Shown one piece after another: positions 1 to 64,000 of a stretch of DNA of 64,000 nt (positions are counted from its first letter, which is position 1; every line of letters begins with the position of its first letter). The translations under genes and the position numbers were made by a program. The DNA comes from Paenibacillus sp. MMS20-IR301 (GTDB lineage: Bacteria; Bacillota; Bacilli; Paenibacillales; Paenibacillaceae), in assembly GCF_032302195.1 (NCBI RefSeq), contig NZ_CP135275.1:7089001-7153000 (forward strand), written 5' to 3'. The notes under the pieces are model-generated. The model was not told the origin of the DNA and searched no databases. It was given only the letters and a program-made list of their open reading frames with translations.

Positions 1-1
1 C

Positions 2-235
2 GCGGGGAACATTATTCCTGCAGGCGGGCCGGCAGGGTTAAACGATGGGCAGCTGCCCGTAATGGAAGGGACGCTGCATCTGCTGTACGGCAGGCGTCAT
101 GAGGCGATCCGCAGCTTCCTGCGCTCGGCAGTGGCGGATCAGGGAGCGAGGCAGCTTTTTGCTGAGATGGCGGATCTGGAGGAAGCGGTGCAGCGGGTAA
201 GGGGGAGGGCTAAAGGTGGCGAAGAGCAGACGTGA
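2..235 (+). CDS. C-terminal end of an unidentified protein (truncated by window edge)
   Basis: The open frame enters from the left edge and ends at TGA 233-235, giving 77 visible residues. The visible part is helical, with a stretch reading like the last turn of a TPR-type repeat (LHLLYGRRHEAIRSFLRSA). The next gene starts inside it (20-bp overlap), so the two are probably translated together. Because that neighbour is a glycosyltransferase and nearby reverse-strand transferases end in TPR-like regions, this may be the tail of another TPR glycosyltransferase, but no catalytic part is visible. Confidence 0.55.
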   Translation, partial: AGNIIPAGGPAGLNDGQLPVMEGTLHLLYGRRHEAIRSFLRSAVADQGARQLFAEMADLEEAVQRVRGRAKGGEEQT

Positions 236-950
236 ACCGCTGCGCAAAACCTCCGGCAACCGCCTGACGGCGATGATGCAGGTGCGCAACGAAAGCGGCC
301 GGTATCTGGAGCAGGTGCTGGAGGAGCTGAGCGGATTTGTCGACGATATTGTAATTGTGGATGACGGCAGTACGGATGAGACGGTACGGCTGTGCCAGTC
401 TTTTGCCAAGGTGAAGAAGCTGGTATCGCTGGAGAGCTCGGTCTTCGGACGCGAATGGGAGCTGCGCAAGACACTCTGGGATTTGGCGGTATCTACCGGC
501 CCGGATTGGCTGCTCTCCGTGGATGCCGATGAATTCTATGAAGACCGGGCCAAGCAGGAAATGCGGCGGCTGATCGATCAGGATGCCTATGACTGGGTGG
601 CCTTCCGGATCTACGATTTCTGGGGCGGTACGACCCATTACCGGGAGGATGAGCACTGGGATCTCCATACGAAGCATACACGCACGCTGATCCGTTATCT
701 GCCTGATTTCTATTTCTTCACTCCGCAGATGGATCATCATGTTCCCCGGCTGCCGCTGTCGTACGCGGTCCTGCCGGGGTTCCTTGCCGAGCTGCGGGTG
801 AAGCATTACGGCTGGGCCCTGGAGCCCGAGGCGCTGCGCCGTAAATACGACCGCTACATGGAGCTTGACCCCGAGGGCAGATGGGGCAGCCTGGAGCAAT
901 ACCGTTCCATCCTGGATGCGCAGCCCCGCCTGGTGGAGTGGAGGGAGTAG
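216..950 (+). CDS. Family 2 glycosyltransferase, short form
   Basis: This 244-residue protein is a GT-A fold family 2 glycosyltransferase, expected to move a sugar from a nucleotide sugar to an acceptor in the cytosol. Visible signatures are the nucleotide-binding VDDGSTDE at about residues 48-55 and the metal-binding DADE at 103-106. It has no membrane segment and, unlike the three reverse-strand transferases nearby, no TPR-like tail. The GTG start at 216 follows a strong purine-rich site (gggggaggg) and lies inside the preceding gene, which implies translational coupling. The donor sugar and acceptor cannot be read from sequence; the context suggests a surface or spore protein. Confidence 0.85.
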   Translation: MAKSRREPLRKTSGNRLTAMMQVRNESGRYLEQVLEELSGFVDDIVIVDDGSTDETVRLCQSFAKVKKLVSLESSVFGREWELRKTLWDLAVSTGPDWLLSVDADEFYEDRAKQEMRRLIDQDAYDWVAFRIYDFWGGTTHYREDEHWDLHTKHTRTLIRYLPDFYFFTPQMDHHVPRLPLSYAVLPGFLAELRVKHYGWALEPEALRRKYDRYMELDPEGRWGSLEQYRSILDAQPRLVEWRE

Positions 951-1698
951 GGGGGCGTGCGGCTTCGTTTGCTGGAGCGGTATGGGCAGGGGCTATGTGC
1001 AGTTTACCGTCTGCATTCAATAGCCCTAATTGGGGCTAATCTGTGTTTCACTTATACCGACGAAGCCGTACGCGCTACATTATCTTCATTCTCCTCATGG
1101 TCCTCCATTAGTGTTCAAACAGCGAGCTGGCACCCCTGATCCGTCCCTCGTATTTAGGGGATATCCTCACAAATACTCACTCCTTCGCAGGGTTTCACCG
1201 CGGTGGAACGGGGGAGAAATCGCCGTAAGCTGCCGGTGCAGATAGCTGAAATCAGGGGCAGAAATACCCCTAATATAACTAAAAGTGGACGATACGAGGC
1301 AAACAGGGGCAAAATCACCCTTATTATTCCTAAAAATGGGCGAAAAGAGGAAAATAGGGGCAGAAGTGCCCCTAATATCGCCAAAAGTGAGGAATAGGAG
1401 AAAATCAGGGGCAGAAGTGCCCTTATTTTTGCCAGAAGTGGGATATATAAGGGGATTAGGGGCTCTAGATTTTGCTAGAAGCAGGCTGATTCGGTCTAAC
1501 TGTTGCTTGAGGTGCGGCAAAGCAGAGTAAGCAGGCTGAGGACCTGATGTGCATCAAGTTTCTATTTGGACCAAACTGTTGCGGCTAACTGACAGGAGGA
1601 AATGTTACTGTAAATAATTAGTTTTAGTGAGAAGCTGTGAGCATTACGAGTGACGATGGTAATATGATTGCATGTGTGTATCGCCGGGTTACGGACAG
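951..1698. other. Gene-poor gap between convergent glycosyltransferase genes
   Basis: About 750 bases separate the forward glycosyltransferase from the end of the reverse cluster. I see no credible gene. Open frames at 1154-1530 on both strands arise from the 51-bp tandem repeat described separately. A near-perfect 18-bp palindrome (GTTTCACCGCGGTGGAAC, about 1191-1208) lies just upstream of the repeat. No clear hairpin-plus-T-run terminator was found for either flanking gene. Confidence 0.6.
1254..1500. repeat. 51-bp tandem repeat, four units plus a decayed fifth
   Basis: Units begin at 1254, 1305, 1356 and 1407, each exactly 51 bases, and a decayed unit starts at 1458. Each unit opens with a short inverted repeat. 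In unit 3 it is a perfect 7-bp stem with a GAAG loop (AGGGGCAGAAGTGCCCCT), followed by an A/T-rich tail. Because 51 is divisible by three, open frames run through it on both strands, but none has a convincing start. The units are diverged, so this is not a recent expansion or an array with unique spacers. Confidence 0.85.
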
Positions 1699-3921
1699 CT
1701 ATATCGACCGGTGTTGTCGGGCTTCTTGGAGTGCGGATCTGACGAGCAGCAGCCAGGGGATGTTACCGGCAACGGGTGCGGTTAGCTGTCTCTGCGGAAA
1801 TGCCTCTGCTGCAAGCAGAAGGTTATGATAGCTGATACCGATTGCTGCTGCAGTTCCGCCGGATTGCCGAAGTGTATGTTCGTCTGCCGGAGTCAGCTGA
1901 GGCATCAGCCCGCAGGAAGTAGACAGGGCTGCGTATAGCAGCCACTCGGCAGCATCGCCGGGCGAGATGTAATCATGAGCCTGCCTATCATACATAGCAC
2001 ACCACTGTATTCTAAAAGGAGCAGGTGCATGCAGCAGCCCATGCAGCAGGGGCTGGGGCAAGCGGCTCCACCTGAAGTGAGTTGTTCCGGTTAAGCTGTG
2101 CAGCAGGAGCAGATTATCCCAAGCACCTGCCTGGGCCAGCAGCTGGGCAGCATAAGAAAGGTCCGGGAAGCTTAACGGCTGCTCGGCGCTTTGCTCCGCT
2201 CCGGTCATATTCTGCAATAATGGACAGGCTGCATCTGCACCCGTCTGCCCGTTTGTCCGGGCGTTGAGACAGCCGGACGCGGGCGTTAGCGCATCCGGGC
2301 TGAGTCTGCTGCCCTGCGGAGGCTGGCATGCGGGCCCGCTGCCAGCTTGTTTACGGCTCCCTGCAGGGTAGCCGTCAGGGAGAGCCGTCTCCGGCTGCTG
2401 CGCCGCCGGAGACACCGGTGCCCCGCCTGCCGGCTCCGCCAGGCAGCGGTGCACAGCAGAGAGGCCGTGCCTGTGCGGCGCCAGCCTCTCCAGCCACAGT
2501 CCTGCTGCAGCGGTATCGCCGCTGCGGCAGGACAAGGCCCAGAGATAGCCGGACAGCCAGGGCTGCTCCGGCGCTCCCGGGAGCAGCCGTTCCAGCTGAA
2601 CGGCTGCGGTGCAGGGCTGTTCCGGCTGCCGGAACAGCGTACCCAGCAGCACCTGGAGCACCTGCCGGACGGCTTCCGGCAGATGCGGTGCTGCGCAGAG
2701 CGCCGCCAGCCACCCGGCGGCGCGGGCATTGAGCGCGGCAGGCACCAGCCTGCTTAGCAGGTCAGGGGACAAGGAGGGGAGCAGCTGACGGGTGAAGACC
2801 GTCAGCCGCTCCTCTTGTCCCCCCAGCAGGCACAGCGCTGCAAGCTGTTCCCAGGCCGCGGGGGAGCCTGGCCTGCAGCGGATAGCCTGCTCATAATGAC
2901 CGGCCGCTTCTTCGTACAGGAACAGCTTTTCGCAGAGCTGTCCGGCGGAGCAGCGGGTGCGGCTGGTGCCGCTGCCGGAGGAAGAGGGATATCTCCGGGC
3001 GGCGTCACCGCTCAGCAGCGCGGCCTGAAGCAGCTCGTAAGCCTGCGGGTAATTCCCTTGTTCCTCCAGCAGACCGGCGTAGCTCTCCAGCAGATCCGTG
3101 AAGTCTGCATAAAGAATCCGGCCCGCCTCATACACAGCAATGGCTTCTTCCGGCTTTCCGGCAGACTGAAGGGCGTAAGCCGTCTTCAGATATAAATCGG
3201 CTGTGTACCCTGAGCCGGCCGGAACCTGATTCAGCAACGGCAGCAGCACACCGGCGGCTGCGCCGTATTGCTCCTGCTGGTAATACTCTGTGCCGAGGGC
3301 GTATTTCAGTTGAATGTTATCCGGATCATGCTTCAGTGCGGCGCGGATCAGCTTCAGGTTGCGGCTGGCCTTATCCTTGCGCTGCAGCTCGCCGTCCAGA
3401 TAACCGTAGTGATGAACCGGCAGGCCGGCATAGGCGATATGACCCTCAGGAAGGGCCCAGATACTGGAGGCTGCCTCTTCATGAATGCTGCCGCGGAAGT
3501 GGATGCGCTCATCATTGCGGAACAGCCGGCACACATGATCTGTAACATAATCCTCTCCGCCGGTACCCCCTACATAATGGATAAATGGCAGAAAATAACC
3601 CCAGGCTTCCGCCGCTTCCAGCAGCAGATTTACCTCCTCAGTCTTCCAGTCTGCAAGAACTTCATCGGCGTCCAGCACCAGAATCCAAGGAGAGGAGGCC
3701 GCGCACAGCGTCACGTTCCTTGCTTTGGAGAAGTCATGCTCCCAAGGCACCTCAATGACTCTCGCACCGAACCTGCGGGCAATCTCTATACTGCCGTCCG
3801 TCGAACCGGTATCCGCGATAATGATCTCCGAGACGATCCCCTGCACAGATAAAAGACAATTCTCCAGATGCTGCGCCTCGTCCTTAACAATCATACAGAG
3901 TGAGAGACCGGGTGTGTCCAT
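1699..3921 (-). CDS. Family 2 glycosyltransferase with long TPR-like tail (third of three)
   Basis: This 740-residue protein starts with a family 2 glycosyltransferase domain: a LCMIVKDE strand at 8-15, ADTGSTD at 36-42 and DADE at 84-87. It resembles the SunS-like group of bacterial protein glycosyltransferases. A helical TPR-like region follows from about residue 190, as expected for acceptor binding. From about residue 300 the sequence becomes Ala/Pro/Gly-rich and irregular, with a short Ser/Gly/Thr linker, and may be degenerating. The ATG is 16 bases past the previous gene's stop, behind GAAGGGG, so it is the last gene of a three-gene run. The acceptor is unknown; the repeat protein upstream is the obvious candidate. 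Confidence 0.82.
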   Translation of the reverse strand: MDTPGLSLCMIVKDEAQHLENCLLSVQGIVSEIIIADTGSTDGSIEIARRFGARVIEVPWEHDFSKARNVTLCAASSPWILVLDADEVLADWKTEEVNLLLEAAEAWGYFLPFIHYVGGTGGEDYVTDHVCRLFRNDERIHFRGSIHEEAASSIWALPEGHIAYAGLPVHHYGYLDGELQRKDKASRNLKLIRAALKHDPDNIQLKYALGTEYYQQEQYGAAAGVLLPLLNQVPAGSGYTADLYLKTAYALQSAGKPEEAIAVYEAGRILYADFTDLLESYAGLLEEQGNYPQAYELLQAALLSGDAARRYPSSSGSGTSRTRCSAGQLCEKLFLYEEAAGHYEQAIRCRPGSPAAWEQLAALCLLGGQEERLTVFTRQLLPSLSPDLLSRLVPAALNARAAGWLAALCAAPHLPEAVRQVLQVLLGTLFRQPEQPCTAAVQLERLLPGAPEQPWLSGYLWALSCRSGDTAAAGLWLERLAPHRHGLSAVHRCLAEPAGGAPVSPAAQQPETALPDGYPAGSRKQAGSGPACQPPQGSRLSPDALTPASGCLNARTNGQTGADAACPLLQNMTGAEQSAEQPLSFPDLSYAAQLLAQAGAWDNLLLLHSLTGTTHFRWSRLPQPLLHGLLHAPAPFRIQWCAMYDRQAHDYISPGDAAEWLLYAALSTSCGLMPQLTPADEHTLRQSGGTAAAIGISYHNLLLAAEAFPQRQLTAPVAGNIPWLLLVRSALQEARQHRSI

Positions 3922-3937
3922 ACCTTAAAGCCCCTTC

Positions 3938-5581
3938 CTATTCGTCTATCAAGGGAAGCGGAAGCATCATGCGTACTGCTGCGGCAGCCGGAGCATAGGG
4001 CGAAGCAGCCTGAAGCTCAGCAAGCACCCGGTCAGCCAAAGCAAGCCAAGGCTGTGCCGGGGTAATGGCTGTCCCGACGGTCCGGGAAACGGCAGGATGC
4101 AGCAGCAGTGCGGCAATATCCCCGGTTGTTATCTGAGCAGCAGGAGTTTCCTCCGCCATCCGCAGCAGTCTGAGTAGCGAAGCTTCACCATCATCCCCCT
4201 CACCTGCTGTGCCCTGCGCATCCCACTCCACCGCCCGCGCTGCCATCCGCTCTGCATCCCGCTGCTCCGTCCGCTCTGCATCCCGCTGCTCCGTCTGCTC
4301 TGCATCCCGCGCTGCCGTCCGCTCCACCGTCCCGGCCCCCAACACTTCAGCCGCCGCTGCATAACAGCCGTCCCTGACCAGCAGCTGCACAAGGCTCTGC
4401 CGCTCCTCAGCCAGAACACGGGGCAGATGATCTGCCAGCCATCCGCAGATTTCCGTTTCCCTGCCGGCGCATTTGAACTGCCGGAGCAGCCGGGCAATCA
4501 GCGGCCAGGGGGCAGGATGAAGCTGAGCCGCGCGCGTGAAGCAGGCAATGGCTTCAGTCTCATCGCCAGTCTGCTGGCAGACTTGCCCGAGCAGGCTTTG
4601 AGTGAGGTATGTGCCGATGCCGTTCTCGGTATGGTAGGCAGGAGGGGAGACCCCGATGTCCAGCGCCCGGTGCAGTGCGGCCTTTGCCTCAGACCGGGCG
4701 GAAACCTGCAGCAGCAAGGCCCCCTTAATATGATGCAGATCGGGATAATCCGGAAAAAGCGCAATCCCCTGCTCGCAGGCCTCCAGAGCTGACCTTGAAT
4801 CGCCTAATGCAGCCAGGCAGCGGATTTCGTATTTATAGAGCAGATGCAGGTAGCTTGTATCCGGCTCTGCCCCGGCAAGTGAGGTCCGGAGATGTTCCAG
4901 CGCAGGGTTGTACTCGCCAAGCCGCATATATTCAACCGCCATATTGAAATGATGAAAAGCATCCCCGGGACTCCGCTCCAGCTGCTCCTGAAGCAGCCGG
5001 ATATTGCGGGTGATTTTATCTTTTTTTTCCACAACCCCGTCCGCATAGCCGTAGTGATGAACGATGACAGTGCTCAGGTGCATTGCGGCTGCCGGTCTTT
5101 TCTCTACAATGACACTAGCAATCTGCTCATGAATAATCCCGCTGAACCGGTACTCTGGCCGGCTTCGGAACATGCGGAGGATCGGATTGACTGTAAGGGT
5201 CTGCGAAGAGCGTTCAGTTCCCTTATGGTTATGAATCCGGACCCAAAAAGCCTCATACTCCATATGCTGCGCGCATGCCCGCAGCTCATCTTTACTCCCC
5301 GGCTCCAGCTCTTCATCCGCATCCAGTACCAGAATCCAGCTTCCTCTGGCCTTGGCCAGGCCGGCATTGCGTGCCGCGGCGAAATCCCCGCTCCAGCGGT
5401 GCGTGATAATCCGGGCACCGAAGCTGCGGGCAATAGAAACTGTGGAGTCGGTAGAGCCTGTATCAACAACTATGAGCTCATCAGCGACACCCCGAACGCT
5501 TGTTAGACAGCGGGCCAGTGTATCGGCTTCATTCTTTACGATCATACATAAGGAGATTAGCGGTTTGCGCGATTTTGTCAT
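3938..5581 (-). CDS. Family 2 glycosyltransferase with TPR-like tail (second of three)
   Basis: This 547-residue protein has a family 2 glycosyltransferase domain at the N-terminus (VDTGSTD at 39-45, DADE at 87-90). TPR-like helices with tandem Ala/Leu spacing follow over about residues 190-420. Its ATG overlaps the stop of the upstream transferase (ATGA at 5578-5581), so the pair is translationally coupled. At residues 425-456 there is an insert of four 8-residue charged repeats (RDAEQTEQ type) coded by 24-bp tandem repeats, likely slippage-prone and probably a solvent-exposed linker. The protein is cytosolic with no membrane helix. The sugar donor cannot be assigned. Confidence 0.83.
   Translation of the reverse strand: MTKSRKPLISLCMIVKNEADTLARCLTSVRGVADELIVVDTGSTDSTVSIARSFGARIITHRWSGDFAAARNAGLAKARGSWILVLDADEELEPGSKDELRACAQHMEYEAFWVRIHNHKGTERSSQTLTVNPILRMFRSRPEYRFSGIIHEQIASVIVEKRPAAAMHLSTVIVHHYGYADGVVEKKDKITRNIRLLQEQLERSPGDAFHHFNMAVEYMRLGEYNPALEHLRTSLAGAEPDTSYLHLLYKYEIRCLAALGDSRSALEACEQGIALFPDYPDLHHIKGALLLQVSARSEAKAALHRALDIGVSPPAYHTENGIGTYLTQSLLGQVCQQTGDETEAIACFTRAAQLHPAPWPLIARLLRQFKCAGRETEICGWLADHLPRVLAEERQSLVQLLVRDGCYAAAAEVLGAGTVERTAARDAEQTEQRDAERTEQRDAERMAARAVEWDAQGTAGEGDDGEASLLRLLRMAEETPAAQITTGDIAALLLHPAVSRTVGTAITPAQPWLALADRVLAELQAASPYAPAAAAVRMMLPLPLIDE
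4214..4309 (-). repeat. 24-bp tandem repeat inside a glycosyltransferase gene
   Basis: Three clear units of 24 bases (4238-4261, 4262-4285, 4286-4309) and a diverged fourth (4214-4237) encode RDAE-x-x-E-Q-like octapeptides. The first two units differ by a base or two. The reading frame is preserved. The position between the TPR-like part and the C-terminal helices suggests a variable-length linker. Confidence 0.8.
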
Positions 5582-7650
5582 AAGTCTGGTTCGGCTCCTC
5601 TCCGGCGCTGCCTGTAGTTCCAGCTTGTGTGCCAGGGAACACGGTTAAGCACAGTTATGGCATGGGCGGTTGCGGTCAGATCCTCCTGAAGAGGCCCATG
5701 GACCTTAGCCCCCTTGAAGCTGCCTATAGCCTCCTCCAGAGCCTGCCGGGCCAGCTGCAGATAGCACAGCGACAATCCGGCGTTTGCTGCCCCGCTCCCG
5801 GACTCCTGCCCGGACAATAGCCGGTACCAGCCGGCCGCTTCAGCATAATGGCCTTTATCAAGCAGCAATTCCCCGAGATATTGCAGTGTTGTTCCAGCCT
5901 CCGGCGCCTGATTGCTGCTGACAAGAGCGATGAATAATTCACCCGCCTCGGCCCGCCAGCCTTCTTCATACAGGACGGCCGCCAGATCCTCCCTGCAAGC
6001 GGGGAATACCGCAGCTATAACTTTGCTTAACGGTACGAATTCCAGCTTAACTGCAAGCCGGATGATTTCAGTAAGAAGCGGAGCATGACCGGAAGCGGTG
6101 AGAGCTGCCTGCGAAGCGGTTTCTTTTGACGCCAGATGCTGATCGATAAAAAGCAATCCGGAACGCAGCTCCGCCGGCACGGATAACTCATCCTCCTGCG
6201 GCAGTGCTTCGCCATGCTCCCACCTGCATAATGCCTCTAGCAGCCATAGCTGCCTTGCAGTTTCCGCATCCAATGCTCCGGTGCTCAGCTGCAGTCCGTT
6301 TGAGCGCAATCCGGCTGCAGTCTGCCTGAAAAGAGGGTATTGGCCGGTCATGATCCAGGAGGACAGTCTGATTATAAGTGTCTCCGCCTCCAGCGGGTAT
6401 AGCTCAGACGGTAAGCCGGCAATCACCCTGTGGGCGCCGATTTCATTTAAAGTACAGAGGATTGCAGCTCTTGCTCTGCCTTGCTCTGTACCGGCGAGCT
6501 GCTGCAGCAAGACGGCGATATTCTCATCCGGGACCTCAAGCTGCTGAAAGGCGGAAGCAATCCCGAGCAGCGCGGGGGGATAGACGGAATGATGCTGCAG
6601 TGAGCGGTGAAACAGCCGGGCGGCCTCCTCCAGCTGGCCAAGCTGCTGTGCGATCCATCCCATCCGTTGCAGCGGACGGAAGCTGTCCATACCGTGTTCG
6701 CTGACATAAGCCCTGTGCGGAACCGTAAGAGCTGCGCTGTCCACAGCATGCTGGTAAGCCTGGTAAGCATGTTCCCAAAGCCCCTGCATCTCCCAGGACT
6801 GGCCTTGAATAAAGTGCAAGTCGGGGTAGTCGCTGTAGCGTGCCAGTTCACGGGCCAGAAGGCTGTCAATTGCTTTTACTTTTCCGGCTGCAAGATAGAT
6901 TTTACACAGATCACGGATGATAGACGGACGATAGGAAATTTGAAGCGGAGCGTAATTGAGGCTATGCCGCAGCAGTTCCTCCGCTTCTTGAAGCCGCCCG
7001 TTCTGGCAGCAGTTTACCGCAAGATTGTAGCTGTGAAAAGCATCCTCAGGTTCTTCAGCCAGCGCGAGGCACAGCAGATGTTCGTTGCGGGTGAGTTTGT
7101 TTTTGGAGCTTATAATTTCAGGCAGATAGCCGGTATGGATAAGCTCGATCGAACTGCTATGAATCGCTGCGGATCCATGTGTATGCAGAATAGAGGAATC
7201 CACACTCTCATGAATTCTGCCGCTGAAGTGGAAGCCCTGTCCGTTACGGAATAAACGCACGCTGCTGTGATGCAGGCGGTCCTCCGGGCTGTACCCCAGC
7301 AAATTCTCTATACGCACTGTGTAGGCTAAGGCTCCGCTGTTTTGCAGCAGGCTCCGGATGGTTCCGATCGGGGTATGCAGGACTTCATCCGCATCCAGGA
7401 CCAGAATCCAGTCCGCCGCAGCATGGGATAATCCGGCATTGCGCGCCGCTGAGAAATCATGGGTCCACGGGATCTCATACACCGCTGCTCCGTAAGTCCG
7501 GGCTATGTCTAGGGTATGGTCTGTAGAGCCGGTATCAACCACGATCACCTCATCGGCACCGTCAATACTAGCCAGGCAGCGGGGCAGGAGTCCGGCTTCA
7601 TTCTTGACGATCAGTTGCACACCGAGTGTAAGCCCGGCAGATTTGTCCAC
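5578..7650 (-). CDS. Family 2 glycosyltransferase with TPR-like tail (first of three)
   Basis: This 690-residue protein combines an N-terminal GT-A domain (VDTGSTD at 38-44, DADE at 86-89, and a conserved HDFSAARN region at 64-71) with a long helical TPR-like region to the C-terminus. The GTG start at 7650 is preceded by AAGGGAGG at good spacing. It is the first gene of the three-transferase run and overlaps the next by four bases. The three proteins are clear paralogues in their first 130 residues and diverge in the tails, as would fit different acceptors or successive sugar additions. A 270-bp spacer separates it from the repeat-protein gene. Confidence 0.83.
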   Translation of the reverse strand: MDKSAGLTLGVQLIVKNEAGLLPRCLASIDGADEVIVVDTGSTDHTLDIARTYGAAVYEIPWTHDFSAARNAGLSHAAADWILVLDADEVLHTPIGTIRSLLQNSGALAYTVRIENLLGYSPEDRLHHSSVRLFRNGQGFHFSGRIHESVDSSILHTHGSAAIHSSSIELIHTGYLPEIISSKNKLTRNEHLLCLALAEEPEDAFHSYNLAVNCCQNGRLQEAEELLRHSLNYAPLQISYRPSIIRDLCKIYLAAGKVKAIDSLLARELARYSDYPDLHFIQGQSWEMQGLWEHAYQAYQHAVDSAALTVPHRAYVSEHGMDSFRPLQRMGWIAQQLGQLEEAARLFHRSLQHHSVYPPALLGIASAFQQLEVPDENIAVLLQQLAGTEQGRARAAILCTLNEIGAHRVIAGLPSELYPLEAETLIIRLSSWIMTGQYPLFRQTAAGLRSNGLQLSTGALDAETARQLWLLEALCRWEHGEALPQEDELSVPAELRSGLLFIDQHLASKETASQAALTASGHAPLLTEIIRLAVKLEFVPLSKVIAAVFPACREDLAAVLYEEGWRAEAGELFIALVSSNQAPEAGTTLQYLGELLLDKGHYAEAAGWYRLLSGQESGSGAANAGLSLCYLQLARQALEEAIGSFKGAKVHGPLQEDLTATAHAITVLNRVPWHTSWNYRQRRRGAEPDL

Positions 7651-7761
7651 GGTAGATCCTCCCTTGGCGAATTAAATATCATTCGGGTGCTGTTGACAGG
7701 CGGCTGGTATACAGACAGAAGGAGAGCGGCCGTCTTATGTAGTCACAGAAGGTCGCACAGG

Positions 7762-7799
7762 AAACAAAGAGTACACGGGTATCCATGCACTCTTTGTTT
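7762..7799. terminator. Large inverted repeat between repeat-protein and glycosyltransferase genes
   Basis: AAACAAAGAGT (7762-7772) and ACTCTTTGTTT (7789-7799) form a perfect 11-bp stem with a 16-base loop. On the reverse strand it follows the repeat-protein gene and could act as a terminator or attenuator that limits read-through into the transferases. There is no long T run, so termination is an inference. Confidence 0.5.
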
Positions 7800-7835
7800 A
7801 GTTCACGAAATTGTAGCTTAGTACAGTAAATTTAC

Positions 7836-7893
7836 TTCTGTTTCTCGCTGAAACGGACGCCGTCCTACGAAGGGCGGCGTAGCCGTTTATGCA
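7836..7893 (-). repeat. Dispersed palindromic repeat, family 1, copy in a spacer
   Basis: On the forward strand this reads CGCTGAAACGG, then a CCGTCCT/AGGGCGG hairpin, then AGCCGTTT. It matches the copy at 12539-12612 nearly base for base over about 50 bases. Read on the reverse strand in the frame used there, it gives KRLRRPS-stop-DGVRFSEK, against KRLCRPSEDGIRFSEK in the coding copy, so this one is a non-coding relative. Confidence 0.8.
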
Positions 7894-7920
7894 TGCTGCA
7901 TTATATGACGGATGGAAGGC

Positions 7921-9243
7921 TTACGTTCCTTGGGCATCAAAAATGACATTAATCGTTGATGCTGCCCCCGGAGTAGCAGACTGATAGGAGAGACGGGTGT
8001 ATTTCAGGAAGCGTGCAGGAACGATAACATCCACGGCACCGGCTGCCAGCGGATTATCGCCTGTAGTATCGATGAAATAGTTTGTTCCGTCTGCGCTGAT
8101 CTCTACGCGGGTGTTCACAGGATTGGCCCCGGTGTTCACGACAAAATAGGAATAGGTGCCAAGCACGCTCGTAGTATTGGCCGGCAGAGGTGTGAAGGTA
8201 TCTCCTGTTGCAATTCCGTTCGTAGCAAGCTCGATAAAGCTGCGCTGCGAAATGGAGGTTACGCTGCTCAACGTACCGGCAGTAATCGTAGCGCCAAGCA
8301 CGCTAGTGATCGTACCGGCGAGGATGTTAGTAACCGTACCAGCTGACGATAATGTACCAGCAGTAATCGTAGCCCCAAGCACGCTAGTAATGGTACCATC
8401 GAGCAGGTTAGTAACCGTACCAGCCGATGATAATGTACCAGCAGTAATCGTAGCGCCGAGCACGCTAGTGATCGTACCATCTAACAGGTTAGTAACTGTA
8501 CCAGCCGATGATAATGTACCAGCAGTAATCGTAGCCCCAAGTACGCTAGTGATTGTACCGGCGAGGATATTAGTAACTGTACCAGCCGACGACAACGTAC
8601 CGGCAGTAATTGTAGCGCCGAGCACGCTAGTAATCGTACCATCTAACAGGTTGGTCAATGTACCAGCAGTGATCGTAGCGCCGAGCACGCTAGTGATCGT
8701 ACCATCTAACAGGTTAGTAACTGTACCAGCCGACGATAATGTACCGGCAGTGATTGTAGCCCCAAGCACGCTAGTGATGGTACCATTCAGCAGGTTAGTA
8801 ACCGTACCAGCCGATGATAATGTACCAGCAGTAATCGTAGCCCCGAGCACGCTAGTGATCGTACCATCTAACAGGTTAGTAACTGTACCAGCCGACGATA
8901 ATGTACCGGCAGTGATCGTAGCGCCGAGCACGCTAGTAATGGTACCGGCGAGGATGTTAGTAACTGTACCAGCCGACGACAATGTACCGGCAGTGATCGT
9001 AGCCCCAAGTACGCTAGTGATGGTACCATTCAGCAGGTTAGTAACCGTACCAGCCGATGATAATGTACCGGCAGTGATCGTAGCGCCGAGCACGCTAGTG
9101 ATCGTACCGCCCAGAATAACGGGGGTCAGGTTTCCGCTGGCATCCGTTGTAAGCGGGCTGTCGATCAGGGTTGAGGGGTCCCGGCCGAAAATAAGTGTGC
9201 GCAGATTATCCGGGTTGGCCTGAAATGAACTGAAATTCGGCAA
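7921..9243 (-). CDS. Thr/Ser-rich 27-residue tandem repeat protein with DUF6385-like C-terminus
   Basis: This is a 440-residue probable surface or spore-surface protein. After a 46-residue head (MPNFSSFQANP..., TTDASGNLTP) come ten tandem units of TITSVLGATITAGTLSSAGT plus VTNLLxG. Nine are exactly 27 residues and the sixth is 21 (six residues deleted); a partial eleventh follows. The C-terminal 110 residues form a beta-sandwich-like domain resembling DUF6385 (FVVNTGANP, RFLKYTRLSYQS). The TTG start at 9243 is chosen because AAAGGATG precedes it and the product begins MPN like both divergent neighbours. There is no signal peptide, which suits a spore-surface protein assembled from the mother cell. 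Thr and Ser density makes it a natural O-glycosylation substrate for the downstream transferases; that link is inference. Confidence 0.75.
   Translation of the reverse strand: MPNFSSFQANPDNLRTLIFGRDPSTLIDSPLTTDASGNLTPVILGGTITSVLGATITAGTLSSAGTVTNLLNGTITSVLGATITAGTLSSAGTVTNILAGTITSVLGATITAGTLSSAGTVTNLLDGTITSVLGATITAGTLSSAGTVTNLLNGTITSVLGATITAGTLSSAGTVTNLLDGTITSVLGATITAGTLTNLLDGTITSVLGATITAGTLSSAGTVTNILAGTITSVLGATITAGTLSSAGTVTNLLDGTITSVLGATITAGTLSSAGTVTNLLDGTITSVLGATITAGTLSSAGTVTNILAGTITSVLGATITAGTLSSVTSISQRSFIELATNGIATGDTFTPLPANTTSVLGTYSYFVVNTGANPVNTRVEISADGTNYFIDTTGDNPLAAGAVDVIVPARFLKYTRLSYQSATPGAASTINVIFDAQGT
8314..9105 (-). repeat. 81-bp tandem coding repeat, ten units
   Basis: The DNA units are nearly identical (81 bases), with one unit shortened by 18 bases near 8640-8700. 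Differences are mostly synonymous third-position changes plus alternation of the last codons (LLN, LLD, ILA). The pattern suggests repeated duplication and homogenisation. The opposite strand is open throughout, a by-product of the repeat. Confidence 0.9.
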
Positions 9244-9505
9244 AAGTATTCATCCTTTCATCATAGAATAGATATCGCCAGCGTACTCATGAAAAGACCC
9301 AAACCGTCGTCTGGGTCTATATCATATATAGGCTGCCGTTTGCGTAAGGTGGTCAGGAACCATTCGAATGGTGTGATATTACTATATGGGGATTTTAAGA
9401 GAACGCGCGGGGCAACTGTGCAAAAATACGCAGATTGCCAAACAACCCCGTACACACGGATGCATACTATGAGAGTATGCTAGGGCCGATAGGAGGAGTG
9501 AGGAA
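9244..9505. promoter_or_regulatory. Divergent control region between surface-protein genes
   Basis: This 262-bp spacer drives the repeat protein leftward and the MPN/WWE pair rightward. It holds two inverted repeats: AGACCCA/TGGGTCT (about 9295-9317) and GCATACT-atgag-AGTATGC (about 9462-9480). The second lies just upstream of the AGGAGG site of the rightward gene. CATACTAT in the second, with an AC 16 bases upstream, loosely fits a sigma-K promoter (AC, then CATAnnnT). That would suit late mother-cell expression but is weak by eye. Confidence 0.4.
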
Positions 9506-10039
9506 ATGCCGAATGATGCAATTTTTAATCAGAATAGCCAGCCGCTGTATACCGAGCAGGTCAATACTTATGTTGCTCCAGCTATAGATACATTGCCTGA
9601 GGCGGGAGCTGCCATGTCAGGCTTGCTGTTTGGGGTTCCTTTTGCCGCGACGGTTACTGCTGCTGCCCCGCTTGTTCTGCAGGTGGCGAATCCGGGCGGA
9701 AGCGGGCGTACGGTATATATCTCGCGGGTAGTCGGGAGTACCGGAGCCGCGGCGGTAACCTTGACTCTGCTGCGTAATGCAACAGTCGGAGGTTCCACAA
9801 CGGCTCCGGTTAACTATAACTTTGGCAGTGCGGTCACCAGTGTGACAACTGCCCGTACAGCAGCTGCGGCACCTACAGGCAGTCCGGCAACCATTATGTC
9901 CATGCTGCTGGCTATAGGTCCGGTTATTCTTGATTTTGACGGAAGAATTATTGTGCCTCCCGGCAACTCGCTGACCCTTACAATAACAGCTTCGAGCAGT
10001 ACGGCGGCTACAGGGAACATCAGCTGGTGGGAGAACTAG
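9506..10039 (+). CDS. Beta-rich hypothetical surface protein, MPN...WWE family, copy 1
   Basis: This 177-residue protein is dominated by small, Thr, Ser and Val residues in alternating patterns, as in a beta-sandwich. It has no signal peptide, membrane helix or cysteine. It begins MPNDAIFNQNSQPLYTEQ and ends SWWEN. It is paralogous to the next gene: NPGGSGRTVYISR against NPAGSGKTLYLSR, and GRIIVPPG against GSIIVPPG. The ATG follows AGGAGGAGTGAGGA. Divergence from the repeat protein and the shared MPN start suggest the same particle or layer, possibly the spore surface. I do not recognise a named family. Confidence 0.72.
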   Translation: MPNDAIFNQNSQPLYTEQVNTYVAPAIDTLPEAGAAMSGLLFGVPFAATVTAAAPLVLQVANPGGSGRTVYISRVVGSTGAAAVTLTLLRNATVGGSTTAPVNYNFGSAVTSVTTARTAAAAPTGSPATIMSMLLAIGPVILDFDGRIIVPPGNSLTLTITASSSTAATGNISWWEN

Positions 10040-10057
10040 AATGGGAGGGGGCGGGCT

Positions 10058-10636
10058 ATGCCGAATAATTATGTAATCAACGATAATGATCAGCCGGTCT
10101 ATGTAGAAATGACTAACACCTTCCAGTCACCGGATATTAGCGCACCGCCGGAGATCAGCGCTTCAGAGTCAGCGGTATTATTTACGGCCAATGCCTCGAA
10201 CTCTGCTACGATCGTACTGGGGCTGAGCTCGGCGATCATATCGGTGCGCATCAACAATCCTGCGGGCAGCGGCAAAACCTTATATTTATCACGGATCAGC
10301 GGCAGTATTGGCGGAACTTCACTGCTGACCTCGATCTCGGGAACCTTTACATTAGTCAGAGGGGGGACGGTCTCGTCTCCAGCCACGGTAACCCCGGTGA
10401 ATAATAATCTGGCCAGCCCGGCCGCGAGTGCCATGACTGTCCAGTCCTCAACTGCGGTCATCTCAGGAGGGAGTATACTGGCCACATATCAATTGGCGCC
10501 GGGAGTGTTCACCCCTATATTTACCGGGAGCATCATTGTGCCGCCCGGTGCGGCGGTCAGTGCCAATGTTACCTCTTCAAGTGCTGCTGTCGGAACGATT
10601 ATTTCAGCGCTGAGCCTGACCTGGTGGGAAAGATAG
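10058..10636 (+). CDS. Beta-rich hypothetical surface protein, MPN...WWE family, copy 2
   Basis: This 192-residue paralogue of the preceding gene starts 18 bases after its stop behind a gggaggggg site, so the two form an operon. It shares the MPN start, a QPVYVEMTNTF segment near residue 12, the NPAGSGKTLYLSR core, the GSIIVPPG strand and a terminal TWWER. It has no cysteine, export signal or predicted helix. A strong hairpin follows at 10677. The function is unknown. A structural role on the spore or cell surface is inferred from composition and from the glycosyltransferase and repeat-protein neighbours. Confidence 0.72.
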   Translation: MPNNYVINDNDQPVYVEMTNTFQSPDISAPPEISASESAVLFTANASNSATIVLGLSSAIISVRINNPAGSGKTLYLSRISGSIGGTSLLTSISGTFTLVRGGTVSSPATVTPVNNNLASPAASAMTVQSSTAVISGGSILATYQLAPGVFTPIFTGSIIVPPGAAVSANVTSSSAAVGTIISALSLTWWER

Positions 10637-10676
10637 CCGGCCGTTCTGCAGATATTCATAACAGGAACCACAGAGT

Positions 10677-10713
10677 AAACCTTGACTTCGGGGAAGTTAA
10701 GGTTTATTTTTCT
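10677..10713 (+). terminator. Rho-independent terminator after the MPN/WWE pair
   Basis: AAACCTTGACTTC and GAAGTTAAGGTTT pair with one G-T wobble around a GGG loop, followed by ATTTTTCT. Confidence 0.8.
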
Positions 10714-10751
10714 ATAAATGGATCTTAATGTAGAATGGATAGAAGGGGGGA

Positions 10752-11411
10752 ATGGGCGGTATGGACAGTTGTTTGTTGATACATGGCTTCACAGGGGGCG
10801 AATATGAAGTCTTACCGTTAGCGCAGTTTCTGGGAGCCCATGATTACATAACCCGGACATTTACGCTAAAAGGTCATGGGGGTACCCGCCGGGACCTGCT
10901 TCATTCGGACCGCCATGACTGGCAGCAGAGTGCGGAAGAGGAGCTGAACATGCTGCTGTCCGGGGCCGAGGGGGTACATCTGGTCGGATTTTCCACCGGT
11001 GCACTGATTGCTTCCGGGTTGTCTGTCCGGTATAAGCCCTATATCAAATCACTGACGCTGCTCTCCGCGCCTGTATTTCCGCTTAACCCGGCGCAGATCC
11101 TGCGGACCCTGGGCAGTCCGGAGATGGTCAGGAACTATTTACGGAAATGGCGCTCCACACCGCTGAAGGCAACCAGGGAGTTTCAGCATTTGGTCCGGGA
11201 GAGCTTCGCAGTGTATCCGGAGCTTGAGCTGCCTACATTCATTGTACAGGGCAATCGGGATCATCTGGTGAAATCCAAAAGCGCGGGGTATCTGCAGCAG
11301 ACCATCCCCTCCCGCCGCAAGCAGGTGCATATGGTATGCCATAGCGCGGACAGCGCCGGCATGATGGATGAAGTGCTGCAGTTTATGCGCAGTGCGGGAG
11401 ATTACAGATAG
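10752..11411 (+). CDS. Alpha/beta hydrolase, carboxylesterase Est30-like
   Basis: This 219-residue cytosolic serine hydrolase probably cleaves short acyl esters. It opens with CLLIHGFTGG (oxyanion-hole HGF) and carries the nucleophile elbow GFSTG at about residues 79-83. An acid residue sits in QGNRDHLV (Asp near 180) and a candidate catalytic His in VCHSADSAG near the C-terminus, where the family usually has a Ser-x-His. The start is ambiguous: ATG 10752 is tight against GGGGGG, while ATG 10761 has better spacing. It stands alone after a terminator and converges with the M23 gene. Confidence 0.8.
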   Translation: MGGMDSCLLIHGFTGGEYEVLPLAQFLGAHDYITRTFTLKGHGGTRRDLLHSDRHDWQQSAEEELNMLLSGAEGVHLVGFSTGALIASGLSVRYKPYIKSLTLLSAPVFPLNPAQILRTLGSPEMVRNYLRKWRSTPLKATREFQHLVRESFAVYPELELPTFIVQGNRDHLVKSKSAGYLQQTIPSRRKQVHMVCHSADSAGMMDEVLQFMRSAGDYR

Positions 11412-11417
11412 AGCTTG

Positions 11418-12623
11418 TTATTTCTTGTTTTTTTTCAGCCTGCGGTATTCCTGATTCTCCCATTGCTTCAGCAGCGGGTAAGGATCGAAGGCCCATTCGG
11501 TAATTCCGCGGTCGCGGTAGATTCCGTAGTGGAGGTGGGGCGGGAATTTACCCTGGGTGCCCGGATTGCCGTAACCTGAGCTGCCCACCCAGCCGATGGT
11601 CTGGCCCGGAATGACTATATCTCCACGGGAGAGCGACTTCTCATACCCCATCAGATGCGCATAGTAGTGGTAGCGGTTCTCGATATCGCGGATTCCGATC
11701 CGCCAGCCGCCGTAACGGTTCCAGCCCTTGGTCTCTACCACGCCGAAGCAGGTGCTGCGGACGGTCAAGCCATGCGGTGCGAACAAATCCGTGCCTTCGT
11801 GGATGCGTGCTCCGCCCCAGCTCCGGCCTGTGCCCCAGGTGCTGCGGTAAGCGTAGTTGGTTCCTATTGGAAGCGGAAAGGCACTGCCCGTTAAGTCAAG
11901 ACGTCCGAAATGCTCGTACAGCTTGGCGAATTGGGCCACACGCTGGGCCGCCCGGCCGTTATGATAGTACTCCCAGATGCCGATACTGAAGTCACTGGCG
12001 GAAGTGCCGTACTTTAGCAGATGACTGGCCATGCTGTACAGAACGTCGGCATCATTAGCGGGATCGGCGAGGCCATCCCCGGAACCGTCCCGGCCGAAGC
12101 CGCCGAAGAAGCTGATAGATGCCGGCTGCTTGTCCTCCTGGTCAGGATTCAGCGGCCCCGACCATACCGGTGCGGGAATGGTGATGCCTGTGAGCCTGGA
12201 CGGAAGGTTCGCCGGGTCAGATGCTGCGGCGGCAGCTGCACCTTTTTTCTTTTTGGATACGGACCGTTCATATTGATCAATGGCAGCGAAGCGGAACCAG
12301 GGGATACCGGTCGCTGCACTCATCTGTTCATAGAGTTCTTTGCGGGCAACAGCAAGTGGCTCTTTAGTGTCACCGGCAGCCGGAGCAGCCGAGCTCAGCT
12401 CCGGCGCTGTGTAGGAACGCGCAGCGTGAGCTGAGGCGGCGGGCAGGCTGCCGCAGAGCAGGGCGGCTGCAGACATGCATATCAGGGTTTTCCGGGTGGT
12501 ATCTTTTTTGAAATATAAGAATTTATCGGTGGTACGCCATAAATAATCCTTATATTTCTCGCTGAAACGGATACCGTCCTCTGAAGGACGGCACAGCCGT
12601 TTCTGCTTGAATAGGCTCAGCAT
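11418..12623 (-). CDS. Membrane-anchored M23 endopeptidase with lytic-transglycosylase-like segment
   Basis: This 401-residue protein is likely a peptidoglycan hydrolase. The ATG at 12623 is chosen over an upstream TTG because AGGAGG lies 7 bases before it. Residues 5-40 are coded by a dispersed repeat. A hydrophobic segment at about 46-66 anchors or exports the protein. A middle region (IPWFRFAAIDQYE, then DGLADPANDADVLYS) resembles a transglycosylase fold, as in fused cell-wall hydrolases. The C-terminal peptidase M23 domain has HEGTD (275-279) and HLH (363-365) as zinc ligands. It is divergent from yutD, an arrangement reminiscent of the yunA-yutD neighbourhood in Bacillus. It probably acts outside the membrane on cross-bridges. 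Confidence 0.82.
   Translation of the reverse strand: MLSLFKQKRLCRPSEDGIRFSEKYKDYLWRTTDKFLYFKKDTTRKTLICMSAAALLCGSLPAASAHAARSYTAPELSSAAPAAGDTKEPLAVARKELYEQMSAATGIPWFRFAAIDQYERSVSKKKKGAAAAAASDPANLPSRLTGITIPAPVWSGPLNPDQEDKQPASISFFGGFGRDGSGDGLADPANDADVLYSMASHLLKYGTSASDFSIGIWEYYHNGRAAQRVAQFAKLYEHFGRLDLTGSAFPLPIGTNYAYRSTWGTGRSWGGARIHEGTDLFAPHGLTVRSTCFGVVETKGWNRYGGWRIGIRDIENRYHYYAHLMGYEKSLSRGDIVIPGQTIGWVGSSGYGNPGTQGKFPPHLHYGIYRDRGITEWAFDPYPLLKQWENQEYRRLKKNKK
12539..12612 (-). repeat. Dispersed palindromic repeat, family 1, coding copy in the M23 gene
   Basis: The nested palindrome is CTGAAACGG, then CCGTCCT-ctga-AGGACGG, then CCGTTTCTG. It lies within the first codons of the M23 gene and encodes KQKRLCRPSEDGIRFSEK. 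The flank GCCATAAAT...TCCTTAT is shared with the copy in the ylbJ-like gene. Confidence 0.85.
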
Positions 12624-12781
12624 GCTCACAACCTCCTGCGCTTTCAGGCGCGTCAATGATATATACATCCGCATGAATTGCAACTTGCAGCTGCTTTTCT
12701 TTAGATTGAAGCAAAAGCGCTGTTTTTATCCATTCTGTTAAACAGGATGGTCCACAAAAACAGGCAATTGCCCGGTGCACA

Positions 12782-12790
12782 TGCTATAAT
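12782..12790 (+). promoter_or_regulatory. Extended -10 element upstream of yutD
   Basis: TGcTATAAT at 12782-12790 is a perfect extended -10 about 100 bases before the TTG start of yutD. No good -35 is visible, which extended -10 promoters tolerate. Confidence 0.5.
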
Positions 12791-12888
12791 ATGAGGCAGA
12801 TTGTGATATATTGGCATTAGGACAATAACTCCAGCCTTCGCTTAAAGCAGCTGAATGTGGAGTAAATGGAAAGGCAGGCGACACACGC

Positions 12889-13533
12889 TTGATCGTTATA
12901 GGTGGAAAAGGCTACGAGCTTATGCTCGATCATAAGGACGGCTGGAACCCGGAGGCATTCCGCGGAAGATACAGTGAGGTACTGGACCGTTACGATTACA
13001 TTATCGGCGACTGGGGTTACAGCCAATTGCGTCTTAAGGGTTTTTACCGGGATAATCATCCGAAGGTGAACCGGGATACAGCGATTTCAGGCATGGTGGA
13101 TTATATTAATGAATACTGCAATTTTGGCTGCGCTTATTTCGTGCTGCATAAGCTGAAGGAGTCACCGCAGGAAGGAACCTTCAAGGATATTCTGATTAAG
13201 GAGCTTCCTGAACCGGGGCTTGAGGAAGAAACGGAGCAGGCCGCAGCGGAGCCGTCAGCAAATGTGAAGGAGCACCGGGAGACTCCGGCCAAGGGAGCGA
13301 ACCGCGAGAAGGATAATGCTAACGCGCCAGGCCGGGAGCATCCGGCCAAGGACAGACCCGTGCGTGAGCATCAGAGCCGGAACCACCGGAACAAAGAGGG
13401 CCAAGGCAAGAAGAACCATAAGGAATTCCAGGGCAGAGCGCAGCAAAGCCATCAGGGGAATTCGCATAACCATAAATCAAACCATCAGGGTAAGCAGGAT
13501 AACCCGAACAAGCACAATAACCAGAACAGCTGA
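12889..13533 (+). CDS. yutD: YutD family protein with disordered charged tail
   Basis: The first 95 residues match the YutD (DUF1027) family as I recognise it: GGKGYELMLDHKDGWNPEAF, DRYDYIIGDWGYSQLRLKGF and NEYCNFGCAYFVLHK. The function is not established. From about residue 105 to 214 the protein is a low-complexity tail rich in Glu, Lys, His, Asn and Gln, much longer than the family core and presumably disordered. The start is TTG at 12889 after AAAGGCAGG, since no in-frame ATG precedes the conserved IVIGGKGYEL. It is monocistronic, with a bidirectional terminator following. Confidence 0.85.
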   Translation: MIVIGGKGYELMLDHKDGWNPEAFRGRYSEVLDRYDYIIGDWGYSQLRLKGFYRDNHPKVNRDTAISGMVDYINEYCNFGCAYFVLHKLKESPQEGTFKDILIKELPEPGLEEETEQAAAEPSANVKEHRETPAKGANREKDNANAPGREHPAKDRPVREHQSRNHRNKEGQGKKNHKEFQGRAQQSHQGNSHNHKSNHQGKQDNPNKHNNQNS

Positions 13534-13564
13534 TGTACCAGGAAGGCATAAGTTCAATGCATAC

Positions 13565-13608
13565 AAAAAGAGTCATCCCAGCCGCAGCGGCCGGGATGAC
13601 TCTTTTTT
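13565..13608. terminator. Bidirectional terminator between yutD and the S41 protease
   Basis: AAAAAGAGTCATCCC and GGGATGACTCTTTTTT form a long stem with a GC-rich tip. A/T runs on both sides serve both convergent genes. Confidence 0.9.
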
Positions 13609-13637
13609 GTACATATATGAATTTGTATTAGCAGGGA

Positions 13638-15101
13638 TTATTTCACCGACAGCTTAAGCTGGTTCTGGGCAGCATTGTAGCTCCAGGTCAGCTGCGGGAA
13701 TTTCTTCTTGAAGGCAGCAAGGTCAATGAATGTCTCGCCCTCCTGGTATAAGGCTTCTTTGGAGGCCAGGGTGAAGCCGGAAATTTTGCCGGCACCTGTA
13801 GTAATCAGCACCTTCTTGTTCTTGGCATCCCAGGATACTTCGCTCTCCACGAGAGCAGATAATACACGGGAGGAGGCATAGACTTGATTGCCTTGTTTAA
13901 CCAGACCGACATTTCCGGCAAAAGCAGTACCGTTAATATCCAGAATATGCCCGTCACCGGAAGCGGTAATTCCGGTCATTCCGGCGATTTGCAGTGCGGT
14001 GATCAGCTGGGCGGTTTTGCCCTTAACCTCAATATCAGGCGCAAGTCCGATATGGTTGAAATCTTCTTTGCTTGGAGTCAGGTATTTCATGGTTGTCATC
14101 TTCAGTTCAGCACCGTCGGAGAGGGGAATTAAGCTCTGAATCCGTGCTTTACCGTAAGAACGGGCGCCGACAACTGTAGCGATCTTGTTATCCCGGAGCG
14201 CGCCGGTCAGCGCTTCCGAGGCGCTGGCAGTATATTCGTTCGTCAGCACAACAACGGGAACACCGATTTTGCTGCCGTTCGTGATGGTTACAGGTGTTGG
14301 AACACCGCTCTGGTCGGAGGTGTACATCATAATGCCGGCATCCATGAACTTGGCGGCAATGTTCTGGGCACTTTCCATATAGCCGCCTGTATTATCGCGC
14401 AAATCAAGCACCAGTGATTTCATTCCGGCGGCACGCACCTTGTCGAGAATTACAGCGAATTCTTCATCGACTGTCTGTGTGAAGCCGTTGATTGCAATGT
14501 AAGCGACACCCGAGCCGATGATTGCGCCGCTAACAGACGCGGCTGAGATTTCTCCGCGGGTTACGACGATAGATTTATTAGCCCCGTTTCTCTGAATGAG
14601 CAGTGTGACCTTGGAGCCGGAAGTGCCGGCCAGCTCATCTCCTGCTGTATCATCCACCGGTACGCCGTTAATTTTGAGGATGGTGTCCCCGCGCTTGAGT
14701 CCGGCTTTCTCTGCCGGAGACCCGCTCATCACTTCTTCGATGTACAGCTCTTTGGTCGTATAGATCAGGCGGACGCCGATGCCCACATATTCCAGATCCA
14801 CCTGGTGCCCGAATTCAGCAGCCTCATCCTTATCCAGATACTGGCTGTACGGATCATCCAGTGTGCTTACCATACCGTCGATGGCTCCGCGGATCAGTGT
14901 ATCCTGGTCTACGCCTTCGACATTGTAATATTCAAGATACTGCATAATCTCATTGATAATATCCAGCTTGGAGGATTGTCCGAGCTCGGTGGTAGCCGCA
15001 TCTGCAGCGAATGCAGCAGGAGAAGCGGCGATGGATAAAGCCAGCAGGCCGCTGAGCGCTGCGGTAACAATTTTTTTGGCTGATTTCATTAGGTCATACA
15101 T
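13638..15101 (-). CDS. S41 C-terminal processing peptidase with PDZ and stalk-like C-terminal domain
   Basis: This 487-residue CtpA-type serine protease acts outside the membrane. An N-terminal signal peptide (about 6-33, AAFAAD) is followed by the S41 helical part, a PDZ domain at about 104-182 (YVGIGVRL, AGLKRGD) and the tail-specific protease core. The catalytic Ser lies in TASASEA (291-297) and Lys318 in SYGKA. The last 100 residues resemble the copper-amine-oxidase N-terminal stalk domain, also found in the upstream gene, and may bind wall or substrate. ATG 15101 is very close to AAAGGA; ATG 15089 (MKSAKK) is equally plausible. It is probably co-transcribed with the upstream stalk-domain gene. 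Confidence 0.87.
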   Translation of the reverse strand: MYDLMKSAKKIVTAALSGLLALSIAASPAAFAADAATTELGQSSKLDIINEIMQYLEYYNVEGVDQDTLIRGAIDGMVSTLDDPYSQYLDKDEAAEFGHQVDLEYVGIGVRLIYTTKELYIEEVMSGSPAEKAGLKRGDTILKINGVPVDDTAGDELAGTSGSKVTLLIQRNGANKSIVVTRGEISAASVSGAIIGSGVAYIAINGFTQTVDEEFAVILDKVRAAGMKSLVLDLRDNTGGYMESAQNIAAKFMDAGIMMYTSDQSGVPTPVTITNGSKIGVPVVVLTNEYTASASEALTGALRDNKIATVVGARSYGKARIQSLIPLSDGAELKMTTMKYLTPSKEDFNHIGLAPDIEVKGKTAQLITALQIAGMTGITASGDGHILDINGTAFAGNVGLVKQGNQVYASSRVLSALVESEVSWDAKNKKVLITTGAGKISGFTLASKEALYQEGETFIDLAAFKKKFPQLTWSYNAAQNQLKLSVK

Positions 15102-15123
15102 CCTTTAAATAAATTTTAGATGA

Positions 15124-16314
15124 TTAGGATTGCGCGGTTTGTACGGTATCAAAGCTGATGTGATAAGTATCATCAATGGTCCAAGATCCGCTCTCGGATT
15201 TGAACATAATGAATATAAGTGACTGGGTATAGTTCTCTCCGGACTCACCGTCTTTAATGGATACTTCTGTGTAGACAGCTGCTTCGTCATCGGAGTAGTA
15301 ATAGATATTGGCTGTACCCAGTGAATAACTGAGATCGTAGGTATCGAACAGCGCCTGAAGATCGGCTTTGGCGGCAGCATCATAATCCTCACCATAGGAG
15401 GTCATCAGTGCCATTGTTGCATCCACATTCTGAGCGCCCATGTACTGGTAGTATTTGCTGAGAGTATCCTTAATCACAGCCGCATCACCTTGCGGAAGCA
15501 CAGCCGGCTTCATGCCTGCTTCGCGGGTCAGGAGTACAGTGGATTCCTGAACCTCCATATCGGAGATCTTCCATTCCCCGTTCCTGCGGACCAGCGTATA
15601 CAAATATTCAAACCGTTCATCCGGTGTATAGTAACCGCCGGTACGGATGTTAGTCTCCACCGTGTAGACCGTAGCCTCATCTCCGGCCAGACTCAGAATC
15701 TTAAGACTCTCAATAGTATTCTTGAGATCATAGGCCTGGAACAGGGAATTCATATCTGCTACAGAATTCATATTATCAGATTCGGAATCTACCAGAGAAT
15801 AAAAGCTGATTGCTTTCTCTTCATTATAATATTTGTTGGACAACTGAATAAGAGCTGTAATCTCCGCCTGATCGGTGGAAGCAGACTTGGGTACGGTAAT
15901 TTTAACGCTGCGGCTTGCGGAATCCCAGAGCGCTGTACCGCCGGTGGCCTCGGCAATGAAACGCAAGGGTATGTAAGTGGTACCCGCTGCGGCGACTGGG
16001 GCAACGGTAAGCTGCTTGACGGTACCGTTAACGGTTGCCCGCTTGCTGCCGACCTTAAGGCTGATATTCAGGGTTGCTCCTGTGCCGGTAACCGTTCCTG
16101 TCTTGGCATCCCACAGTACCTGCAGTCCCAGCTGTTCAAAAATTACACGGAAAGGCACGAGCACGGTGTTATCCTTCAGATACGGCGTTCCCGCCGGGAA
16201 GGACAGAGTAGTGCCGTTTATGTAGACTTTGATGGGCTTCTCCGCCGCAAATGCAGGAACGGCCAGCATGAGGGCCAGCAGGGTGATGCCTATCATGGAT
16301 AGTAGTTTTTTCAA
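15124..16314 (-). CDS. Secreted protein with copper-amine-oxidase-type stalk domain
   Basis: This 396-residue secreted protein has a signal peptide ending near AFAAEK (about residue 25). A stalk domain of the Paenibacillus copper amine oxidase N-terminal type follows (about 28-140: VPFRVIFEQLG, YIPLRFIAEATGG). Then come two related alpha+beta segments (about 155-270 and 285-395) resembling NTF2-like or DUF4878 folds (SNKYYNEEKAISFYSLVDS, GEWKISDMEV, GSWTIDDTYH). The TTG at 16314 is preferred over the upstream TTG because AAAGGAG sits 8 bases before it. No enzymatic residues are evident. It precedes the S41 protease with a short gap, so the two may share an envelope role. Confidence 0.78.
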   Translation of the reverse strand: MKKLLSMIGITLLALMLAVPAFAAEKPIKVYINGTTLSFPAGTPYLKDNTVLVPFRVIFEQLGLQVLWDAKTGTVTGTGATLNISLKVGSKRATVNGTVKQLTVAPVAAAGTTYIPLRFIAEATGGTALWDSASRSVKITVPKSASTDQAEITALIQLSNKYYNEEKAISFYSLVDSESDNMNSVADMNSLFQAYDLKNTIESLKILSLAGDEATVYTVETNIRTGGYYTPDERFEYLYTLVRRNGEWKISDMEVQESTVLLTREAGMKPAVLPQGDAAVIKDTLSKYYQYMGAQNVDATMALMTSYGEDYDAAAKADLQALFDTYDLSYSLGTANIYYYSDDEAAVYTEVSIKDGESGENYTQSLIFIMFKSESGSWTIDDTYHISFDTVQTAQS

Positions 16315-16358
16315 TAGATTCGCTCCTTTTAATTTAACAATCTTTGTCAAATAGATTT

Positions 16359-16388
16359 ATTATACCATTTGAAAATTCTCTCTGTCTA
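16359..16388 (-). promoter_or_regulatory. Sigma-A promoter for the stalk-domain/S41 operon
   Basis: On the reverse strand, TAGACA (16383-16388) and TATAAT (16359-16364) are separated by 18 bases, 45 bases upstream of the start codon. Confidence 0.75.
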
Positions 16389-16440
16389 TTTAATCTGCCA
16401 GATATTCCGGAGGGCGGCAGGCCTCCCGGCAACCGGCACA

Positions 16441-16475
16441 ATAAAGCCGGAGAGGCGGGGCATCTCCGGCTTTAT
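16441..16475 (-). terminator. Terminator after NAD kinase
   Basis: ATAAAGCCGGAGA and TCTCCGGCTTTAT form a stem of about 13 bp. A modest T-rich tail lies on the reverse strand, 60 bases past the nadK stop. Confidence 0.7.
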
Positions 16476-16533
16476 GAAGTAGAAGACAGATGTGTTATTC
16501 AGCCCGGATGTCTTCTGTTTCTTCATGCAGACT

Positions 16534-17331
16534 TCAGATCAGAAATGCATCACGGACACGGTTCCAGAACGGGAAGGGGCGGTAGCGGGCGAAGCTGATT
16601 TTTTTGTCAGACACCTGGCAGCGTACGGAGATCAGGTCATCCACAGGGATGTTATTGTGATCTATCGTGAGCAGCAGGCGCTGATCCTTGCGCGAGAAAA
16701 TATCACAGTGATGGTGCTTCGGCAGCAGCAGCGGCGAGCCCATGGTCCGGAATACCCGGTTATTAATCGAAGCAATTTCCGAAATCTGCAGCGCTTCAAT
16801 CGTAGGATGCACCATCGCACCCCCGAGGCTTTTGTTATATGCGGTACTGCCTGACGGTGTGGAGATGCACAGACCGTCACCGCGGAACATTTCAAAGGTT
16901 ACATCGTTGATATCCACCTGAATAACAACTGTTCCGTCTACTCCCTTGAGCGTGAATTCGTTCAGGGCAATATGCGAGCTGGAACCGGATTTCTTATGAA
17001 TCTCCAGTTCAAGCAGCGGATACTTGACCATACGCGGGTTATGCGGTCCGATATCCCCGCACATATAATCAATCAGGGTAGGCAGTTCCTCGGCCTGCCA
17101 GTCCGCATAGAATCCCAGGTGGCCGGTATGCACGCCGACAAAGGCCAGATTCGGAATCTGATCAATGAACGTGTGAAAAGCATGCAGCATCGTGCCGTCT
17201 CCGCCAATCGATATCACGATTTCCGGAGATTTGGCATCCAGCTCCAGATTCCGCTCCGCCGCCAGCTTGTGAAATTGCTCCGCTAGTTGGATGGACAATT
17301 CATCTCCGCGGTCCAGAACATAATATCTCAA
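16534..17331 (-). CDS. nadK: NAD kinase
   Basis: This enzyme phosphorylates NAD to NADP with ATP or polyphosphate in the cytosol. The 265-residue length is typical. Diagnostic motifs are GGDG at 43-46, the NE pair near 124, and GDGLCISTPSGSTAYN at 151-166. The C-terminal FARYRPFPFW is characteristic of the Bacillus PpnKA-type enzyme. The start is TTG at 17331 with AAAGGAG about 10 bases upstream. It is transcribed alone, with a hairpin after it. Confidence 0.95.
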   Translation of the reverse strand: MRYYVLDRGDELSIQLAEQFHKLAAERNLELDAKSPEIVISIGGDGTMLHAFHTFIDQIPNLAFVGVHTGHLGFYADWQAEELPTLIDYMCGDIGPHNPRMVKYPLLELEIHKKSGSSSHIALNEFTLKGVDGTVVIQVDINDVTFEMFRGDGLCISTPSGSTAYNKSLGGAMVHPTIEALQISEIASINNRVFRTMGSPLLLPKHHHCDIFSRKDQRLLLTIDHNNIPVDDLISVRCQVSDKKISFARYRPFPFWNRVRDAFLI

Positions 17332-17456
17332 GATGTACAGGCTCCTTTGTATAATTCAGTCATACACCGATCATAATCAATCTTGAACCGGAACACAATA
17401 TTCAGGGATCTTAAAGTCCCTAAAATTGCAGCTGCCGGTTGACCGGATGTACGGGA

Positions 17457-18788
17457 TTACCTGTGGCCGGGCGGACGGCGGAGCTTGCCGAGCAGCAGAA
17501 TCAGCAGAGAGAGCAGCAGCATGAATGCCAGCAGAAGGCAAAGCAGGCTGAGGCTGCTGAGCAGGCCGGATTCGGGTGAAGCCAGACCGGCAGCGGCGGG
17601 CAGCGTGCTGAAATACGCTGCCAGGCGTGAGCCGGTTACGGGCTTCCACAGCAGGAGCACAAGACCGGAAGAGAGCAGCGCGTGCACGGTCCGGGCCGCC
17701 ATGAACGGAAGATAGCGCAGGCCGGTGCCGTTCAGGATGCTGGCTACCTGGGCGTGGACAGATAATCCGCCCCAGGAGAGGATACAGGCGGCAGCCGCAG
17801 CCTTGAACTGCAGCGGCAGCGCTGCGCCGGCTTCTCCGGCAGAGCGGGCACCGAGCGTCACTTCGAATAATCCGCTCACGAGAGCGGAGGACAGCCCCTG
17901 GGGGAATCCGGCCAGGGACAGCAGCCAGCCGGTAACGCTGAACAGGGTGGACATAATTCCGGCGCGGGCGAGCAGCTCCATCAGCACATTGAAGAATACA
18001 ACCAGGCCGCCGACGACAATAATAAGCTGCAGCGACGACTGAACCGCATTCTTCAGCAGTTCCCCGAAGCTCCGGCCGTCCTGGCGGCGGGCGGCGGCCA
18101 TGGCATTCAGCGCGGTGCGCAGCCGCCCGGAGCCTTGTCCGGCCGGTCCAGCGGGATTAACCGCCGCCTTGGCCGGAAGTCCGGAGTCCGGGAGATCGTT
18201 ACGGCCGTGGAATTTCATGAGCAGACCCACGATGAAGCCGCCCCCGTAATGGGCAAGGGCCAGCACCAGCCCGAGCGAGGCATCGTGAAAGAAGCCGACC
18301 GACACAGCGCCCAGCAGAAAAATCGGATCCGAGGAGGTTGTAAAAGCCACCAGCCGTTCCCCTTCAAGCCTGCTGATCATTCCCTGCTCCCGCAGCTTGG
18401 CCGTCAACTTGGCGCCTACGGGATAGCCCGACACATAGCCCATGGCTGCGACAAATCCGCCGCTGCCGGGAATATTGAAGAGCGGACGCATCAGCGGATC
18501 CAGCAGGGCGCCGAAGAGATGGACGATGCCGAAGCCCAGCATAATTTCGGATATGACAAAGAACGGGAACAAGGAGGGAAACAGTACATCCCACCAGACG
18601 GACAGCCCGCGCAGTGCTGCATCCAGAGAGCTTGCCGGATGGATCAGCATCAGCAGCATGCAGCCTGCCAGCAGAGCGCCGAGCAGCGGACCGGACGCTT
18701 TAAAAGATAAGAAATCAAATATGCTGTGCCATAAATGTTCCTTATCACTTGAAGGATGGCGTAGCCGATTCTGCTTGTTCAGTGTCAT
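17457..18788 (-). CDS. ylbJ: Sporulation integral membrane protein YlbJ-like
   Basis: This 443-residue polytopic membrane protein has nucleoside-recognition (Gate) type repeats, as in YlbJ and SpoIIIM-like sporulation proteins. Conserved features are WWDVLFPSLFPFFVISE, GYVSGYPVGAKL and TTSSDPIFLLGAVSVG in the first half and the mirrored ILSWGGLSVHAQVASIL in the second. About eight to ten membrane helices are visible. The ATG at 18788 is chosen over an upstream start because GGAGGG precedes it. Residues 4-30 are coded by a shortened family-1 dispersed repeat, giving KQNRLRHPS like the M23 protein. An Ala/Gly-rich cytosolic loop (about 225-260) is longer than I would expect. It is probably expressed during sporulation. 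Confidence 0.82.
   Translation of the reverse strand: MTLNKQNRLRHPSSDKEHLWHSIFDFLSFKASGPLLGALLAGCMLLMLIHPASSLDAALRGLSVWWDVLFPSLFPFFVISEIMLGFGIVHLFGALLDPLMRPLFNIPGSGGFVAAMGYVSGYPVGAKLTAKLREQGMISRLEGERLVAFTTSSDPIFLLGAVSVGFFHDASLGLVLALAHYGGGFIVGLLMKFHGRNDLPDSGLPAKAAVNPAGPAGQGSGRLRTALNAMAAARRQDGRSFGELLKNAVQSSLQLIIVVGGLVVFFNVLMELLARAGIMSTLFSVTGWLLSLAGFPQGLSSALVSGLFEVTLGARSAGEAGAALPLQFKAAAAACILSWGGLSVHAQVASILNGTGLRYLPFMAARTVHALLSSGLVLLLWKPVTGSRLAAYFSTLPAAAGLASPESGLLSSLSLLCLLLAFMLLLSLLILLLGKLRRPPGHR
18727..18778 (-). repeat. Dispersed palindromic repeat, family 1, shortened coding copy
   Basis: GCCATAAAT, TCCTTAT and GAAGGATGGCGTAGCCG match the M23-gene copy. About 24 bases of the central palindrome are missing, and the reading frame is kept. 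Confidence 0.75.
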
Positions 18789-18953
18789 ATTGCTCCCTCC
18801 AGTTCTATGCTTAGTTGTATGCCGCAGTAGGGACAAACATCACAAAAAAAACCGGAAAGCGGTTACATTTTACGGTGCTTTTTCGCTGAAATTATGATAA
18901 AATAAAAATTAATTAATGCACATCTTAATCTAAAATGATTTCGGGATGGAGTG

Positions 18954-19055
18954 ATGGTGATGAGTGTAGTTGCCGGAGTTCTGGTTTGTGCCTTTGTATA
19001 TGTAATCCGGGTCTCGCTTGTCCCGCCCGGTGATGAAGAATTTAGAACCTACTAG
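18954..19055 (+). CDS. 33-residue single-span membrane protein
   Basis: ATG 18954 follows GGATGGAG and opens a 33-codon frame ending TAG 19053-19055. The product has one hydrophobic helix (SVVAGVLVCAFVYVIRVSL) and an acidic tail (PPGDEEFRTY). A canonical terminator follows 10 bases later, which makes a real transcription unit likely. I do not recognise a family. Small spore or membrane peptides of this kind are often missed. Confidence 0.5.
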   Translation: MVMSVVAGVLVCAFVYVIRVSLVPPGDEEFRTY

Positions 19056-19065
19056 AATATGTCAC

Positions 19066-19098
19066 GGGTGCCGGACTCAGGTTCGGCATCCTTTTTTT
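19066..19098 (+). terminator. Terminator after the 33-residue gene
   Basis: GGTGCCG pairs with CGGCATCC (one bulge), followed by seven T residues. Confidence 0.8.
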
Positions 19099-19144
19099 AT
19101 GATAAATTCAGATCTGTTTTTGGGCCCATGCAGAGCACCCGGGT

Positions 19145-19184
19145 CAACTTTGAAGCTAAAGCCCCACTTTACGGAGGCATTTTG
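19145..19184 (+). repeat. Dispersed repeat, family 2, copy 1
   Basis: AACTTTGAAGCTAAAGCCCC and the following ACTTTACGGAGG match the copies at 26768 (same strand) and 48261 (opposite strand) over about 30 bases. The core is GAAGCCAAAGCCCCACTTT followed by a GGGG hairpin arm. Confidence 0.7.
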
Positions 19185-19221
19185 GTGCTAATCGATGCAA
19201 GTATCACCGGGCATTTTTTGG

Positions 19222-19227
19222 TATAAT
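19222..19227 (+). promoter_or_regulatory. -10 element upstream of the globin gene
   Basis: TATAAT at 19222-19227 lies 49 bases before the globin start. The -35 region is not clear. Confidence 0.4.
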
Positions 19228-19275
19228 AAGTGCAGGCTGCCTGTCAAATTTGAATGAAAGAAGGCTGAACCTCCA

Positions 19276-19659
19276 ATGAATCATCAAGAAAGCCTGTTTG
19301 ATAAGCTGGGAGGTGCCGGGGGCGTTCACCGCCTGGTGGAAGTGTTCTACTCCAAGGTACAGCTGCATCCACAGCTTAGCCCATTATTTCCTGAAGATAT
19401 CACACCTGTGATGGAGAAGCAGTATCAGTTCTTAAGCCAGTTCTTTGGCGGGCCGGCACTTTACTCGCAGGAGCACGGCCATCCTATGATGAGAGCCAGG
19501 CATATGCATATTCCGATTACACCGGAACTGGCGGATGATTGGCTGGGCTGTATGAAGGAAGCGCTGGAGGAGACAGGTGTAGAGGAGCCTTTGCGCTCAT
19601 TTGTGCTCAGCCGGCTGGCGGGTCCTGCGCATCATTTTGTCAACATGCCCCGTGAATAA
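19276..19659 (+). CDS. Group II truncated haemoglobin
   Basis: This 127-residue haem protein binds oxygen or NO in the cytosol and resembles Bacillus YjbI (trHbO). Visible features are the N-terminal FDKLGGAGGVHRLVEVFY, the GG motif in QFFGGP, the proximal His in the RARHMHI segment (about residues 75-81) and the conserved Trp in ADDWLGCM. The ATG follows AAGAAGG. The DUF2225 gene begins 27 bases after its stop, so the pair probably shares a transcript. A role in oxygen or nitrosative stress is family knowledge. Confidence 0.92.
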   Translation: MNHQESLFDKLGGAGGVHRLVEVFYSKVQLHPQLSPLFPEDITPVMEKQYQFLSQFFGGPALYSQEHGHPMMRARHMHIPITPELADDWLGCMKEALEETGVEEPLRSFVLSRLAGPAHHFVNMPRE

Positions 19660-19686
19660 GAGTTGTTGTGAAAGGATGAGGGCATT

Positions 19687-20391
19687 TTGCCGGATTTAAT
19701 ACCCCTGTACGCTATTAAGGTTACATGCTGCAACTGTGAACATGAATTTACAACATCAAGAGTGCGTCCCAGCCTGAAAAAAGCGATCCGCCGGGATGCG
19801 GACTTCTGCTCGTACTATAAGGATGAGAATCCCGACTATTATGTCGTGCGTGTGTGTCCGAAATGCGGGTTTGCTTCCACGGAGAATTCCGCGGATAAAC
19901 TGGCTGACTGGCAGCGCAAGTCATTTGACGCGCAGGTGGGTAACCGCTGGACAACCCGTGATTTCGGTGAGAAGCGCAGCTGGGAAGTAGCTCTGGAGAC
20001 GTACAAGCTGGCGCTGATCTGCGCCCAGAGCATTAAGGATAAGGAACGGATTATTGCGAGCCTGCTTCATCATATTGCCTGGATGTACAGGTACAAGGGG
20101 GACACAGTCCAGGAGCAGCGCTTCCTGCGTTATTCGCTTGAGGAGTACGTACGCGTCTTCGAGAATGATTCCTTGGGCGGAAATGATGCCCGGCTGATGT
20201 ATCTGATCGGGGAGCTGAACCGCCGCCTCGGCGAATACCCCACCGCGGTCAAGTGGTTCTCCCGCCTGATTAACGACCAGCGCATTACGGATGCGGCAAT
20301 GATCCGGGCTGCGCGTGAACAGTGGGCCATTCTGCGGGAGCAGATGCGCGGGGAAGATATTGATCCTGACGGGCTTCCTGCAGGTACATAG
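19687..20391 (+). CDS. DUF2225 zinc-ribbon protein with TPR-like C-terminus
   Basis: This 234-residue cytosolic protein opens with two cysteine clusters (CCNC near 15-18 and CPKC near 58-61) that probably hold zinc, separated by a basic segment. The C-terminal half is a helical TPR-like array (YKLALICAQ, LRYSLEEY, YPTAVKWFSRL). This matches the DUF2225 family as I recognise it; no biochemical role is known to me. The TTG start at 19687 follows AAAGGATGAGGG. It is probably co-transcribed with the globin gene and is followed by a long hairpin. Confidence 0.82.
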   Translation: MPDLIPLYAIKVTCCNCEHEFTTSRVRPSLKKAIRRDADFCSYYKDENPDYYVVRVCPKCGFASTENSADKLADWQRKSFDAQVGNRWTTRDFGEKRSWEVALETYKLALICAQSIKDKERIIASLLHHIAWMYRYKGDTVQEQRFLRYSLEEYVRVFENDSLGGNDARLMYLIGELNRRLGEYPTAVKWFSRLINDQRITDAAMIRAAREQWAILREQMRGEDIDPDGLPAGT

Positions 20392-20434
20392 CACTCTCAA
20401 GCAGCCTGCTCACAGCCGGAACTGCTTGCAGGTA

Positions 20435-20468
20435 AAAGGCGCAGAAGAGGATTTTCTTCTGCGCCTTT
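20435..20468. terminator. Hairpin between convergent genes
   Basis: AAAGGCGCAGAAGA and TCTTCTGCGCCTTT form a perfect 14-bp stem. T runs are short on both strands, so it may serve both genes weakly. Confidence 0.7.
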
Positions 20469-20513
20469 CCGGGGGCAAAGCTATAGTTAGAGCTGCTGCT
20501 CTTTGACTGCAGG

Positions 20514-20744
20514 TTAGCGGACAGCCCGGTCGAATAGCAGATAGTCGGCATCATTGTCGATGACCGTCGGGCTTGCGCTGCAGCAGGGGAAGACGAGCAG
20601 CTTTTTTTTGCCGTCACGGACGTTCTGCAGCTCTTTGGGCTTCATTGGCAGAAGCACGTTCTCCCGGTCACAGAACGGGCAATACTGGACGTACATATCT
20701 CCCAGAATAATGTCATAAGGCCAGGTGTGGCTGAAGGGGATCAT
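20514..20744 (-). CDS. Small cysteine-containing hypothetical protein
   Basis: This 76-residue protein has a YCPFCDRENVLLP motif near residue 21 and a second CC pair near residue 54 (VFPCCSAS), which together could form a zinc site. Its ATG overlaps the stop of the upstream yycC-like gene (ATGA at 20741-20744), so the two are translationally coupled. No catalytic motif is seen. The function is unknown. Confidence 0.65.
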   Translation of the reverse strand: MIPFSHTWPYDIILGDMYVQYCPFCDRENVLLPMKPKELQNVRDGKKKLLVFPCCSASPTVIDNDADYLLFDRAVR

Positions 20745-20932
20745 TGCTTGTCCTTCTCCGGAGACGGGGCGGCTGCGCCGCCTTCAGCTGGCTGTGCGTC
20801 TTGCTTCTTTGACAGTTCAGCAATTTTTTGCAGCAGGATATGTTGGGGCATATGCATCAGGTGTTCCAGCGGAACGCCGAGTTGTTTGGATAGTGTAATG
20901 GCCGTTTCCGGCGATATTTGCAGTGGCTTCAC
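20741..20932 (-). CDS. yycC: YycC-like small protein
   Basis: This 63-residue protein (MKPLQISPETAITLSKQLG, then LEHLMHMPQHILLQKI) resembles Bacillus YycC in its first 45 residues. The tail is Ala/Pro/Glu-rich. The GTG start at 20932 follows AAGGAGG at good spacing. It leads a two-gene operon with the cysteine-containing protein and is divergent from oligoendopeptidase F. The helix-turn pattern might suggest nucleic-acid or protein binding, but no function is established. Confidence 0.7.
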   Translation of the reverse strand: MKPLQISPETAITLSKQLGVPLEHLMHMPQHILLQKIAELSKKQDAQPAEGGAAAPSPEKDKQ

Positions 20933-21040
20933 AAGGATTACCTCCTTAAAATTTATGCTGTAGTATTGTAATTCACTTTAACATGGCTGCAGCACAAACA
21001 CAAAGAAAACCAATCGATTACAAAGGAACGGTGAGAACAT

Positions 21041-22840
21041 ATGAAACAACCGTTATCCCTGACATGGGAACTGGAGTCTATTTTCCCGGGAGGCTCGGCA
21101 TCGCCGCAGTTTGAGCGTTTCCTTAGCAGCCTGGAAGAGGATATTGAACAATTGCGCGTGCAGGTAGCTGCTGCTGTCTCCCCGGCAGATGCTGCCGGAA
21201 CGGAGTCCTTGGACAGTGTGATTGCACTTCTGCAGAGCTGCGCCGGACGCCTTACACAGGCTGCTGAATTCGCAGGATGTCTGGGTGCACAGAACCAGCA
21301 GGACAAAGGAGCTGTGAGGCTGTCAGCGAAGGTAACCGGCATGCGCGCCGGATATGAAGGCATCAGCGCTGCTTTTGACAACGTGCTGCGCCAGACTGCG
21401 GATGCGGTATGGACGGAGTGGATGGCCCGGCCGGAGATTGCCCCTTTGAAATTCGTCCTCAGTGAGAGCCGGAATCTGGCCCGTGAGAAGATGAGCCCGG
21501 AGCTTGAGAGTCTGGCGCTTGAGCTTGCCGTTGACGGGTATCATGGCTGGAGCGAGCACTATGAGACGATCGTCAGCTCCATTCAGATTCCATTTGAGGA
21601 CGGGGAAGGAATGAAGCTGCTGTCTGCCGGGCAAGCCTTCAACAAGCTGAGTGATGAGGACCCGGAAATCCGCAGCACCGTGTTCCGCAAATGGGAAGAG
21701 GCGTGGGGCGGTGCTGCCGATTATTGCGCCGACACGCTTAACCATCTGGCCGGCTTCCGCCTGAAGCTGTATAAGGGGCGCGGCTGGGAGGATGTGCTGA
21801 AGGAGCCGCTCGGCATCAACCGGATGACCCGTGAGAGCCTTGACATGATGTGGCAGGTTATTACGAAGAGTAAGCCGGCGCTCGTATCCTATCTGCAGCG
21901 CAAGGCGGAGATCCTGGGCCTGGAATCTCTTGCCTGGACCGACGTGGAGGCGCCTGTCGGCAAGTCCTCCGGCAAAATTCCTTATGAAGAAGCGGCAAAC
22001 GACATTGTTACCCAATTCCGCAAATTCAGTCCGAAGCTGGCGGACTTCGCCGAGCGCGCTTTCGACAATAACTGGATTGAGGTGGAAGACCGCGCAGCCA
22101 AACGTCCGGGAGGCTTCTGCGTATCCTTCCCTGAGAGCAAGGAATCCCGTATATTCATGACCTACAGCGGTACTCCGTCCAATGTGTCTACCCTTGCCCA
22201 TGAGCTGGGCCATGCTTATCATTCGTTCCTGCTGGATGACCAGCCGCTGTTCAACCAGAATTACGCGATGAATGTTGCCGAGACGGCCTCAACCTTCGCG
22301 GAGGTTATTGTAGCTGATGCCCAGGTGAAATCAGCCGGAAGCAGCGAAGAGAAGCTGGCGCTGCTCGAAGCGAAGATTCAGAACAGCGTAGCATTCTTTA
22401 TGAATATCCATGCCCGATTCCTGTTTGAGACCCGCTTCTATGAGAAACGCAAGGCCGGACTGGTCAGCAGCGAGGAATTGTCTGCCCTGATGGAAGAAGC
22501 GCAGAAGGAAGCCTTCTGCGGTGTGCTGTCGGAGTATCATCCGCATTTCTGGGCCTCCAAGCTGCATTTCTATATTACCGATGTGCCGTTCTATAATTTC
22601 CCGTACACCGTAGGGTATATGTTCAGCACCGGGCTGTACCGGCTCGCTCTGCAGGAAGGGCCTTCCTTCGCGGATAAATACGACAGCCTGCTGCAGGATA
22701 CAGGGGTTATGACCCTTGAGGATCTCGTAGCGAAGCATCTCGGCGTTGACCTGTCGCAGCCTGAGTTCTGGCAGGGGGCTGCTGATCTGATCGTGGCGGA
22801 TATCAATGAATTCCTGGAGATGACTGCGCAGCCTTCTTAA
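21041..22840 (+). CDS. pepF: Oligoendopeptidase F-type M3 metallopeptidase
   Basis: This 599-residue cytosolic zinc peptidase degrades oligopeptides. The HELGH active site is at 387-391, within TLAHELGHAYHS, and a downstream ETAST segment supplies the third ligand. The long helical N-terminal region with a WELESIFPGG start is typical of the PepF/M3B group, and the length is normal. The start is ATG 21041 with GGTGAG just upstream. A compact terminator follows at 22915. It is divergent from the yycC pair. Confidence 0.92.
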   Translation: MKQPLSLTWELESIFPGGSASPQFERFLSSLEEDIEQLRVQVAAAVSPADAAGTESLDSVIALLQSCAGRLTQAAEFAGCLGAQNQQDKGAVRLSAKVTGMRAGYEGISAAFDNVLRQTADAVWTEWMARPEIAPLKFVLSESRNLAREKMSPELESLALELAVDGYHGWSEHYETIVSSIQIPFEDGEGMKLLSAGQAFNKLSDEDPEIRSTVFRKWEEAWGGAADYCADTLNHLAGFRLKLYKGRGWEDVLKEPLGINRMTRESLDMMWQVITKSKPALVSYLQRKAEILGLESLAWTDVEAPVGKSSGKIPYEEAANDIVTQFRKFSPKLADFAERAFDNNWIEVEDRAAKRPGGFCVSFPESKESRIFMTYSGTPSNVSTLAHELGHAYHSFLLDDQPLFNQNYAMNVAETASTFAEVIVADAQVKSAGSSEEKLALLEAKIQNSVAFFMNIHARFLFETRFYEKRKAGLVSSEELSALMEEAQKEAFCGVLSEYHPHFWASKLHFYITDVPFYNFPYTVGYMFSTGLYRLALQEGPSFADKYDSLLQDTGVMTLEDLVAKHLGVDLSQPEFWQGAADLIVADINEFLEMTAQPS

Positions 22841-22914
22841 GAATTTGTCGGAATTAAGGCGAAAGCGGTTTTGTATGATGGAGCTACCAAATGTTATCTA
22901 TGGTACGAACACGC

Positions 22915-22942
22915 AAAGGTCCCGGATACGGGGCCTTTTTTA
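22915..22942 (+). terminator. Terminator after pepF
   Basis: AAAGG-t-CCCG pairs with CGGGGCCTTT, followed by a T run. Confidence 0.85.
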
Positions 22943-23166
22943 TAATGTATTTTTGTCGAATATGGGCGACAAAAGTCTGGATTTGCTCATAGAATTAAGA
23001 AAATTGCGCACTTGTAGGGATTATAACCCAATTATGTTGAATAATGTTGTACGCCCTTACTTAGTACCCTATAATGAGCCTAAAGCTTTATATAAGCCTC
23101 ACTGCAAAGCCTAAGCGGCGGCTTACAAAGCGGATTTTGTGAAGTCAGTAAAGTCAAGTCAGGAGC

Positions 23167-23211
23167 AAGTTTTGTGAAGTCAACTCAGGAACTGTCTCAC
23201 CTACAAAACTT
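23167..23211 (+). promoter_or_regulatory. Leader hairpin next to a ribosome-binding site
   Basis: AAGTTTTGT (23167-23175) pairs with ACAAAACTT (23203-23211), directly abutting TTTAGGAGG of the next gene. The preceding TTTTGTGAAGTCA is repeated 36 bases upstream, so alternative pairings are possible. Confidence 0.45.
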
Positions 23212-23225
23212 TTAGGAGGAAATAT

Positions 23226-23636
23226 ATGCTTAGAACGGAGCAACTGTCACTGGCAAGACAAATCGATCTGGTGTTCAAGGAACTGCAGGAGGAATTGTCA
23301 GGATTGACTTCCGGTACTGTATTTATACAAATCCGAAATAACGTCATCGGCAAATTCGGCATCCGCCATAATCCGCTCGCCGGGCGCAGCGGCAGCTTCA
23401 CGGCAGAGCAGGAGGGGCTTACATCAGGCCAGCAATCCTCTTTCCGGCTGATGGCTCTGGAGAGCCTGAAGTACAAGAAGCGCTGGACCCATGGTGAGAT
23501 CAGCTACGAATTTGCTGTCCGCCAGGGAATGGTGGTGGTCGATGCCACACTGGAGTCGAATTACAACATGGCGAACCTGATGATCCGTTATCCCCGCAGC
23601 AGCCATGGGGAGTCATCGGACCAGTCCTTTGCCTGA
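23226..23636 (+). CDS. Hypothetical cytosolic protein, 136 residues
   Basis: The ATG follows a perfect AGGAGG, so translation is likely. The first half has amphipathic helices (LARQIDLVFKELQEELSGL) and a strand FIQIRNNVIGKFGIRHNPL. The second half is beta-rich (WTHGEISYEFAVRQGMVVVDATLESNYNM when read in parts). It has no cysteine, signal peptide or membrane segment. I do not recognise the family. It stands alone between terminators behind a structured leader, next to the SASP gene. Confidence 0.7.
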   Translation: MLRTEQLSLARQIDLVFKELQEELSGLTSGTVFIQIRNNVIGKFGIRHNPLAGRSGSFTAEQEGLTSGQQSSFRLMALESLKYKKRWTHGEISYEFAVRQGMVVVDATLESNYNMANLMIRYPRSSHGESSDQSFA

Positions 23637-23660
23637 ATACATAAATCCCGGATAAACAAC

Positions 23661-23703
23661 AAAAAGCCCCCCTCACGCTTCGACGAGAAACGCGTGGGGG
23701 GCT
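23661..23703. terminator. Bidirectional terminator between the hypothetical gene and SASP
   Basis: AGCCCCCC...CACGC pairs with GCGTG...GGGGGCT. An A5 run on the left gives a T run on the reverse strand, so it serves the SASP gene best. Confidence 0.8.
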
Positions 23704-23761
23704 GTGAAGCTGCTCGGCCTAAGTCTTGCGGCTTGGCCGGATACTTATGATAAGGCTGTTA

Positions 23762-23995
23762 CTACGAACGACCGGACAGTTGTTGCTCTGCCAGCTGCAC
23801 CAGACGTTTGGTGATATATCCTCCCAAAGAACCGGTTTCGCGGGAAGTGTAGTTCCCATAATAACCGTCAGCCGGAATCGTTACTCCAAGCTCCTGTGCT
23901 GCTTCATATTTCAACTGCTGCAGCGCTGCATTCGCTTGTGGAACGACCAGGTTGTTAGAACGGCTACCACGACCTTGTTGACCTGCTTGACCCAT
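23762..23995 (-). CDS. Alpha/beta-type small acid-soluble spore protein
   Basis: This 77-residue DNA-binding protein coats spore DNA and protects it from UV and heat. The central family signature is clear: [20 protein letters not shown], then ELGV, the protease site region and [19 protein letters not shown]. The Gln/Gly/Ser-rich head is normal for the family. The ATG at 23995 follows GGAGGTGA. A sigma-G-type promoter lies upstream, so expression in the forespore is expected. It is monocistronic, with a strong terminator after it. Confidence 0.96.
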
Positions 23996-24026
23996 GTTTG
24001 TTCACCTCCTTCGCCCGTTGTGAAGA

Positions 24027-24056
24027 TAGTATGAGCGCTGTGGGGAGATTTCATGC
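24027..24056 (-). promoter_or_regulatory. Sigma-G-like promoter of the SASP gene
   Basis: On the reverse strand, GCATG (24052-24056) and CATACTA (24027-24033) are separated by 18 bases. This matches the forespore consensus (GnATR, CATnnTA). Confidence 0.7.
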
Positions 24057-24099
24057 ACAGATTTCGAAGGTTCAAAGGCTGGTAATTATATGAAATTTA

Positions 24100-25071
24100 T
24101 CAGCGGGGATAAATCAGCTGCAGGCTGCTGCCAAGGGCCAGTGTCTGTCCCGGTTCAAGCGTGATCAGCCCGGTGAAGGAAGCATCCTTCGGCAGGTTTG
24201 GCGCATCCGGCAGCCAGGTGTACGGCTCGGCGCATAGGTACTGGTCTGCTTCGCCTTTAGTATAGAGAACCCAGTGGCGGAACAAGTCCTTATCTACCGT
24301 ATAACGGATTCCGTAGCCGTCGTCACGCATCAATAGGGCCTCAGCAGGCTGTTCATCTGCAGTGCGCAGGACCGTATCCATATTCAAGCCTTTCAGATTC
24401 AGGCTGCGGTTCAGGGCATCCAGTTCACCGAGCGGCAACAGGTTGCCGCTGGTCAGAAGCTCATCATTCAGCTCATAAACGGCTTGGACCGGAAGGGTGA
24501 CCGACCAGCGCTCAGGTGTACCGTCAAGCATGAACCAGGTATGATAACCAATGCCAAACGGGATGCGCGCTTTGCCCAGATGGGTAACTCTCAGCGTCTG
24601 CTCCAGCCGGTTATCCTGCAGCCGGAAGGTCATCTCAAATTTGAGCGGCTCCGGGAATTGCCTGATCCATTCTGCATCATCAGTAGTAATGAACTCGGTT
24701 GTTACCGCGCAGCCTTCCTCGTCCTCTTCAATGTCGCTGACACACCAGGATTGCGTGCGGTGCAGGCCGTGGATATGATGTCCGTCTGCAGTATTCCGGT
24801 CGAACTGGTAGCTTGTGCCTTCGAACTGGAATTGTCCGCCGCGGATGCGGCCGGGCGGTACAAGCAGCGGAATGCCGAAATGATAAGGCTTCTGCAGATA
24901 CAGAGCCAAGTCGCTTTCATCCGGCTGGCGCAGGATTTGCCGCTCCTCCTTGCGGTCCCACAGGGAAATTACGTTGTTCCCCAGCCGGGGTAAAAGCGTG
25001 ACTTCCAGCTCATGGCTATGCAAAATATATGTATCATACCCGTTCCATTGCCCTTTGGTCACCTGTTTCAT
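24100..25071 (-). CDS. Aldose 1-epimerase family protein
   Basis: This 323-residue cytosolic beta-sandwich enzyme interconverts sugar anomers. Features are LPRLGNNVISLWD near the N-terminus, GIPLLVPPGRI, the conserved His in HIHGLHRTQSW, a second His in IPFGIGYHTWF and a Glu near CAEPYTW. The ATG at 25071 is preferred over an upstream in-frame start because AAAGGAG lies before it. The exact sugar is unknown; several family members prefer sugars other than galactose. It is divergent from the T-box leader of trpS. Confidence 0.87.
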   Translation of the reverse strand: MKQVTKGQWNGYDTYILHSHELEVTLLPRLGNNVISLWDRKEERQILRQPDESDLALYLQKPYHFGIPLLVPPGRIRGGQFQFEGTSYQFDRNTADGHHIHGLHRTQSWCVSDIEEDEEGCAVTTEFITTDDAEWIRQFPEPLKFEMTFRLQDNRLEQTLRVTHLGKARIPFGIGYHTWFMLDGTPERWSVTLPVQAVYELNDELLTSGNLLPLGELDALNRSLNLKGLNMDTVLRTADEQPAEALLMRDDGYGIRYTVDKDLFRHWVLYTKGEADQYLCAEPYTWLPDAPNLPKDASFTGLITLEPGQTLALGSSLQLIYPR

Positions 25072-25157
25072 GAGAGATATGCTCCTTTGATAAGCTGTAA
25101 TCAGATCATACACGAATATCCTTATCATACCAGATTTAATCCGCAGTGGTTAGGGAT

Positions 25158-25186
25158 TTGACAACTTCCCTGACTCGCACTATGAT
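25158..25186 (+). promoter_or_regulatory. Sigma-A promoter of trpS
   Basis: TTGACA (25158-25163), a 17-base spacer and TATGAT (25181-25186) sit just upstream of the T-box leader. Confidence 0.85.
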
Positions 25187-25189
25187 TGA

Positions 25190-25480
25190 GGCATCAATGA
25201 ATGACAACAACGTGATGACAGGGACAAGTAGGCAGAGAATGCATCTTCCAGAAAGCCGGTGGCTGATGTGAACCGGTGATGTACCTTTGACCGAATGGAC
25301 CCTCGAGCGCCGCGCTCGAACGGGCTGTAACAGCCTTCAGTAGACCGGCCGGCTCTTCCCCGTTAACGGAAGCCAAGGCTGCTTGCCATCTTGTCGGTTA
25401 GGCATTTAGCAGCGAATAAGGGTGGTACCACGGTCTCACGTCCCTTGCGGATGTGGGGCCTTTTTGCGTACTGCGTTAGC
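25190..25480 (+). ncRNA. T-box riboswitch, tryptophan type
   Basis: The leader contains the T-box AGGGTGGTACCACG (about 25420-25433), stem I with AGAAAGCCGGTGGCTGATGTG and a likely TGG specifier in CGAATGGACC (about 25292-25301). The 3' end forms a GGTCTCACGTCC/GGATGTGGGGCC terminator with a T run (about 25432-25465). Uncharged tRNA-Trp would favour the antiterminator and allow trpS expression. The specifier was assigned by position, not by folding software. Confidence 0.92.
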
Positions 25481-25507
25481 TGGAATAATGATATGGAGGG
25501 TATAATA

Positions 25508-26497
25508 ATGGCTAAAAAAGTATTGTCGGGCATTCAGCCCAGCGGTTCACTCACACTTGGGAATTACATCGGGGCGATCAAGAATTTCGTGAAACTGCAG
25601 AAGGAATATGAGTGCTTCTTCATGGTAGTGGATCTGCATGCAATAACGGTTGCCCAGGAACCGGCTGCACTCCGGGAGAATTCTGAATCAGTAGCAGCGC
25701 TGTACCTGGCGGCAGGCATTGATCCGTCGATTGCGCATGTCTATATGCAGTCCCATGTGCCTCAGCATGCGGAGCTGGGCTGGATGATGACTACGCTGAC
25801 CGCGATGGGCGAGCTGGAGCGGATGACCCAGTTCAAGGATAAATCAGCGGGAAAAGAATCCGTCGGGGCCGGGCTGTTCGTGTACCCGTCACTGATGGCT
25901 GCAGACATCCTGGTCTATAACGCTGATCTGGTACCGGTGGGTGAAGACCAGAAGCAGCATCTGGAGCTGACCCGTGACCTGGCCGGACGCTTCAACCACC
26001 GGTTCGGCGACTTCTTCACGATTCCGGAGCCTTATATCCCGGAAGTTGGGGCACGGATTATGTCTCTTGACGATGGTACCAAAAAAATGAGCAAAAGCGA
26101 TCCGAATGCCGGCAGCCGAATCGGCCTGCTTGACCCGCCGGATGTAATCCGCAAAAAAATCAGCCGGGCGACAACCGACTCCGGGCGTGAAGTTATATTC
26201 GATCCGGCGAACAAGCCGGAAATCAGCAACCTGATGAGCATCTACGCCGAATGTTCAGGAATGAGCCTGCAGCAGATTGCCGACAAGTATGAAGGACAGA
26301 TGTACGGCGGGTTCAAAAAAGATCTGGGGGAAGTGGTCGTTTCCCTGCTTGAACCGATCCAGCAAAGATACTATGAAATCCGCAGCTCCGGCACGCTGGG
26401 CGATATTCTCGCCCAAGGTGCCGAAAGTGCGCGCAGCAATGCTGCCAAGACGCTGGAAGGTGTCAGAGAACGGATGGGCTTCCTGCCCTACCGTTAA
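25508..26497 (+). CDS. trpS: Tryptophan-tRNA ligase
   Basis: This class I aminoacyl-tRNA synthetase charges tRNA-Trp. It is 329 residues from the ATG at 25508, which follows TGGAGGG; a longer frame from 25391 would run out of the T-box terminator and is rejected. The HIGH-like motif is PSGSLTLGN at 11-19, and KMSKS is at 193-197. Expression is controlled by the upstream T-box. Its stop overlaps the stop of a small convergent gene. Confidence 0.97.
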   Translation: MAKKVLSGIQPSGSLTLGNYIGAIKNFVKLQKEYECFFMVVDLHAITVAQEPAALRENSESVAALYLAAGIDPSIAHVYMQSHVPQHAELGWMMTTLTAMGELERMTQFKDKSAGKESVGAGLFVYPSLMAADILVYNADLVPVGEDQKQHLELTRDLAGRFNHRFGDFFTIPEPYIPEVGARIMSLDDGTKKMSKSDPNAGSRIGLLDPPDVIRKKISRATTDSGREVIFDPANKPEISNLMSIYAECSGMSLQQIADKYEGQMYGGFKKDLGEVVVSLLEPIQQRYYEIRSSGTLGDILAQGAESARSNAAKTLEGVRERMGFLPYR

Positions 26498-26685
26498 GCA
26501 GAAGGCAGCTTGCTCTCGGCCTTGCGTCTGATTCTGGCTTTGAGGATAAAGCCCCAGCCGATGTTAAGCACGCACAGCGCGCCCAGAATTAATGCCTGCC
26601 AAATATTATAGCTGATGGACATGGAGGCTGCGGTTAGTAGAAGAATTGAAGAGCAGGCGAACCATAGTGACAGACCTTTACCCAT
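26494..26685 (-). CDS. Small membrane protein, 63 residues
   Basis: ATG 26685 follows AAAGGAAGG. The product has two hydrophobic helices (LWFACSSILLLTAASMSI and IWQALILGALCVLNIGWGF) and a basic tail (KARIRRKAESK), giving a hairpin membrane topology. Its TAA overlaps the trpS stop on the other strand. No family is recognised. Confidence 0.6.
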   Translation of the reverse strand: MGKGLSLWFACSSILLLTAASMSISYNIWQALILGALCVLNIGWGFILKARIRRKAESKLPSA

Positions 26686-26724
26686 ATGTTCCGGCCTTCC
26701 TTTCTGCTGCGACAGCGGTGAATG

Positions 26725-26760
26725 AATCCCGTAATGCCTTTTGGCATTGCGGGATTTTTT
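26725..26760 (+). terminator. Terminator downstream of trpS, beyond the convergent small gene
   Basis: AATCCCG-t-AATGCC pairs with GGCATT-g-CGGGATT, followed by six T residues. It faces the trpS direction but lies past the whole small gene, so trpS transcripts would be antisense to that gene. Confidence 0.75.
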
Positions 26761-26767
26761 AGAAAGA

Positions 26768-26807
26768 TAACTTCGAAGCCAAAGCCCCACTTTGTGGGGT
26801 TGTATGC
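26768..26807 (+). repeat. Dispersed repeat, family 2, copy 2
   Basis: CTTCGAAGCCAAAGCCCCAC followed by TTTGTGGGGTTGT contains the hairpin CCCCAC/GTGGGG. It shares about 30 bases with copies at 19145 and 48261. Confidence 0.75.
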
Positions 26808-26917
26808 GATACTGAATGTAACCGCTTTATGGTGATTGTGCCTTATGCAGCGCCGGGCGTCAAGGGGCTCATCGCTGGAAGTCAGGCTCAGTTCCAGGGC
26901 GTAAAACCGGACCAATG

Positions 26918-26946
26918 AAAAAAGACACCCGCCGGAAGCGGGTGCC
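26918..26946 (-). terminator. Terminator after the YfhP-like gene
   Basis: On the reverse strand, GGCACCCGC pairs with GCGGGTGTC, followed by TTTTTT. Confidence 0.85.
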
Positions 26947-26966
26947 TGATGCGGGTCTGGTCCAGG

Positions 26967-27971
26967 CTACAGCTTGACTGTGCCGGGATCAATGGCGAAG
27001 CGTTCATCCAGCTTTTCACTGCTGAGCCAGCCTACATAAGTATTCAGCGGATGATAGTCATTATCCATTACCAGCACGGCAACAAACGGGAATTGCTTGC
27101 GGTGTAAATAACGGACATCCCCCCAGCGTACAATATAACCAGAGGACAGCTCTTCGACTTCCGCGACAGCATAGGAGGTAAAGTACAGAAAAGCCTGAAT
27201 ATCCGGATGCGACTTAGAGTGTTCTACAGCGGGGTGAGTGGAGCACACCGCATGCTTGAACCATTCCAGCTTGCCGTTGTTCAGCAGGCCGACATTGTAG
27301 CTGCCATCCGGCTTCGCTTTAACTACATTCCAGCGCGTAGGTGAAATGGTAGGAATTACGTAATAACGGTCACCGGCATCATGATGGATATCCTTATTCT
27401 TAATGTTCCGGGTGATGCGTGCATGCACCAGTGTCCGCCAGATGTAGTAGAGGATGATACTGGCATACAAAGTGATGAACAGAGGGGCCGGCGGCACAAT
27501 TCCGCCGATCCAGAGAATAATCGCTGCCGCATGGCTGCCGAAGATAAACGGGTCAAAGATGTGGATGATGTTCCAGGCAATCCATTTCTCCGTGAACGGA
27601 CGTGCCGCCTGGGTACCATACGTATTGAACAGGTCAGAGAACACATGGACAGCGACACCAATGAAGCTCCAAAGGGCAATATGGCTAAGCGCATGGAGAT
27701 CGGTGAAGCCGAAGAGCGGACCTATAACCAGTGTGATCAGAGCCGGCCAGAGCACTAAAAAAGGCAGCGAATGGGTTATCCCGCGGTGGTTGCGGATGTA
27801 GACCGCATTGTTCTTGAGGCGTAGCGCTGTATCGGCATCCGGTGCCTGCGAAGCCAGAACAGTGGCAACCATCACAGCACCGGCCAGTGTCCCGTGGGAG
27901 GCGACGGCCGGGTCAACGAAGGACAGTCCGGCGAGTCCAAGTCCCATAACAAAATGTGTAGCAGTATCCAT
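26967..27971 (-). CDS. YfhP-like membrane metal-dependent hydrolase family protein
   Basis: This 334-residue membrane protein of the DUF457/YdjM-type family is close in layout to Bacillus YfhP. It begins MDTATHFVMGLGLAGL and carries the family motif NHRGITHSLPF (about 62-72), DADTALRLKN and a further HVFSDLFNTYG, whose His and Asp residues probably bind metal. About five helices occupy the first 190 residues. A soluble C-terminal domain of 140 residues follows. The ATG at 27971 follows AAAGGAG. The physiological substrate is unknown. It is divergent from ctaB. Confidence 0.82.
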   Translation of the reverse strand: MDTATHFVMGLGLAGLSFVDPAVASHGTLAGAVMVATVLASQAPDADTALRLKNNAVYIRNHRGITHSLPFLVLWPALITLVIGPLFGFTDLHALSHIALWSFIGVAVHVFSDLFNTYGTQAARPFTEKWIAWNIIHIFDPFIFGSHAAAIILWIGGIVPPAPLFITLYASIILYYIWRTLVHARITRNIKNKDIHHDAGDRYYVIPTISPTRWNVVKAKPDGSYNVGLLNNGKLEWFKHAVCSTHPAVEHSKSHPDIQAFLYFTSYAVAEVEELSSGYIVRWGDVRYLHRKQFPFVAVLVMDNDYHPLNTYVGWLSSEKLDERFAIDPGTVKL

Positions 27972-28096
27972 AGGTCAGATCTCCTTTGTACGGAAGTTCT
28001 CTATTAATAACTACCCAATTTTACGTTCAGTTATTTAAGGGCAGGAAATAAATATTGTCACGTAATTGTCGAATTGATGAACATCATGGTCAATGA

Positions 28097-28126
28097 TTGT
28101 CAAAGTCTTTCGGAGTTTGCTATGAT
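28097..28126 (+). promoter_or_regulatory. Sigma-A promoter of ctaB-SCO
   Basis: TTGTCA (28097-28102) and TATGAT (28121-28126) are separated by 18 bases, about 100 bases before the ctaB start. Confidence 0.7.
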
Positions 28127-28226
28127 AAAGTTAACAGCGGAGCGGTAACATTATCCTGTATTAACCAGGGCGTTATCCGGTCTCCAGCGGAGCGTAAGAA
28201 GTCCCTTAGAAGGAGGAACACCATAC

Positions 28227-29159
28227 GTGGACAATCAATTAAGATATCAAGCTTCTTCCGATTCCGCATCAACGTCTGCCAAATCCCCGCAGGAAGGTGC
28301 GGGCTGGCGTGACTTTATTACGGTAACGAAACCCGGCATTATCCGGTCCAATCTGATCGCTGCCTTTGCAGGGTACTGGGTTGCGTCAGGCTGGGAGGTA
28401 CAGTACGGGCGCCTGCTGCTCACGCTGCTCGGCACTATGCTAGTGATGGCCTCGGCCTGTGTTTTCAATAATTACTTCGACCGTGACCTCGACATGAAGA
28501 TGGAGAGAACACGCGAGCGCGGACTTCCGACAGGCAGACTGAAGCCGGGAACGGTGCTGGCCTACGGGATCAGCCTGGGAATTGCCGGGCTGGCTGTACT
28601 CTTTGCCTTCTGCGGCGTGCTGGCCGGTATATTCGGCATCGTGGGCATGTTCGTATATGTTGTAGTGTACACCCTTTGGCTCAAAAGAACTTCAACCTGG
28701 AGCACCTCGGTGGGAGCCATCTCCGGTGCCATGCCGCCGGTCATCGGTTATGTGGCAGTTACCGGAACTGTAGATCTCGGCGCCTGGCTGTTGTTTGCAA
28801 TGCTCTTTCTATGGCAGCCGCCGCATTTCTGGGCGCTTGGCATCCGCCGCAAAGAGGAATACAGGGCAGCAGGGTTTCCGCTATTACCCGTAGTGAAGGG
28901 GACCCGCCGGACCAAATTCCAGATGATTCCTTATGTGGCGCTGCTGCTTCCGGTTCCGGTGCTGATGTATGCTTATGGTTATGCAGGGATCTTTTATCTG
29001 ATTATCTCAATGGCATTATCCATTGCCTGGCTCTACCTAACTTTAATCGGATTTAAAGCGAAGGATGATGATGCCTGGGCGAAGAAAAACTTCTTTTTCT
29101 CCATTAATTATTTGACGTTAAGCCTGATTGCTCTGGTACTGAATACGATTCACGGCTAA
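28227..29159 (+). CDS. ctaB: Protohaem IX farnesyltransferase (haem O synthase)
   Basis: This 310-residue membrane prenyltransferase adds farnesyl to haem B to make haem O for cytochrome oxidase. The UbiA-type motif NNYFDRDLDMKMERT is at about 85-99, with a second Asp-rich motif in the KRTSTWSTSVGAISG-to-KAKDDDAW part. About eight membrane helices are visible. The GTG start at 28227 follows AAGGAGG. The SCO gene starts 41 bases downstream, so the two form an oxidase-biogenesis operon. ctaA, for the next step, lies 12 kb away. Confidence 0.95.
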   Translation: MDNQLRYQASSDSASTSAKSPQEGAGWRDFITVTKPGIIRSNLIAAFAGYWVASGWEVQYGRLLLTLLGTMLVMASACVFNNYFDRDLDMKMERTRERGLPTGRLKPGTVLAYGISLGIAGLAVLFAFCGVLAGIFGIVGMFVYVVVYTLWLKRTSTWSTSVGAISGAMPPVIGYVAVTGTVDLGAWLLFAMLFLWQPPHFWALGIRRKEEYRAAGFPLLPVVKGTRRTKFQMIPYVALLLPVPVLMYAYGYAGIFYLIISMALSIAWLYLTLIGFKAKDDDAWAKKNFFFSINYLTLSLIALVLNTIHG

Positions 29160-29200
29160 AGGAACTCCGTATAGTGCTCTGAAAATGGGGAGGGCGATCT

Positions 29201-29818
29201 GTGCAGACCTTGAAACGTTATAAATGGACGTGGCTGCTGCTTCTGCTGGCAGTGATCATGGCGGCCTATCTGGCATTCCAGTCGTTTGGGTGGAAAGAGG
29301 AGAAGCTGCCGGTTATCGGTAAGGTGCAGGACTTTTCACTGGAAAATGTGGATGGAACCCGGGTAAGCCTGGCGGATACCGCAGGCAAAGTGCGGCTGGT
29401 GTATTTCTTTTTCACCGAATGCCCCGATGTATGCCCGATTACGACCTACATGCTATCACAGACGCAGGATTTGCTGATAAAGGACGGCAGTTTCGGCAAG
29501 GATGTCGAGTTCGTCTCCATTTCCTTTGACCCTGATAAGGATACGCGGGAGGCCATCCAAACGTTCGCCGACAAATTCCATGCCGATTACAATGGCTGGT
29601 ATTTCCTGCGCGGCGGACAGGAGGAGATCCGTAAGCTGGCTGCAGAATCCTTCAAGATTCTGATCTATGGTAACAACAAGGAGAATTTCGCCCATGCCAA
29701 TCTGATCGGTCTGGTTGACCGGGAGAATAAGTTGCGGGGACTGTACGATGCCGGTGATACGGACAATATAACGCCGGAGTTTCTGGCTAAGACGCTTAAG
29801 AAGCTGGCCCGGGAGTAA
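29201..29818 (+). CDS. SCO1/SenC copper chaperone
   Basis: This 205-residue membrane-anchored thioredoxin-fold protein delivers copper to the CuA site of cytochrome c oxidase. An N-terminal helix (residues 9-28) anchors it outside the membrane. The copper ligands are Cys74 and Cys78 in CPDVCP and His165 in NFAHANLIG. The GTG at 29201 follows GGGAGG. It shares an operon with ctaB and ends in a strong terminator. Confidence 0.93.
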   Translation: MQTLKRYKWTWLLLLLAVIMAAYLAFQSFGWKEEKLPVIGKVQDFSLENVDGTRVSLADTAGKVRLVYFFFTECPDVCPITTYMLSQTQDLLIKDGSFGKDVEFVSISFDPDKDTREAIQTFADKFHADYNGWYFLRGGQEEIRKLAAESFKILIYGNNKENFAHANLIGLVDRENKLRGLYDAGDTDNITPEFLAKTLKKLARE

Positions 29819-29860
29819 GCTGCGGATATTTAATTCATAGTGTGAAATACAGGATAAGCG

Positions 29861-29916
29861 AAACGCCCTGCAGGATTCCTCCAAGTGATCAAGGAGCATC
29901 CGGCAGGGCGTTTTTG
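29861..29916 (+). terminator. Terminator after the ctaB-SCO operon
   Basis: AAACGCCCTGC pairs with GCAGGGCGTTT around an inner GGA/TCC arm, followed by TTTTT. The A-rich left side may also serve the reverse gene. Confidence 0.88.
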
Positions 29917-29920
29917 TTAT

Positions 29921-30250
29921 TTATTTGATAATGAACTCCTCAAGCCCCGCTTTCTCAAGCTGTGTAATGTTGTATTCATCAGGAGTGCCCTCAACCCCGG
30001 CATATCCTTTACGTGTATACAGATGAACTGCATCAGGGAAGGCATCACGCAGCACCCCGCGGATTTTTTTGCCTGAGCTGTCATTATCCATATAAAGATA
30101 CACTTCCCCGTCTCTGACCGTTTTCTTCAGCGTTTCCAGCTTGAGTGTATTCAGAGTGCCGAATGTGCACAGAATGTCGACCTCTGGCCTGAGCAGACGC
30201 CTCAGCCGGCTGCGGTCATTTTTGCCTTCGACAATAATAGTGATGGACAT
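29921..30250 (-). CDS. Toprim domain protein (YusF / RNase M5-like)
   Basis: This 109-residue protein is little more than one Toprim domain. IIVEGKNDRSRLRRLL gives the conserved Glu near residue 8, YMDNDSSGKKIR gives the Asp-x-Asp near residue 54, and the C-terminal GVEGTPDEYN resembles RNase M5. It is shorter than true RNase M5 (about 180 residues) and lacks its second domain, so it is more like YusF. It is probably cytosolic and metal-dependent, acting on nucleic acid. The ATG follows GGGAGCTGAG. Confidence 0.8.
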   Translation of the reverse strand: MSITIIVEGKNDRSRLRRLLRPEVDILCTFGTLNTLKLETLKKTVRDGEVYLYMDNDSSGKKIRGVLRDAFPDAVHLYTRKGYAGVEGTPDEYNITQLEKAGLEEFIIK

Positions 30251-30394
30251 ATGTGCTCAGCTCCCGGATCGTAAGTTGGTATGACGATATTGTACCTAAG
30301 GAGCGCTGATTTTAACAGCTGGAAGAGCATTATGTATTCATTCCCCGGGAAATGTCGTAAAATAACCCCGCAATGCGGGGCCTTAGCTCTATGC

Positions 30395-30452
30395 AAAAAA
30401 AACGCCGGACCGCCGGCAAGCTCCCGGGAGGGCAGTTGCGGCGCTTGCCGGC
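30395..30452 (-). terminator. Terminator after the MFS gene
   Basis: GCCGGCAAGC (30412-30421) and GCTTGCCGGC (30443-30452) form a perfect 10-bp stem. A run of eight T residues follows on the reverse strand. A smaller CCCCGC/GCGGGG hairpin at about 30365-30380 lies beyond. Confidence 0.85.
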
Positions 30453-30468
30453 GAATACGGCACGGGAA

Positions 30469-31641
30469 TCAGGCGGCATGGCTGTTTAAGTCGGAGCGGT
30501 AAGAAGCCAGCCTACCGGAGCTTGCCGGCGGGAGCAGCAGAAGAGCGGTCATCAGCAGAAGGAAGGCGATGAAGTAAGGCGAGACATAATCCCGCAGCTG
30601 GCCGGCCGCGACCGGACCGGCAAAAGCGCCGAGTGACATGGCGATGGACTGCAGCGAGAAGGTGCGGCCCATCCGGCCGGCGCCTCCGAGACTGATGAAC
30701 AATGAAGCCATAGCCGGGAATAACACGCCTTTGGCTGCGCCAAGTATGAATAGAATCATTCCGGCCGGGATACTGCGGAAGGCGGCAAGTGCGAAGAAGC
30801 AGACGGCCATCCCAAGCAGCGCACATGCAATGCGGATGCCCGGTGCCAGCCGGTTCAGGAAGAACAGGCTCAGCGTCAGAAGCGCACCGAGACTGAGCAG
30901 TGACAGCAGAATGCCGGTAGAGATTATCCCGCTTCCGCCGCCTCCCTGGGACAGCGGAAGCTCGAAGAAGAGCACGCCCTGGGAGCAGGATACGAAGAAG
31001 GGCAGCAGGTAATAGCGCTTGGAGACAGGCTTCGCCGGTGCCTCCGGCTTTCCGGGTTGCTCCGGCTTCACCGGCTTGTACAGAGCAGTTCCGGGCAGAT
31101 GCCTTGGCACGCTAAAGAACGCCATGACCCCCGTGAAGATCAGCAGCCAGCCCAGGGTGCTGAAAGTACCCGAGTACCCGGCTTTAGCAACAATGAACGC
31201 GCCGGCTGCGGGTGAGACGACCGAGGCCAGGGTGTGGATGATCCCGTGGCCGGACATGTACTTACCCTGGGTCACCGTGTCAGACGAGAGGGAGGCCAGC
31301 AGGGTCATGCAGGCAGGCGAGAGGAATGCCAGCGCGAAGCCGCTTGCTGCCCGCAGCAGCAGCAGATGCCACGGCAGCTGTGCATGAGCCTGGAGCAGCA
31401 GGATTATTCCGGCTGCTGTCAGCGCAAAGACGATGTACCGGCGGCTGCCGTTACGGTCGACCAGCACACCGGCCAGCAGGTTGCCGGGGAGGTGGGTCAG
31501 CGAATACATTCCCATCATCCAGCCGATGAAGGCTGGTCCTGCTCCCAGAGAGATGGCAAACGGTGTCAGAATAGGATACTGGGCATGGAGATCAAAGAAG
31601 GCAAGAAACAGAAACAGATACAGCCACAGCGCGGTTTTCAC
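30469..31641 (-). CDS. Major facilitator superfamily transporter
   Basis: This is a 390-residue membrane transporter with about 12 helices. The first-half cytosolic loop motif is seen in GVLVDRNGSRRYIVF, a variant of the MFS motif A. A Pro/Lys-rich loop (KPVKPEQPGKPEAPAKP) separates the two six-helix halves near residue 195. The GTG at 31641 is preferred over the GTG at 31650 because GGAG is correctly spaced. The substrate cannot be inferred; the fold resembles drug or sugar exporters. It is single, with a strong terminator. Confidence 0.85.
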   Translation of the reverse strand: MKTALWLYLFLFLAFFDLHAQYPILTPFAISLGAGPAFIGWMMGMYSLTHLPGNLLAGVLVDRNGSRRYIVFALTAAGIILLLQAHAQLPWHLLLLRAASGFALAFLSPACMTLLASLSSDTVTQGKYMSGHGIIHTLASVVSPAAGAFIVAKAGYSGTFSTLGWLLIFTGVMAFFSVPRHLPGTALYKPVKPEQPGKPEAPAKPVSKRYYLLPFFVSCSQGVLFFELPLSQGGGGSGIISTGILLSLLSLGALLTLSLFFLNRLAPGIRIACALLGMAVCFFALAAFRSIPAGMILFILGAAKGVLFPAMASLFISLGGAGRMGRTFSLQSIAMSLGAFAGPVAAGQLRDYVSPYFIAFLLLMTALLLLPPASSGRLASYRSDLNSHAA

Positions 31642-31867
31642 GGAATGCACCTCCAGATTGGCGGCCAGCTGTCCAGGTTGGGTAACGGGTTCATGCGGAA
31701 GAAACGGCCTACTTGTACTTTACGTGACCCGCAGGGGGCTTATACCATATTATTGCTGCTCAGCAATCTTTAAGTACCGGGGCCGCGCAAGTTATCGGGC
31801 TTCTCTTGGCCAATCCCTGTATGAAGATCTGCTATCCGGCAACCATGAATTATAGAGGGCATTCATG

Positions 31868-31873
31868 TATAAT
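31868..31873 (+). promoter_or_regulatory. -10 element upstream of the small membrane protein/transglutaminase genes
   Basis: TATAAT at 31868-31873 is preceded by TG, with TGAATT 16 bases upstream as a weak -35. Confidence 0.4.
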
Positions 31874-31918
31874 AATTATTATTCATAAAATAGTGGTGAA
31901 AATTGCGATAGGGGTGTT

Positions 31919-32371
31919 GTGAAATTGATGGATCCTGAAGTGTGGTCACAGTTTATCAGAGAGAATTGGCTAGTCATTGTCATTGCGCTTGTCCTGCTGT
32001 TTGCGGTAATTAATCTCGTTAAGACTGTGGTGAAATGGGCAATCGTAATCCTTATCGTTGTAGGGCTGTTCATCTATAGCGGAGTCACAATGGATCAGAT
32101 TGGCGACGCTGTGAACAAGGTAGCGGACGGAACGGTTAACACGCTGAAGAGCGAAGCCCAGGAAGTTATGCTTAAAGAGGCGAAGGAGGCCGTGTACACT
32201 TCGAACGGGAACGGCACCTTCACCATTACAACTCCCAATCTGGAAGTGAAGGGTGCGGCCGGCGAGGATAAGGTTGAGGTGACCTTCCGTGGGGTCAGCC
32301 TTGGCAAGTGGAGTGTTACGGATACGACCAAGACCTTTATTGATGAAGCACGGAAGCAGGCCGGCAAATAA
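31919..32371 (+). CDS. Membrane-anchored hypothetical protein, 150 residues
   Basis: Two adjacent hydrophobic helices (about 17-35 and 38-56: WLVIVIALVLLFAVI, WAIVILIVVGLFIYSG) are followed by an extracytosolic or cytosolic domain of about 90 residues. That domain is first helical (DQIGDAVNKVADGTVNTL), then beta-rich (GTFTITTPNLEVKG). The start is GTG 31919 or ATG 31928; both lie after GGGG. It sits 54 bases before the transglutaminase gene and is probably co-transcribed with it. The family is not recognised. Confidence 0.68.
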   Translation: MKLMDPEVWSQFIRENWLVIVIALVLLFAVINLVKTVVKWAIVILIVVGLFIYSGVTMDQIGDAVNKVADGTVNTLKSEAQEVMLKEAKEAVYTSNGNGTFTITTPNLEVKGAAGEDKVEVTFRGVSLGKWSVTDTTKTFIDEARKQAGK

Positions 32372-32425
32372 GTGCGCAGTAATGCCGGCTGAGAAGATTG
32401 AGCTGGACGCGGAAGGAGGGGGAAT

Positions 32426-33565
32426 ATGCTGAATAGCTGGATAGATAGTCTTAGCGAAGCCAACATCATCACCATTGTTCTGCTGCTGGTTGTGCTGTTC
32501 TCCGCCTTGCAGGGCTGGGGCCGGGGCTTCAGGAGAGCAGCCGGAGGGCTGTTCGGACTGCTTGGCTCCGGGCTGCTTACTGTAGCCGCGCTGGCAATGG
32601 CGGTACCGGCAGCCGTGTATCTGTCCCCGCTTGCCGCCAAATACGCAGCGGAGGCTGCCCTGCCGGACAGCCGGCTGAGCCAGTGGCAGCAGCTGTACTA
32701 TACAGCGCTGTCTGTGCTGGCTAATTCACCGCTAGTCCGCTTCCTGCTGCTGCTTCTGCTGTCCTATCTGCTGATCCGCCTGCTGCTGGGCCTTTTGTTC
32801 CTGCTCCTGCCCTTCCGCCTGCCCCGCTCCTCGGCACGGGGAGGGAAGCTTACCGGTGCCAGCCGGCTAAGCGGCGCTGTGCTCGGCTTCGCCGCCGGGC
32901 TTGCCCGGGCGCTGGCCCTGGTCTTCGCCCTGTACATCGGCGTAAGCCTGAACCCGGGCAGCGGATTCAGCCGCTATGTGGAATCCTCGCCGGTCTACAG
33001 CCAGAGTGCCGCAGCGGTCTTCGAGCCGCTTGCCGGCGAACAGGTGAGAGGCAGGCTGCCGGTGCTGACCCAGGCAGTAGCGGCTGAAATGAATGATATT
33101 CTGCGGCGCAAATATGAAGTGATTGACCATGATATTTCTGCGGATATTGCTGGTGCTGCTGCAGATATCGCCGGAGAGGCTGGCGGGGATGAAGCGAAGG
33201 CCAGGCTGCTGTATGACTGGATCGGATCACGTATTGCATACGACTATACCAAGGCTGAGAACTATGAACAGAAGCGGATCTGGCATGAGCAGACCCCTCA
33301 GGATACCTTCGATACCAAGCTTGGGGTGTGCATTGATTATGCGCGCCTGTATGCCATGATGGCCCGTTCCCAGGGGCTTCAGGTGCGGGTTGTAACCGGC
33401 AAAGGGTATGACGGCCGGGGCGGGTACGGGCCGCATGCCTGGAATGAGGTCTACATCAGCAGTGAGGAGCGCTGGATCCCTCTGGATTCCACCTGGGCAA
33501 GTAGCGGCAACTGGTTCAACCCGCAGGATTTCAGCACGACCCATATCAAGGAAAACATCCTCTGA
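32426..33565 (+). CDS. Multi-span membrane protein with C-terminal transglutaminase-like domain
   Basis: This 379-residue protein has a CvpA-like N-terminal membrane part with about four helices (residues 13-170) and a transglutaminase-like cysteine protease domain (about 235-379). The catalytic triad is complete: Cys302 in GVCIDYARL, His337 in GPHAWNEV and Asp354 in PLDSTW. An N-terminal YDWIGSRIAYDY segment is typical of the family. The ATG follows AAGGAGG. Such proteins usually process or cross-link peptides at the envelope; the substrate here is unknown. Position just before two class B PBPs hints at a wall role. Confidence 0.82.
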   Translation: MLNSWIDSLSEANIITIVLLLVVLFSALQGWGRGFRRAAGGLFGLLGSGLLTVAALAMAVPAAVYLSPLAAKYAAEAALPDSRLSQWQQLYYTALSVLANSPLVRFLLLLLLSYLLIRLLLGLLFLLLPFRLPRSSARGGKLTGASRLSGAVLGFAAGLARALALVFALYIGVSLNPGSGFSRYVESSPVYSQSAAAVFEPLAGEQVRGRLPVLTQAVAAEMNDILRRKYEVIDHDISADIAGAAADIAGEAGGDEAKARLLYDWIGSRIAYDYTKAENYEQKRIWHEQTPQDTFDTKLGVCIDYARLYAMMARSQGLQVRVVTGKGYDGRGGYGPHAWNEVYISSEERWIPLDSTWASSGNWFNPQDFSTTHIKENIL

Positions 33566-33678
33566 CAGAAGAAGCGGATGCTCCTGCATCTATGGTACAA
33601 TAACAGCGTGAAGAAGAGCATCTGCCTGCAGCCTGCCGGAAGGTCTGTTGTGCAAACCATATAAGGAGAGGACATGCT

Positions 33679-35757
33679 GTGAGATGGTTCGGTAAGCCGG
33701 GCTTTGGCCCGGAGTCTTCGAACACCCGAAACTACCTGAGTTTACGCATAAATCTGTTTTTCTTCGGCACCTTTTTTATTTTTTGCATCATCATTATCCG
33801 GCTTGCGGGGCTGCAGTTTGTGGAAAGTCCCGAGCTTGCCGAGGCGGAGGCCAGCCGTGAGACTAAGGAGGTTCCGCTTGCGGCGATCCGGGGGATCATT
33901 CATGCGGCCGGCGGCGAGAATATTGCCTATTCCACATCGATTCAGTCGTTATATATCACTTTAACCCAAGAATATACAGCTAAAGCCAAGAATAAGGACA
34001 CCGGACATTATGACTTCACTGCTGAGGCCAAAGCCAATGCGGATTCCCTGGTGAAGCGGCTGTCGGCAGTTTTTGCAGAGTATGGCGATTCTTCCAGAGA
34101 CGGGCTTACCGGAGCGGAAATCCTCGCGCTGCTTGATCTGGATTACAAGAAATCGCTCGGGTATGTTCCCCGCAAAATCAAAGCAGGGCTGACCGAAGCA
34201 GAAGTTGCCCACTTCATGGAAAATAAGGATAAGTACCCCGGAGTTTCCATTGTGGAAGAGAGCGTCCGCCACTATGACAGGGACACGGTGGCTGTCCAGA
34301 CAGTAGGCTATATGAAATTATTCCGTTCTACGGAGAGCTATGATATATACAAGAATATCCGTAATGCCATGAAGCAAACGGATGCAGATCCCGGCCTGAT
34401 GTACCGCGACGATGAATTTGTGGGTATTTATGGCCTGGAACAGCAATATCAGCGTGAGCTAAGAGGCAAAAACGGCTATCAGCGTCTTGCAGTGAATCCG
34501 CAGAATATGGCGGAGGAGGTTATTGCTTCCGTTCCGCCGGTCAAGGGCAATGATATCTGGATGACGATCGACAAAGGGGTGCAGATGAAGACGGAGCAGG
34601 CGATCACGGATCAGCTTGACTGGCTGCATAAGAATCCGGTTCAAGGCAAATATCACCCTGATGCATTAACCGGCTATGCGGTGGCGATGGAGGTCGATAC
34701 AGGGAATGTCGTGGCGATGGCCAGTATGCCTGACTATGACACGAATGTCTATAATGCCGAGAAGCTGCTGCCTGAGGCCTATGAGAAGATCAAGGATAAT
34801 AACCAGAACGGTACGATTACACAGAATACTTCCGGTGTTTCGGGGAACGGGCTCAAGTCGCTGGTGTTTCTCGGCTCCACAATCAAGCCGTTAAGTGTAT
34901 TAATCGGTTTGAATGAAGGCTTCTTCTCCGTTACAGATACGTATACGGACAAAGGTATTGCTTATTTCGGTAAAAACGACAGCTCTTCGGTTAGCAATTC
35001 CTCCGGCCATGTGCTGGGAAGGATTGATCCTGCCGAGGCGATTCAGGAGTCATCCAATGCCTTCATGGTCGATGAAGTCGGTAATCCGCTGTATAAGAAG
35101 TATCAGGGTGAAGGCACCAAAGTATGGGACCAATATATGAAGGCCTTCGGGCTGGGGGTAACGACACAGAGCGGTCTGCCGGGCGAGATCGCCGGAGTTA
35201 TCGATTACCTGAATACGGAGGAAGCAGGCTCAGCACAGGCGGCACTGGTGTATGCTTCTTTTGGGCAAAAGGGCAAATATACAGCACTGCAGCTGGCCCA
35301 GTATACGGCAACGCTGGCTAATGAGGGTGAGCGGATCAAGCCCCAGCTGGTCAGCAGAATTACAGATGCCGAAGGCAACACCGTTAAGGAATTCAAGCGG
35401 GAAGTGCTGAACAAATTTACATTTGATCCCTCCTACTGGGAAGAAATTAAGCAGGGTATGAATACCTCCGTTAAAGTGTTTGACGGGTTCCCGTATGACT
35501 TTGCCCGCAAGACGGGTACCTCGGAGATGGAGGCCTACGGGGCGATCCGCGACAACGGGGTATTCATTGCTTATGCTCCGCGGGAGCAGCCGAAGCTTGC
35601 CGTAGCGGTCATTATTCCGGAAGGCGGCTTTGGATCGAACAGTGCTGCACCGGTGGCCCGGAAGATATTTGAGGCCTATGACTGGGAATACGGGCTTGAC
35701 GGAGTCCCTAAGAAGAATCTGCTGCCGCCAGCCGGGCAGGATTCAGCAGTGAAATAA
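33679..35757 (+). CDS. Class B penicillin-binding protein (first of tandem pair)
   Basis: This 692-residue peptidoglycan transpeptidase has one N-terminal anchor (about 25-45, FFFGTFFIFCIIIIRLAGL) and acts outside the membrane. A dimerisation or pedestal domain follows, then the transpeptidase domain with SxxK at 400-403 (STIK), SxN at 458-460 (SSN) and KTG at 611-613. The layout resembles the PbpA/PbpH elongation type. The GTG at 33679 follows AAGGAG. It is a close paralogue of the next gene in the same orientation, with a family-1 repeat between them. Confidence 0.92.
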   Translation: MRWFGKPGFGPESSNTRNYLSLRINLFFFGTFFIFCIIIIRLAGLQFVESPELAEAEASRETKEVPLAAIRGIIHAAGGENIAYSTSIQSLYITLTQEYTAKAKNKDTGHYDFTAEAKANADSLVKRLSAVFAEYGDSSRDGLTGAEILALLDLDYKKSLGYVPRKIKAGLTEAEVAHFMENKDKYPGVSIVEESVRHYDRDTVAVQTVGYMKLFRSTESYDIYKNIRNAMKQTDADPGLMYRDDEFVGIYGLEQQYQRELRGKNGYQRLAVNPQNMAEEVIASVPPVKGNDIWMTIDKGVQMKTEQAITDQLDWLHKNPVQGKYHPDALTGYAVAMEVDTGNVVAMASMPDYDTNVYNAEKLLPEAYEKIKDNNQNGTITQNTSGVSGNGLKSLVFLGSTIKPLSVLIGLNEGFFSVTDTYTDKGIAYFGKNDSSSVSNSSGHVLGRIDPAEAIQESSNAFMVDEVGNPLYKKYQGEGTKVWDQYMKAFGLGVTTQSGLPGEIAGVIDYLNTEEAGSAQAALVYASFGQKGKYTALQLAQYTATLANEGERIKPQLVSRITDAEGNTVKEFKREVLNKFTFDPSYWEEIKQGMNTSVKVFDGFPYDFARKTGTSEMEAYGAIRDNGVFIAYAPREQPKLAVAVIIPEGGFGSNSAAPVARKIFEAYDWEYGLDGVPKKNLLPPAGQDSAVK

Positions 35758-35806
35758 CTGAAACGGTGCTGCCCCTGTTAAAGGGCGGCAAATCCGTTTC
35801 CACTTG
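35758..35806 (-). repeat. Dispersed palindromic repeat, family 1, between the PBP genes
   Basis: CTGAAACGG...CCCCTG...AAAGGGCGG...CCGTTTCCACTTG matches the M23-gene copy in both arms with a diverged core. It begins at the base after the stop of the first PBP. The hairpin could terminate, attenuate or stabilise the transcript. Confidence 0.7.
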
Positions 35807-35828
35807 AGATGCAGAGGAGTGAAAAACT

Positions 35829-37967
35829 GTGAGTGTTTTCCGAAAGCAGGCCTCTCCCACAGACGAGAAGGACAGCAAGAGCTCGCTTGGCCTGCGGCTA
35901 AACGTGTTTTTCTTCAGCACGTTTGTTATTTTTTGCGTAATTATCATCCGTCTGGCAGTAGTGCAGTTTGTGGAAGGTCCTACCCTGACTGAGGTGGAGA
36001 CCAGCCGGGATACCAAAAGTGTGCCGCTTGCTTCTATCCGCGGGGCTATCCGTGCTGCCGGAGGCGAAGAGATTGCGTATTCGACCTCGGTTCAGTCGCT
36101 GTATGTAACGCTGACGAAAGAATACACAGCTAAAGTTGTAGATAAGGAAACCGGAATCAGCACACTGAAGCCTGAAGCCCGGGAGAACGCCTATGCCCTG
36201 GCTAACAGCCTGGTGGCGCAGTTTAATAAATTCGGCGATCCGAACGGCGAGAAGCTGTCGGTGAATGATGTGATCAGTTCCCTGGATTTATATTTCAAGA
36301 AATATTCCGGCTATATGGCCCGCAAAATCAAATCCGGGTTGACCTCGCAGGAAATCGCCTATTTCATGGAGCATAAAAGTGAGTTTCCCGGCGTTGAGAT
36401 TGTAGAGGAAGGCGTACGGCATTACGACAAGGATACAGTTGCTGTACAGACGGTAGGGTATATCAAGCCGTTCAAATCCTCCAGTACGCTCAATATCTAC
36501 AAAAATATTCTGAATGCGATGAAGAAGATCGGTTCAGATCCCGGACTGAGCTATAAAGACGATGAGTTTGTAGGCTTTGACGGCCTGGAGCTGCAGTATC
36601 AGCGTGAGCTGCGCGGCAAAAACGGCTATCAGGTGATTTCTGTTAATCCGCAGAATATGGCTGAGAAGGTTGAAGAGGTTGTACCGCCGGTCAAGGGCAA
36701 CGATATATGGATGACGATTAATAAGGATGTCCAGCTCAAGACTGAGCAAGCGATTACGGAACAAATTGACTGGCTGCATAAGAATGCGGTACAGGGCAAG
36801 ACCCACCCCGATGCAGTAACAGGCTACGCTGTGGCTATGGAGGTGGATACAGGGAATATCGTTGCTATGGCCAGCATGCCGGATTATGATACGAATGTCT
36901 GGACTGCAGAGAAGCTGGATTCTGCCGTATGGAACCAGATTATGGGCAACTACCAGAACGGTACCATTACTCCTTATTCCTCGGGGATGTCCGGACATGG
37001 GTTTGGCTCTACAGTACTGCTGGGTTCAACCATTAAGCCGCTGAGTGTGCTGATTGGGCTGAATGAAGGCTTCTTCAGCACTTCCTATACGTATACTGAC
37101 AAAGGTATCGCTTATTTCGGCAAGGATGACAAGTCTTCTGTGCGCAACTCCTCCGGGCACGTGTACGGCCGGATGGACCCGGCGAAGGCGATTGAGGACT
37201 CCTCTAACGTATTTATGGTCGACATGGTCGGCAAGAAGCTGTATGAGCAATATCAGGGCAAGGGAATTGAGGTCTGGGACAAATACATGAAGGAATTCGG
37301 TCTTGGCGTATCTACCCAAAGCGGACTTCCCAATGAATATCTCGGACAGATCAACTACACCGATATCAAGGCAGCAGGCAGTGCGCAAGCGGCACTGGTC
37401 TATGCCTCCTTCGGGCAGCAGGGACGTTATACTGTACTTCAGCTTGCCCAGTATGCTTCAACGCTGGCCAATGAAGGAGTACGTATTAAGCCGCAACTGG
37501 TCAGTAAAATCACCGATTCAGAAGGCAACGTGGTCAAGAAATTTGAGCGCGAGGTGCTGGATGAAGTCACAACGTTTGATAAATCGTTCTGGAAAGAAAT
37601 TAAGCAAGGCATGAACAGTAAGGTTTCGGCGTTCGCCGATTTCCCTTATGATTTTGCCCGCAAGACAGGGACGTCCCAGCAGCTCGGTAAAGGGGAACTG
37701 CGAGATAACGGGGTATTTATTGCTTTTGCTCCGCGTAATAATCCTAAGCTGGCTGTTGCTGTAGTTATTCCTGAAGGCGGGTTTGGCTCCAACAGTGCCG
37801 CGCCGGTCGCGCGTAAAATATTCGACGCTTATGACTGGGAGTACGGGCTGGACGGGATTCCTAAGAAAAATGTAAAAACTGCAGACCCCGCTGCCGGGGA
37901 TGCTGCAACTACCGGGGGAGGAGCGGACACAGCGGCAGGAACTGCCGGAACGACAGGAACCAACTGA
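35829..37967 (+). CDS. Class B penicillin-binding protein (second of tandem pair)
   Basis: This 712-residue paralogue of the preceding PBP has the same order: anchor helix (FFFSTFVIFCVIIIRLAVV), pedestal, then transpeptidase with STIK at 400-403 and KTG at 612-614. Motif spacing is nearly identical, so both are likely active. It differs by a C-terminal Gly/Thr/Ala-rich tail (about 685-712), presumably disordered and outside the cell. The GTG at 35829 follows GAGGAG. Tandem duplication could give condition-specific enzymes or resistance to inhibition of one copy. Confidence 0.92.
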   Translation: MSVFRKQASPTDEKDSKSSLGLRLNVFFFSTFVIFCVIIIRLAVVQFVEGPTLTEVETSRDTKSVPLASIRGAIRAAGGEEIAYSTSVQSLYVTLTKEYTAKVVDKETGISTLKPEARENAYALANSLVAQFNKFGDPNGEKLSVNDVISSLDLYFKKYSGYMARKIKSGLTSQEIAYFMEHKSEFPGVEIVEEGVRHYDKDTVAVQTVGYIKPFKSSSTLNIYKNILNAMKKIGSDPGLSYKDDEFVGFDGLELQYQRELRGKNGYQVISVNPQNMAEKVEEVVPPVKGNDIWMTINKDVQLKTEQAITEQIDWLHKNAVQGKTHPDAVTGYAVAMEVDTGNIVAMASMPDYDTNVWTAEKLDSAVWNQIMGNYQNGTITPYSSGMSGHGFGSTVLLGSTIKPLSVLIGLNEGFFSTSYTYTDKGIAYFGKDDKSSVRNSSGHVYGRMDPAKAIEDSSNVFMVDMVGKKLYEQYQGKGIEVWDKYMKEFGLGVSTQSGLPNEYLGQINYTDIKAAGSAQAALVYASFGQQGRYTVLQLAQYASTLANEGVRIKPQLVSKITDSEGNVVKKFEREVLDEVTTFDKSFWKEIKQGMNSKVSAFADFPYDFARKTGTSQQLGKGELRDNGVFIAFAPRNNPKLAVAVVIPEGGFGSNSAAPVARKIFDAYDWEYGLDGIPKKNVKTADPAAGDAATTGGGADTAAGTAGTTGTN

Positions 37968-38046
37968 CGAACCGCCGTAGGCCTGATTCACAAATATACA
38001 GCCTTTCCGGTAAACGGATGGCATACAAGAAATGGAGGGGTGGCAT

Positions 38047-38826
38047 ATGACTGCCAAATACCGCCTGCTTGCACTGGATATGGATGGAACCCTGCTGAAT
38101 GATGAACTGAAAATTACCCCCAAGACTGTGGAATGGATTAAAAAAGCGATGGAGGCCGGAGTGCATGTCTGCCTGTCAACCGGACGCTCCTCGCGGAGTG
38201 CTATGCCTTATGCCGAGCAGCTCGGACTTAAGACGCCGATGATTATGGTCAACGGAAGCGAGGTCTGGCGTGCGCCTTATGAGCTGTACCGCCGCTCCCT
38301 GATGGATGTGGAGCAGGTTAAGCAGATGCATAAGATTGCTGAGGAATTTGATGTATGGTTCTGGGCGTATTCCGTGGATGAAGTATATAACCGGGATACC
38401 TGGGACGGCGATATCGAGGGCCGGGAATGGCTGAAATTCGGTTATTCGACCGAGGATCACGAGATCCGCCATAAGCTGCTGATGCGGCTTCAGGAGCTTG
38501 GCGGGCTGGAGATTACCAACTCCTCGCCGTTTAATCTGGAGATTAATCCGCTTGGCGTCAATAAGGCGTCCGGCATTCTGGAGGTCTGCAAGCTGCTTGG
38601 GATTAACATGTCACAGGTAGTTGCCGTCGGCGACAGCCTGAATGATCTGGCGGCCATCCAGCAGGCCGGCTTCGGAGTAGCGATGGGCAACGCGCAGGAG
38701 GTCGTCAAGCAGGAGGCCGACGCAGTGGTGGCTACGAATAATAATGACGGGATTGCGGAAGTGATCCAGAAGTATATTTTGACGGAGGCGGGAGCCTCAG
38801 CCGGAAGGATTTCCAAGCGGGCTTGA
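38047..38826 (+). CDS. Cof-type HAD-IIB phosphatase
   Basis: This 259-residue cytosolic hydrolase probably acts on sugar phosphates or related metabolites. DMDGT at 11-15 holds the nucleophile (Asp11) and acid (Asp13). STGRS near 44-48 and VAVGDSLND near residue 198 complete the HAD set, with a type IIB cap between. The ATG at 38047 follows GGAGGGG; an upstream in-frame ATG at 38032 overlaps that site and is rejected. The gene lies after the PBPs and before the DUF456 gene, probably in one transcript. Confidence 0.9.
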   Translation: MTAKYRLLALDMDGTLLNDELKITPKTVEWIKKAMEAGVHVCLSTGRSSRSAMPYAEQLGLKTPMIMVNGSEVWRAPYELYRRSLMDVEQVKQMHKIAEEFDVWFWAYSVDEVYNRDTWDGDIEGREWLKFGYSTEDHEIRHKLLMRLQELGGLEITNSSPFNLEINPLGVNKASGILEVCKLLGINMSQVVAVGDSLNDLAAIQQAGFGVAMGNAQEVVKQEADAVVATNNNDGIAEVIQKYILTEAGASAGRISKRA

Positions 38827-38860
38827 GCTTGTCCTATCAAAACTTAAGGAGCTGAAGGAA

Positions 38861-39343
38861 TTGACGATCCTGGGTTGGATTCTGATTATTGCTTTGTTTG
38901 CAGTAGGGCTGGCAGGAGCGGTATATCCGATTCTGCCGGGGGCGCTGGCGATCTATCTGGCTTTCTTCGTATACGGCTGGTTCTTTTCCTTCGGCTCCTT
39001 CGGTGCCTGGTTCTGGATTATACAGACGCTGATTGTGGTTGTGCTGTTTGTGGCCGATTATGTGGTGGGGGCCTGGGGTGTCAAAAAGTTTGGCGGTTCA
39101 AGGGCTTCCGTTATCGGCAGCACGATCGGGATCATTGTAGGCCCTTTTGTAATTCCGGCCTTTGGCCTGCTGATCGGCCCGTTCCTGGGCGCCTTTATCG
39201 GTGAGCTGATTGCCGGCTCGAAGCCGGATAAGGCGGTCAAGGTCAGCTTTGGCTCACTCTTGGGGCTGTTCAGCAGCACCGTAGTCAAAATTATTTTGCA
39301 GATTGTAATGGTCGTCCTCTTCTTCATCTGGATTGGACGGTAG
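38861..39343 (+). CDS. DUF456 membrane protein
   Basis: This 160-residue protein has four to five hydrophobic helices, with the family features LAGAVYPILPGALAIYLAF near the N-terminus and the Gly-rich GPFVIPAFGLLIGPFLGAF in the middle. The TTG start at 38861 follows AAGGAG. DUF456 proteins have no established function; the Gly-zipper-like helix is notable. It sits between the HAD and flippase genes with short gaps. Confidence 0.82.
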   Translation: MTILGWILIIALFAVGLAGAVYPILPGALAIYLAFFVYGWFFSFGSFGAWFWIIQTLIVVVLFVADYVVGAWGVKKFGGSRASVIGSTIGIIVGPFVIPAFGLLIGPFLGAFIGELIAGSKPDKAVKVSFGSLLGLFSSTVVKIILQIVMVVLFFIWIGR

Positions 39344-39372
39344 TAAATTTATTGTGAAGAAGGCGAAACAGC

Positions 39373-41001
39373 TTGTCCAACAAGAAGGAATCCTTTGTCA
39401 AAGGCACGCTTATTCTGGCTGCGGCAGCACTTGTGGCCCGCGTGCTTGGTCTTGCCCAGCGGGTGCCGCTGGAACATTTATTTAACGATATCGGTAACGC
39501 CTCGTTTACACAGGCCAATACCGTATATCTGATGCTTCTCCCGCTGGCGACGGCTGGAATTCCCAGTACACTGAGTAAAATGGTGTCGGAGCGTTATGCG
39601 CTGAACCGTCCGCAGGAGGCACAGCAGGTGTACCGGGCAGCGCTGATATTTGCGGCTGTAGTTGGTGTACTGATGAGCACGGTGCTGTATATCGCCGCTC
39701 CATATTATGCGGATTATGCCAAAGTTCCGGAGAGTACGCTGGCCATCCGGGCGATTGCTCCGGCGCTGCTGCTGTTTCCATCCATTGCAATGATGCGCGG
39801 CTATTTCCAGGGCCGCAACAATATGATGGCCGGGGGCATTTCACAGATCGTAGAACAGATTGCCCGGGTTTCCACAGCTGTTCTGCTTGCCTTTATCCTG
39901 CTCCGCCAAGGGTACAGCAACACATGGATGGCGGCGGGGGCTTCCTTCGGGAGTGTGTTCGGAAGTATCGGGGCCTTTGGGGTAATGATGTATTACGCTG
40001 TGAAAATGCGCCGTACCGAGGAGAAAGCCGCTTTGTATGACAGCAGTGAAGCCAGACTTCCCTTACTCGGTATTTATAAAGATATCTTTAAGTTATCCAT
40101 TCCGATTGTACTTTCTTCTGTAACCGTACCGGTTGTGAACTTTATTGATACCTCCTTAATTGTACCGCTACTCAGCGGGCAAATCGGGGCAGATGCGGCA
40201 ACCCGTGCCTTGGGCATCTTCGGCAGCCGGGCACAGAGTGTAGCCGGAATTCCTCCGGTGTTATCCATTGCACTGAGCACTTCACTCATTCCGATCATTT
40301 CAGCAGCATTTGCGCGTAAGGATGAGCAGCATCTGAAGCGCCAGGTGACCCTGGCGCTGCGTATTTCAATTCTCACAGGCACACCGATAGTAATTTCGCT
40401 GGTGGTTGCAGCATATTCTGTTAACGGTTTGCTATTCAGCAGTCTTGATGGCAGCGGAATCGTAGCTATGCTCACTCTGGGGACAATTTTCCAGATTACG
40501 ATGATGACTACGAACTCCATTCTGCTCGGAATGGGCAAATCGCGGATTTCGATGTATTACGTACTGGCAGGTATTGTGGTAAAGCTGGCTTCAAGTTTGC
40601 TGCTTAGCCAAATTCTCGGGATCTACGGCATTATCGGGGCCACTGCCCTGTGCTTCATTGTAATTACACTGCTTAACTTACGGATGCTCAAAAAAATCGT
40701 ACCCTTCGAAATTCTCGGCAAGCGCTGGGGAGGGTTCTCGATTGCTGTGCTGGCCGCGGCCGGAATCGGCTACGGATTGAATGAGGCGGGAATTATGCTG
40801 ACCAACTGGCTGCCTGACCGGCTGGCCTTTCTGATTACCTGTCTGGTGGTAGGAGCTGCAGTTGTCATCGTATATCTGGTTCTGCTGATTGTTCTCGGTG
40901 TACTGAGCAGCCAGGAGATTGCGGGATATCCGCGTCCGCTGCGAAAGCTGCTTAATCCGTTGATGAAATTACAGCCTGCCCGTGTGCGTGCTAACGAATA
41001 A
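39373..41001 (+). CDS. MOP-superfamily lipid flippase (SpoVB / YtgP-like)
   Basis: This 542-residue membrane protein with about 14 helices belongs to the polysaccharide-biosynthesis/MurJ group. It starts KGTLILAAAALVARVLGLAQRVPL and has MRGYFQGRNNMMAGGISQIVEQIARV (read in two parts), both typical of YtgP/SpoVB. It probably flips lipid II or another undecaprenyl-linked glycan across the membrane. The TTG start at 39373 follows AAGGCG. Linkage to PBP and transglutaminase genes upstream fits a wall-synthesis neighbourhood. Which of the Bacillus paralogues it equals cannot be said. Confidence 0.87.
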   Translation: MSNKKESFVKGTLILAAAALVARVLGLAQRVPLEHLFNDIGNASFTQANTVYLMLLPLATAGIPSTLSKMVSERYALNRPQEAQQVYRAALIFAAVVGVLMSTVLYIAAPYYADYAKVPESTLAIRAIAPALLLFPSIAMMRGYFQGRNNMMAGGISQIVEQIARVSTAVLLAFILLRQGYSNTWMAAGASFGSVFGSIGAFGVMMYYAVKMRRTEEKAALYDSSEARLPLLGIYKDIFKLSIPIVLSSVTVPVVNFIDTSLIVPLLSGQIGADAATRALGIFGSRAQSVAGIPPVLSIALSTSLIPIISAAFARKDEQHLKRQVTLALRISILTGTPIVISLVVAAYSVNGLLFSSLDGSGIVAMLTLGTIFQITMMTTNSILLGMGKSRISMYYVLAGIVVKLASSLLLSQILGIYGIIGATALCFIVITLLNLRMLKKIVPFEILGKRWGGFSIAVLAAAGIGYGLNEAGIMLTNWLPDRLAFLITCLVVGAAVVIVYLVLLIVLGVLSSQEIAGYPRPLRKLLNPLMKLQPARVRANE

Positions 41002-41061
41002 TGATGTGATTATTGTCTTATTTTGTCTTTTTTATTTGACTTATTCCGTACATTTTGATTC

Positions 41062-41082
41062 ACTTAAAGTAAGACTTTAAGT
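41062..41082. promoter_or_regulatory. Perfect inverted repeat upstream of a thioredoxin gene
   Basis: ACTTAAAGT-aag-ACTTTAAGT is a 9-bp perfect palindrome with a 3-base spacer, 36 bases before the start codon. TTGACT at 41036 may be a -35. It has the shape of a dimeric repressor operator. Confidence 0.5.
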
Positions 41083-41117
41083 TGCAATGGTCTACGTAGG
41101 AAGGGAATGGTCACTGG

Positions 41118-41462
41118 ATGGATAAAATTACTTCTCCTGCCGGTTTTCAGGTCGCAATTCAATCTCCGCGCCTGACAGTGGCGGTGTTCAAGGCGGACTG
41201 GTGCTCCGACTGCAAATTCATCGATCCGTTTATGCCGGATGTAGAGCTCAAATATGGTGACCGCCTCACACTGGTTGAAGTTGATGTGGATGCCGTGGGC
41301 GATGTCAGCCAGGAACAGAATATACTGGGCATTCCCAGCTTTGTCGCTTATACCGACGGCCGGGAACTGGTCAGATTTGTGAATAAGCTCCGCAAGTCGC
41401 GTGAGGAAATTGAGAATTTCCTGAATACGGCACTGGACGTTTACCTCAGCATTCACAAGTAA
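41118..41462 (+). CDS. Thioredoxin-fold protein with WCSDC active site
   Basis: This 114-residue cytosolic redox protein has a WCSDC active site at about residues 28-32, followed by the cis-Pro in NILGIPSFVAYTDG. The YtpP-like branch of the thioredoxins uses such variant CxxC motifs. It has no signal peptide or anchor. The ATG at 41118 follows GGAAGG. It stands alone behind a palindromic operator and a strong terminator follows. Confidence 0.88.
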   Translation: MDKITSPAGFQVAIQSPRLTVAVFKADWCSDCKFIDPFMPDVELKYGDRLTLVEVDVDAVGDVSQEQNILGIPSFVAYTDGRELVRFVNKLRKSREEIENFLNTALDVYLSIHK

Positions 41463-41469
41463 TGCAGCA

Positions 41470-41511
41470 GCACCGCTTTCGCCCTACCCGAGCAGAAGCG
41501 GTGTTTTTTTA
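41470..41511 (+). terminator. Terminator after the thioredoxin gene
   Basis: ACCGCTT and AAGCGGT pair around a loop, followed by GTTTTTTT. Confidence 0.85.
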
Positions 41512-41558
41512 CAATTTTATACTTATTCATTTCAACTAATAAAATGCGGGTGATAACA

Positions 41559-42497
41559 TTGACAACGCTCCAACTGAAATGGCTCAGCTATATGACCTGT
41601 ACCGTGATGTTTCTGGCGCTGCTCGGCGGAGTGGTTGTGACCAAGACAGGGTCAGGGCTGGAGTGCGGGAACGGGTGGCCGCTCTGCCACGGCAAGCTGA
41701 TTCCGGCCTATACGATAGGCTCCCTGATTGAGTACACTCACCGTCTGTTCAGCGGGCTTGCCGGACTGATGTCACTGGCCTCCATGTATGCTTTCTGGCG
41801 TTATGCCAGGCACCGCAAGGATTTGCTTACCTATGCCCTGCTGACGCTTGTGTTTGTGATCGTGCAAGGAGGAATGGGAGCGCTTGCGGTAATGAAGTCG
41901 CAATCTGCAGCCGTAATGGCCCTGCACATGGGCTTCTCTCTGATTGCCTTTGCCAGCTCACTGATGCTGGCGCTTGGAGCCAGACAGGCATATCTGCACG
42001 GAGAATACAGCAGTACAGCAGTTAATTCTGCCCGTGTCAGCAAAAGCTTCCGCAACTTAACCTGGGTTACTGCACTATATTCTTATATCGTCGTTTACAT
42101 TGGAGCATACGTAAGTCACACGGACTCCCAGGGCGGCTGTTCGGGGTGGCCGCTGTGTAACGGCGAATGGGTTCCGGAGCTGACCGGCGGAGTCGGGATT
42201 GTATTCATACACCGGATTGCCGCAGCGCTGCTTTTCCTGCTGACGGCTGTGCTCGGCCACCTGGCATTCTGGAAGCACCGGGAGCTGCCGGAGCTTAGAG
42301 CGCTGGGGATTGCTGCAGTTCTGCTCTGCCTGCTGCAGGTACTCAGCGGAGCTGCTGTTGTACATACACTGTACAATGAGCGCTGGTACATATTCTCGGC
42401 ACTATCCCATATTGTGCTGATCTCAGGCCTCTTCGGGGTTCTGTGTTATATGAGTGTCCGGGTCTGGCAGCTCAGCAGAACGGGCAAGCAAAGATAA
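41559..42497 (+). CDS. ctaA: Haem A synthase
   Basis: This 312-residue membrane haem-binding oxidase converts haem O to haem A. Eight helices in two four-helix halves are visible. Each half has the paired-Cys loop and His ligands: SGLECGNGWPLCHG with YTHRLFSG, and GGCSGWPLCNGEW with FIHRIAA. The TTG at 41559 follows GGGTGAT; an ATG at 41544 has no ribosome site, but cannot be excluded. It works downstream of ctaB. Confidence 0.93.
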   Translation: MTTLQLKWLSYMTCTVMFLALLGGVVVTKTGSGLECGNGWPLCHGKLIPAYTIGSLIEYTHRLFSGLAGLMSLASMYAFWRYARHRKDLLTYALLTLVFVIVQGGMGALAVMKSQSAAVMALHMGFSLIAFASSLMLALGARQAYLHGEYSSTAVNSARVSKSFRNLTWVTALYSYIVVYIGAYVSHTDSQGGCSGWPLCNGEWVPELTGGVGIVFIHRIAAALLFLLTAVLGHLAFWKHRELPELRALGIAAVLLCLLQVLSGAAVVHTLYNERWYIFSALSHIVLISGLFGVLCYMSVRVWQLSRTGKQR

Positions 42498-42560
42498 GAT
42501 GACGAAACGGATATAGGGGATGAGTGAATAAGGAGAGGTCCCGTTAGGAGGAACGCTATA

Positions 42561-44333
42561 GTGGCATATGGTAATTTGCGACAATGGATTGAACAGCTCC
42601 GCAGGGACAAGGATCTTGCCGTAATTGATACTCCGGTAGACCCTAACCTGGAGCTGGCAGAGATCCACCGCCGGGTGGTCGAAGAGGAAGGCCCGGCGCT
42701 GCTGTTTACAAATGTACTGGGAACGCCGTTTCCGGTGGCAAGCAATCTGTTCGGTACAGTCCGCCGGGTCAACAAAGCCTTTGGAACACGCCCGGAGCAG
42801 CTGATGAAATCAATGACCACTGCGGTGGAGGCTATGCTTCCGCCGTCAGCTTCCGGTCTGTGGAGAGAAAAGGGCGTACTCTTTGATCTGCTGAAAGCCG
42901 GAACCAAAAATGTGCCGCAGGGTGAAGCGCCGGTGCTTGGCCTCTGCCGCAGCAATGATCCGCTGAAGGAGTTGCCCCGAATAACCAGCTGGCCCAAGGA
43001 TGGCGGGCCGTTCATCACCCTTCCCTTGGTTTACACAGAGAGTATTACCAACCCCAAAGATCATAATCTCGGGATGTACCGGGTTCAGATTCATGATGAC
43101 AGCACCACAGGTATTCATTGGCAAATTCATAAAGGAGGCGGGTTTCATCACCGTCAGGCTGAGCTTCTGGGTGAGACCCTGCCGTTATCTGTATTTATTG
43201 GCGGACCGCCGGCCCTGATTGCAGCTGCCGTTGCACCCGTACCGGAGCGTCTTCCCGAATTGATGCTGGCTTCACTTATGCTCGGCAGCAAGCTGCCCAT
43301 GGTTCAGGATCCGTTAGGCGGGCACCGGATTCCTGCTGAGGCAGAATTCTCGCTCCGCGGGCGCGTGTCGCCGTTTGAACGGAGGCCGGAAGGCCCGTAT
43401 GGCAGCCAGCTCGGCTACTATTCGCAGCAGCATGATTTCCCCGTAATGCATGTGCAGCGGATGTGGCACCGCAAGGATGCCATCTTTCCGGCAACGATTA
43501 CCGGCAAGCCGCGCCAGGAGGATTATTACCTTAAGGATTATTTGCAGCGGCTGCTCGCTCCGGCCTATCCGCTGCTGATGCCTTCCGTTAAAGCGCTCTG
43601 GGCGTATTCCGAGACCGGATCCCATTCCCTGACCGCGGCTGTGGTGCGGGAGAGCTATTCGAGGGAAGCGGTGGCGGCAGCTTTTCGTATTCTGGGTGAA
43701 GGCCAGCTGTCCCTGACGAAGTTCCTCTTCCTGACCAGTGAACAGGTGGAGCTGACGGATTTCCCTAAGCTGCTGGAAACGGTGCTTGAACGCTTCAAAC
43801 CGGAATCGGATTTGCTGATCCTGGCTAATACTTCAATGGATACGCTGGATTATACCGGCCCGAGGCTGAATCACGGCAGTAAAGCAGTGGTGCTGGGTAT
43901 AGGGAATCCGGTCCGTGAGCTGCCTAGAACGTACACCGGCGGGCTGCTTCCAGCAATCACCGCCGCTGTTCCTTATTGCGGAGGATGTTTAGCCGTTTCC
44001 GGAGCATCCTATGAAGAGGACGCAGAGCTGCCGGCCAGACTTGTGGCTTCATTTGAGGAAAAGCCTGCAGACTGGCCGCTGATCGTGCTTGTGGACGATG
44101 CGGAAGCGGCGGTCAGAACACAGACCTCATTCCTGTGGTCCGTGTTCACCCGGTTCAACCCGGCAGATGATATTTATGCCGGAATGAAGGTTAGGCGTAA
44201 TACGGTCAGCTATTCGCTGCCGGTTGTCATTGATGCCAGGATGAAGCGGGGATATCCGGAAGAGCTGGTTCCCCTTGAAGACACCGTAGAGCTGGTGAAC
44301 CGCAACTGGAAGCACTATTTCCCTCTTGTATAG
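42561..44333 (+). CDS. UbiD-family decarboxylase
   Basis: This 590-residue prenylated-FMN-dependent decarboxylase family member acts in the cytosol. It starts with LRQWIEQLRRDKDLAVIDTP and has the family segments GMYRVQIHDDSTTGIHWQIH (metal and flavin site) and GGPPALIAAAVAPVPE. The GTG start at 42561 follows AGGAGG. Since the genome carries mqnE, a role in the late decarboxylation of futalosine-route menaquinone synthesis (MqnL-like) is plausible. Other aromatic substrates remain possible. The HEPN gene follows at 30 bases. Confidence 0.88.
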   Translation: MAYGNLRQWIEQLRRDKDLAVIDTPVDPNLELAEIHRRVVEEEGPALLFTNVLGTPFPVASNLFGTVRRVNKAFGTRPEQLMKSMTTAVEAMLPPSASGLWREKGVLFDLLKAGTKNVPQGEAPVLGLCRSNDPLKELPRITSWPKDGGPFITLPLVYTESITNPKDHNLGMYRVQIHDDSTTGIHWQIHKGGGFHHRQAELLGETLPLSVFIGGPPALIAAAVAPVPERLPELMLASLMLGSKLPMVQDPLGGHRIPAEAEFSLRGRVSPFERRPEGPYGSQLGYYSQQHDFPVMHVQRMWHRKDAIFPATITGKPRQEDYYLKDYLQRLLAPAYPLLMPSVKALWAYSETGSHSLTAAVVRESYSREAVAAAFRILGEGQLSLTKFLFLTSEQVELTDFPKLLETVLERFKPESDLLILANTSMDTLDYTGPRLNHGSKAVVLGIGNPVRELPRTYTGGLLPAITAAVPYCGGCLAVSGASYEEDAELPARLVASFEEKPADWPLIVLVDDAEAAVRTQTSFLWSVFTRFNPADDIYAGMKVRRNTVSYSLPVVIDARMKRGYPEELVPLEDTVELVNRNWKHYFPLV

Positions 44334-44362
44334 AGTCATCATTTCATAAGGAGGACCATCAT

Positions 44363-45109
44363 ATGCTGCGGATATTGCTGGGAGAGCCGCCCCGGGAGAA
44401 CAGCGGGGTGCTGGCCGAAGCCATGGACAACATGGCGAAGGTTGCCTCCATGCTGCGCAAGGAGATGAACGCGCATGAAGACCGTGACCACGAATACCGC
44501 AAGCTGGAAATATGGACACGCGGTCTGATTTCATCACTGGACGAGCTGGAGCAGAGCTGGTTCGCTGCGGCCTTTTACCGGAGGTCCGTAGTGGCCGGTT
44601 ATATGGATGATATGTCACCGGATGAGCAGGGGGAGTACGCCAGATATGTGTATTTCTATAAAAACGGCTTTATCCGTGTCTTCTCCCTGCTGGACAAGCT
44701 CGGAACGGTGCTGAACAGCCTGTATGATCTGAACACGAGCAAGGTTAAGGCACATTTCTCCTACTTTACGGTTCTGCGGCAATTTCAGCTGCTTAAAGCA
44801 CATACGCCGCTCGCAACGGAGCTGGAGGGGATCAAGAATTCCTACCGCGAACCGCTGGAGAATCTGCGCAAACGGCGCAATGCCGAGATTCATTATATGA
44901 ACGCGGAGATGACGGATGATCTCTGGCAGCGCCATCAGGGTCTGCATGACCGGATTCAGCTCGAGGATCTCGACAGCCATCTCGAGGATTTGAAGCAAGG
45001 CGTGGAGATGGCCAGCAAATCCTTGTCTGCCGCATTCAGGTACAGCAACGAGCAGTGGCATAGGAACAAAGCTGCTTCCAGCCTGAAGCCAAGGCAGCTG
45101 CATTCGTAA
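44363..45109 (+). CDS. HEPN-like protein (Cthe_2314 type)
   Basis: This 248-residue, almost entirely helical cytosolic protein carries RRNAEIHY near residue 172, which fits the R-x4-6-H motif of HEPN nucleases and RNA-binding proteins (family resemblance: Cthe_2314-type HEPN). The ATG follows AAGGAGG. It is in the same direction as the UbiD gene and close to it. No partner antitoxin gene is evident, so a toxin role is not supported. The actual function is unknown. Confidence 0.62.
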   Translation: MLRILLGEPPRENSGVLAEAMDNMAKVASMLRKEMNAHEDRDHEYRKLEIWTRGLISSLDELEQSWFAAAFYRRSVVAGYMDDMSPDEQGEYARYVYFYKNGFIRVFSLLDKLGTVLNSLYDLNTSKVKAHFSYFTVLRQFQLLKAHTPLATELEGIKNSYREPLENLRKRRNAEIHYMNAEMTDDLWQRHQGLHDRIQLEDLDSHLEDLKQGVEMASKSLSAAFRYSNEQWHRNKAASSLKPRQLHS

Positions 45110-45119
45110 AAACTTACCT

Positions 45120-45148
45120 TTGACAAAGAACAGGAAACTTAATATACT
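45120..45148 (+). promoter_or_regulatory. Sigma-A promoter of the met operon
   Basis: TTGACA (45120-45125), a 17-base spacer and TATACT (45143-45148) lie upstream of the SAM riboswitch. Confidence 0.85.
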
Positions 45149-45201
45149 TAGGCATACATTAATTCCTGACATTTGGCGGAATATTAAACTTCATACTTTT
45201 A

Positions 45202-45398
45202 TCTTATCGAGAGCGGCGGAGGGATAGGCCCGATGAAGCCCGGCAACCGGTTTGTATACAGCTTACTGCTGCGCGCAAATGTCATGGTGCTAATTCCTAC
45301 AATGCCGCCAGGTTTGCGGTATTTGGCAGATGAGAAGGCATTGTCATTATACACACAGGGCCTCTTGCGATCTGCACGGATCGCAGGGGGTCTTTTTG
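45202..45398 (+). ncRNA. SAM-I (S-box) riboswitch
   Basis: The conserved cores are present: CTTATCGAGAGCGGCGGAGG, GGATAGGCCCGATGAAGCCC, GGCAACC and GGTGCTAATTCC, followed by a GATGAG closing strand. The expression platform is a terminator hairpin (GATCTGCACGGATC core with GGGCCTC/GGGGGTC arms and TTTTT, about 45357-45398). SAM binding should stop transcription of metNIQ. Confidence 0.95.
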
Positions 45399-45444
45399 CA
45401 TAAAGCATTAACAAGCATTATCAGCTCTAAGGGGGACGGGACGA

Positions 45445-46461
45445 TTGATTGAACTGAAGGATTTGACCAAAGTATACGGAAAAGGGAGTAAAGCGGCAAC
45501 AGCACTCTCGGGACTTAGCCTGTCGATTAAAAAAGGCGAAATATTCGGTGTTATCGGCCACTCCGGTGCCGGCAAAAGCACACTGATCCGCTGCATTAAT
45601 CTGCTGGAACGCCCGACAGAGGGCGAGGTATGGGTAGACGGGGTGGAATTAACGTCTCTCAGCCAGGGCCAGCTGCAGGAGCAGCGGCGTAAAATCGGCA
45701 TGATCTTTCAGCACTTCAATCTGCTATCCTCAGCAACCGTCTTCGACAACATCGCCTTTCCGCTGCGGCTGACCGGCACCTCCAAGACAGAGATTGAGCG
45801 TAAAGTCAAAGATCTCCTGGCTCTGGTCGGGCTCGAGGAGCACTGGAACAAATACCCGGCGCAGCTCTCCGGCGGTCAAAAGCAGCGTGTCGGCATTGCC
45901 CGCGCGCTGGCAAGCGACCCTGATGTACTGCTGTGCGATGAAGCGACTTCAGCGCTTGATCCGCAGACGACTGATTCTATTCTGCGCCTCCTGCTGGATA
46001 TCAATACAAAATTCCGCCTGACTATCGTGCTGATCACTCATGAGATGCATGTCATTCAAAGTATCTGCGACCGAGTGGCTGTCATTCATGGCGGCGGAAT
46101 TGTGGAGCAGGGCGAGGTAGCGCAGGTATTTCTGAAACCGAAGCATGAAGTTACGAAAGAATTCATCCGCAGTGAAGCCCAGTCTGACGGGCCGCTGCGC
46201 CAGGCGATCGACGCGGTGCATGAAGGATATACCAAAGCTGTTAAGATAACATTCCTTGGCCAGAAAACATATGAATCCACCCTTTCGCATGTTGCCCAGG
46301 GAACGGGAGTCAACTTTGCCATTCTGCAGGGGACCATCTCGACCATCAAGGACATACCCTACGGCCAGCTGATTGTCCGGTTCGAGGGACCTTCTGAGGC
46401 AGTAGGCGCGACACTTACGGAACTTACGGCCCAGGGCCTTGATGTGGAGGTGATTTCCTGA
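45445..46461 (+). CDS. metN: Methionine ABC transporter ATP-binding protein
   Basis: This 338-residue ATPase energises D/L-methionine import with MetI and MetQ. Walker A is GHSGAGKST (38-46), the ABC signature LSGGQ is near 142-146, and Walker B is VLLCDEATSALD. The C-terminal 75 residues are the NIL domain, which senses methionine. The TTG start at 45445 follows GGGGGACGGGA. The stop overlaps the metI start (TGATG). The operon is under the S-box. Confidence 0.96.
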   Translation: MIELKDLTKVYGKGSKAATALSGLSLSIKKGEIFGVIGHSGAGKSTLIRCINLLERPTEGEVWVDGVELTSLSQGQLQEQRRKIGMIFQHFNLLSSATVFDNIAFPLRLTGTSKTEIERKVKDLLALVGLEEHWNKYPAQLSGGQKQRVGIARALASDPDVLLCDEATSALDPQTTDSILRLLLDINTKFRLTIVLITHEMHVIQSICDRVAVIHGGGIVEQGEVAQVFLKPKHEVTKEFIRSEAQSDGPLRQAIDAVHEGYTKAVKITFLGQKTYESTLSHVAQGTGVNFAILQGTISTIKDIPYGQLIVRFEGPSEAVGATLTELTAQGLDVEVIS

Positions 46462-47129
46462 TGGGCGGCTTGAATTTTAATGATATTAACTGGCAGGAAA
46501 TGCTGGATGCAACGGTAGCCACACTAAAAATGTTAGCTTTTTCAGGAATATTCACAATTATTCTTGGTTTACCGCTCGGAATTGTGTTATATTTATGGGG
46601 AAGATCAAATAACATTATTATCAGAGCTGTTTACTCGGTATTATCACTGGTTGTAAACATCCTGCGCTCGGTCCCGTTCATCATCCTGATGGTTGCACTT
46701 ATTCCCTTAAGCAAATCGATTATGGGAACTTCAATCGGCGTTCTTGGCACGATTCCGGCACTGGTGATCGGTGCGGCACCGTTCTTTGCCAGACTGGTGG
46801 AGACGGCACTGCGGGAGGTTGACCGGGGAATTATTGAAGCGGCGCAAGGCATGGGGGCATCCACGGGGCAGATCGTTATGCGCGTGCTGCTGCCTGAGGC
46901 TCGTCCGGGCCTCTTGGCCGGAGTAACAATTACCATTGTTACACTTGTCTCCTATACCGCTATGTCCGGGATGATCGGCGGCGGCGGGCTGGGTGACCTG
47001 GCAATCCGCTACGGGTACTACCGGTATGAGAAGGAAGTTATGCTGATCTCGGTAGCGCTGATGGTCATTCTGGTGCAGCTGCTGCAAATGGCCGGCGACC
47101 GGCTGGTCAAACATTTTACACGGAAATAA
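46461..47129 (+). CDS. metI: Methionine ABC transporter permease
   Basis: This 222-residue inner-membrane permease has about five helices and the binding-protein-dependent transport motif (EAAQGMGASTGQIVMRVLLPEA), which contacts MetN. Its ATG overlaps the metN stop by one base, implying coupled translation. SALMVILVQLLQ and the terminal RLVKHFTRK are typical of MetI. It is under the upstream S-box. Confidence 0.95.
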   Translation: MGGLNFNDINWQEMLDATVATLKMLAFSGIFTIILGLPLGIVLYLWGRSNNIIIRAVYSVLSLVVNILRSVPFIILMVALIPLSKSIMGTSIGVLGTIPALVIGAAPFFARLVETALREVDRGIIEAAQGMGASTGQIVMRVLLPEARPGLLAGVTITIVTLVSYTAMSGMIGGGGLGDLAIRYGYYRYEKEVMLISVALMVILVQLLQMAGDRLVKHFTRK

Positions 47130-47187
47130 GGTACGTCCATATAGAGCCTTATTCAACAAACCATACTGATTTGAGGGGGATTTACAG

Positions 47188-48066
47188 ATGAAAAAAGTAC
47201 TGCTCACATTCTTCAGCTTGACCATGGTATTGGTGCTTGCAGCTTGCGGCAACAATAACGCGGCGAACAATGCAGCGAATTCCGCGGCTACCACTGCACC
47301 GACAGAAGCTGCTGCGGCTGAGCCGACAACTGAACCTGCTGCTGAACCGGTAACCCTGGTGGTTGGAGCTTCGCCTGTACCGCATGCGGAAATCCTGAAA
47401 GCTATTGCTCCGCTGCTCGAGGCACAAGGCATTAAGCTTGAGATCAAAGAATTCACGGACTATATCCTTCCGAATACACAGCTGGCCGAGAAGGGGCTCG
47501 ATGCGAACTTCTTCCAGCACAAGCCTTATCTTGATGACCAGAACGCGAAGAACGGTACAGATCTTGTATCTGTGACTGCTGTTCACGTTGAGCCTTTCGG
47601 CGCTTATTCCAAAAAAATCAAATCCATCGACGAGCTGGCTGAGGGTGCAAAGGTTGCAATCCCGAACGATGCGACTAACGGCGGACGTGCACTGATCCTG
47701 CTGGCTAAGAATGGCCTGATCACCCTGAAGGATGATACCAACATCACTTCCACCAAAGCTGATATCACTGACAACCCTAAGAAGCTGGAAATCATCGAAC
47801 TGGATGCAGCAATGCTGCCGCGTCAGCTGGATGAAGTGGATATCGCGCTGATCAACACGAACTATGCGCTGGAAGCAGGCCTGGTACCGACTAAGGACGC
47901 TTTGTTCATCGAGGGCGGAGACTCCCCGTATGCGAACCTGCTGGTAGCCCGTCCTGACAACAAGGATTCCGATGCGATTCAGAAGCTGGCTGCAGCGCTG
48001 ACCTCTCCGGAAGCTAAAGCCTTCATCGAAGAGAAATACCAGGGTTCGATTATCCCTGCATTCTAA
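47188..48066 (+). CDS. metQ: Methionine-binding lipoprotein
   Basis: This 292-residue solute-binding lipoprotein has a signal peptide ending in the lipobox LAAC (lipidated Cys20). An Asn/Ala/Thr-rich linker follows, then the NlpA/MetQ fold: VGASPVPHAEIL, LDANFFQHKPYL and GGRALILLAKNGLI. It sits outside the membrane and hands methionine to MetI. It is the last gene of the operon and a long hairpin follows. Confidence 0.96.
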   Translation: MKKVLLTFFSLTMVLVLAACGNNNAANNAANSAATTAPTEAAAAEPTTEPAAEPVTLVVGASPVPHAEILKAIAPLLEAQGIKLEIKEFTDYILPNTQLAEKGLDANFFQHKPYLDDQNAKNGTDLVSVTAVHVEPFGAYSKKIKSIDELAEGAKVAIPNDATNGGRALILLAKNGLITLKDDTNITSTKADITDNPKKLEIIELDAAMLPRQLDEVDIALINTNYALEAGLVPTKDALFIEGGDSPYANLLVARPDNKDSDAIQKLAAALTSPEAKAFIEEKYQGSIIPAF

Positions 48067-48103
48067 GCTTGAATCTTAAGCTTAAGCTGAGTAGTTGAAG
48101 AGA

Positions 48104-48161
48104 AGACCAGAGCTTGCTCCGTTAGCCTTATGGCTGCTGAAGCGGACTCTGGTCTATTTTT
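48104..48161 (+). terminator. Terminator of the met operon
   Basis: AGACCAGAG (48104-48112) pairs with CTCTGGTCT (48147-48155), with an inner TCCG/CGGA arm, followed by ATTTTTG. Confidence 0.85.
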
Positions 48162-48260
48162 GTTGCTTAGGATGGTTTCAACATTCCAATTTCTCGCAAT
48201 AGGCGAATATTGTTCCTAATCGGGCTGTAAGGTTGCCGCTATATATAAAATTTAATATAA

Positions 48261-48297
48261 TAAAATGGCCCCACAAAGTGGAGCTCTGGCTTCGATG
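48261..48297 (-). repeat. Dispersed repeat, family 2, copy 3
   Basis: The reverse strand reads TCGAAGCCAGAGCTCCACTT then TGTGGGGCC, matching the copies at 19145 and 26768 with two or three changes. Confidence 0.7.
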
Positions 48298-48350
48298 ATT
48301 AATCAGGCACTTTGCAGGGACCCCGAAAAACATTAATTCATAGCTCATAA

Positions 48351-48387
48351 AAAAATCCCGGCGCTTCTTCAGCAGAAGGCCGGGATG
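48351..48387 (-). terminator. Terminator after the NifU-like gene
   Basis: On the reverse strand, ATCCCGGCC pairs with GGCCGGGAT (one offset), with a TTCTGCTGAAGAAG tip and a T7 tail. Confidence 0.85.
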
Positions 48388-48401
48388 GTTATGAAACGGG
48401 A

Positions 48402-48650
48402 TTAGAATACTTGAATAACTTCTTCAATGCCTTCTACTTCTTCGATAAGGGCACGTTCAATCCCGGCCTTCAGCGTGATCGTGGAGCTTGGGCAGCTGCC
48501 GCAGGCACCCATAAGCTTCAACTTAACGATGCCGTCTTCTACATCGATCAGTTCTACGTCACCGCCATCGCGCTGCAGGAACGGACGAAGTTTATCAAGC
48601 ACTTCCAGTACTTCATCATACATGGCTGGGCTTTGTACATTCTCACTCAT
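48402..48650 (-). CDS. NifU-domain iron-sulfur scaffold/carrier
   Basis: This 82-residue Nfu-type protein (Bacillus YutI-like) carries Fe-S clusters. The CGSCPSS motif at about 50-56 holds the two cluster Cys residues, and [15 protein letters not shown] precedes it. The ATG at 48650 follows AGGAG. The neighbouring yuzB-like and yutJ-like genes match the arrangement I recall from Bacillus. It is likely cytosolic and part of Fe-S assembly for respiratory or metabolic enzymes. Confidence 0.92.
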
Positions 48651-48732
48651 TTCTCAATCACTCCTTTCGTATGTTTATTATAGTACAAAAAGTTAAAAAA
48701 TAAAATGGTTTGGGCAGGATAGGGAGATTAAC

Positions 48733-48987
48733 ATGAGACCAATTATTGAATTTTGTGCCAGCAATACCGGACATGGCACAGAGGCGCTCAAAGCAAAGCT
48801 TGAGCAGAACCCCGAATATGATGTCATTGAATACGGCTGCCTGAGCAACTGCGGGCAATGTTACCTGCAGCCGTTCGCCATGGTCGACGGGGAGATTATC
48901 GAAGCGGAATCCCCCGCCGAGCTTGAAGAGGCGATCGAGGCTGCAATCCAGGCCGCAGCGGCCTGGGACAGCCTTGAGATTGATTAA
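48733..48987 (+). CDS. yuzB: YuzB family protein (DUF1450)
   Basis: This 84-residue protein has conserved cysteines in EFCASNTG and YGCLSNCGQC, a pattern that could bind metal or a cluster in a thioredoxin-like ferredoxin fold. The family is YuzB/DUF1450, with no known activity. The ATG at 48733 follows AGGGAG. It is divergent from the NifU-like gene and convergent with the NDH-2-like gene. Confidence 0.88.
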   Translation: MRPIIEFCASNTGHGTEALKAKLEQNPEYDVIEYGCLSNCGQCYLQPFAMVDGEIIEAESPAELEEAIEAAIQAAAAWDSLEID

Positions 48988-49006
48988 GCGGGAAGCCCGG
49001 GAGGTT

Positions 49007-50068
49007 CTAGCCGAAATGGCGTTTGGACATCCAGAGCACACCGCTCTTGAGCAGGCGCGGAACGCGGCCCATAACAGAGCGGCGGCCCATCAGGCCGAAG
49101 CCGGCATTTTTACCAAGTGAACCGAGTGTTCCCTTGAGCTTGATCTTATGCAGCCTTGGTGTTTCATCACGCCACAGGGCCTGAATAATCTGCCCCACCT
49201 GCTCTCCCTGCGCCCCTGCCGCCTGTGCGCTGGGTGCAAAGGGCAGGCTGGCGCAGTCGCCGATGACGTATACCTCCGGGTAGTCAGCTACATTATAATA
49301 CTGGCCGACGATAATCCGTCCTCCGCGGTCCTTCGGAAGCTCCAGCTGCTGCACGACCTGTACCGGCTGAATGCCGGCAGTCCAGACCGTAACATCAGAA
49401 GGAATTGCCTGGGTGCCATTGAAGATGGCATCCTTTTCTACATGAGAAACCGATACCCGTCCGATTGTCTCCACCTGATGCTCATTGAACCATTCCTCCA
49501 CATAGCCGGACAGCTTGGCCGGGAAGGAGGATAATACCCGTTCCCCCCGGTCCAGAATCGTGATGTTGAGGTCCGGCCGGCTCTCCCGCAGCTCCGCAGC
49601 AATCTCGACCCCGCTTAGACCCCCGCCGACAATATTCACCTTTCCATAAGGCTTCACATCATTCAGCCGGCGGTACGTTTCCCGGGTTCCAGCGAAGCTC
49701 TGAATGCTGCCGGCGTATTGCTCAGCTCCGGGAATGTTATGATAATTATCCGTGCAGCCCAGAGCAATGGCCAGAATATCATAGGCTACGGGCTCTCCGG
49801 TGTCGAGAAAAATCAGCCGGCTCTCGAGGTCAATGGAGCCAACCTGCCCATAACGTACAGTCAGCCGGGGATGAACCGGAAACTGAATACGCAGATGATG
49901 ATCGGCTACAGTCCCTGCGGCCAGTGCATAATATTCTGTCTTGATTCCCTGATACGGCATCCGGTCAACCAGGACGATTTCCACATCATGGGGGAGATGA
50001 TGATTGAGCAATTGCTGAATGAGGGCAAGACCGCCGTAGCCGCCGCCCAGGACAAGTAGAGTTCTCAT
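49007..50068 (-). CDS. NDH-2-like FAD-dependent oxidoreductase
   Basis: This 353-residue flavoprotein is of the type II NADH dehydrogenase family (Bacillus YutJ-like). The N-terminal FAD-binding VLGGGYGGLALIQ (5-17), the NAD-binding GGGLSGVEIAAELR (about 152-165) and the C-terminal VIGDCASLPF are clear. It may pass electrons from NADH to menaquinone at the membrane face, which would tie it to the mqnE and oxidase genes. The ATG at 50068 follows GAAAGGAAG. Confidence 0.87.
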   Translation of the reverse strand: MRTLLVLGGGYGGLALIQQLLNHHLPHDVEIVLVDRMPYQGIKTEYYALAAGTVADHHLRIQFPVHPRLTVRYGQVGSIDLESRLIFLDTGEPVAYDILAIALGCTDNYHNIPGAEQYAGSIQSFAGTRETYRRLNDVKPYGKVNIVGGGLSGVEIAAELRESRPDLNITILDRGERVLSSFPAKLSGYVEEWFNEHQVETIGRVSVSHVEKDAIFNGTQAIPSDVTVWTAGIQPVQVVQQLELPKDRGGRIIVGQYYNVADYPEVYVIGDCASLPFAPSAQAAGAQGEQVGQIIQALWRDETPRLHKIKLKGTLGSLGKNAGFGLMGRRSVMGRVPRLLKSGVLWMSKRHFG

Positions 50069-50139
50069 GCGTACTGATCTTCCTTTCGGATATGATGCAA
50101 GCTGTACATGCAGTTCCGCAGTCCTTGAAGCAGTATTAA

Positions 50140-51246
50140 TTATTCGTATACTTTAATTTCGTTGTAGAAGGTATCGCGTTCTACCGGAATCCGTCCCGCT
50201 CCTTTGACAAGCCAGATCAGCTCTTCACGGGTCAGTCCTTCCGGTGTCAATGCGCCTGCAGCGTGGCTGATCCGTTCCTTCAGAATGGTGCCGTGCACAT
50301 CCGATGCCCCGAAGCTAAGCGCCACCTGGGTCAGCTGTGCTCCGATATTAATGAAGTAAGCTTTAATATGGTCGAAATTATCCAGCATTAAACGGCTGAC
50401 CGCAATGGTCTTCAGATCCTCATAAGCAGAGTTGCGGCGCATAATGCCTGCATTCTTGTTCTTAGGCTGCATGGAGAGCGGAATGAACACCATGAACCCG
50501 CCTGTTTCGTCCTGCAGCTCGCGGATTTGCAGCATATGGCGGATGCGGTCCTCGCGGGACTCAATGGAGCCGTACAGCATCGTGGTATGGGTCTTCATCC
50601 CCATCTGATGCGCTGTCCGGTGAACCTCCAGATATTCCTCGACATTCGCTTTGTCGACACGCATTTTTTTGCGGTACTGGTCAGACAGGATCTCAGCCCC
50701 GCCTCCGGTGAGTGTCTTCAGTCCGGCAGCGCGCAGCTGCTCCAGCACCTCGCGGATGCTGAGCCCGCTGATGCGGGTGAAGAAGTCGATTTCAGCGGCA
50801 GTATAAGCCTTAAGCGTAACTTCAGGGAAGCGCTCATGTAAGGCTCTTAGTGAATCAACATAATACTGGAAGGGTACATGATCATTATGACCCCCGACAA
50901 TATGGAACTCCCGCACGCCGGGATGGATATGCTGCTCGACATATTGCACCATTTCCTGGCCGGAAAGGGTATAGGCGCCTTCTTCGCCCTCATCCTTGCG
51001 GAAATTGCAGAAGGCGCAGCGGGATTCGCAGACATTGGTGAAGTAGAGGCTCATATTTTCAATAAAATAAACTTTATTGCCGTTTTTACGCTGGTTAACC
51101 TCTCCCGCCAGCTGTCCGATCGTTAACAAATCGTTGCTCTCATATAAATAAACGCCATCTTCCAAATTTAATCTTTCTCCGCCGCGGACCTTCTCAATGA
51201 TGTTCGCCATCCGGGCATCCATGTGTGGTGTTATAATAGTAGACAT
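50140..51246 (-). CDS. mqnE: Aminofutalosine synthase
   Basis: This 368-residue radical SAM enzyme joins a chorismate-derived enolpyruvyl benzoate to SAM-derived adenosyl to form aminofutalosine in the futalosine menaquinone route. The cluster motif C-x3-C-x2-C is at Cys73, Cys77 and Cys80 (CESRCAFC). HIVGGHNDHVPFQYY and LKAYTAAEIDFF favour MqnE over MqnC. The ATG at 51246 follows AGGAGG; an upstream ATG at 51282 is rejected. The other mqn genes are not in the window except perhaps the UbiD-like decarboxylase. Confidence 0.9.
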   Translation of the reverse strand: MSTIITPHMDARMANIIEKVRGGERLNLEDGVYLYESNDLLTIGQLAGEVNQRKNGNKVYFIENMSLYFTNVCESRCAFCNFRKDEGEEGAYTLSGQEMVQYVEQHIHPGVREFHIVGGHNDHVPFQYYVDSLRALHERFPEVTLKAYTAAEIDFFTRISGLSIREVLEQLRAAGLKTLTGGGAEILSDQYRKKMRVDKANVEEYLEVHRTAHQMGMKTHTTMLYGSIESREDRIRHMLQIRELQDETGGFMVFIPLSMQPKNKNAGIMRRNSAYEDLKTIAVSRLMLDNFDHIKAYFINIGAQLTQVALSFGASDVHGTILKERISHAAGALTPEGLTREELIWLVKGAGRIPVERDTFYNEIKVYE

Positions 51247-51449
51247 ATGATTTCCTCCTGAAGGTAGGCGAGGCGAATGCATCGCAGAATCTTGTGCTAA
51301 AAACTAAGCCGGAAACGGTCTCCGTGACAAATTTCCGAATTTTTGCGTATAGCGCTTTACCTATTATAAACCTCTCCCGGGGGGTGAGCAACCGCTGGCA
51401 AAGACAGGATAATCCGCTGTAAAGCGCAAATCCGGAGAGTGTTTGTGAC

Positions 51450-51478
51450 TTGAGGGTAAGGGAATAGTGGAGTATACT
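51450..51478 (+). promoter_or_regulatory. Promoter of the IscA-like gene
   Basis: TTGAGG (51450-51455), a 17-base spacer and TATACT (51473-51478) are followed by a leader of about 140 bases. Confidence 0.6.
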
Positions 51479-51623
51479 TAGTTTAAATCAGAATAAAGCT
51501 AGGATATACCTCATATTTACCCGTTTCTTAGCTGAATCGTTAGATTGTTACTTACAGCCTGAAGGCTGCTTGATACAAGGGCGTTAGAAGAGGCTGAACC
51601 ATTTCAATTAGAGGAGGACAATC

Positions 51624-51983
51624 ATGATTACAATCAGTGATACTGCAGCAGTACAATTGAAAGCTATGCTGGCTGAACAGGAAGTGCCGGATATGTTTCT
51701 CCGCCTGGGCGTAACAGAGGGGGGCTGCAGCGGCTTCTCCTACGCTATGGGCTTCGACGACAACGAGACTGAGCAGGATGTGTACATGGATGTTGCAGGC
51801 CTTAAGGTTATCGTAAGTAAAGATGATATCCGTTACCTGAACGGCCTTGAGATCGACTTCGAGGAATCGGGCATGACGGGCGGCTTCACCATCAATAACC
51901 CGAACGCCAGCGCCACCTGCGGCTGTGGTTCGTCGTTCCGTACGAAGGAAGAGGCGGGCAATCCGGCAGCGGAGCCTTGCTGA
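51624..51983 (+). CDS. HesB/IscA A-type iron-sulfur carrier
   Basis: This 119-residue A-type carrier has the three conserved cysteines Cys35 (GGCSGFSY) and Cys99/Cys101 (CGCGSSF). It holds and passes Fe-S clusters or iron in the cytosol. A short tail (KEEAGNPAAEPC) adds a fourth Cys at the very end, not part of the usual motif. The ATG follows GAGGAGG. A terminator lies 50 bases downstream. Confidence 0.95.
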   Translation: MITISDTAAVQLKAMLAEQEVPDMFLRLGVTEGGCSGFSYAMGFDDNETEQDVYMDVAGLKVIVSKDDIRYLNGLEIDFEESGMTGGFTINNPNASATCGCGSSFRTKEEAGNPAAEPC

Positions 51984-52031
51984 TAGGCAAGTTCGACAAC
52001 TTCTGAAATTAATGTTATACAATGATAAATT

Positions 52032-52080
52032 ACCTCCTGAAATTGTGTTGATGCTCAGCACAAATTCGGGAGGTTTTTTT
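52032..52080 (+). terminator. Terminator after the IscA-like gene
   Basis: ACCTCCTGAAATTGTG pairs with CACAAATTCGGGAGGT with minor mismatches, followed by T7. Confidence 0.88.
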
Positions 52081-52334
52081 ATGGAGCAGCAGGGTTTTGA
52101 AGAGACCAATTTTGAAATGGAAATATGCGCACTTCTGCATAACATGCGAAATTCCCGGGTTTTGCATCCGTTTTTCGTAAGTTTTCATGTTTTTATTGAA
52201 AAAATAGATAAAATACGACAATGTTCACAATAACGACGATATCTTCCTTTATAACTTTAGGGTATTATTACCATGCAGAGAATAGATTGTATATAGAGTT
52301 ATGTAATGTTATTCGCAATAAAGACTATTTGAAT

Positions 52335-52432
52335 TACCAAAGGCAAACCTGTACGAAAGTCAGGGACGCAAAGCCACGGGCCTTACATTACTGCATCTCA
52401 CGATGCTGGATTATGGCAGCCGGGCCGCTTTT
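52335..52432 (+). ncRNA. Cyclic di-GMP-I (GEMM-I) riboswitch
   Basis: The consensus elements occur in order: AAAGGCAAACC, a GAAA tetraloop (ACGAAAGT), CAGGGACGCAAAGCCACGGG, CCT, a variable stem (CTGCATCTCACGATGC), then ATGGCAGCCGGGCCGC with the tetraloop receptor. A CCGG-based hairpin and long T runs (to about 52458) follow and could form the expression platform. It lies 52 bases before the start of the large surface operon, so c-di-GMP should control that operon. Whether ligand turns it on or off was not resolved. Confidence 0.93.
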
Positions 52433-52484
52433 TCCGGTGGTTTTTTTGCGTTTTTTTGTTTGAAGAATGGAGTGGAGGGAATTT

Positions 52485-55400
52485 ATGGGCAGGAACAAAA
52501 AATTTCTGGTTAAGCTGCTGTGTCTGCTGCTGGTAAGCCAGCTGGGGACGTCCTTCATAGGGGGGACAGCAATGAAAGTTTTGGCTCAGGGGGATACATT
52601 GAAAATTCATTTTCAGCCCCTTCATGGTTCAGTTCCTGCGGGATATATAGCTGACTATGGGGACATCTATGCTGCAAGGAATGGTCATGAGTATGGCTGG
52701 AATAAGGATCACACTACGGCAACAGTAACAAGAAGTACATACCGGGATTCATATAACAACGTATCTGCAACAGAAAGTACATACAGTGACAATATTCATG
52801 ACACGTTAACGCGAATCAGCCCTGGTGGAGAGTGGGAGATTCAGGTGGATAACGGTAATTATGAAGTAGCTGTAACAGTAGGGGATGCTGTATATGACAG
52901 TAAGAATGCACTTGCTGTGGAAGGAACGGAATTTTGGAGCGATATGAACCTGAAGGCTGGAGAGCATGCGACCCGGTCAAAGATTGTAACAGTCACAGAC
53001 GGGAAACTTACAGTGAGCCAGATTGACGGTCCAGATGTAGAGACGGCACTGAATACGGTAGAGATTACACTGGTGAATATGTTTACTCCGGTAATTTCAC
53101 CTCCGAGGATCGGACTTCCCGCTGAGCAGAACAAGATTGCCGGGAACAAGGTTCTAATGTCCGGCACAATGATAAATGTACATAGTGCACCGCCGTATAC
53201 ATATGTAAATGGATTACGGGAAGAAATCTCCCGGCACATGAGTGAACAGGTTGCAGGCATCAGCGAGCAGGTACAGCAGTATGAGCATGCTGCAACTGTG
53301 GTGAACGGATCAGATGCTGCTGCTATACAGCAGAAGATTCTCTCAGAAACACAGAGTCCTGCTGTCATCAGATCCGGACACTTAAATCTGGAAGCGAGCG
53401 TTACCTTCGGAAGTCCGGATAAGCCGGTAATCCTCATCGTTGACGGGATCAATTCGAATCAGAATTTAACTATCACAGTCTATGGATCATTAATTCTGCG
53501 CGGCGGGCTTAATGCGAATGCACCCTTGACTGTTCAAATCATGAATAGCAGCAATACTGTACCGGATGGAAATCTGTGGGTACAGGGGGCTTTTCAACTG
53601 AATAATAACTTAAAGTTCCATGTGGATAATGAACTGTATGCCGGCTCACTGACTTATAACGGAGGAACCCTTCAGATTGAGGCCAAACGTGTACTGGTAC
53701 AGGGCAATATGAATATCAACACTAATGTAACCATGAACATAGAAGAAGAGATGTCGGCAGGAGAGATCGTCTCTAATAATCTATTAGCTAATCTGAATGT
53801 TAAGAAAGGCGATTTGTTTGTTCGTGATAACGTCAGTGTAAATAATAATTTGAATATTACTACGGGAGGCTTGTTTGCTGTAGGCGGCAATCTGATTACC
53901 AATCAAAGACCGCAGATTCATACAGGAAATGGTACGGAAGGGCAGACCCTGCTGAAATATGTCCTATCGGGTCTGAAAGCGGAATATTTCAGCGGCAACA
54001 ACTTTACCGGGCAAAAAGCTGTGAAGCTGGATGAGTCCGTCTTCTTGTCGGGACAACCAGTGCTTCCGGTATCCGGTATTGCCAATCAGCATTTCTCAGT
54101 CAGATGGACCGGGCAAGTACAGCCTAAGTATTCCGGTCTATATACCTTCTCTGTTAATACCGGCGGCGGGGTCCGGCTATGGGTAGATAATCAGCTGCTC
54201 GTCGATAAGTGGAATGCTCAGAACAATACCGGTCAAGGACTTGTTCAACTGCAGGCCGGAGTAAAATATGATCTGAGAATGGAATACGCAAACGATCAGG
54301 GAAATCCGCAGGCGAACCTGTTCTGGGAAAGCGACAAACAGTCCAGGGAGGCAGTGCCGTCTGTCTATTTACGTCCATTCGGAATTCCCGAGCCTATTCC
54401 AATTCCAGCCGCTACGGCCATCACCTTACAGTGGCCTGCCCAGTTCAATGCGGATGGATATGAAGTGGAGATAGATGGTGAAATTTCGCCGCTCGGGCCT
54501 GAAACCGGTTATGTGGCGGATCATCTTAGTCCCGGTACGGAGCATACCTACAGAGTCCGGGCGAATAGTGAAGATATAAAGGGAGAATGGTCACTGCTAA
54601 CTCCTTATTGGACGCTTCCCGCTGTCCCTCAGAATATCAGCATGGCCTCAACGAGTAATTCTATAACACTGAATTGGGAGCCTGTTATTGGAGCAACCAG
54701 CTATGAGGTGGAGGTGAATAACAGCATTCAGAATATTGGAAATGTTACAAGCTATCTGGAAGATCAACTAATCCCGAATATGCAAAAAATCTTCCGTATA
54801 CGGGCTGTAAACAGCAGCGGTCCGGGAGCCTGGAGCGGGATTATAGCCAAGTCTACTATTGTGGCTGCCCCGGGTAATCTGTCAGGTACTGCTGCAGATC
54901 AGTCAATTGCACTGCAGTGGGATGCTGTCTCCGGAGCCATTGCCTATGATGTAGAGGCTGATGGGACGCAGATTGAGAATATTACAGAAACCTCCTATTC
55001 GCACAACGGCCTGGAGCCGAACAGCATCCATGAATATAGAGTAAGAGCACACAACGAGAATGGAATAAGTGATTGGAGCAGTAAGATTACTGTATACACT
55101 ACGCCTGGCATTCCCCGGAATCTTAGCGCCACCGTGGAAGGAAGTGCTATCCGTGTTACCTGGGATACGGTTAAGGGAGCATCGGGATATGACATAGAAG
55201 TAGATGGAAGCATCATAGATAACGGAACGGATACAGAATATAACCATACGGAACTAAGCTTGAATTCTGAACATACTTACCGGGTCCGGGCCAAAAATCA
55301 ACAGGCGGCAGGGGAATGGACCTCCCTGATTGTATATACAACCCATGCAGGGGTTCCCAATAATGTACGAAGCACTGCAACCAGCAGCGAGATTACATTA

Positions 55401-56645
55401 ACCTGGGATCCGGTGCCAGGTGCAACAGGCTACGATATAGAGGTGGATGGTACGGTAGTTCATGGCGGTTTGGATAACAGCTATATTCACAGCGGGCTTA
55501 AGCCGTTCTCCACTCACAGTTATAGAATCAGAGCGAGAAATGCCGGAGGTACAGGAGAGTGGAGCAGAGAGGTATCTGCAAAAACAGTTTTTGGTAAACC
55601 TGAGAACCTTACAGCAGTTGCCTACAATAGCAGCATTAAGCTTTCGTGGGACAAGGTGGAAGGGGCGACGGGTTATGATCTTCTGGTCGATGGAGAAATC
55701 ATTGACAACGGTCAAATGACCAGCTATGAGCATACAGGATTAGAGCCGTATTCATGGCATGTCTACAGGGTTAGGGGCAAATATGGAGAGAGCCTTGGAG
55801 AATGGAGCAGTGCACTTACCAAATCTACGATTCTGGGCATTCCCGGGAATATTAAGGTGAAAGCACTGAGTGATCAGATTACGTTATCCTGGGATGCTGT
55901 TATAGGAGCAACAGGTTATGAGATTGAAGCTGACGGCAAAACGATAGATAACGGAGCAAAGCTCAGCTTCACGGACAGCAAACTGTCATCCAACACAAAG
56001 CATACCTACCGGATCCGGGCGAAGAACAGCCAGGTGATGGGAGAATGGAGTGACTGGACAACGACAATTACCAGTGTTACTGCTCCAGGAGTACCGCAGA
56101 ATTTCACAGGTGTGGCAACTATAAATTCTATCGAATTATCTTGGGATAGTGTGGAAGGGGCGGCTCTGTACGATCTGGAGGTTGACGGCAAAATTATCAC
56201 TGATATCACAGTCACAGAGTATAAGCATCTCGGCCTGGAGCCTAACACAATGCATAATTACCGTGTAAGGGCACGGAATTCCGGTGCGAGCAGTGATTGG
56301 ACCGACAAGCTGAAGAAGGTCACTACCCCGGCCTTAACCATCCAGCCGGAGAAGGACAGCCAATTTAATTTTGTCATTATTGTTCCGCAGAAATCGGGGC
56401 TGACAGAGCGCAAGGTTACGGTCACCTACAGTGCTGAGGATCTGGAGGTTATTGATCTCCGGGCGGAGACGCCGGAACTTGAGACAGCCGCTGGGGCAAT
56501 ATCCGGAACTCCTATCGTTATCACCAGTTATGAGCCTGGAAGAATCGTCTATACCATTCAAAGCACAGGGAAGACGGTTATGAATACGATCAAATTGTCG
56601 GCCCGCACGAATGAGCTTACTAAAGTGACTTACAAGATAGAGTAA
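52485..56645 (+). CDS. Giant secreted PA14 / fibronectin-III protein
   Basis: This 1386-residue surface protein starts at ATG 52485 after GGAGGG. A signal peptide (about 1-36) is followed by a unique region (40-290) and a repetitive beta-strand region (about 300-480: NLTITVYGSLILRGG, NMNINTNVTMNIEEE) that may be a beta-helix. A PA14 domain spans about 492-630 (LKAEYFSGNNFTGQ, GLYTFSVNTGGGVRLWVDN), a fold that often binds carbohydrate. Eight fibronectin-III-like repeats of about 82 residues follow (WDxVxGATGYDIEVDG, HTYRVRAxN). The last 95 residues resemble a cohesin-like domain shared with the next gene. There is no LPXTG anchor. It is the first gene after the c-di-GMP riboswitch, suggesting an adhesin or matrix protein. 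Confidence 0.85.
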   Translation: MGRNKKFLVKLLCLLLVSQLGTSFIGGTAMKVLAQGDTLKIHFQPLHGSVPAGYIADYGDIYAARNGHEYGWNKDHTTATVTRSTYRDSYNNVSATESTYSDNIHDTLTRISPGGEWEIQVDNGNYEVAVTVGDAVYDSKNALAVEGTEFWSDMNLKAGEHATRSKIVTVTDGKLTVSQIDGPDVETALNTVEITLVNMFTPVISPPRIGLPAEQNKIAGNKVLMSGTMINVHSAPPYTYVNGLREEISRHMSEQVAGISEQVQQYEHAATVVNGSDAAAIQQKILSETQSPAVIRSGHLNLEASVTFGSPDKPVILIVDGINSNQNLTITVYGSLILRGGLNANAPLTVQIMNSSNTVPDGNLWVQGAFQLNNNLKFHVDNELYAGSLTYNGGTLQIEAKRVLVQGNMNINTNVTMNIEEEMSAGEIVSNNLLANLNVKKGDLFVRDNVSVNNNLNITTGGLFAVGGNLITNQRPQIHTGNGTEGQTLLKYVLSGLKAEYFSGNNFTGQKAVKLDESVFLSGQPVLPVSGIANQHFSVRWTGQVQPKYSGLYTFSVNTGGGVRLWVDNQLLVDKWNAQNNTGQGLVQLQAGVKYDLRMEYANDQGNPQANLFWESDKQSREAVPSVYLRPFGIPEPIPIPAATAITLQWPAQFNADGYEVEIDGEISPLGPETGYVADHLSPGTEHTYRVRANSEDIKGEWSLLTPYWTLPAVPQNISMASTSNSITLNWEPVIGATSYEVEVNNSIQNIGNVTSYLEDQLIPNMQKIFRIRAVNSSGPGAWSGIIAKSTIVAAPGNLSGTAADQSIALQWDAVSGAIAYDVEADGTQIENITETSYSHNGLEPNSIHEYRVRAHNENGISDWSSKITVYTTPGIPRNLSATVEGSAIRVTWDTVKGASGYDIEVDGSIIDNGTDTEYNHTELSLNSEHTYRVRAKNQQAAGEWTSLIVYTTHAGVPNNVRSTATSSEITLTWDPVPGATGYDIEVDGTVVHGGLDNSYIHSGLKPFSTHSYRIRARNAGGTGEWSREVSAKTVFGKPENLTAVAYNSSIKLSWDKVEGATGYDLLVDGEIIDNGQMTSYEHTGLEPYSWHVYRVRGKYGESLGEWSSALTKSTILGIPGNIKVKALSDQITLSWDAVIGATGYEIEADGKTIDNGAKLSFTDSKLSSNTKHTYRIRAKNSQVMGEWSDWTTTITSVTAPGVPQNFTGVATINSIELSWDSVEGAALYDLEVDGKIITDITVTEYKHLGLEPNTMHNYRVRARNSGASSDWTDKLKKVTTPALTIQPEKDSQFNFVIIVPQKSGLTERKVTVTYSAEDLEVIDLRAETPELETAAGAISGTPIVITSYEPGRIVYTIQSTGKTVMNTIKLSARTNELTKVTYKIE

Positions 56646-56664
56646 GGCTAAAGGAGAAACATAG

Positions 56665-59600
56665 ATGAAAAAAATAATATGGCTGTTATGCCTGTGCCTA
56701 ATATGCACAACAGTTATCCTTCCATCCCCTGCTCATGCCAACAGCAAGGTGGACATTGTGTTCATTATTGACCGTTCAGGAAGTATGGGCGGTTCGATTA
56801 CAAATGTTCAGGATAATATTAATGCCTTTTGTAACCAATTGAATAACCAAGGTATAGATTTTCGTTTAGGACTTGTAACTTATGAATATGAGACTACAAC
56901 TTATGATTTCACTTCTAATGTTAATGTGTTCAAGCAATATTTGAGCAGTATCGTTATCGACGGAGGTGATGAGGTCGGTCTGGATGCGATCAAAAAAGCA
57001 ATGGACTATTACGCATTTGATGTGAATTCGACGAAGTATTTCATCTTGATTGGTGATGAAGAGATTAAGTCGCTATCTATGTACAACACTACAGATAGTG
57101 TGAAAAGCCAGCTTGTCAGCAATAACATTAAACTTACTTCTATAGGTGTAGAGTCTATAAAATGGCAGTTTGAGCAGCTTTCTAACGCCACCGGCGGGCT
57201 TTATTTAGATCTGTACAGCAATTTCAATCAAAATTTGACGACTATCTTTCAACAGATTCAGAAAATCCCTACGATGGAGATTGTTTCTCCTTACGGTGGA
57301 CAACTCATTAGTGAGGGCTCGTTCATACCCGCACTTAAGGTAGCCGACTTGGATAATGAGCTTTTGACTCTCCGTTACTATCTCGATTCCGAACCCTGGG
57401 CCCGGGAAGAGAAGTCAGTAACCAATACGGCTACCGCCCAGATAGTTTCCTTCAGTGCGGCTAACATGGGGGCGATATCAGAAGGGGCACATACGCTCCG
57501 CTTCACAGTCAGCGACAGTTCAGCAACCGTACAGGATGTTGTGTCCATCTTCGTTGATAAATCCAATCCCTTGCTTGGCAGTATAGAAGTAAGCTCAACA
57601 GACTCCCAAATACAAATTACCGGGTCGGCTTCGGATACAGGCTCAGGGCTGGAAAGTGCACCTTACCGGTATACGATCGGAAGCCAGAGCAGCGGCTGGA
57701 CAACAGCACCCGGTTATAGCGTAGGCGGCTTGTCTCCTAATACATCCTATTACACTAAGTTTGAAGCCAGGGACAAGGCGGGACATATTTCTGTAAAAGA
57801 GCAAAATATGCATACGAAAGCCCAAATCCCTGCTGTATCGGTGCAAACTACGGGTGAAACCACACTTAAGCTGGTGGTGAATGATTGGAATGCTTCAGGA
57901 GTGAAGTATGTCATTCAGTCCGGTTCTTCTTATGTAAGCTCGTCCGGGACACTGGTGGGTTCTCCTGCCTGGCTGACACTGGACGGCAAGAGTCTGGCGG
58001 TCAGCGGACTAAGCGCGAATACCGGCTACAGCTTTCAAGCCAAGGCCAGGAATAGCGAGGGTCTGGAGACCGCTTATGGGGCGGCAGTCAGCGGAACAAC
58101 CTTAGCGTCTGCACCCGCGGGTATTACGCCAGACGTGTCGCAGCAGTGGATTAAGCTAACATGGCCCGCAGTACCGAATGCTTTGGGCTACGATGTAGAA
58201 GCAGACGGCACGGTAATCAGCAATGGTACGTCTAGTACGTTTATACATAATGGCTTGTCGCCCAATACACAGCATACCTACAGGGTCCGGGTGCGGAATT
58301 CAGGCGGAACAGGGAACTGGAGTACGCTAGTAACAAAGCTGACGCTGCCCGATCCTCCGGCCATTCCGGGACAGCTCTTCACGCTGCCCAGCCAGAGGCA
58401 GGTGACCCTCGGCTGGGACCTGGTGGCAAAAGCAACGAAATATGAGGTGGAAGCCGACGGGAATATCGTGGATAACGGCAACAGCAACAGCTATGTTCAT
58501 CAAGGGCTGCAGCCCCAGACCGATCACAGCTACCGCGTGCGGGCCAGCAATCCGGGAGGCACCAGTGAGTGGAGCGCCCCGGTGAAGCAGCAGACCTGGC
58601 CGGATCCTCCGGCTACACCAACGAATATATCAGCGGTTACCGAGATTCATAAGATTGCGGTGAAATGGGACGGTATGGAGCGGGCGACCGGCTATGAAAT
58701 TGAAGTGGACGGGTTAATCCTAGAGAATGACGGGCTAAGCAGCTATACCCATGAGGGGCTTGATGCGCTAAGCGGTCATACCTACCGGATACGGGCCAAG
58801 AATATCGGCGGAAAAAGCGCCTGGAGTGCGCCGCTGGATATTACAACTCACCCGGAAATCCCGGATGTTCCAACGAATATTATGACTACTTCGGATCAGA
58901 CCGCAATTACGGCATCCTGGTATACCGTACCGCATACGGATAGCTATGATGTGGAAATCGACCACAACAAAGTGGTGAATGTTCCTGACAATTCTTTTGT
59001 ACATGATCAATTGGCAGCGGATAGCGCACACACCTACAGAATCCGGGCCAATAATATCAGCGGCTCCAGCGGATGGTCCAAGCTGGTAACGATGAGCACA
59101 ATGCCGGCAGGAACAGATGCGCTGGCGCTGACTAATATGGCGGCAATCGTCACCAACAAATCAATCACCTTGTCCTGGGATACAGTAGCGGCAGACGCCC
59201 GGTATGATATCGAAGTGGACGGCAAGCTGCTGGATAACGGTGCGAATACCATCTACAGCCACACTGGGCTGGGGGCAGAAGAATTCCATGTCTACAAGAT
59301 CCGCGTGAAGCAGGGAACGGATGCCGGGGAATGGGTAGCGGTGCTGGCACTTTCCACGCTCTCGAATCTGCCGGATGCCCCGGAGAAGCTCGATGGCTTC
59401 GCCAAAGATACATCCATAGAGCTGCAGTGGAAGAAGATCGAGGGCGCTACAGGCTACCAGCTTGAAATTGACGGCAAGGTAGAGGAGTTAGCAGGGGCAA
59501 GCAAATATATTCATAACAATCTTACGTCGGGGACGGCACATACGTACCGTATCCGGGCAATGAATGCAACAGGAGTTACGGCCTGGAGTCCGGCTTTGCA

Positions 59601-59949
59601 GAAGAGTACAACCAGCCCGGATTATACCCTTGCAGTGAAGAAGGACAAGGAATACAGCCTGACGCTGCTGGCCTCGAGTGTTCAGGACTTTAGCGAACTG
59701 GTCTTCACGGTAACTTACGATCCGAATGAGCTTGAATTAGCAGATCTGTATGATTTCACACCAGCCCATGACCTATCGAGCGGCGTCATTCCAGACTCCA
59801 ATCTGAGCGCGGTGTACAGCAGCGGGAAGATCATCTTCACGATTAACCAGAATGTGGTGCCAGGCTCTTCCTGGTCGGGTGAAATCACAACGCTGCTATT
59901 TAAATCCAAAATAAATGGAACAGCGAACGTGCATGTGACAGTAGATTAA
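56665..59949 (+). CDS. Secreted von Willebrand A / fibronectin-III protein
   Basis: This 1094-residue surface protein has a signal peptide ending at AHAN (about residue 26). A von Willebrand A domain (27-195) follows, with an intact metal site DRSGSMG (Asp36, Ser38, Ser40). An Ig-like segment (about 210-300) leads into about eight fibronectin-III-like repeats closely related to those of the previous gene. The C-terminal 100 residues are the same cohesin-like fold (VTYDPNELELADLYD against VTYSAEDLEVIDLRA). The ATG follows AAAGGAG, 20 bases after the upstream stop. VWA domains bind protein partners through a metal ion, so it may hold the RHS or PA14 protein. No wall-sorting signal is seen. Confidence 0.87.
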   Translation: MKKIIWLLCLCLICTTVILPSPAHANSKVDIVFIIDRSGSMGGSITNVQDNINAFCNQLNNQGIDFRLGLVTYEYETTTYDFTSNVNVFKQYLSSIVIDGGDEVGLDAIKKAMDYYAFDVNSTKYFILIGDEEIKSLSMYNTTDSVKSQLVSNNIKLTSIGVESIKWQFEQLSNATGGLYLDLYSNFNQNLTTIFQQIQKIPTMEIVSPYGGQLISEGSFIPALKVADLDNELLTLRYYLDSEPWAREEKSVTNTATAQIVSFSAANMGAISEGAHTLRFTVSDSSATVQDVVSIFVDKSNPLLGSIEVSSTDSQIQITGSASDTGSGLESAPYRYTIGSQSSGWTTAPGYSVGGLSPNTSYYTKFEARDKAGHISVKEQNMHTKAQIPAVSVQTTGETTLKLVVNDWNASGVKYVIQSGSSYVSSSGTLVGSPAWLTLDGKSLAVSGLSANTGYSFQAKARNSEGLETAYGAAVSGTTLASAPAGITPDVSQQWIKLTWPAVPNALGYDVEADGTVISNGTSSTFIHNGLSPNTQHTYRVRVRNSGGTGNWSTLVTKLTLPDPPAIPGQLFTLPSQRQVTLGWDLVAKATKYEVEADGNIVDNGNSNSYVHQGLQPQTDHSYRVRASNPGGTSEWSAPVKQQTWPDPPATPTNISAVTEIHKIAVKWDGMERATGYEIEVDGLILENDGLSSYTHEGLDALSGHTYRIRAKNIGGKSAWSAPLDITTHPEIPDVPTNIMTTSDQTAITASWYTVPHTDSYDVEIDHNKVVNVPDNSFVHDQLAADSAHTYRIRANNISGSSGWSKLVTMSTMPAGTDALALTNMAAIVTNKSITLSWDTVAADARYDIEVDGKLLDNGANTIYSHTGLGAEEFHVYKIRVKQGTDAGEWVAVLALSTLSNLPDAPEKLDGFAKDTSIELQWKKIEGATGYQLEIDGKVEELAGASKYIHNNLTSGTAHTYRIRAMNATGVTAWSPALQKSTTSPDYTLAVKKDKEYSLTLLASSVQDFSELVFTVTYDPNELELADLYDFTPAHDLSSGVIPDSNLSAVYSSGKIIFTINQNVVPGSSWSGEITTLLFKSKINGTANVHVTVD

Positions 59950-59979
59950 CAGATTGGCTTAAGGGAGCAATGAATTGAA

Positions 59980-60927
59980 ATGAGCAAAAAGCGGATAAAC
60001 AAATACATTGCGATCGCCGTAATGATTGCTCTGGTGGCAGAGCTGGCAATTGTTACTTTTCCCAAGCAGAAAAAGGACATGGCAGATCAAATGATTACTC
60101 AGCAGGATCAGCAGATTGCGGCAGACCTATCCAATCTGACTGGAGTTACCGCGGATCAGATTATCAAGATTAAACAAACAGGGATCACCTGGAATGAAGT
60201 ATCCGAGCGGCTGAAGGATCAGACACCTGAGAATAGCAGTACGGATAAGCAGGACCGGAGTTCGCTGCTGAATGAAGCAGGAATCGGAGAGGAGCTGCTG
60301 GAGCAGCTTCGCCGGCAGGGGTTCAAAGATGGCGAGATCATGGAAGCCAAACTGTTGACGGAACGGGTTATGCAGCAATTAAAGGAAATTCAGGATAAAG
60401 ACTCTGTAACCGGTATTGTACAGAAGCCTGCCGCGGGGATGTTCACGGGACAAACCGAGGATTCCGTTCTTCAAGAGGCTTACAGTACAATCAACGGAAG
60501 GTTTGTGGAGGGGCAGGCCGTCCGGCTGCTCCTTACCCTGCAGAAGGATTTCGGGTCTATGGAATCGGTGATGAATGAATACCTGCTCACTTTGCAGACA
60601 GGCCTGGAGCTTGAAATGTACCTGACCGATAAGAAGAAATATCTTGAGAATAAAGAAGAACATCTTGCAGGTCTGCAAGAGAATATGATCGTTACGATGG
60701 AGCTGCTGGAGAAAGCTATGCTGGAGCAATTGCAGCCAGACCATTCAGTAGCCGGGAACATCGGGGGAACGGAAAATACAAGTTCAGATACTACGCTTAC
60801 TTCAGGTGCGGATGCAGGTTCACCGCTGCCTGAGATTGTCCCGCCGAGTCCGGGCGATGTCATGCCGCAGAGTCCTGCTGAAGCTGTGAGAGAAGAAATT
60901 CAAGCGATTGATCCTAACCGCAGATAG
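59980..60927 (+). CDS. Single-pass membrane-anchored helical protein A
   Basis: This 315-residue protein has a basic N-terminus, one hydrophobic helix (about 9-26) and a long helical extracytosolic part. Residues 48-78 carry the motif LTGVTADQIIKIKQTGITWN, also seen in the next protein. GFKDGEI at 114-120 is the other half of that motif. A coiled-coil-rich stretch (about 170-245) and a Pro/Ser-rich tail follow. The ATG at 59980 lies 14 bases after AAGGGAG, with a tiny ATG-AAT-TGA frame in between. It is co-oriented and tightly packed in the riboswitch operon. No known family; a scaffold or export-accessory role is only inferred. Confidence 0.72.
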   Translation: MSKKRINKYIAIAVMIALVAELAIVTFPKQKKDMADQMITQQDQQIAADLSNLTGVTADQIIKIKQTGITWNEVSERLKDQTPENSSTDKQDRSSLLNEAGIGEELLEQLRRQGFKDGEIMEAKLLTERVMQQLKEIQDKDSVTGIVQKPAAGMFTGQTEDSVLQEAYSTINGRFVEGQAVRLLLTLQKDFGSMESVMNEYLLTLQTGLELEMYLTDKKKYLENKEEHLAGLQENMIVTMELLEKAMLEQLQPDHSVAGNIGGTENTSSDTTLTSGADAGSPLPEIVPPSPGDVMPQSPAEAVREEIQAIDPNRR

Positions 60928-60941
60928 AGGAGTCCATAAGA

Positions 60942-61829
60942 ATGAATAAACGCAGAGTAATTCAAATTACAGCATGCTCAATGATTATAGCGCTTGTGCT
61001 TCAAGCAGGTGTGTTTGCCTATTCCAAGGTGGCGGGCACCGAGAACAGCAAGACGGCCAATCCGGCGAAGAGCATGAAGACAACCGATAAACTGCAGGAG
61101 ATTGCCAAAGTAACCGCTTCTTCCGGAGATATACCTGCTCAAGTATCTACAGCTCAAGCTGTTCAGAATGCTCAGCCGCTCCAATCTGAGGTCGTTCACG
61201 TAAGCTATCAGCAATTTCTTAATGCCTTTGATGTTCAGGATGTTTACCGGGAGAAGCTGAAGCAGTTGGCCGCCAGCGGGTATTCACGTGGGGATATATG
61301 CACAGCATATGATTTTTTGTATCAGAATTTTGGCAGTGAAGCAGATTTAGAAGCTATGCTTGCCTCTAAGTCTTCAGGGAAGACCTGGGAGCAGATTTTT
61401 ACTGCCTTTACAGCGGAGCAGCCTAAGTTTGAGCCCCGTGCCTTTGATTCTGACGAGCTGGAGAATTTAATGAAGGCACAGAGTCTCACATCGGACGATA
61501 TCATGATTGGTGACCATCTATCTTTTGTGACTGGTAAACCGTTCAAAGATCTGATCGGTGAAAGAATCGAAACGGGGGATTGGGGCGCTATTTTTGCGCG
61601 GGAGAAGGTCCTATATAGTGGTAAATCATTACCACGGGTTCAGATAACACAGGAGGAACTTCATCAATATACACAGCAAGGAACGTTTAGCGAGCAGCAG
61701 GTAGTCAAGGCATTTGTACTGGCACAGAAGGTCGGCGAGGCACCTGAGGTTGTGGTAGCTAAGCTGAAGGAAGGGACTTCTGAAGCAGCCATTATGGCTG
61801 ACAGCTATTTGAAGAAATACGCTGAATAA
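60942..61829 (+). CDS. Single-pass membrane-anchored helical protein B
   Basis: This 295-residue protein has an N-terminal hydrophobic helix (about 8-27), a low-complexity linker (30-85) and three related helical repeats at about 105-154, 174-219 and 238-286. Each has [SD]-x-x-D/Q-[IV] followed about 30 residues later by G-x-x-W/S-x-x-I (KTWEQI, GDWGAI, GTSEAAI). The same motif appears in protein A, so the two are distant relatives. The ATG follows GAGGAG, 15 bases after the previous stop. It lies directly before the RHS gene. The function is unknown; helping export or folding of the RHS protein is a hypothesis. Confidence 0.72.
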   Translation: MNKRRVIQITACSMIIALVLQAGVFAYSKVAGTENSKTANPAKSMKTTDKLQEIAKVTASSGDIPAQVSTAQAVQNAQPLQSEVVHVSYQQFLNAFDVQDVYREKLKQLAASGYSRGDICTAYDFLYQNFGSEADLEAMLASKSSGKTWEQIFTAFTAEQPKFEPRAFDSDELENLMKAQSLTSDDIMIGDHLSFVTGKPFKDLIGERIETGDWGAIFAREKVLYSGKSLPRVQITQEELHQYTQQGTFSEQQVVKAFVLAQKVGEAPEVVVAKLKEGTSEAAIMADSYLKKYAE

Positions 61830-61855
61830 ATCCGGCAGCAGAAAGGGGTAGCTTT

Positions 61856-64000
61856 GTGAAACAATCGAAGGCATTATTACGGGTATTAACAGCAACTATG
61901 TTCATGATGATCTTGTTCCTGCCGGCAGTGCATGCCGAGACTTTGCAGGACCAGTTAAATAATCTCGTCGGACCGAAGCAGCAATATAACACAATGCTCT
62001 CGCCTGTATACTTGAGAACTAACGAAACAGTAGATGAAGTAAGTCCTCAGGGCGGATCATTAACGATTACACAGACGGATTACGTACTGCCGGGCAAGAA
62101 CGGGCTGGATCTGGAATTCAAGCGGATTTACAAAAATGAATCGGCCAACGTCCAGGACATGGAGGTAGAATACATTGACGGAGCCTGGGTGGACAAAGTC
62201 CGCTCGAGCGCAAAGACCTCGTCTTTTTATGAAGACCGCTATAATCTCGGGATTGGTATGCGGTTCTCTTTTCCCGGCATGGAAATCAAGGCTAACACAG
62301 ACGGCAGCAGCCACAAATTCCTGCACACGGAGAGCGGCGATGTCTACCGGCTGAAGCAATATACAATGGATGGCTCACTCGTCTATTTGCCTGAAGGCCA
62401 AACGGTGAAGGACGTTGTAGTCCGAGAGTCGGCAGCCTATCAGAATGGCCAGACCGATGGCACATCCAAATACCTAATGACCGGAAAAGACGGTAAAAAT
62501 ACATATTTCGCCGAAGATGGACGGATACTCGGGATTGTGGATCGGTATGGGAATAAGATTAATTTTGAATACAGCACGCTCAGCTACCAGCTGGACGGAG
62601 AGACGATTACCAAGAAACTGATATCTAAAGTCACAGACTCTGTTGGCCGTGTATCTACCCTGGAATATGTGGAGGATCCCGCCTTTACCGTTGGCCCTAT
62701 CAATAAGCTGGAAGCGCTAGGTGCGAATGATTACTTCAAGGCTTCTGAGAATCCCAATACAACCGATTCAGGGGATTTAAACGGAAAATTCAAAGTTATT
62801 CTGCATCTCCCTGGAGACAAAAGCATTGTGTACGATAAATCGGCGGTGCTGGTCAGCGCCTCCAAGCATGTTATCCGCACCCGGCTGCAGCGGGTATACG
62901 ATACAGATAACAAACCGAAATATTTCTACTGGTACGAGCAGCCTGATCTGGGCTTCACTTATTACAATAAGGCTAACTATTCCGCCTATAACAGGTATGA
63001 GAATCTCGTGCTTGTTGATGAAGTGAAAACGAATAAAGCAAAGCGTTTTGTCTACAACACATATACGAAGAAGCTGAATGAAGGCAGCATGCAGTACAGG
63101 AAGATTTTTGAGGTTAAGGAGCTTGTGAAGACAGGCTTTGATCCGGCCCAGGCAAATTTCCTTGATAAATTAATTACAGATACCAAGAATAAGAGTACTT
63201 ATACATACACTAACGAAGCCGATGGATACGGAACTACCGGTTACAAGGAATACGATGATGCTTATCTTAAGGATACCTACCGTTACTATACAACAATCAC
63301 AGATATTAACGGCAGCACAGTCAAATATACATATAACGGCAAGCAGGAACTGATTCTAACCGAAAAGCTGGGCAAGAATCATAAAGAGACGGTTACGAAA
63401 GAGCATGATGAGCTGAAGCTGGTCAAGAAGCAGGAGACTCTGACCTATCAAGTGACTGGCGGGCAGGCAACAGGTGAGCCGGTCCGTAAGATTGAGAATT
63501 ACCGGTACGATGAATATGGTGATATGACCAGCTATACAGGGCCGATTGCTGAGCGGGACAGCAAGGGTTACCCGGTTAATAATGAGCACACTGTGCTCTA
63601 CACCTATGATATTAACAAATTTCATATTCTGACCCAGAAGACCTGGAAGCTGGATCAGGATACAACGGCTCAAACCAATTATGAGCTGGACAGCAAGGGA
63701 AATGTGCTTAAAGAGAGTAAAGCAAATGACGATCCGGCGCATCCTTGGCTGATCACAGAATATGCCTACGATACCTCCGGCAATCTCATCCGCAAAACTG
63801 CGCATGACACTGCTCAGGACTTCACAACTTATTATGAGTATGGTATTGACGCCAATGGTACGGATACCAAAGGGGCATATCTGACTAAGCAGGTTCAGCA
63901 GTCTGAAGGTAAGAGCTATGCCAAAACCTATGCTTATGATATGCAGACAGGGAATATCCTTAGCGAGATTGATCCGAACGGCAATAAGACCTCCTATCAA
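61856..64000 (+). CDS. RHS/YD-repeat secreted protein, N-terminal part (runs off the window)
   Basis: The frame opens with GTG 61856 after AAAGGGG and stays open to the window end (715 codons). A signal peptide (about 1-27, ending AVHA) is followed by a region typical of RHS wall proteins (LTITQTDYVLPGKNGLDLEF). YD-type repeats then build up towards the right (ENYRYDEYGDMTSYTG, TEYAYDTSGNLIRKT, KTYAYDMQTGNILSEIDPNG). Such proteins form a hollow beta shell that can encase a C-terminal toxin. That end, and any immunity gene, lies beyond the window. It is the fifth gene after the c-di-GMP riboswitch. Confidence 0.9.
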   Translation, partial: MKQSKALLRVLTATMFMMILFLPAVHAETLQDQLNNLVGPKQQYNTMLSPVYLRTNETVDEVSPQGGSLTITQTDYVLPGKNGLDLEFKRIYKNESANVQDMEVEYIDGAWVDKVRSSAKTSSFYEDRYNLGIGMRFSFPGMEIKANTDGSSHKFLHTESGDVYRLKQYTMDGSLVYLPEGQTVKDVVVRESAAYQNGQTDGTSKYLMTGKDGKNTYFAEDGRILGIVDRYGNKINFEYSTLSYQLDGETITKKLISKVTDSVGRVSTLEYVEDPAFTVGPINKLEALGANDYFKASENPNTTDSGDLNGKFKVILHLPGDKSIVYDKSAVLVSASKHVIRTRLQRVYDTDNKPKYFYWYEQPDLGFTYYNKANYSAYNRYENLVLVDEVKTNKAKRFVYNTYTKKLNEGSMQYRKIFEVKELVKTGFDPAQANFLDKLITDTKNKSTYTYTNEADGYGTTGYKEYDDAYLKDTYRYYTTITDINGSTVKYTYNGKQELILTEKLGKNHKETVTKEHDELKLVKKQETLTYQVTGGQATGEPVRKIENYRYDEYGDMTSYTGPIAERDSKGYPVNNEHTVLYTYDINKFHILTQKTWKLDQDTTAQTNYELDSKGNVLKESKANDDPAHPWLITEYAYDTSGNLIRKTAHDTAQDFTTYYEYGIDANGTDTKGAYLTKQVQQSEGKSYAKTYAYDMQTGNILSEIDPNGNKTSYQ

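What the first reader, a model, noticed from the sequence alone, without database searches (positions are those of the whole stretch)
52335..64000. c-di-GMP-riboswitch operon joining PA14/FN3, VWA/FN3, two novel anchored proteins and an RHS protein
A clear GEMM-I aptamer is followed by five same-strand genes with gaps of 14-52 bases and no terminator between them. The products are two giant secreted beta-repeat proteins, two membrane-anchored helical proteins of no known family, and an RHS-shell protein. The combination suggests a second-messenger-gated cell-surface assembly, perhaps an adhesive or contact-dependent delivery device in a Gram-positive cell. I do not know of a described system with this set.
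Basis: partly seen in the sequence, partly recalled or inferred. Interest (0 to 1): 0.85.

Follow-up and report, generated by a model that had tools for sequence, protein, structure and literature searches.

The report
Second-messenger-switched bacterial surface toxin operon
A Paenibacillus-type bacterium carries a conserved block of genes for a giant swappable-tip toxin, two large surface proteins and two unknown helper proteins, all behind an RNA switch for the signal molecule c-di-GMP, which suggests that cells tie contact warfare to the decision between moving and settling.

Summary
A c-di-GMP-I (GGC subtype) aptamer at 52333-52433 precedes five same-strand genes with gaps of 19, 30, 14 and 26 nt: PA14/FN3, VWA/FN3, helA, helB, RHS. 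The RHS gene (3,242 codons) ends at G000:C1:7160584; an immunity-type ORF follows 15 nt later, then an 18-kb stretch with nine orphan RHS-tail pieces.

Conservation is the main result. Of 100 genomes of the genus, helA, helB and this RHS subfamily are in the same 9. I read 24 distinct loci (also Cohnella, Alkaliphilus, Sporosalibacterium, MAGs): helA-helB-RHS in 24 of 24; VWA/FN3 and a first FN3 gene in 23 of 23 where the contig reaches; aptamer in 19 of 20 with visible leader. RHS cores 94-97% identical end in unrelated tips (16-21%), some matching known toxin families: a polymorphic toxin system.

New are the constant five-gene set, two protein families without Pfam match, and riboswitch control; ten literature searches found no description. 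Not shown: delivery, the roles of helA/helB, and whether c-di-GMP turns the operon on (favoured here) or off.

The parts
52221..52332 (+). leader upstream of the aptamer, alike in 8 of 8 genus loci although the DNA further out differs; probable control region, no + strand sigma-70-like site in it
52333..52433 (+). c-di-GMP-I (GGC subtype) riboswitch aptamer
52419..52450 (+). terminator-like hairpin with U-tract; its 5' arm overlaps the aptamer's 3' strand, its 3' arm can also pair upstream of the aptamer
52485..56645 (+). gene 1: exported PA14/FN3 protein, 1386 aa from ATG 52485
56665..59949 (+). gene 2: exported VWA/FN3 protein, 1094 aa
59980..60927 (+). gene 3 (helA): 315 aa, N-terminal hydrophobic helix then helical protein; no Pfam family
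60942..61829 (+). gene 4 (helB): 295 aa, N-terminal hydrophobic helix then helical protein; no Pfam family
61856..64000 (+). gene 5: first 715 codons of a 3,242-codon RHS toxin gene that ends at G000:C1:7160584

Best explanation
This is the c-di-GMP-controlled operon of a cell-surface polymorphic (RHS) toxin system of Bacillota. A class-I c-di-GMP riboswitch decides whether transcription passes a terminator into five genes. The two FN3 proteins (with PA14 or cellulose-binding modules, and VWA) are exported and act as adhesive or target-binding fibres. HelA and helB sit with one N-terminal helix at the membrane and hold or assemble the complex outside. The exported RHS protein encloses a C-terminal toxin tip that is released into a neighbouring bacterium on contact; the gene just downstream protects the producer. 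Tips are exchanged with an array of orphan tail-plus-immunity cassettes. Shown here: aptamer, gene order, conservation, tip variability, tightly linked downstream ORFs, cassette array. Following from family knowledge: export, enclosure of the tip, toxicity. Inferred only: roles of helA/helB and of the fibres, contact delivery, and switch direction (ON favoured about 60:40 for Paenibacillaceae; open for the clostridial loci).
For: helA and helB in the same 9 of 100 genus genomes, adjacent, same order; the close RHS subfamily (79-82% over its first 251 residues) in exactly these 9, all other RHS matches at 80.5 bits or less. 24 distinct loci read: helA-helB-RHS 24 of 24, VWA/FN3 23 of 23, first FN3 gene 23 of 23 where the contig reaches; aptamer in 19 of 20 with leader in view. 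RHS core 94-97% against 16-21% in the last 110 residues among four close genomes; the window's tip is 82.5% identical over 143 aa to that of P. mesophilus. 5 of 12 scanned tails have a toxin-type Pfam family above cut-off, one of 8 scanned downstream ORFs is Imm7, beside a Tox-REase-3 tail. An ORF starts -17 to +15 nt behind RHS in 9 of 9 loci with at least 270 nt in view. Nine orphan RHS 3' pieces downstream. Control: 0 of 17 other RHS loci in genomes with complete riboswitch lists have a c-di-GMP-I aptamer within 15 kb upstream.
Against: L051 has the five genes but no aptamer. No experiment on killing, surface display or c-di-GMP response. Neither the window's tip nor its downstream ORF matches a known toxin or immunity family; 7 of 12 tails and 7 of 8 downstream ORFs scanned have no family above cut-off. 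The folded leader prefers the outer helix over the local terminator hairpin (-38.0 against -33.4 kcal/mol), so the simple ON picture is not what the energy model predicts. helA/helB models are of middling confidence and match no known fold. One conserved operon does not prove one complex.
Confidence: 0.66

Rival explanations
1. Same system, opposite logic: c-di-GMP turns the operon OFF. Ligand binding zips the helix that encloses the aptamer and abuts the U-tract, which acts as the terminator, so the toxin system is made by motile, low-c-di-GMP cells.
For: The outer helix fits between own arms better than between swapped arms: mean -8.4 against -6.5 kcal/mol, and -5.4 (sd 2.4) for shuffled 5' arms, 18 leaders. 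In the window the fold with the outer helix is the more stable. Three clostridial leaders have a free-standing terminator. The seven functional class-I switches of C. difficile are all OFF (PMC6366702, passage). In V. cholerae low c-di-GMP induces the T6SS (PMC6618264, abstract start in a listing).
Against: The local terminator-like hairpin takes its 5' arm from the aptamer's 3' strand, the layout of ON switches, and another aptamer of this genome (L006) has the same layout with a -22.8 kcal/mol hairpin. Bc2 of B. thuringiensis, before a collagen adhesin gene, is ON (PMC6366702). Adhesin-like genes 1 and 2 fit a settled state.
Confidence: 0.4
2. Two neighbouring units: genes 1-4 are a c-di-GMP-controlled adhesin or matrix operon, and the RHS toxin only shares its transcript; it is displayed or released on its own as other Gram-positive RHS proteins are.
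For: c-di-GMP riboswitches often lie before adherence genes (PMC6366702); genes 1 and 2 have carbohydrate-binding or adhesion modules. The genus has many other RHS genes: 43 further loci in 21 genomes that lack these partners at sequence level or lie elsewhere.
Against: The long RHS subfamily is never seen without helA/helB in 100 genus genomes, nor helA/helB without it, and the order holds into Clostridia, in 24 of 24 loci read. A loose association would be expected to break. The RHS protein has no wall- or membrane-anchor family of its own in Pfam.
Confidence: 0.22
3. The tips act mainly on eukaryotes (plant, insect, amoeba) rather than on competing bacteria, with the downstream ORFs as self-protection.
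For: RHS shells also carry anti-insect toxins (ABC complexes; PMC13018210, discussion passage). One tail has a papain-fold glutamine deamidase family, a fold also used against eukaryotes (recalled).
Against: Fast-varying tips with tightly linked ORFs and orphan cassettes are the pattern of interbacterial conflict (PMC3482391, abstract start and passages); nuclease- and nucleotidyltransferase-type tails fit bacterial targets.
Confidence: 0.1

Closest known systems
RHS polymorphic toxin systems with orphan cassettes (Zhang et al. 2012, PMC3482391; abstract start and two passages seen)
   Same: YD/RHS repeats, core motif, variable tip, linked immunity-type ORF, orphan tail cassettes
   Different: constant partners helA, helB and two FN3 proteins, and a c-di-GMP riboswitch; the held text of that paper has 0 occurrences of riboswitch, c-di-GMP, vWA, FN3 and PA14
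Bacterial teneurin-like proteins (PMC13018210; passages seen)
   Same: large exported YD-shell protein with a toxic tip and an immunity gene behind it; also in Bacillota
   Different: those are defined by FN-plug, NHL and YD-shell, and in Gram-positives carry S-layer or wall-binding domains; Pfam shows neither NHL nor such a domain here. That text has 0 occurrences of riboswitch and c-di-GMP
WapA of Bacillus subtilis (recalled, no paper read)
   Same: exported Gram-positive RHS protein with variable toxic tip and immunity gene
   Different: WapA has its own wall-binding repeats and no helA/helB-like partners (recalled)
Class-I c-di-GMP riboswitches before adhesin genes, e.g. Bc2-cap of B. thuringiensis (PMC6366702, passage)
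   Same: c-di-GMP-I aptamer before a large surface-protein gene in a Gram-positive
   Different: here the transcript goes on into a toxin gene and two unknown families

Membership tests
RHS polymorphic toxin system | RHS/YD repeats and RHS-associated core | tested here: met
   18 RHS_repeat stretches; TIGR03696 77.8 bits, cut-off 32.5
RHS polymorphic toxin system | constant core, variable C-terminal tip | tested here: met
   core 94-97%, last 110 aa 16-21% among G046, G083, G085, G086
RHS polymorphic toxin system | tip belongs to a known toxin family | tested here: inconclusive
   5 of 12 scanned tails above cut-off, not the window's own; 12 of the 18 tails were scanned
RHS polymorphic toxin system | immunity gene directly behind | tested here: met
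   ORF at -17 to +15 nt in 9 of 9 loci with at least 270 nt in view; by family only one of 8 scanned is a named immunity protein, Imm7
RHS polymorphic toxin system | orphan tail cassettes | tested here: met
   9 pieces, 87-96% identical, G000:C1:7163063-7181315
RHS polymorphic toxin system | toxicity and immunity | not testable with these tools
   needs expression tests
c-di-GMP-I riboswitch | aptamer sequence and structure | tested here: met
   60.6 bits to RF03167 (cut-off 59), 61.1 to RF01051 (cut-off 35)
c-di-GMP-I riboswitch | G at the base-specific position that favours c-di-GMP over cGAMP (position recalled, G20 of Vc2) | tested here: met
   GGCAAA in the window and in the other 18 leaders, read by eye and by the script's anchor; the rule itself is recalled
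c-di-GMP-I riboswitch | ligand-dependent expression platform | tested here: inconclusive
   two competing pairings of the terminator's 3' arm
teneurin-like protein | NHL domain, and in Gram-positives an S-layer or wall-binding domain, beside the YD-shell | tested here: inconclusive
   neither in Pfam at E 0.01 over the full RHS protein; the paper used its own profiles, which I did not have

The most novel reading that the evidence does not exclude
Genes 1-4 are a dedicated, undescribed cell-surface machine of Gram-positive bacteria (helA and helB as membrane-held scaffold, VWA and PA14/CBM FN3 proteins as target-binding fibres) that displays and delivers enclosed RHS toxins, and its production is gated by c-di-GMP, so that cells arm or disarm themselves as they switch between motile and attached life.
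Probability: 0.4. Interest if true: 0.86.

Novelty: new variant of a known kind. Interest (0 to 1): 0.73.

Why it matters
[quoted passage not shown] Here one RHS subfamily has constant genetic partners, which gives named genes to delete. The riboswitch would tie a lifestyle second messenger directly to interbacterial warfare in Gram-positives, and that can be tested with one reporter.

Tried and rejected

Cohesin domain at the ends of genes 1 and 2 (my guess by eye): for gene 2 E 0.0023, 18.6 bits below the cut-off of 24.1; for gene 1 nothing; nothing in the PDB for either. Not claimed.

Riboswitch control: of 43 other RHS loci none has a listed c-di-GMP-I match within 15 kb upstream. But the list stops at 61.6 bits, and in the same script 3 of 7 system loci (G043, G001, G094) were missed for that reason; only the 17 loci in fully listed genomes are a clean control (0 of 17). 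Rows of G089 were not copied.

Direction of the switch: not settled. Of the eight aptamer loci of this genome given to the script, five were printed (L002, L004, L006, L007, L008); L001, L003 and L005 did not match its search word and were not looked at.

Literature: ten searches. Searches returned 0 papers; the only paper with Rhs, c-di-GMP, riboswitch and immunity protein together is on Vibrio TfoX/TfoY. PMC5670726 (P. riograndensis transcriptome) gave one passage, in its reference list. Li et al. 2022 on a Gram-positive polymorphic toxin system (PMC9424270, cited in PMC13018210) is not held; I have not read it and it could overlap.

Ten helB matches outside the genus were not read; at least one (G104) lies at the coordinates of L049, so they are not counted as further loci.
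Full report
What is there. The window is G000:C1:7089001-7153000 of a 7.69-Mb single-contig genome. The aptamer, the five genes and the lack of terminator-like sites in the gaps are confirmed. The likely start of gene 1 is ATG 52485, behind GGAGGG, and of the RHS gene GTG 61856, which gives the 26-nt helB-RHS gap also found in P. agri, P. piscarius and P. tritici.

Right of the window. The RHS gene has 3,242 codons from GTG 61856 and ends at G000:C1:7160584. TIGR03696 marks the end of the shell and about 420 residues follow. A 161-aa ORF starts 15 nt behind. Beyond it lie nine pieces of the RHS 3' end, 87-96% identical, from 7163063 to 7181315, among small ORFs: orphan cassettes as in other polymorphic toxin loci.

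Conservation. First searches found 15 helB and 14 helA protein clusters, the query included; those with an organism name are Paenibacillus, one is labelled compost metagenome. In 100 genomes of the genus each is in 9, the same 9, side by side. The first 251 residues of RHS match in 37 of 100 genomes, but close relatives (79-82%) are in exactly these 9 and all other matches stay at 80.5 bits or less. In the family, helB is in 19 of 394 genomes and 6 of 19 genera: patchy. In the named genome collection helB has 19 loci, 4 of them genus loci already read, which leaves 24 distinct loci read. Gene calls (the window): helA-helB-RHS in 24 of 24; VWA/FN3 in 23 of 23 whose contig reaches it (L058 does not); a first FN3 gene, whole or cut by a contig or locus end, in 23 of 23. 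The leader of gene 1 is in view in 20; 19 have a c-di-GMP-I aptamer above its cut-off. The exception, L051, has no match even at E 1. L053, L058, L059 and G089/L044 were left out of this count because the leader is not in view. A helB tree puts the four clostridial sequences in two supported pairs; its deep branches are weak. A profile of 19 helB sequences finds 69 protein clusters, none with a precomputed Pfam domain, those with an organism name from Paenibacillus, Cohnella, Ruminiclostridium and a Firmicutes MAG (only the 7,997 best candidates were scored).

A moving unit. In the 8 genus loci with leader, about 110 nt upstream of the aptamer are alike while the DNA further out is not, and the upstream genes differ between the window, G001 and the group of G043, G046, G083, G085, G086, G094. 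This fits transfer of the block with its own control region (inference).

Toxin nature. Among G046, G083, G085 and G086 the RHS part before the last ARYYD motif is 94-97% identical, the last 110 residues 16-21%, the level of unrelated proteins (recalled). The window's tip instead resembles that of P. mesophilus, 82.5% over 143 aa. Of 12 RHS tails scanned (of 18), five have a toxin-type family above its cut-off: Tox-REase-3, NTP_transf_2, PT-HINT with Ntox47, Ntox50, Gln_amidase; one has a sub-threshold DUF4258; six, the window's among them, have none. Of 8 downstream ORFs scanned one is above cut-off, Imm7, beside the Tox-REase-3 tail; one has a sub-threshold HEAT_2 match.

Partners. Four gene-1 proteins were scanned: PA14 and FN3 in the window, Cohnella cholangitidis and a Bacillaceae MAG; CBM_3 (3 stretches) and FN3, without PA14, in Alkaliphilus. 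Four gene-2 proteins: VWA in the window, Alkaliphilus and the Bacillaceae MAG, not reported at E 0.001 in P. solanacearum. The five products of the window begin with a hydrophobic segment. None shows a sortase, S-layer or wall-binding family above cut-off in Pfam. That helA and helB are the anchors is therefore an inference by exclusion; a cleavable signal in helB is not excluded.

Switch direction. The terminator-like hairpin 52419-52443 takes its 5' arm from the aptamer's 3' strand, the ON layout, and L006 in the same genome is a clean example (-22.8 kcal/mol). But the same 3' arm can pair with an arm upstream of the aptamer. This outer helix is -7.7 to -13.4 kcal/mol in 15 of 15 Paenibacillaceae leaders, with arms that change together; the local hairpin is -6.4 to -13.7. 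In the window the fold with outer helix is -38.0 against -33.4 kcal/mol with the local hairpin forced. Three clostridial leaders have a free-standing terminator and a weak outer helix (-1.8 to -4.3); L054 shows no run of six U. Known class-I switches go both ways: OFF in C. difficile, ON for Bc2 (PMC6366702); the first terminator of Bc1 unfolds with c-di-GMP but the genes do not respond (PMC11218506, abstract). I favour ON for this locus at about 60:40.

Verdict. A real, conserved and, as far as ten searches of the held library reach, undescribed combination: a polymorphic RHS toxin operon with two protein families new to Pfam and a second-messenger riboswitch. The kind (polymorphic toxin) is known; the accessory set and the control are new.

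Noticed in passing
window 25206-25448 and 45201-45336: T-box leader (93.7 bits, cut-off 93) and SAM riboswitch (70 bits) elsewhere in the window.
   Followed up: no
L002 and L004 (G000:C1:5093854-5093934 and 5094009-5094089, - strand): Two c-di-GMP-I aptamers 155 nt apart before one 269-aa exported-looking protein: a tandem pair. Similar close pairs show in other genomes.
   Followed up: no
L006 (G000:C1:5277484-5277573, - strand): c-di-GMP-I aptamer with A where the others have G before GCAAAC (a position linked to cGAMP recognition, recalled), a -22.8 kcal/mol terminator hairpin and a 473-aa surface-type protein behind it.
   Followed up: no
L053 2059-8843: P. mesophilus carries two VWA/FN3 genes in a row in this operon.
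   Followed up: no
L060 10670-20621 and L030 13779-18155: RHS reading frame in two ORFs (L060), and short beside the contig end (L030): draft assembly or decay, not pursued.
   Followed up: no
L048 and L058 RHS C-termini: The L048 tail has a pretoxin HINT domain and the L058 tail is 53.7% identical to it over 54 aa, which suggests self-cleavage of the tip in some members.
   Followed up: partly
L011 7000-7527 (G000:C1:7182000-7182527): An ORF in the cassette array looks by eye like a second copy of the ORF behind the main RHS gene; identity not computed.
   Followed up: no
L011 14630-19945, - strand: A 1771-aa opposite-strand ORF bounds the array; its end reads like S-layer homology repeats by eye, not scanned.
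   Followed up: no
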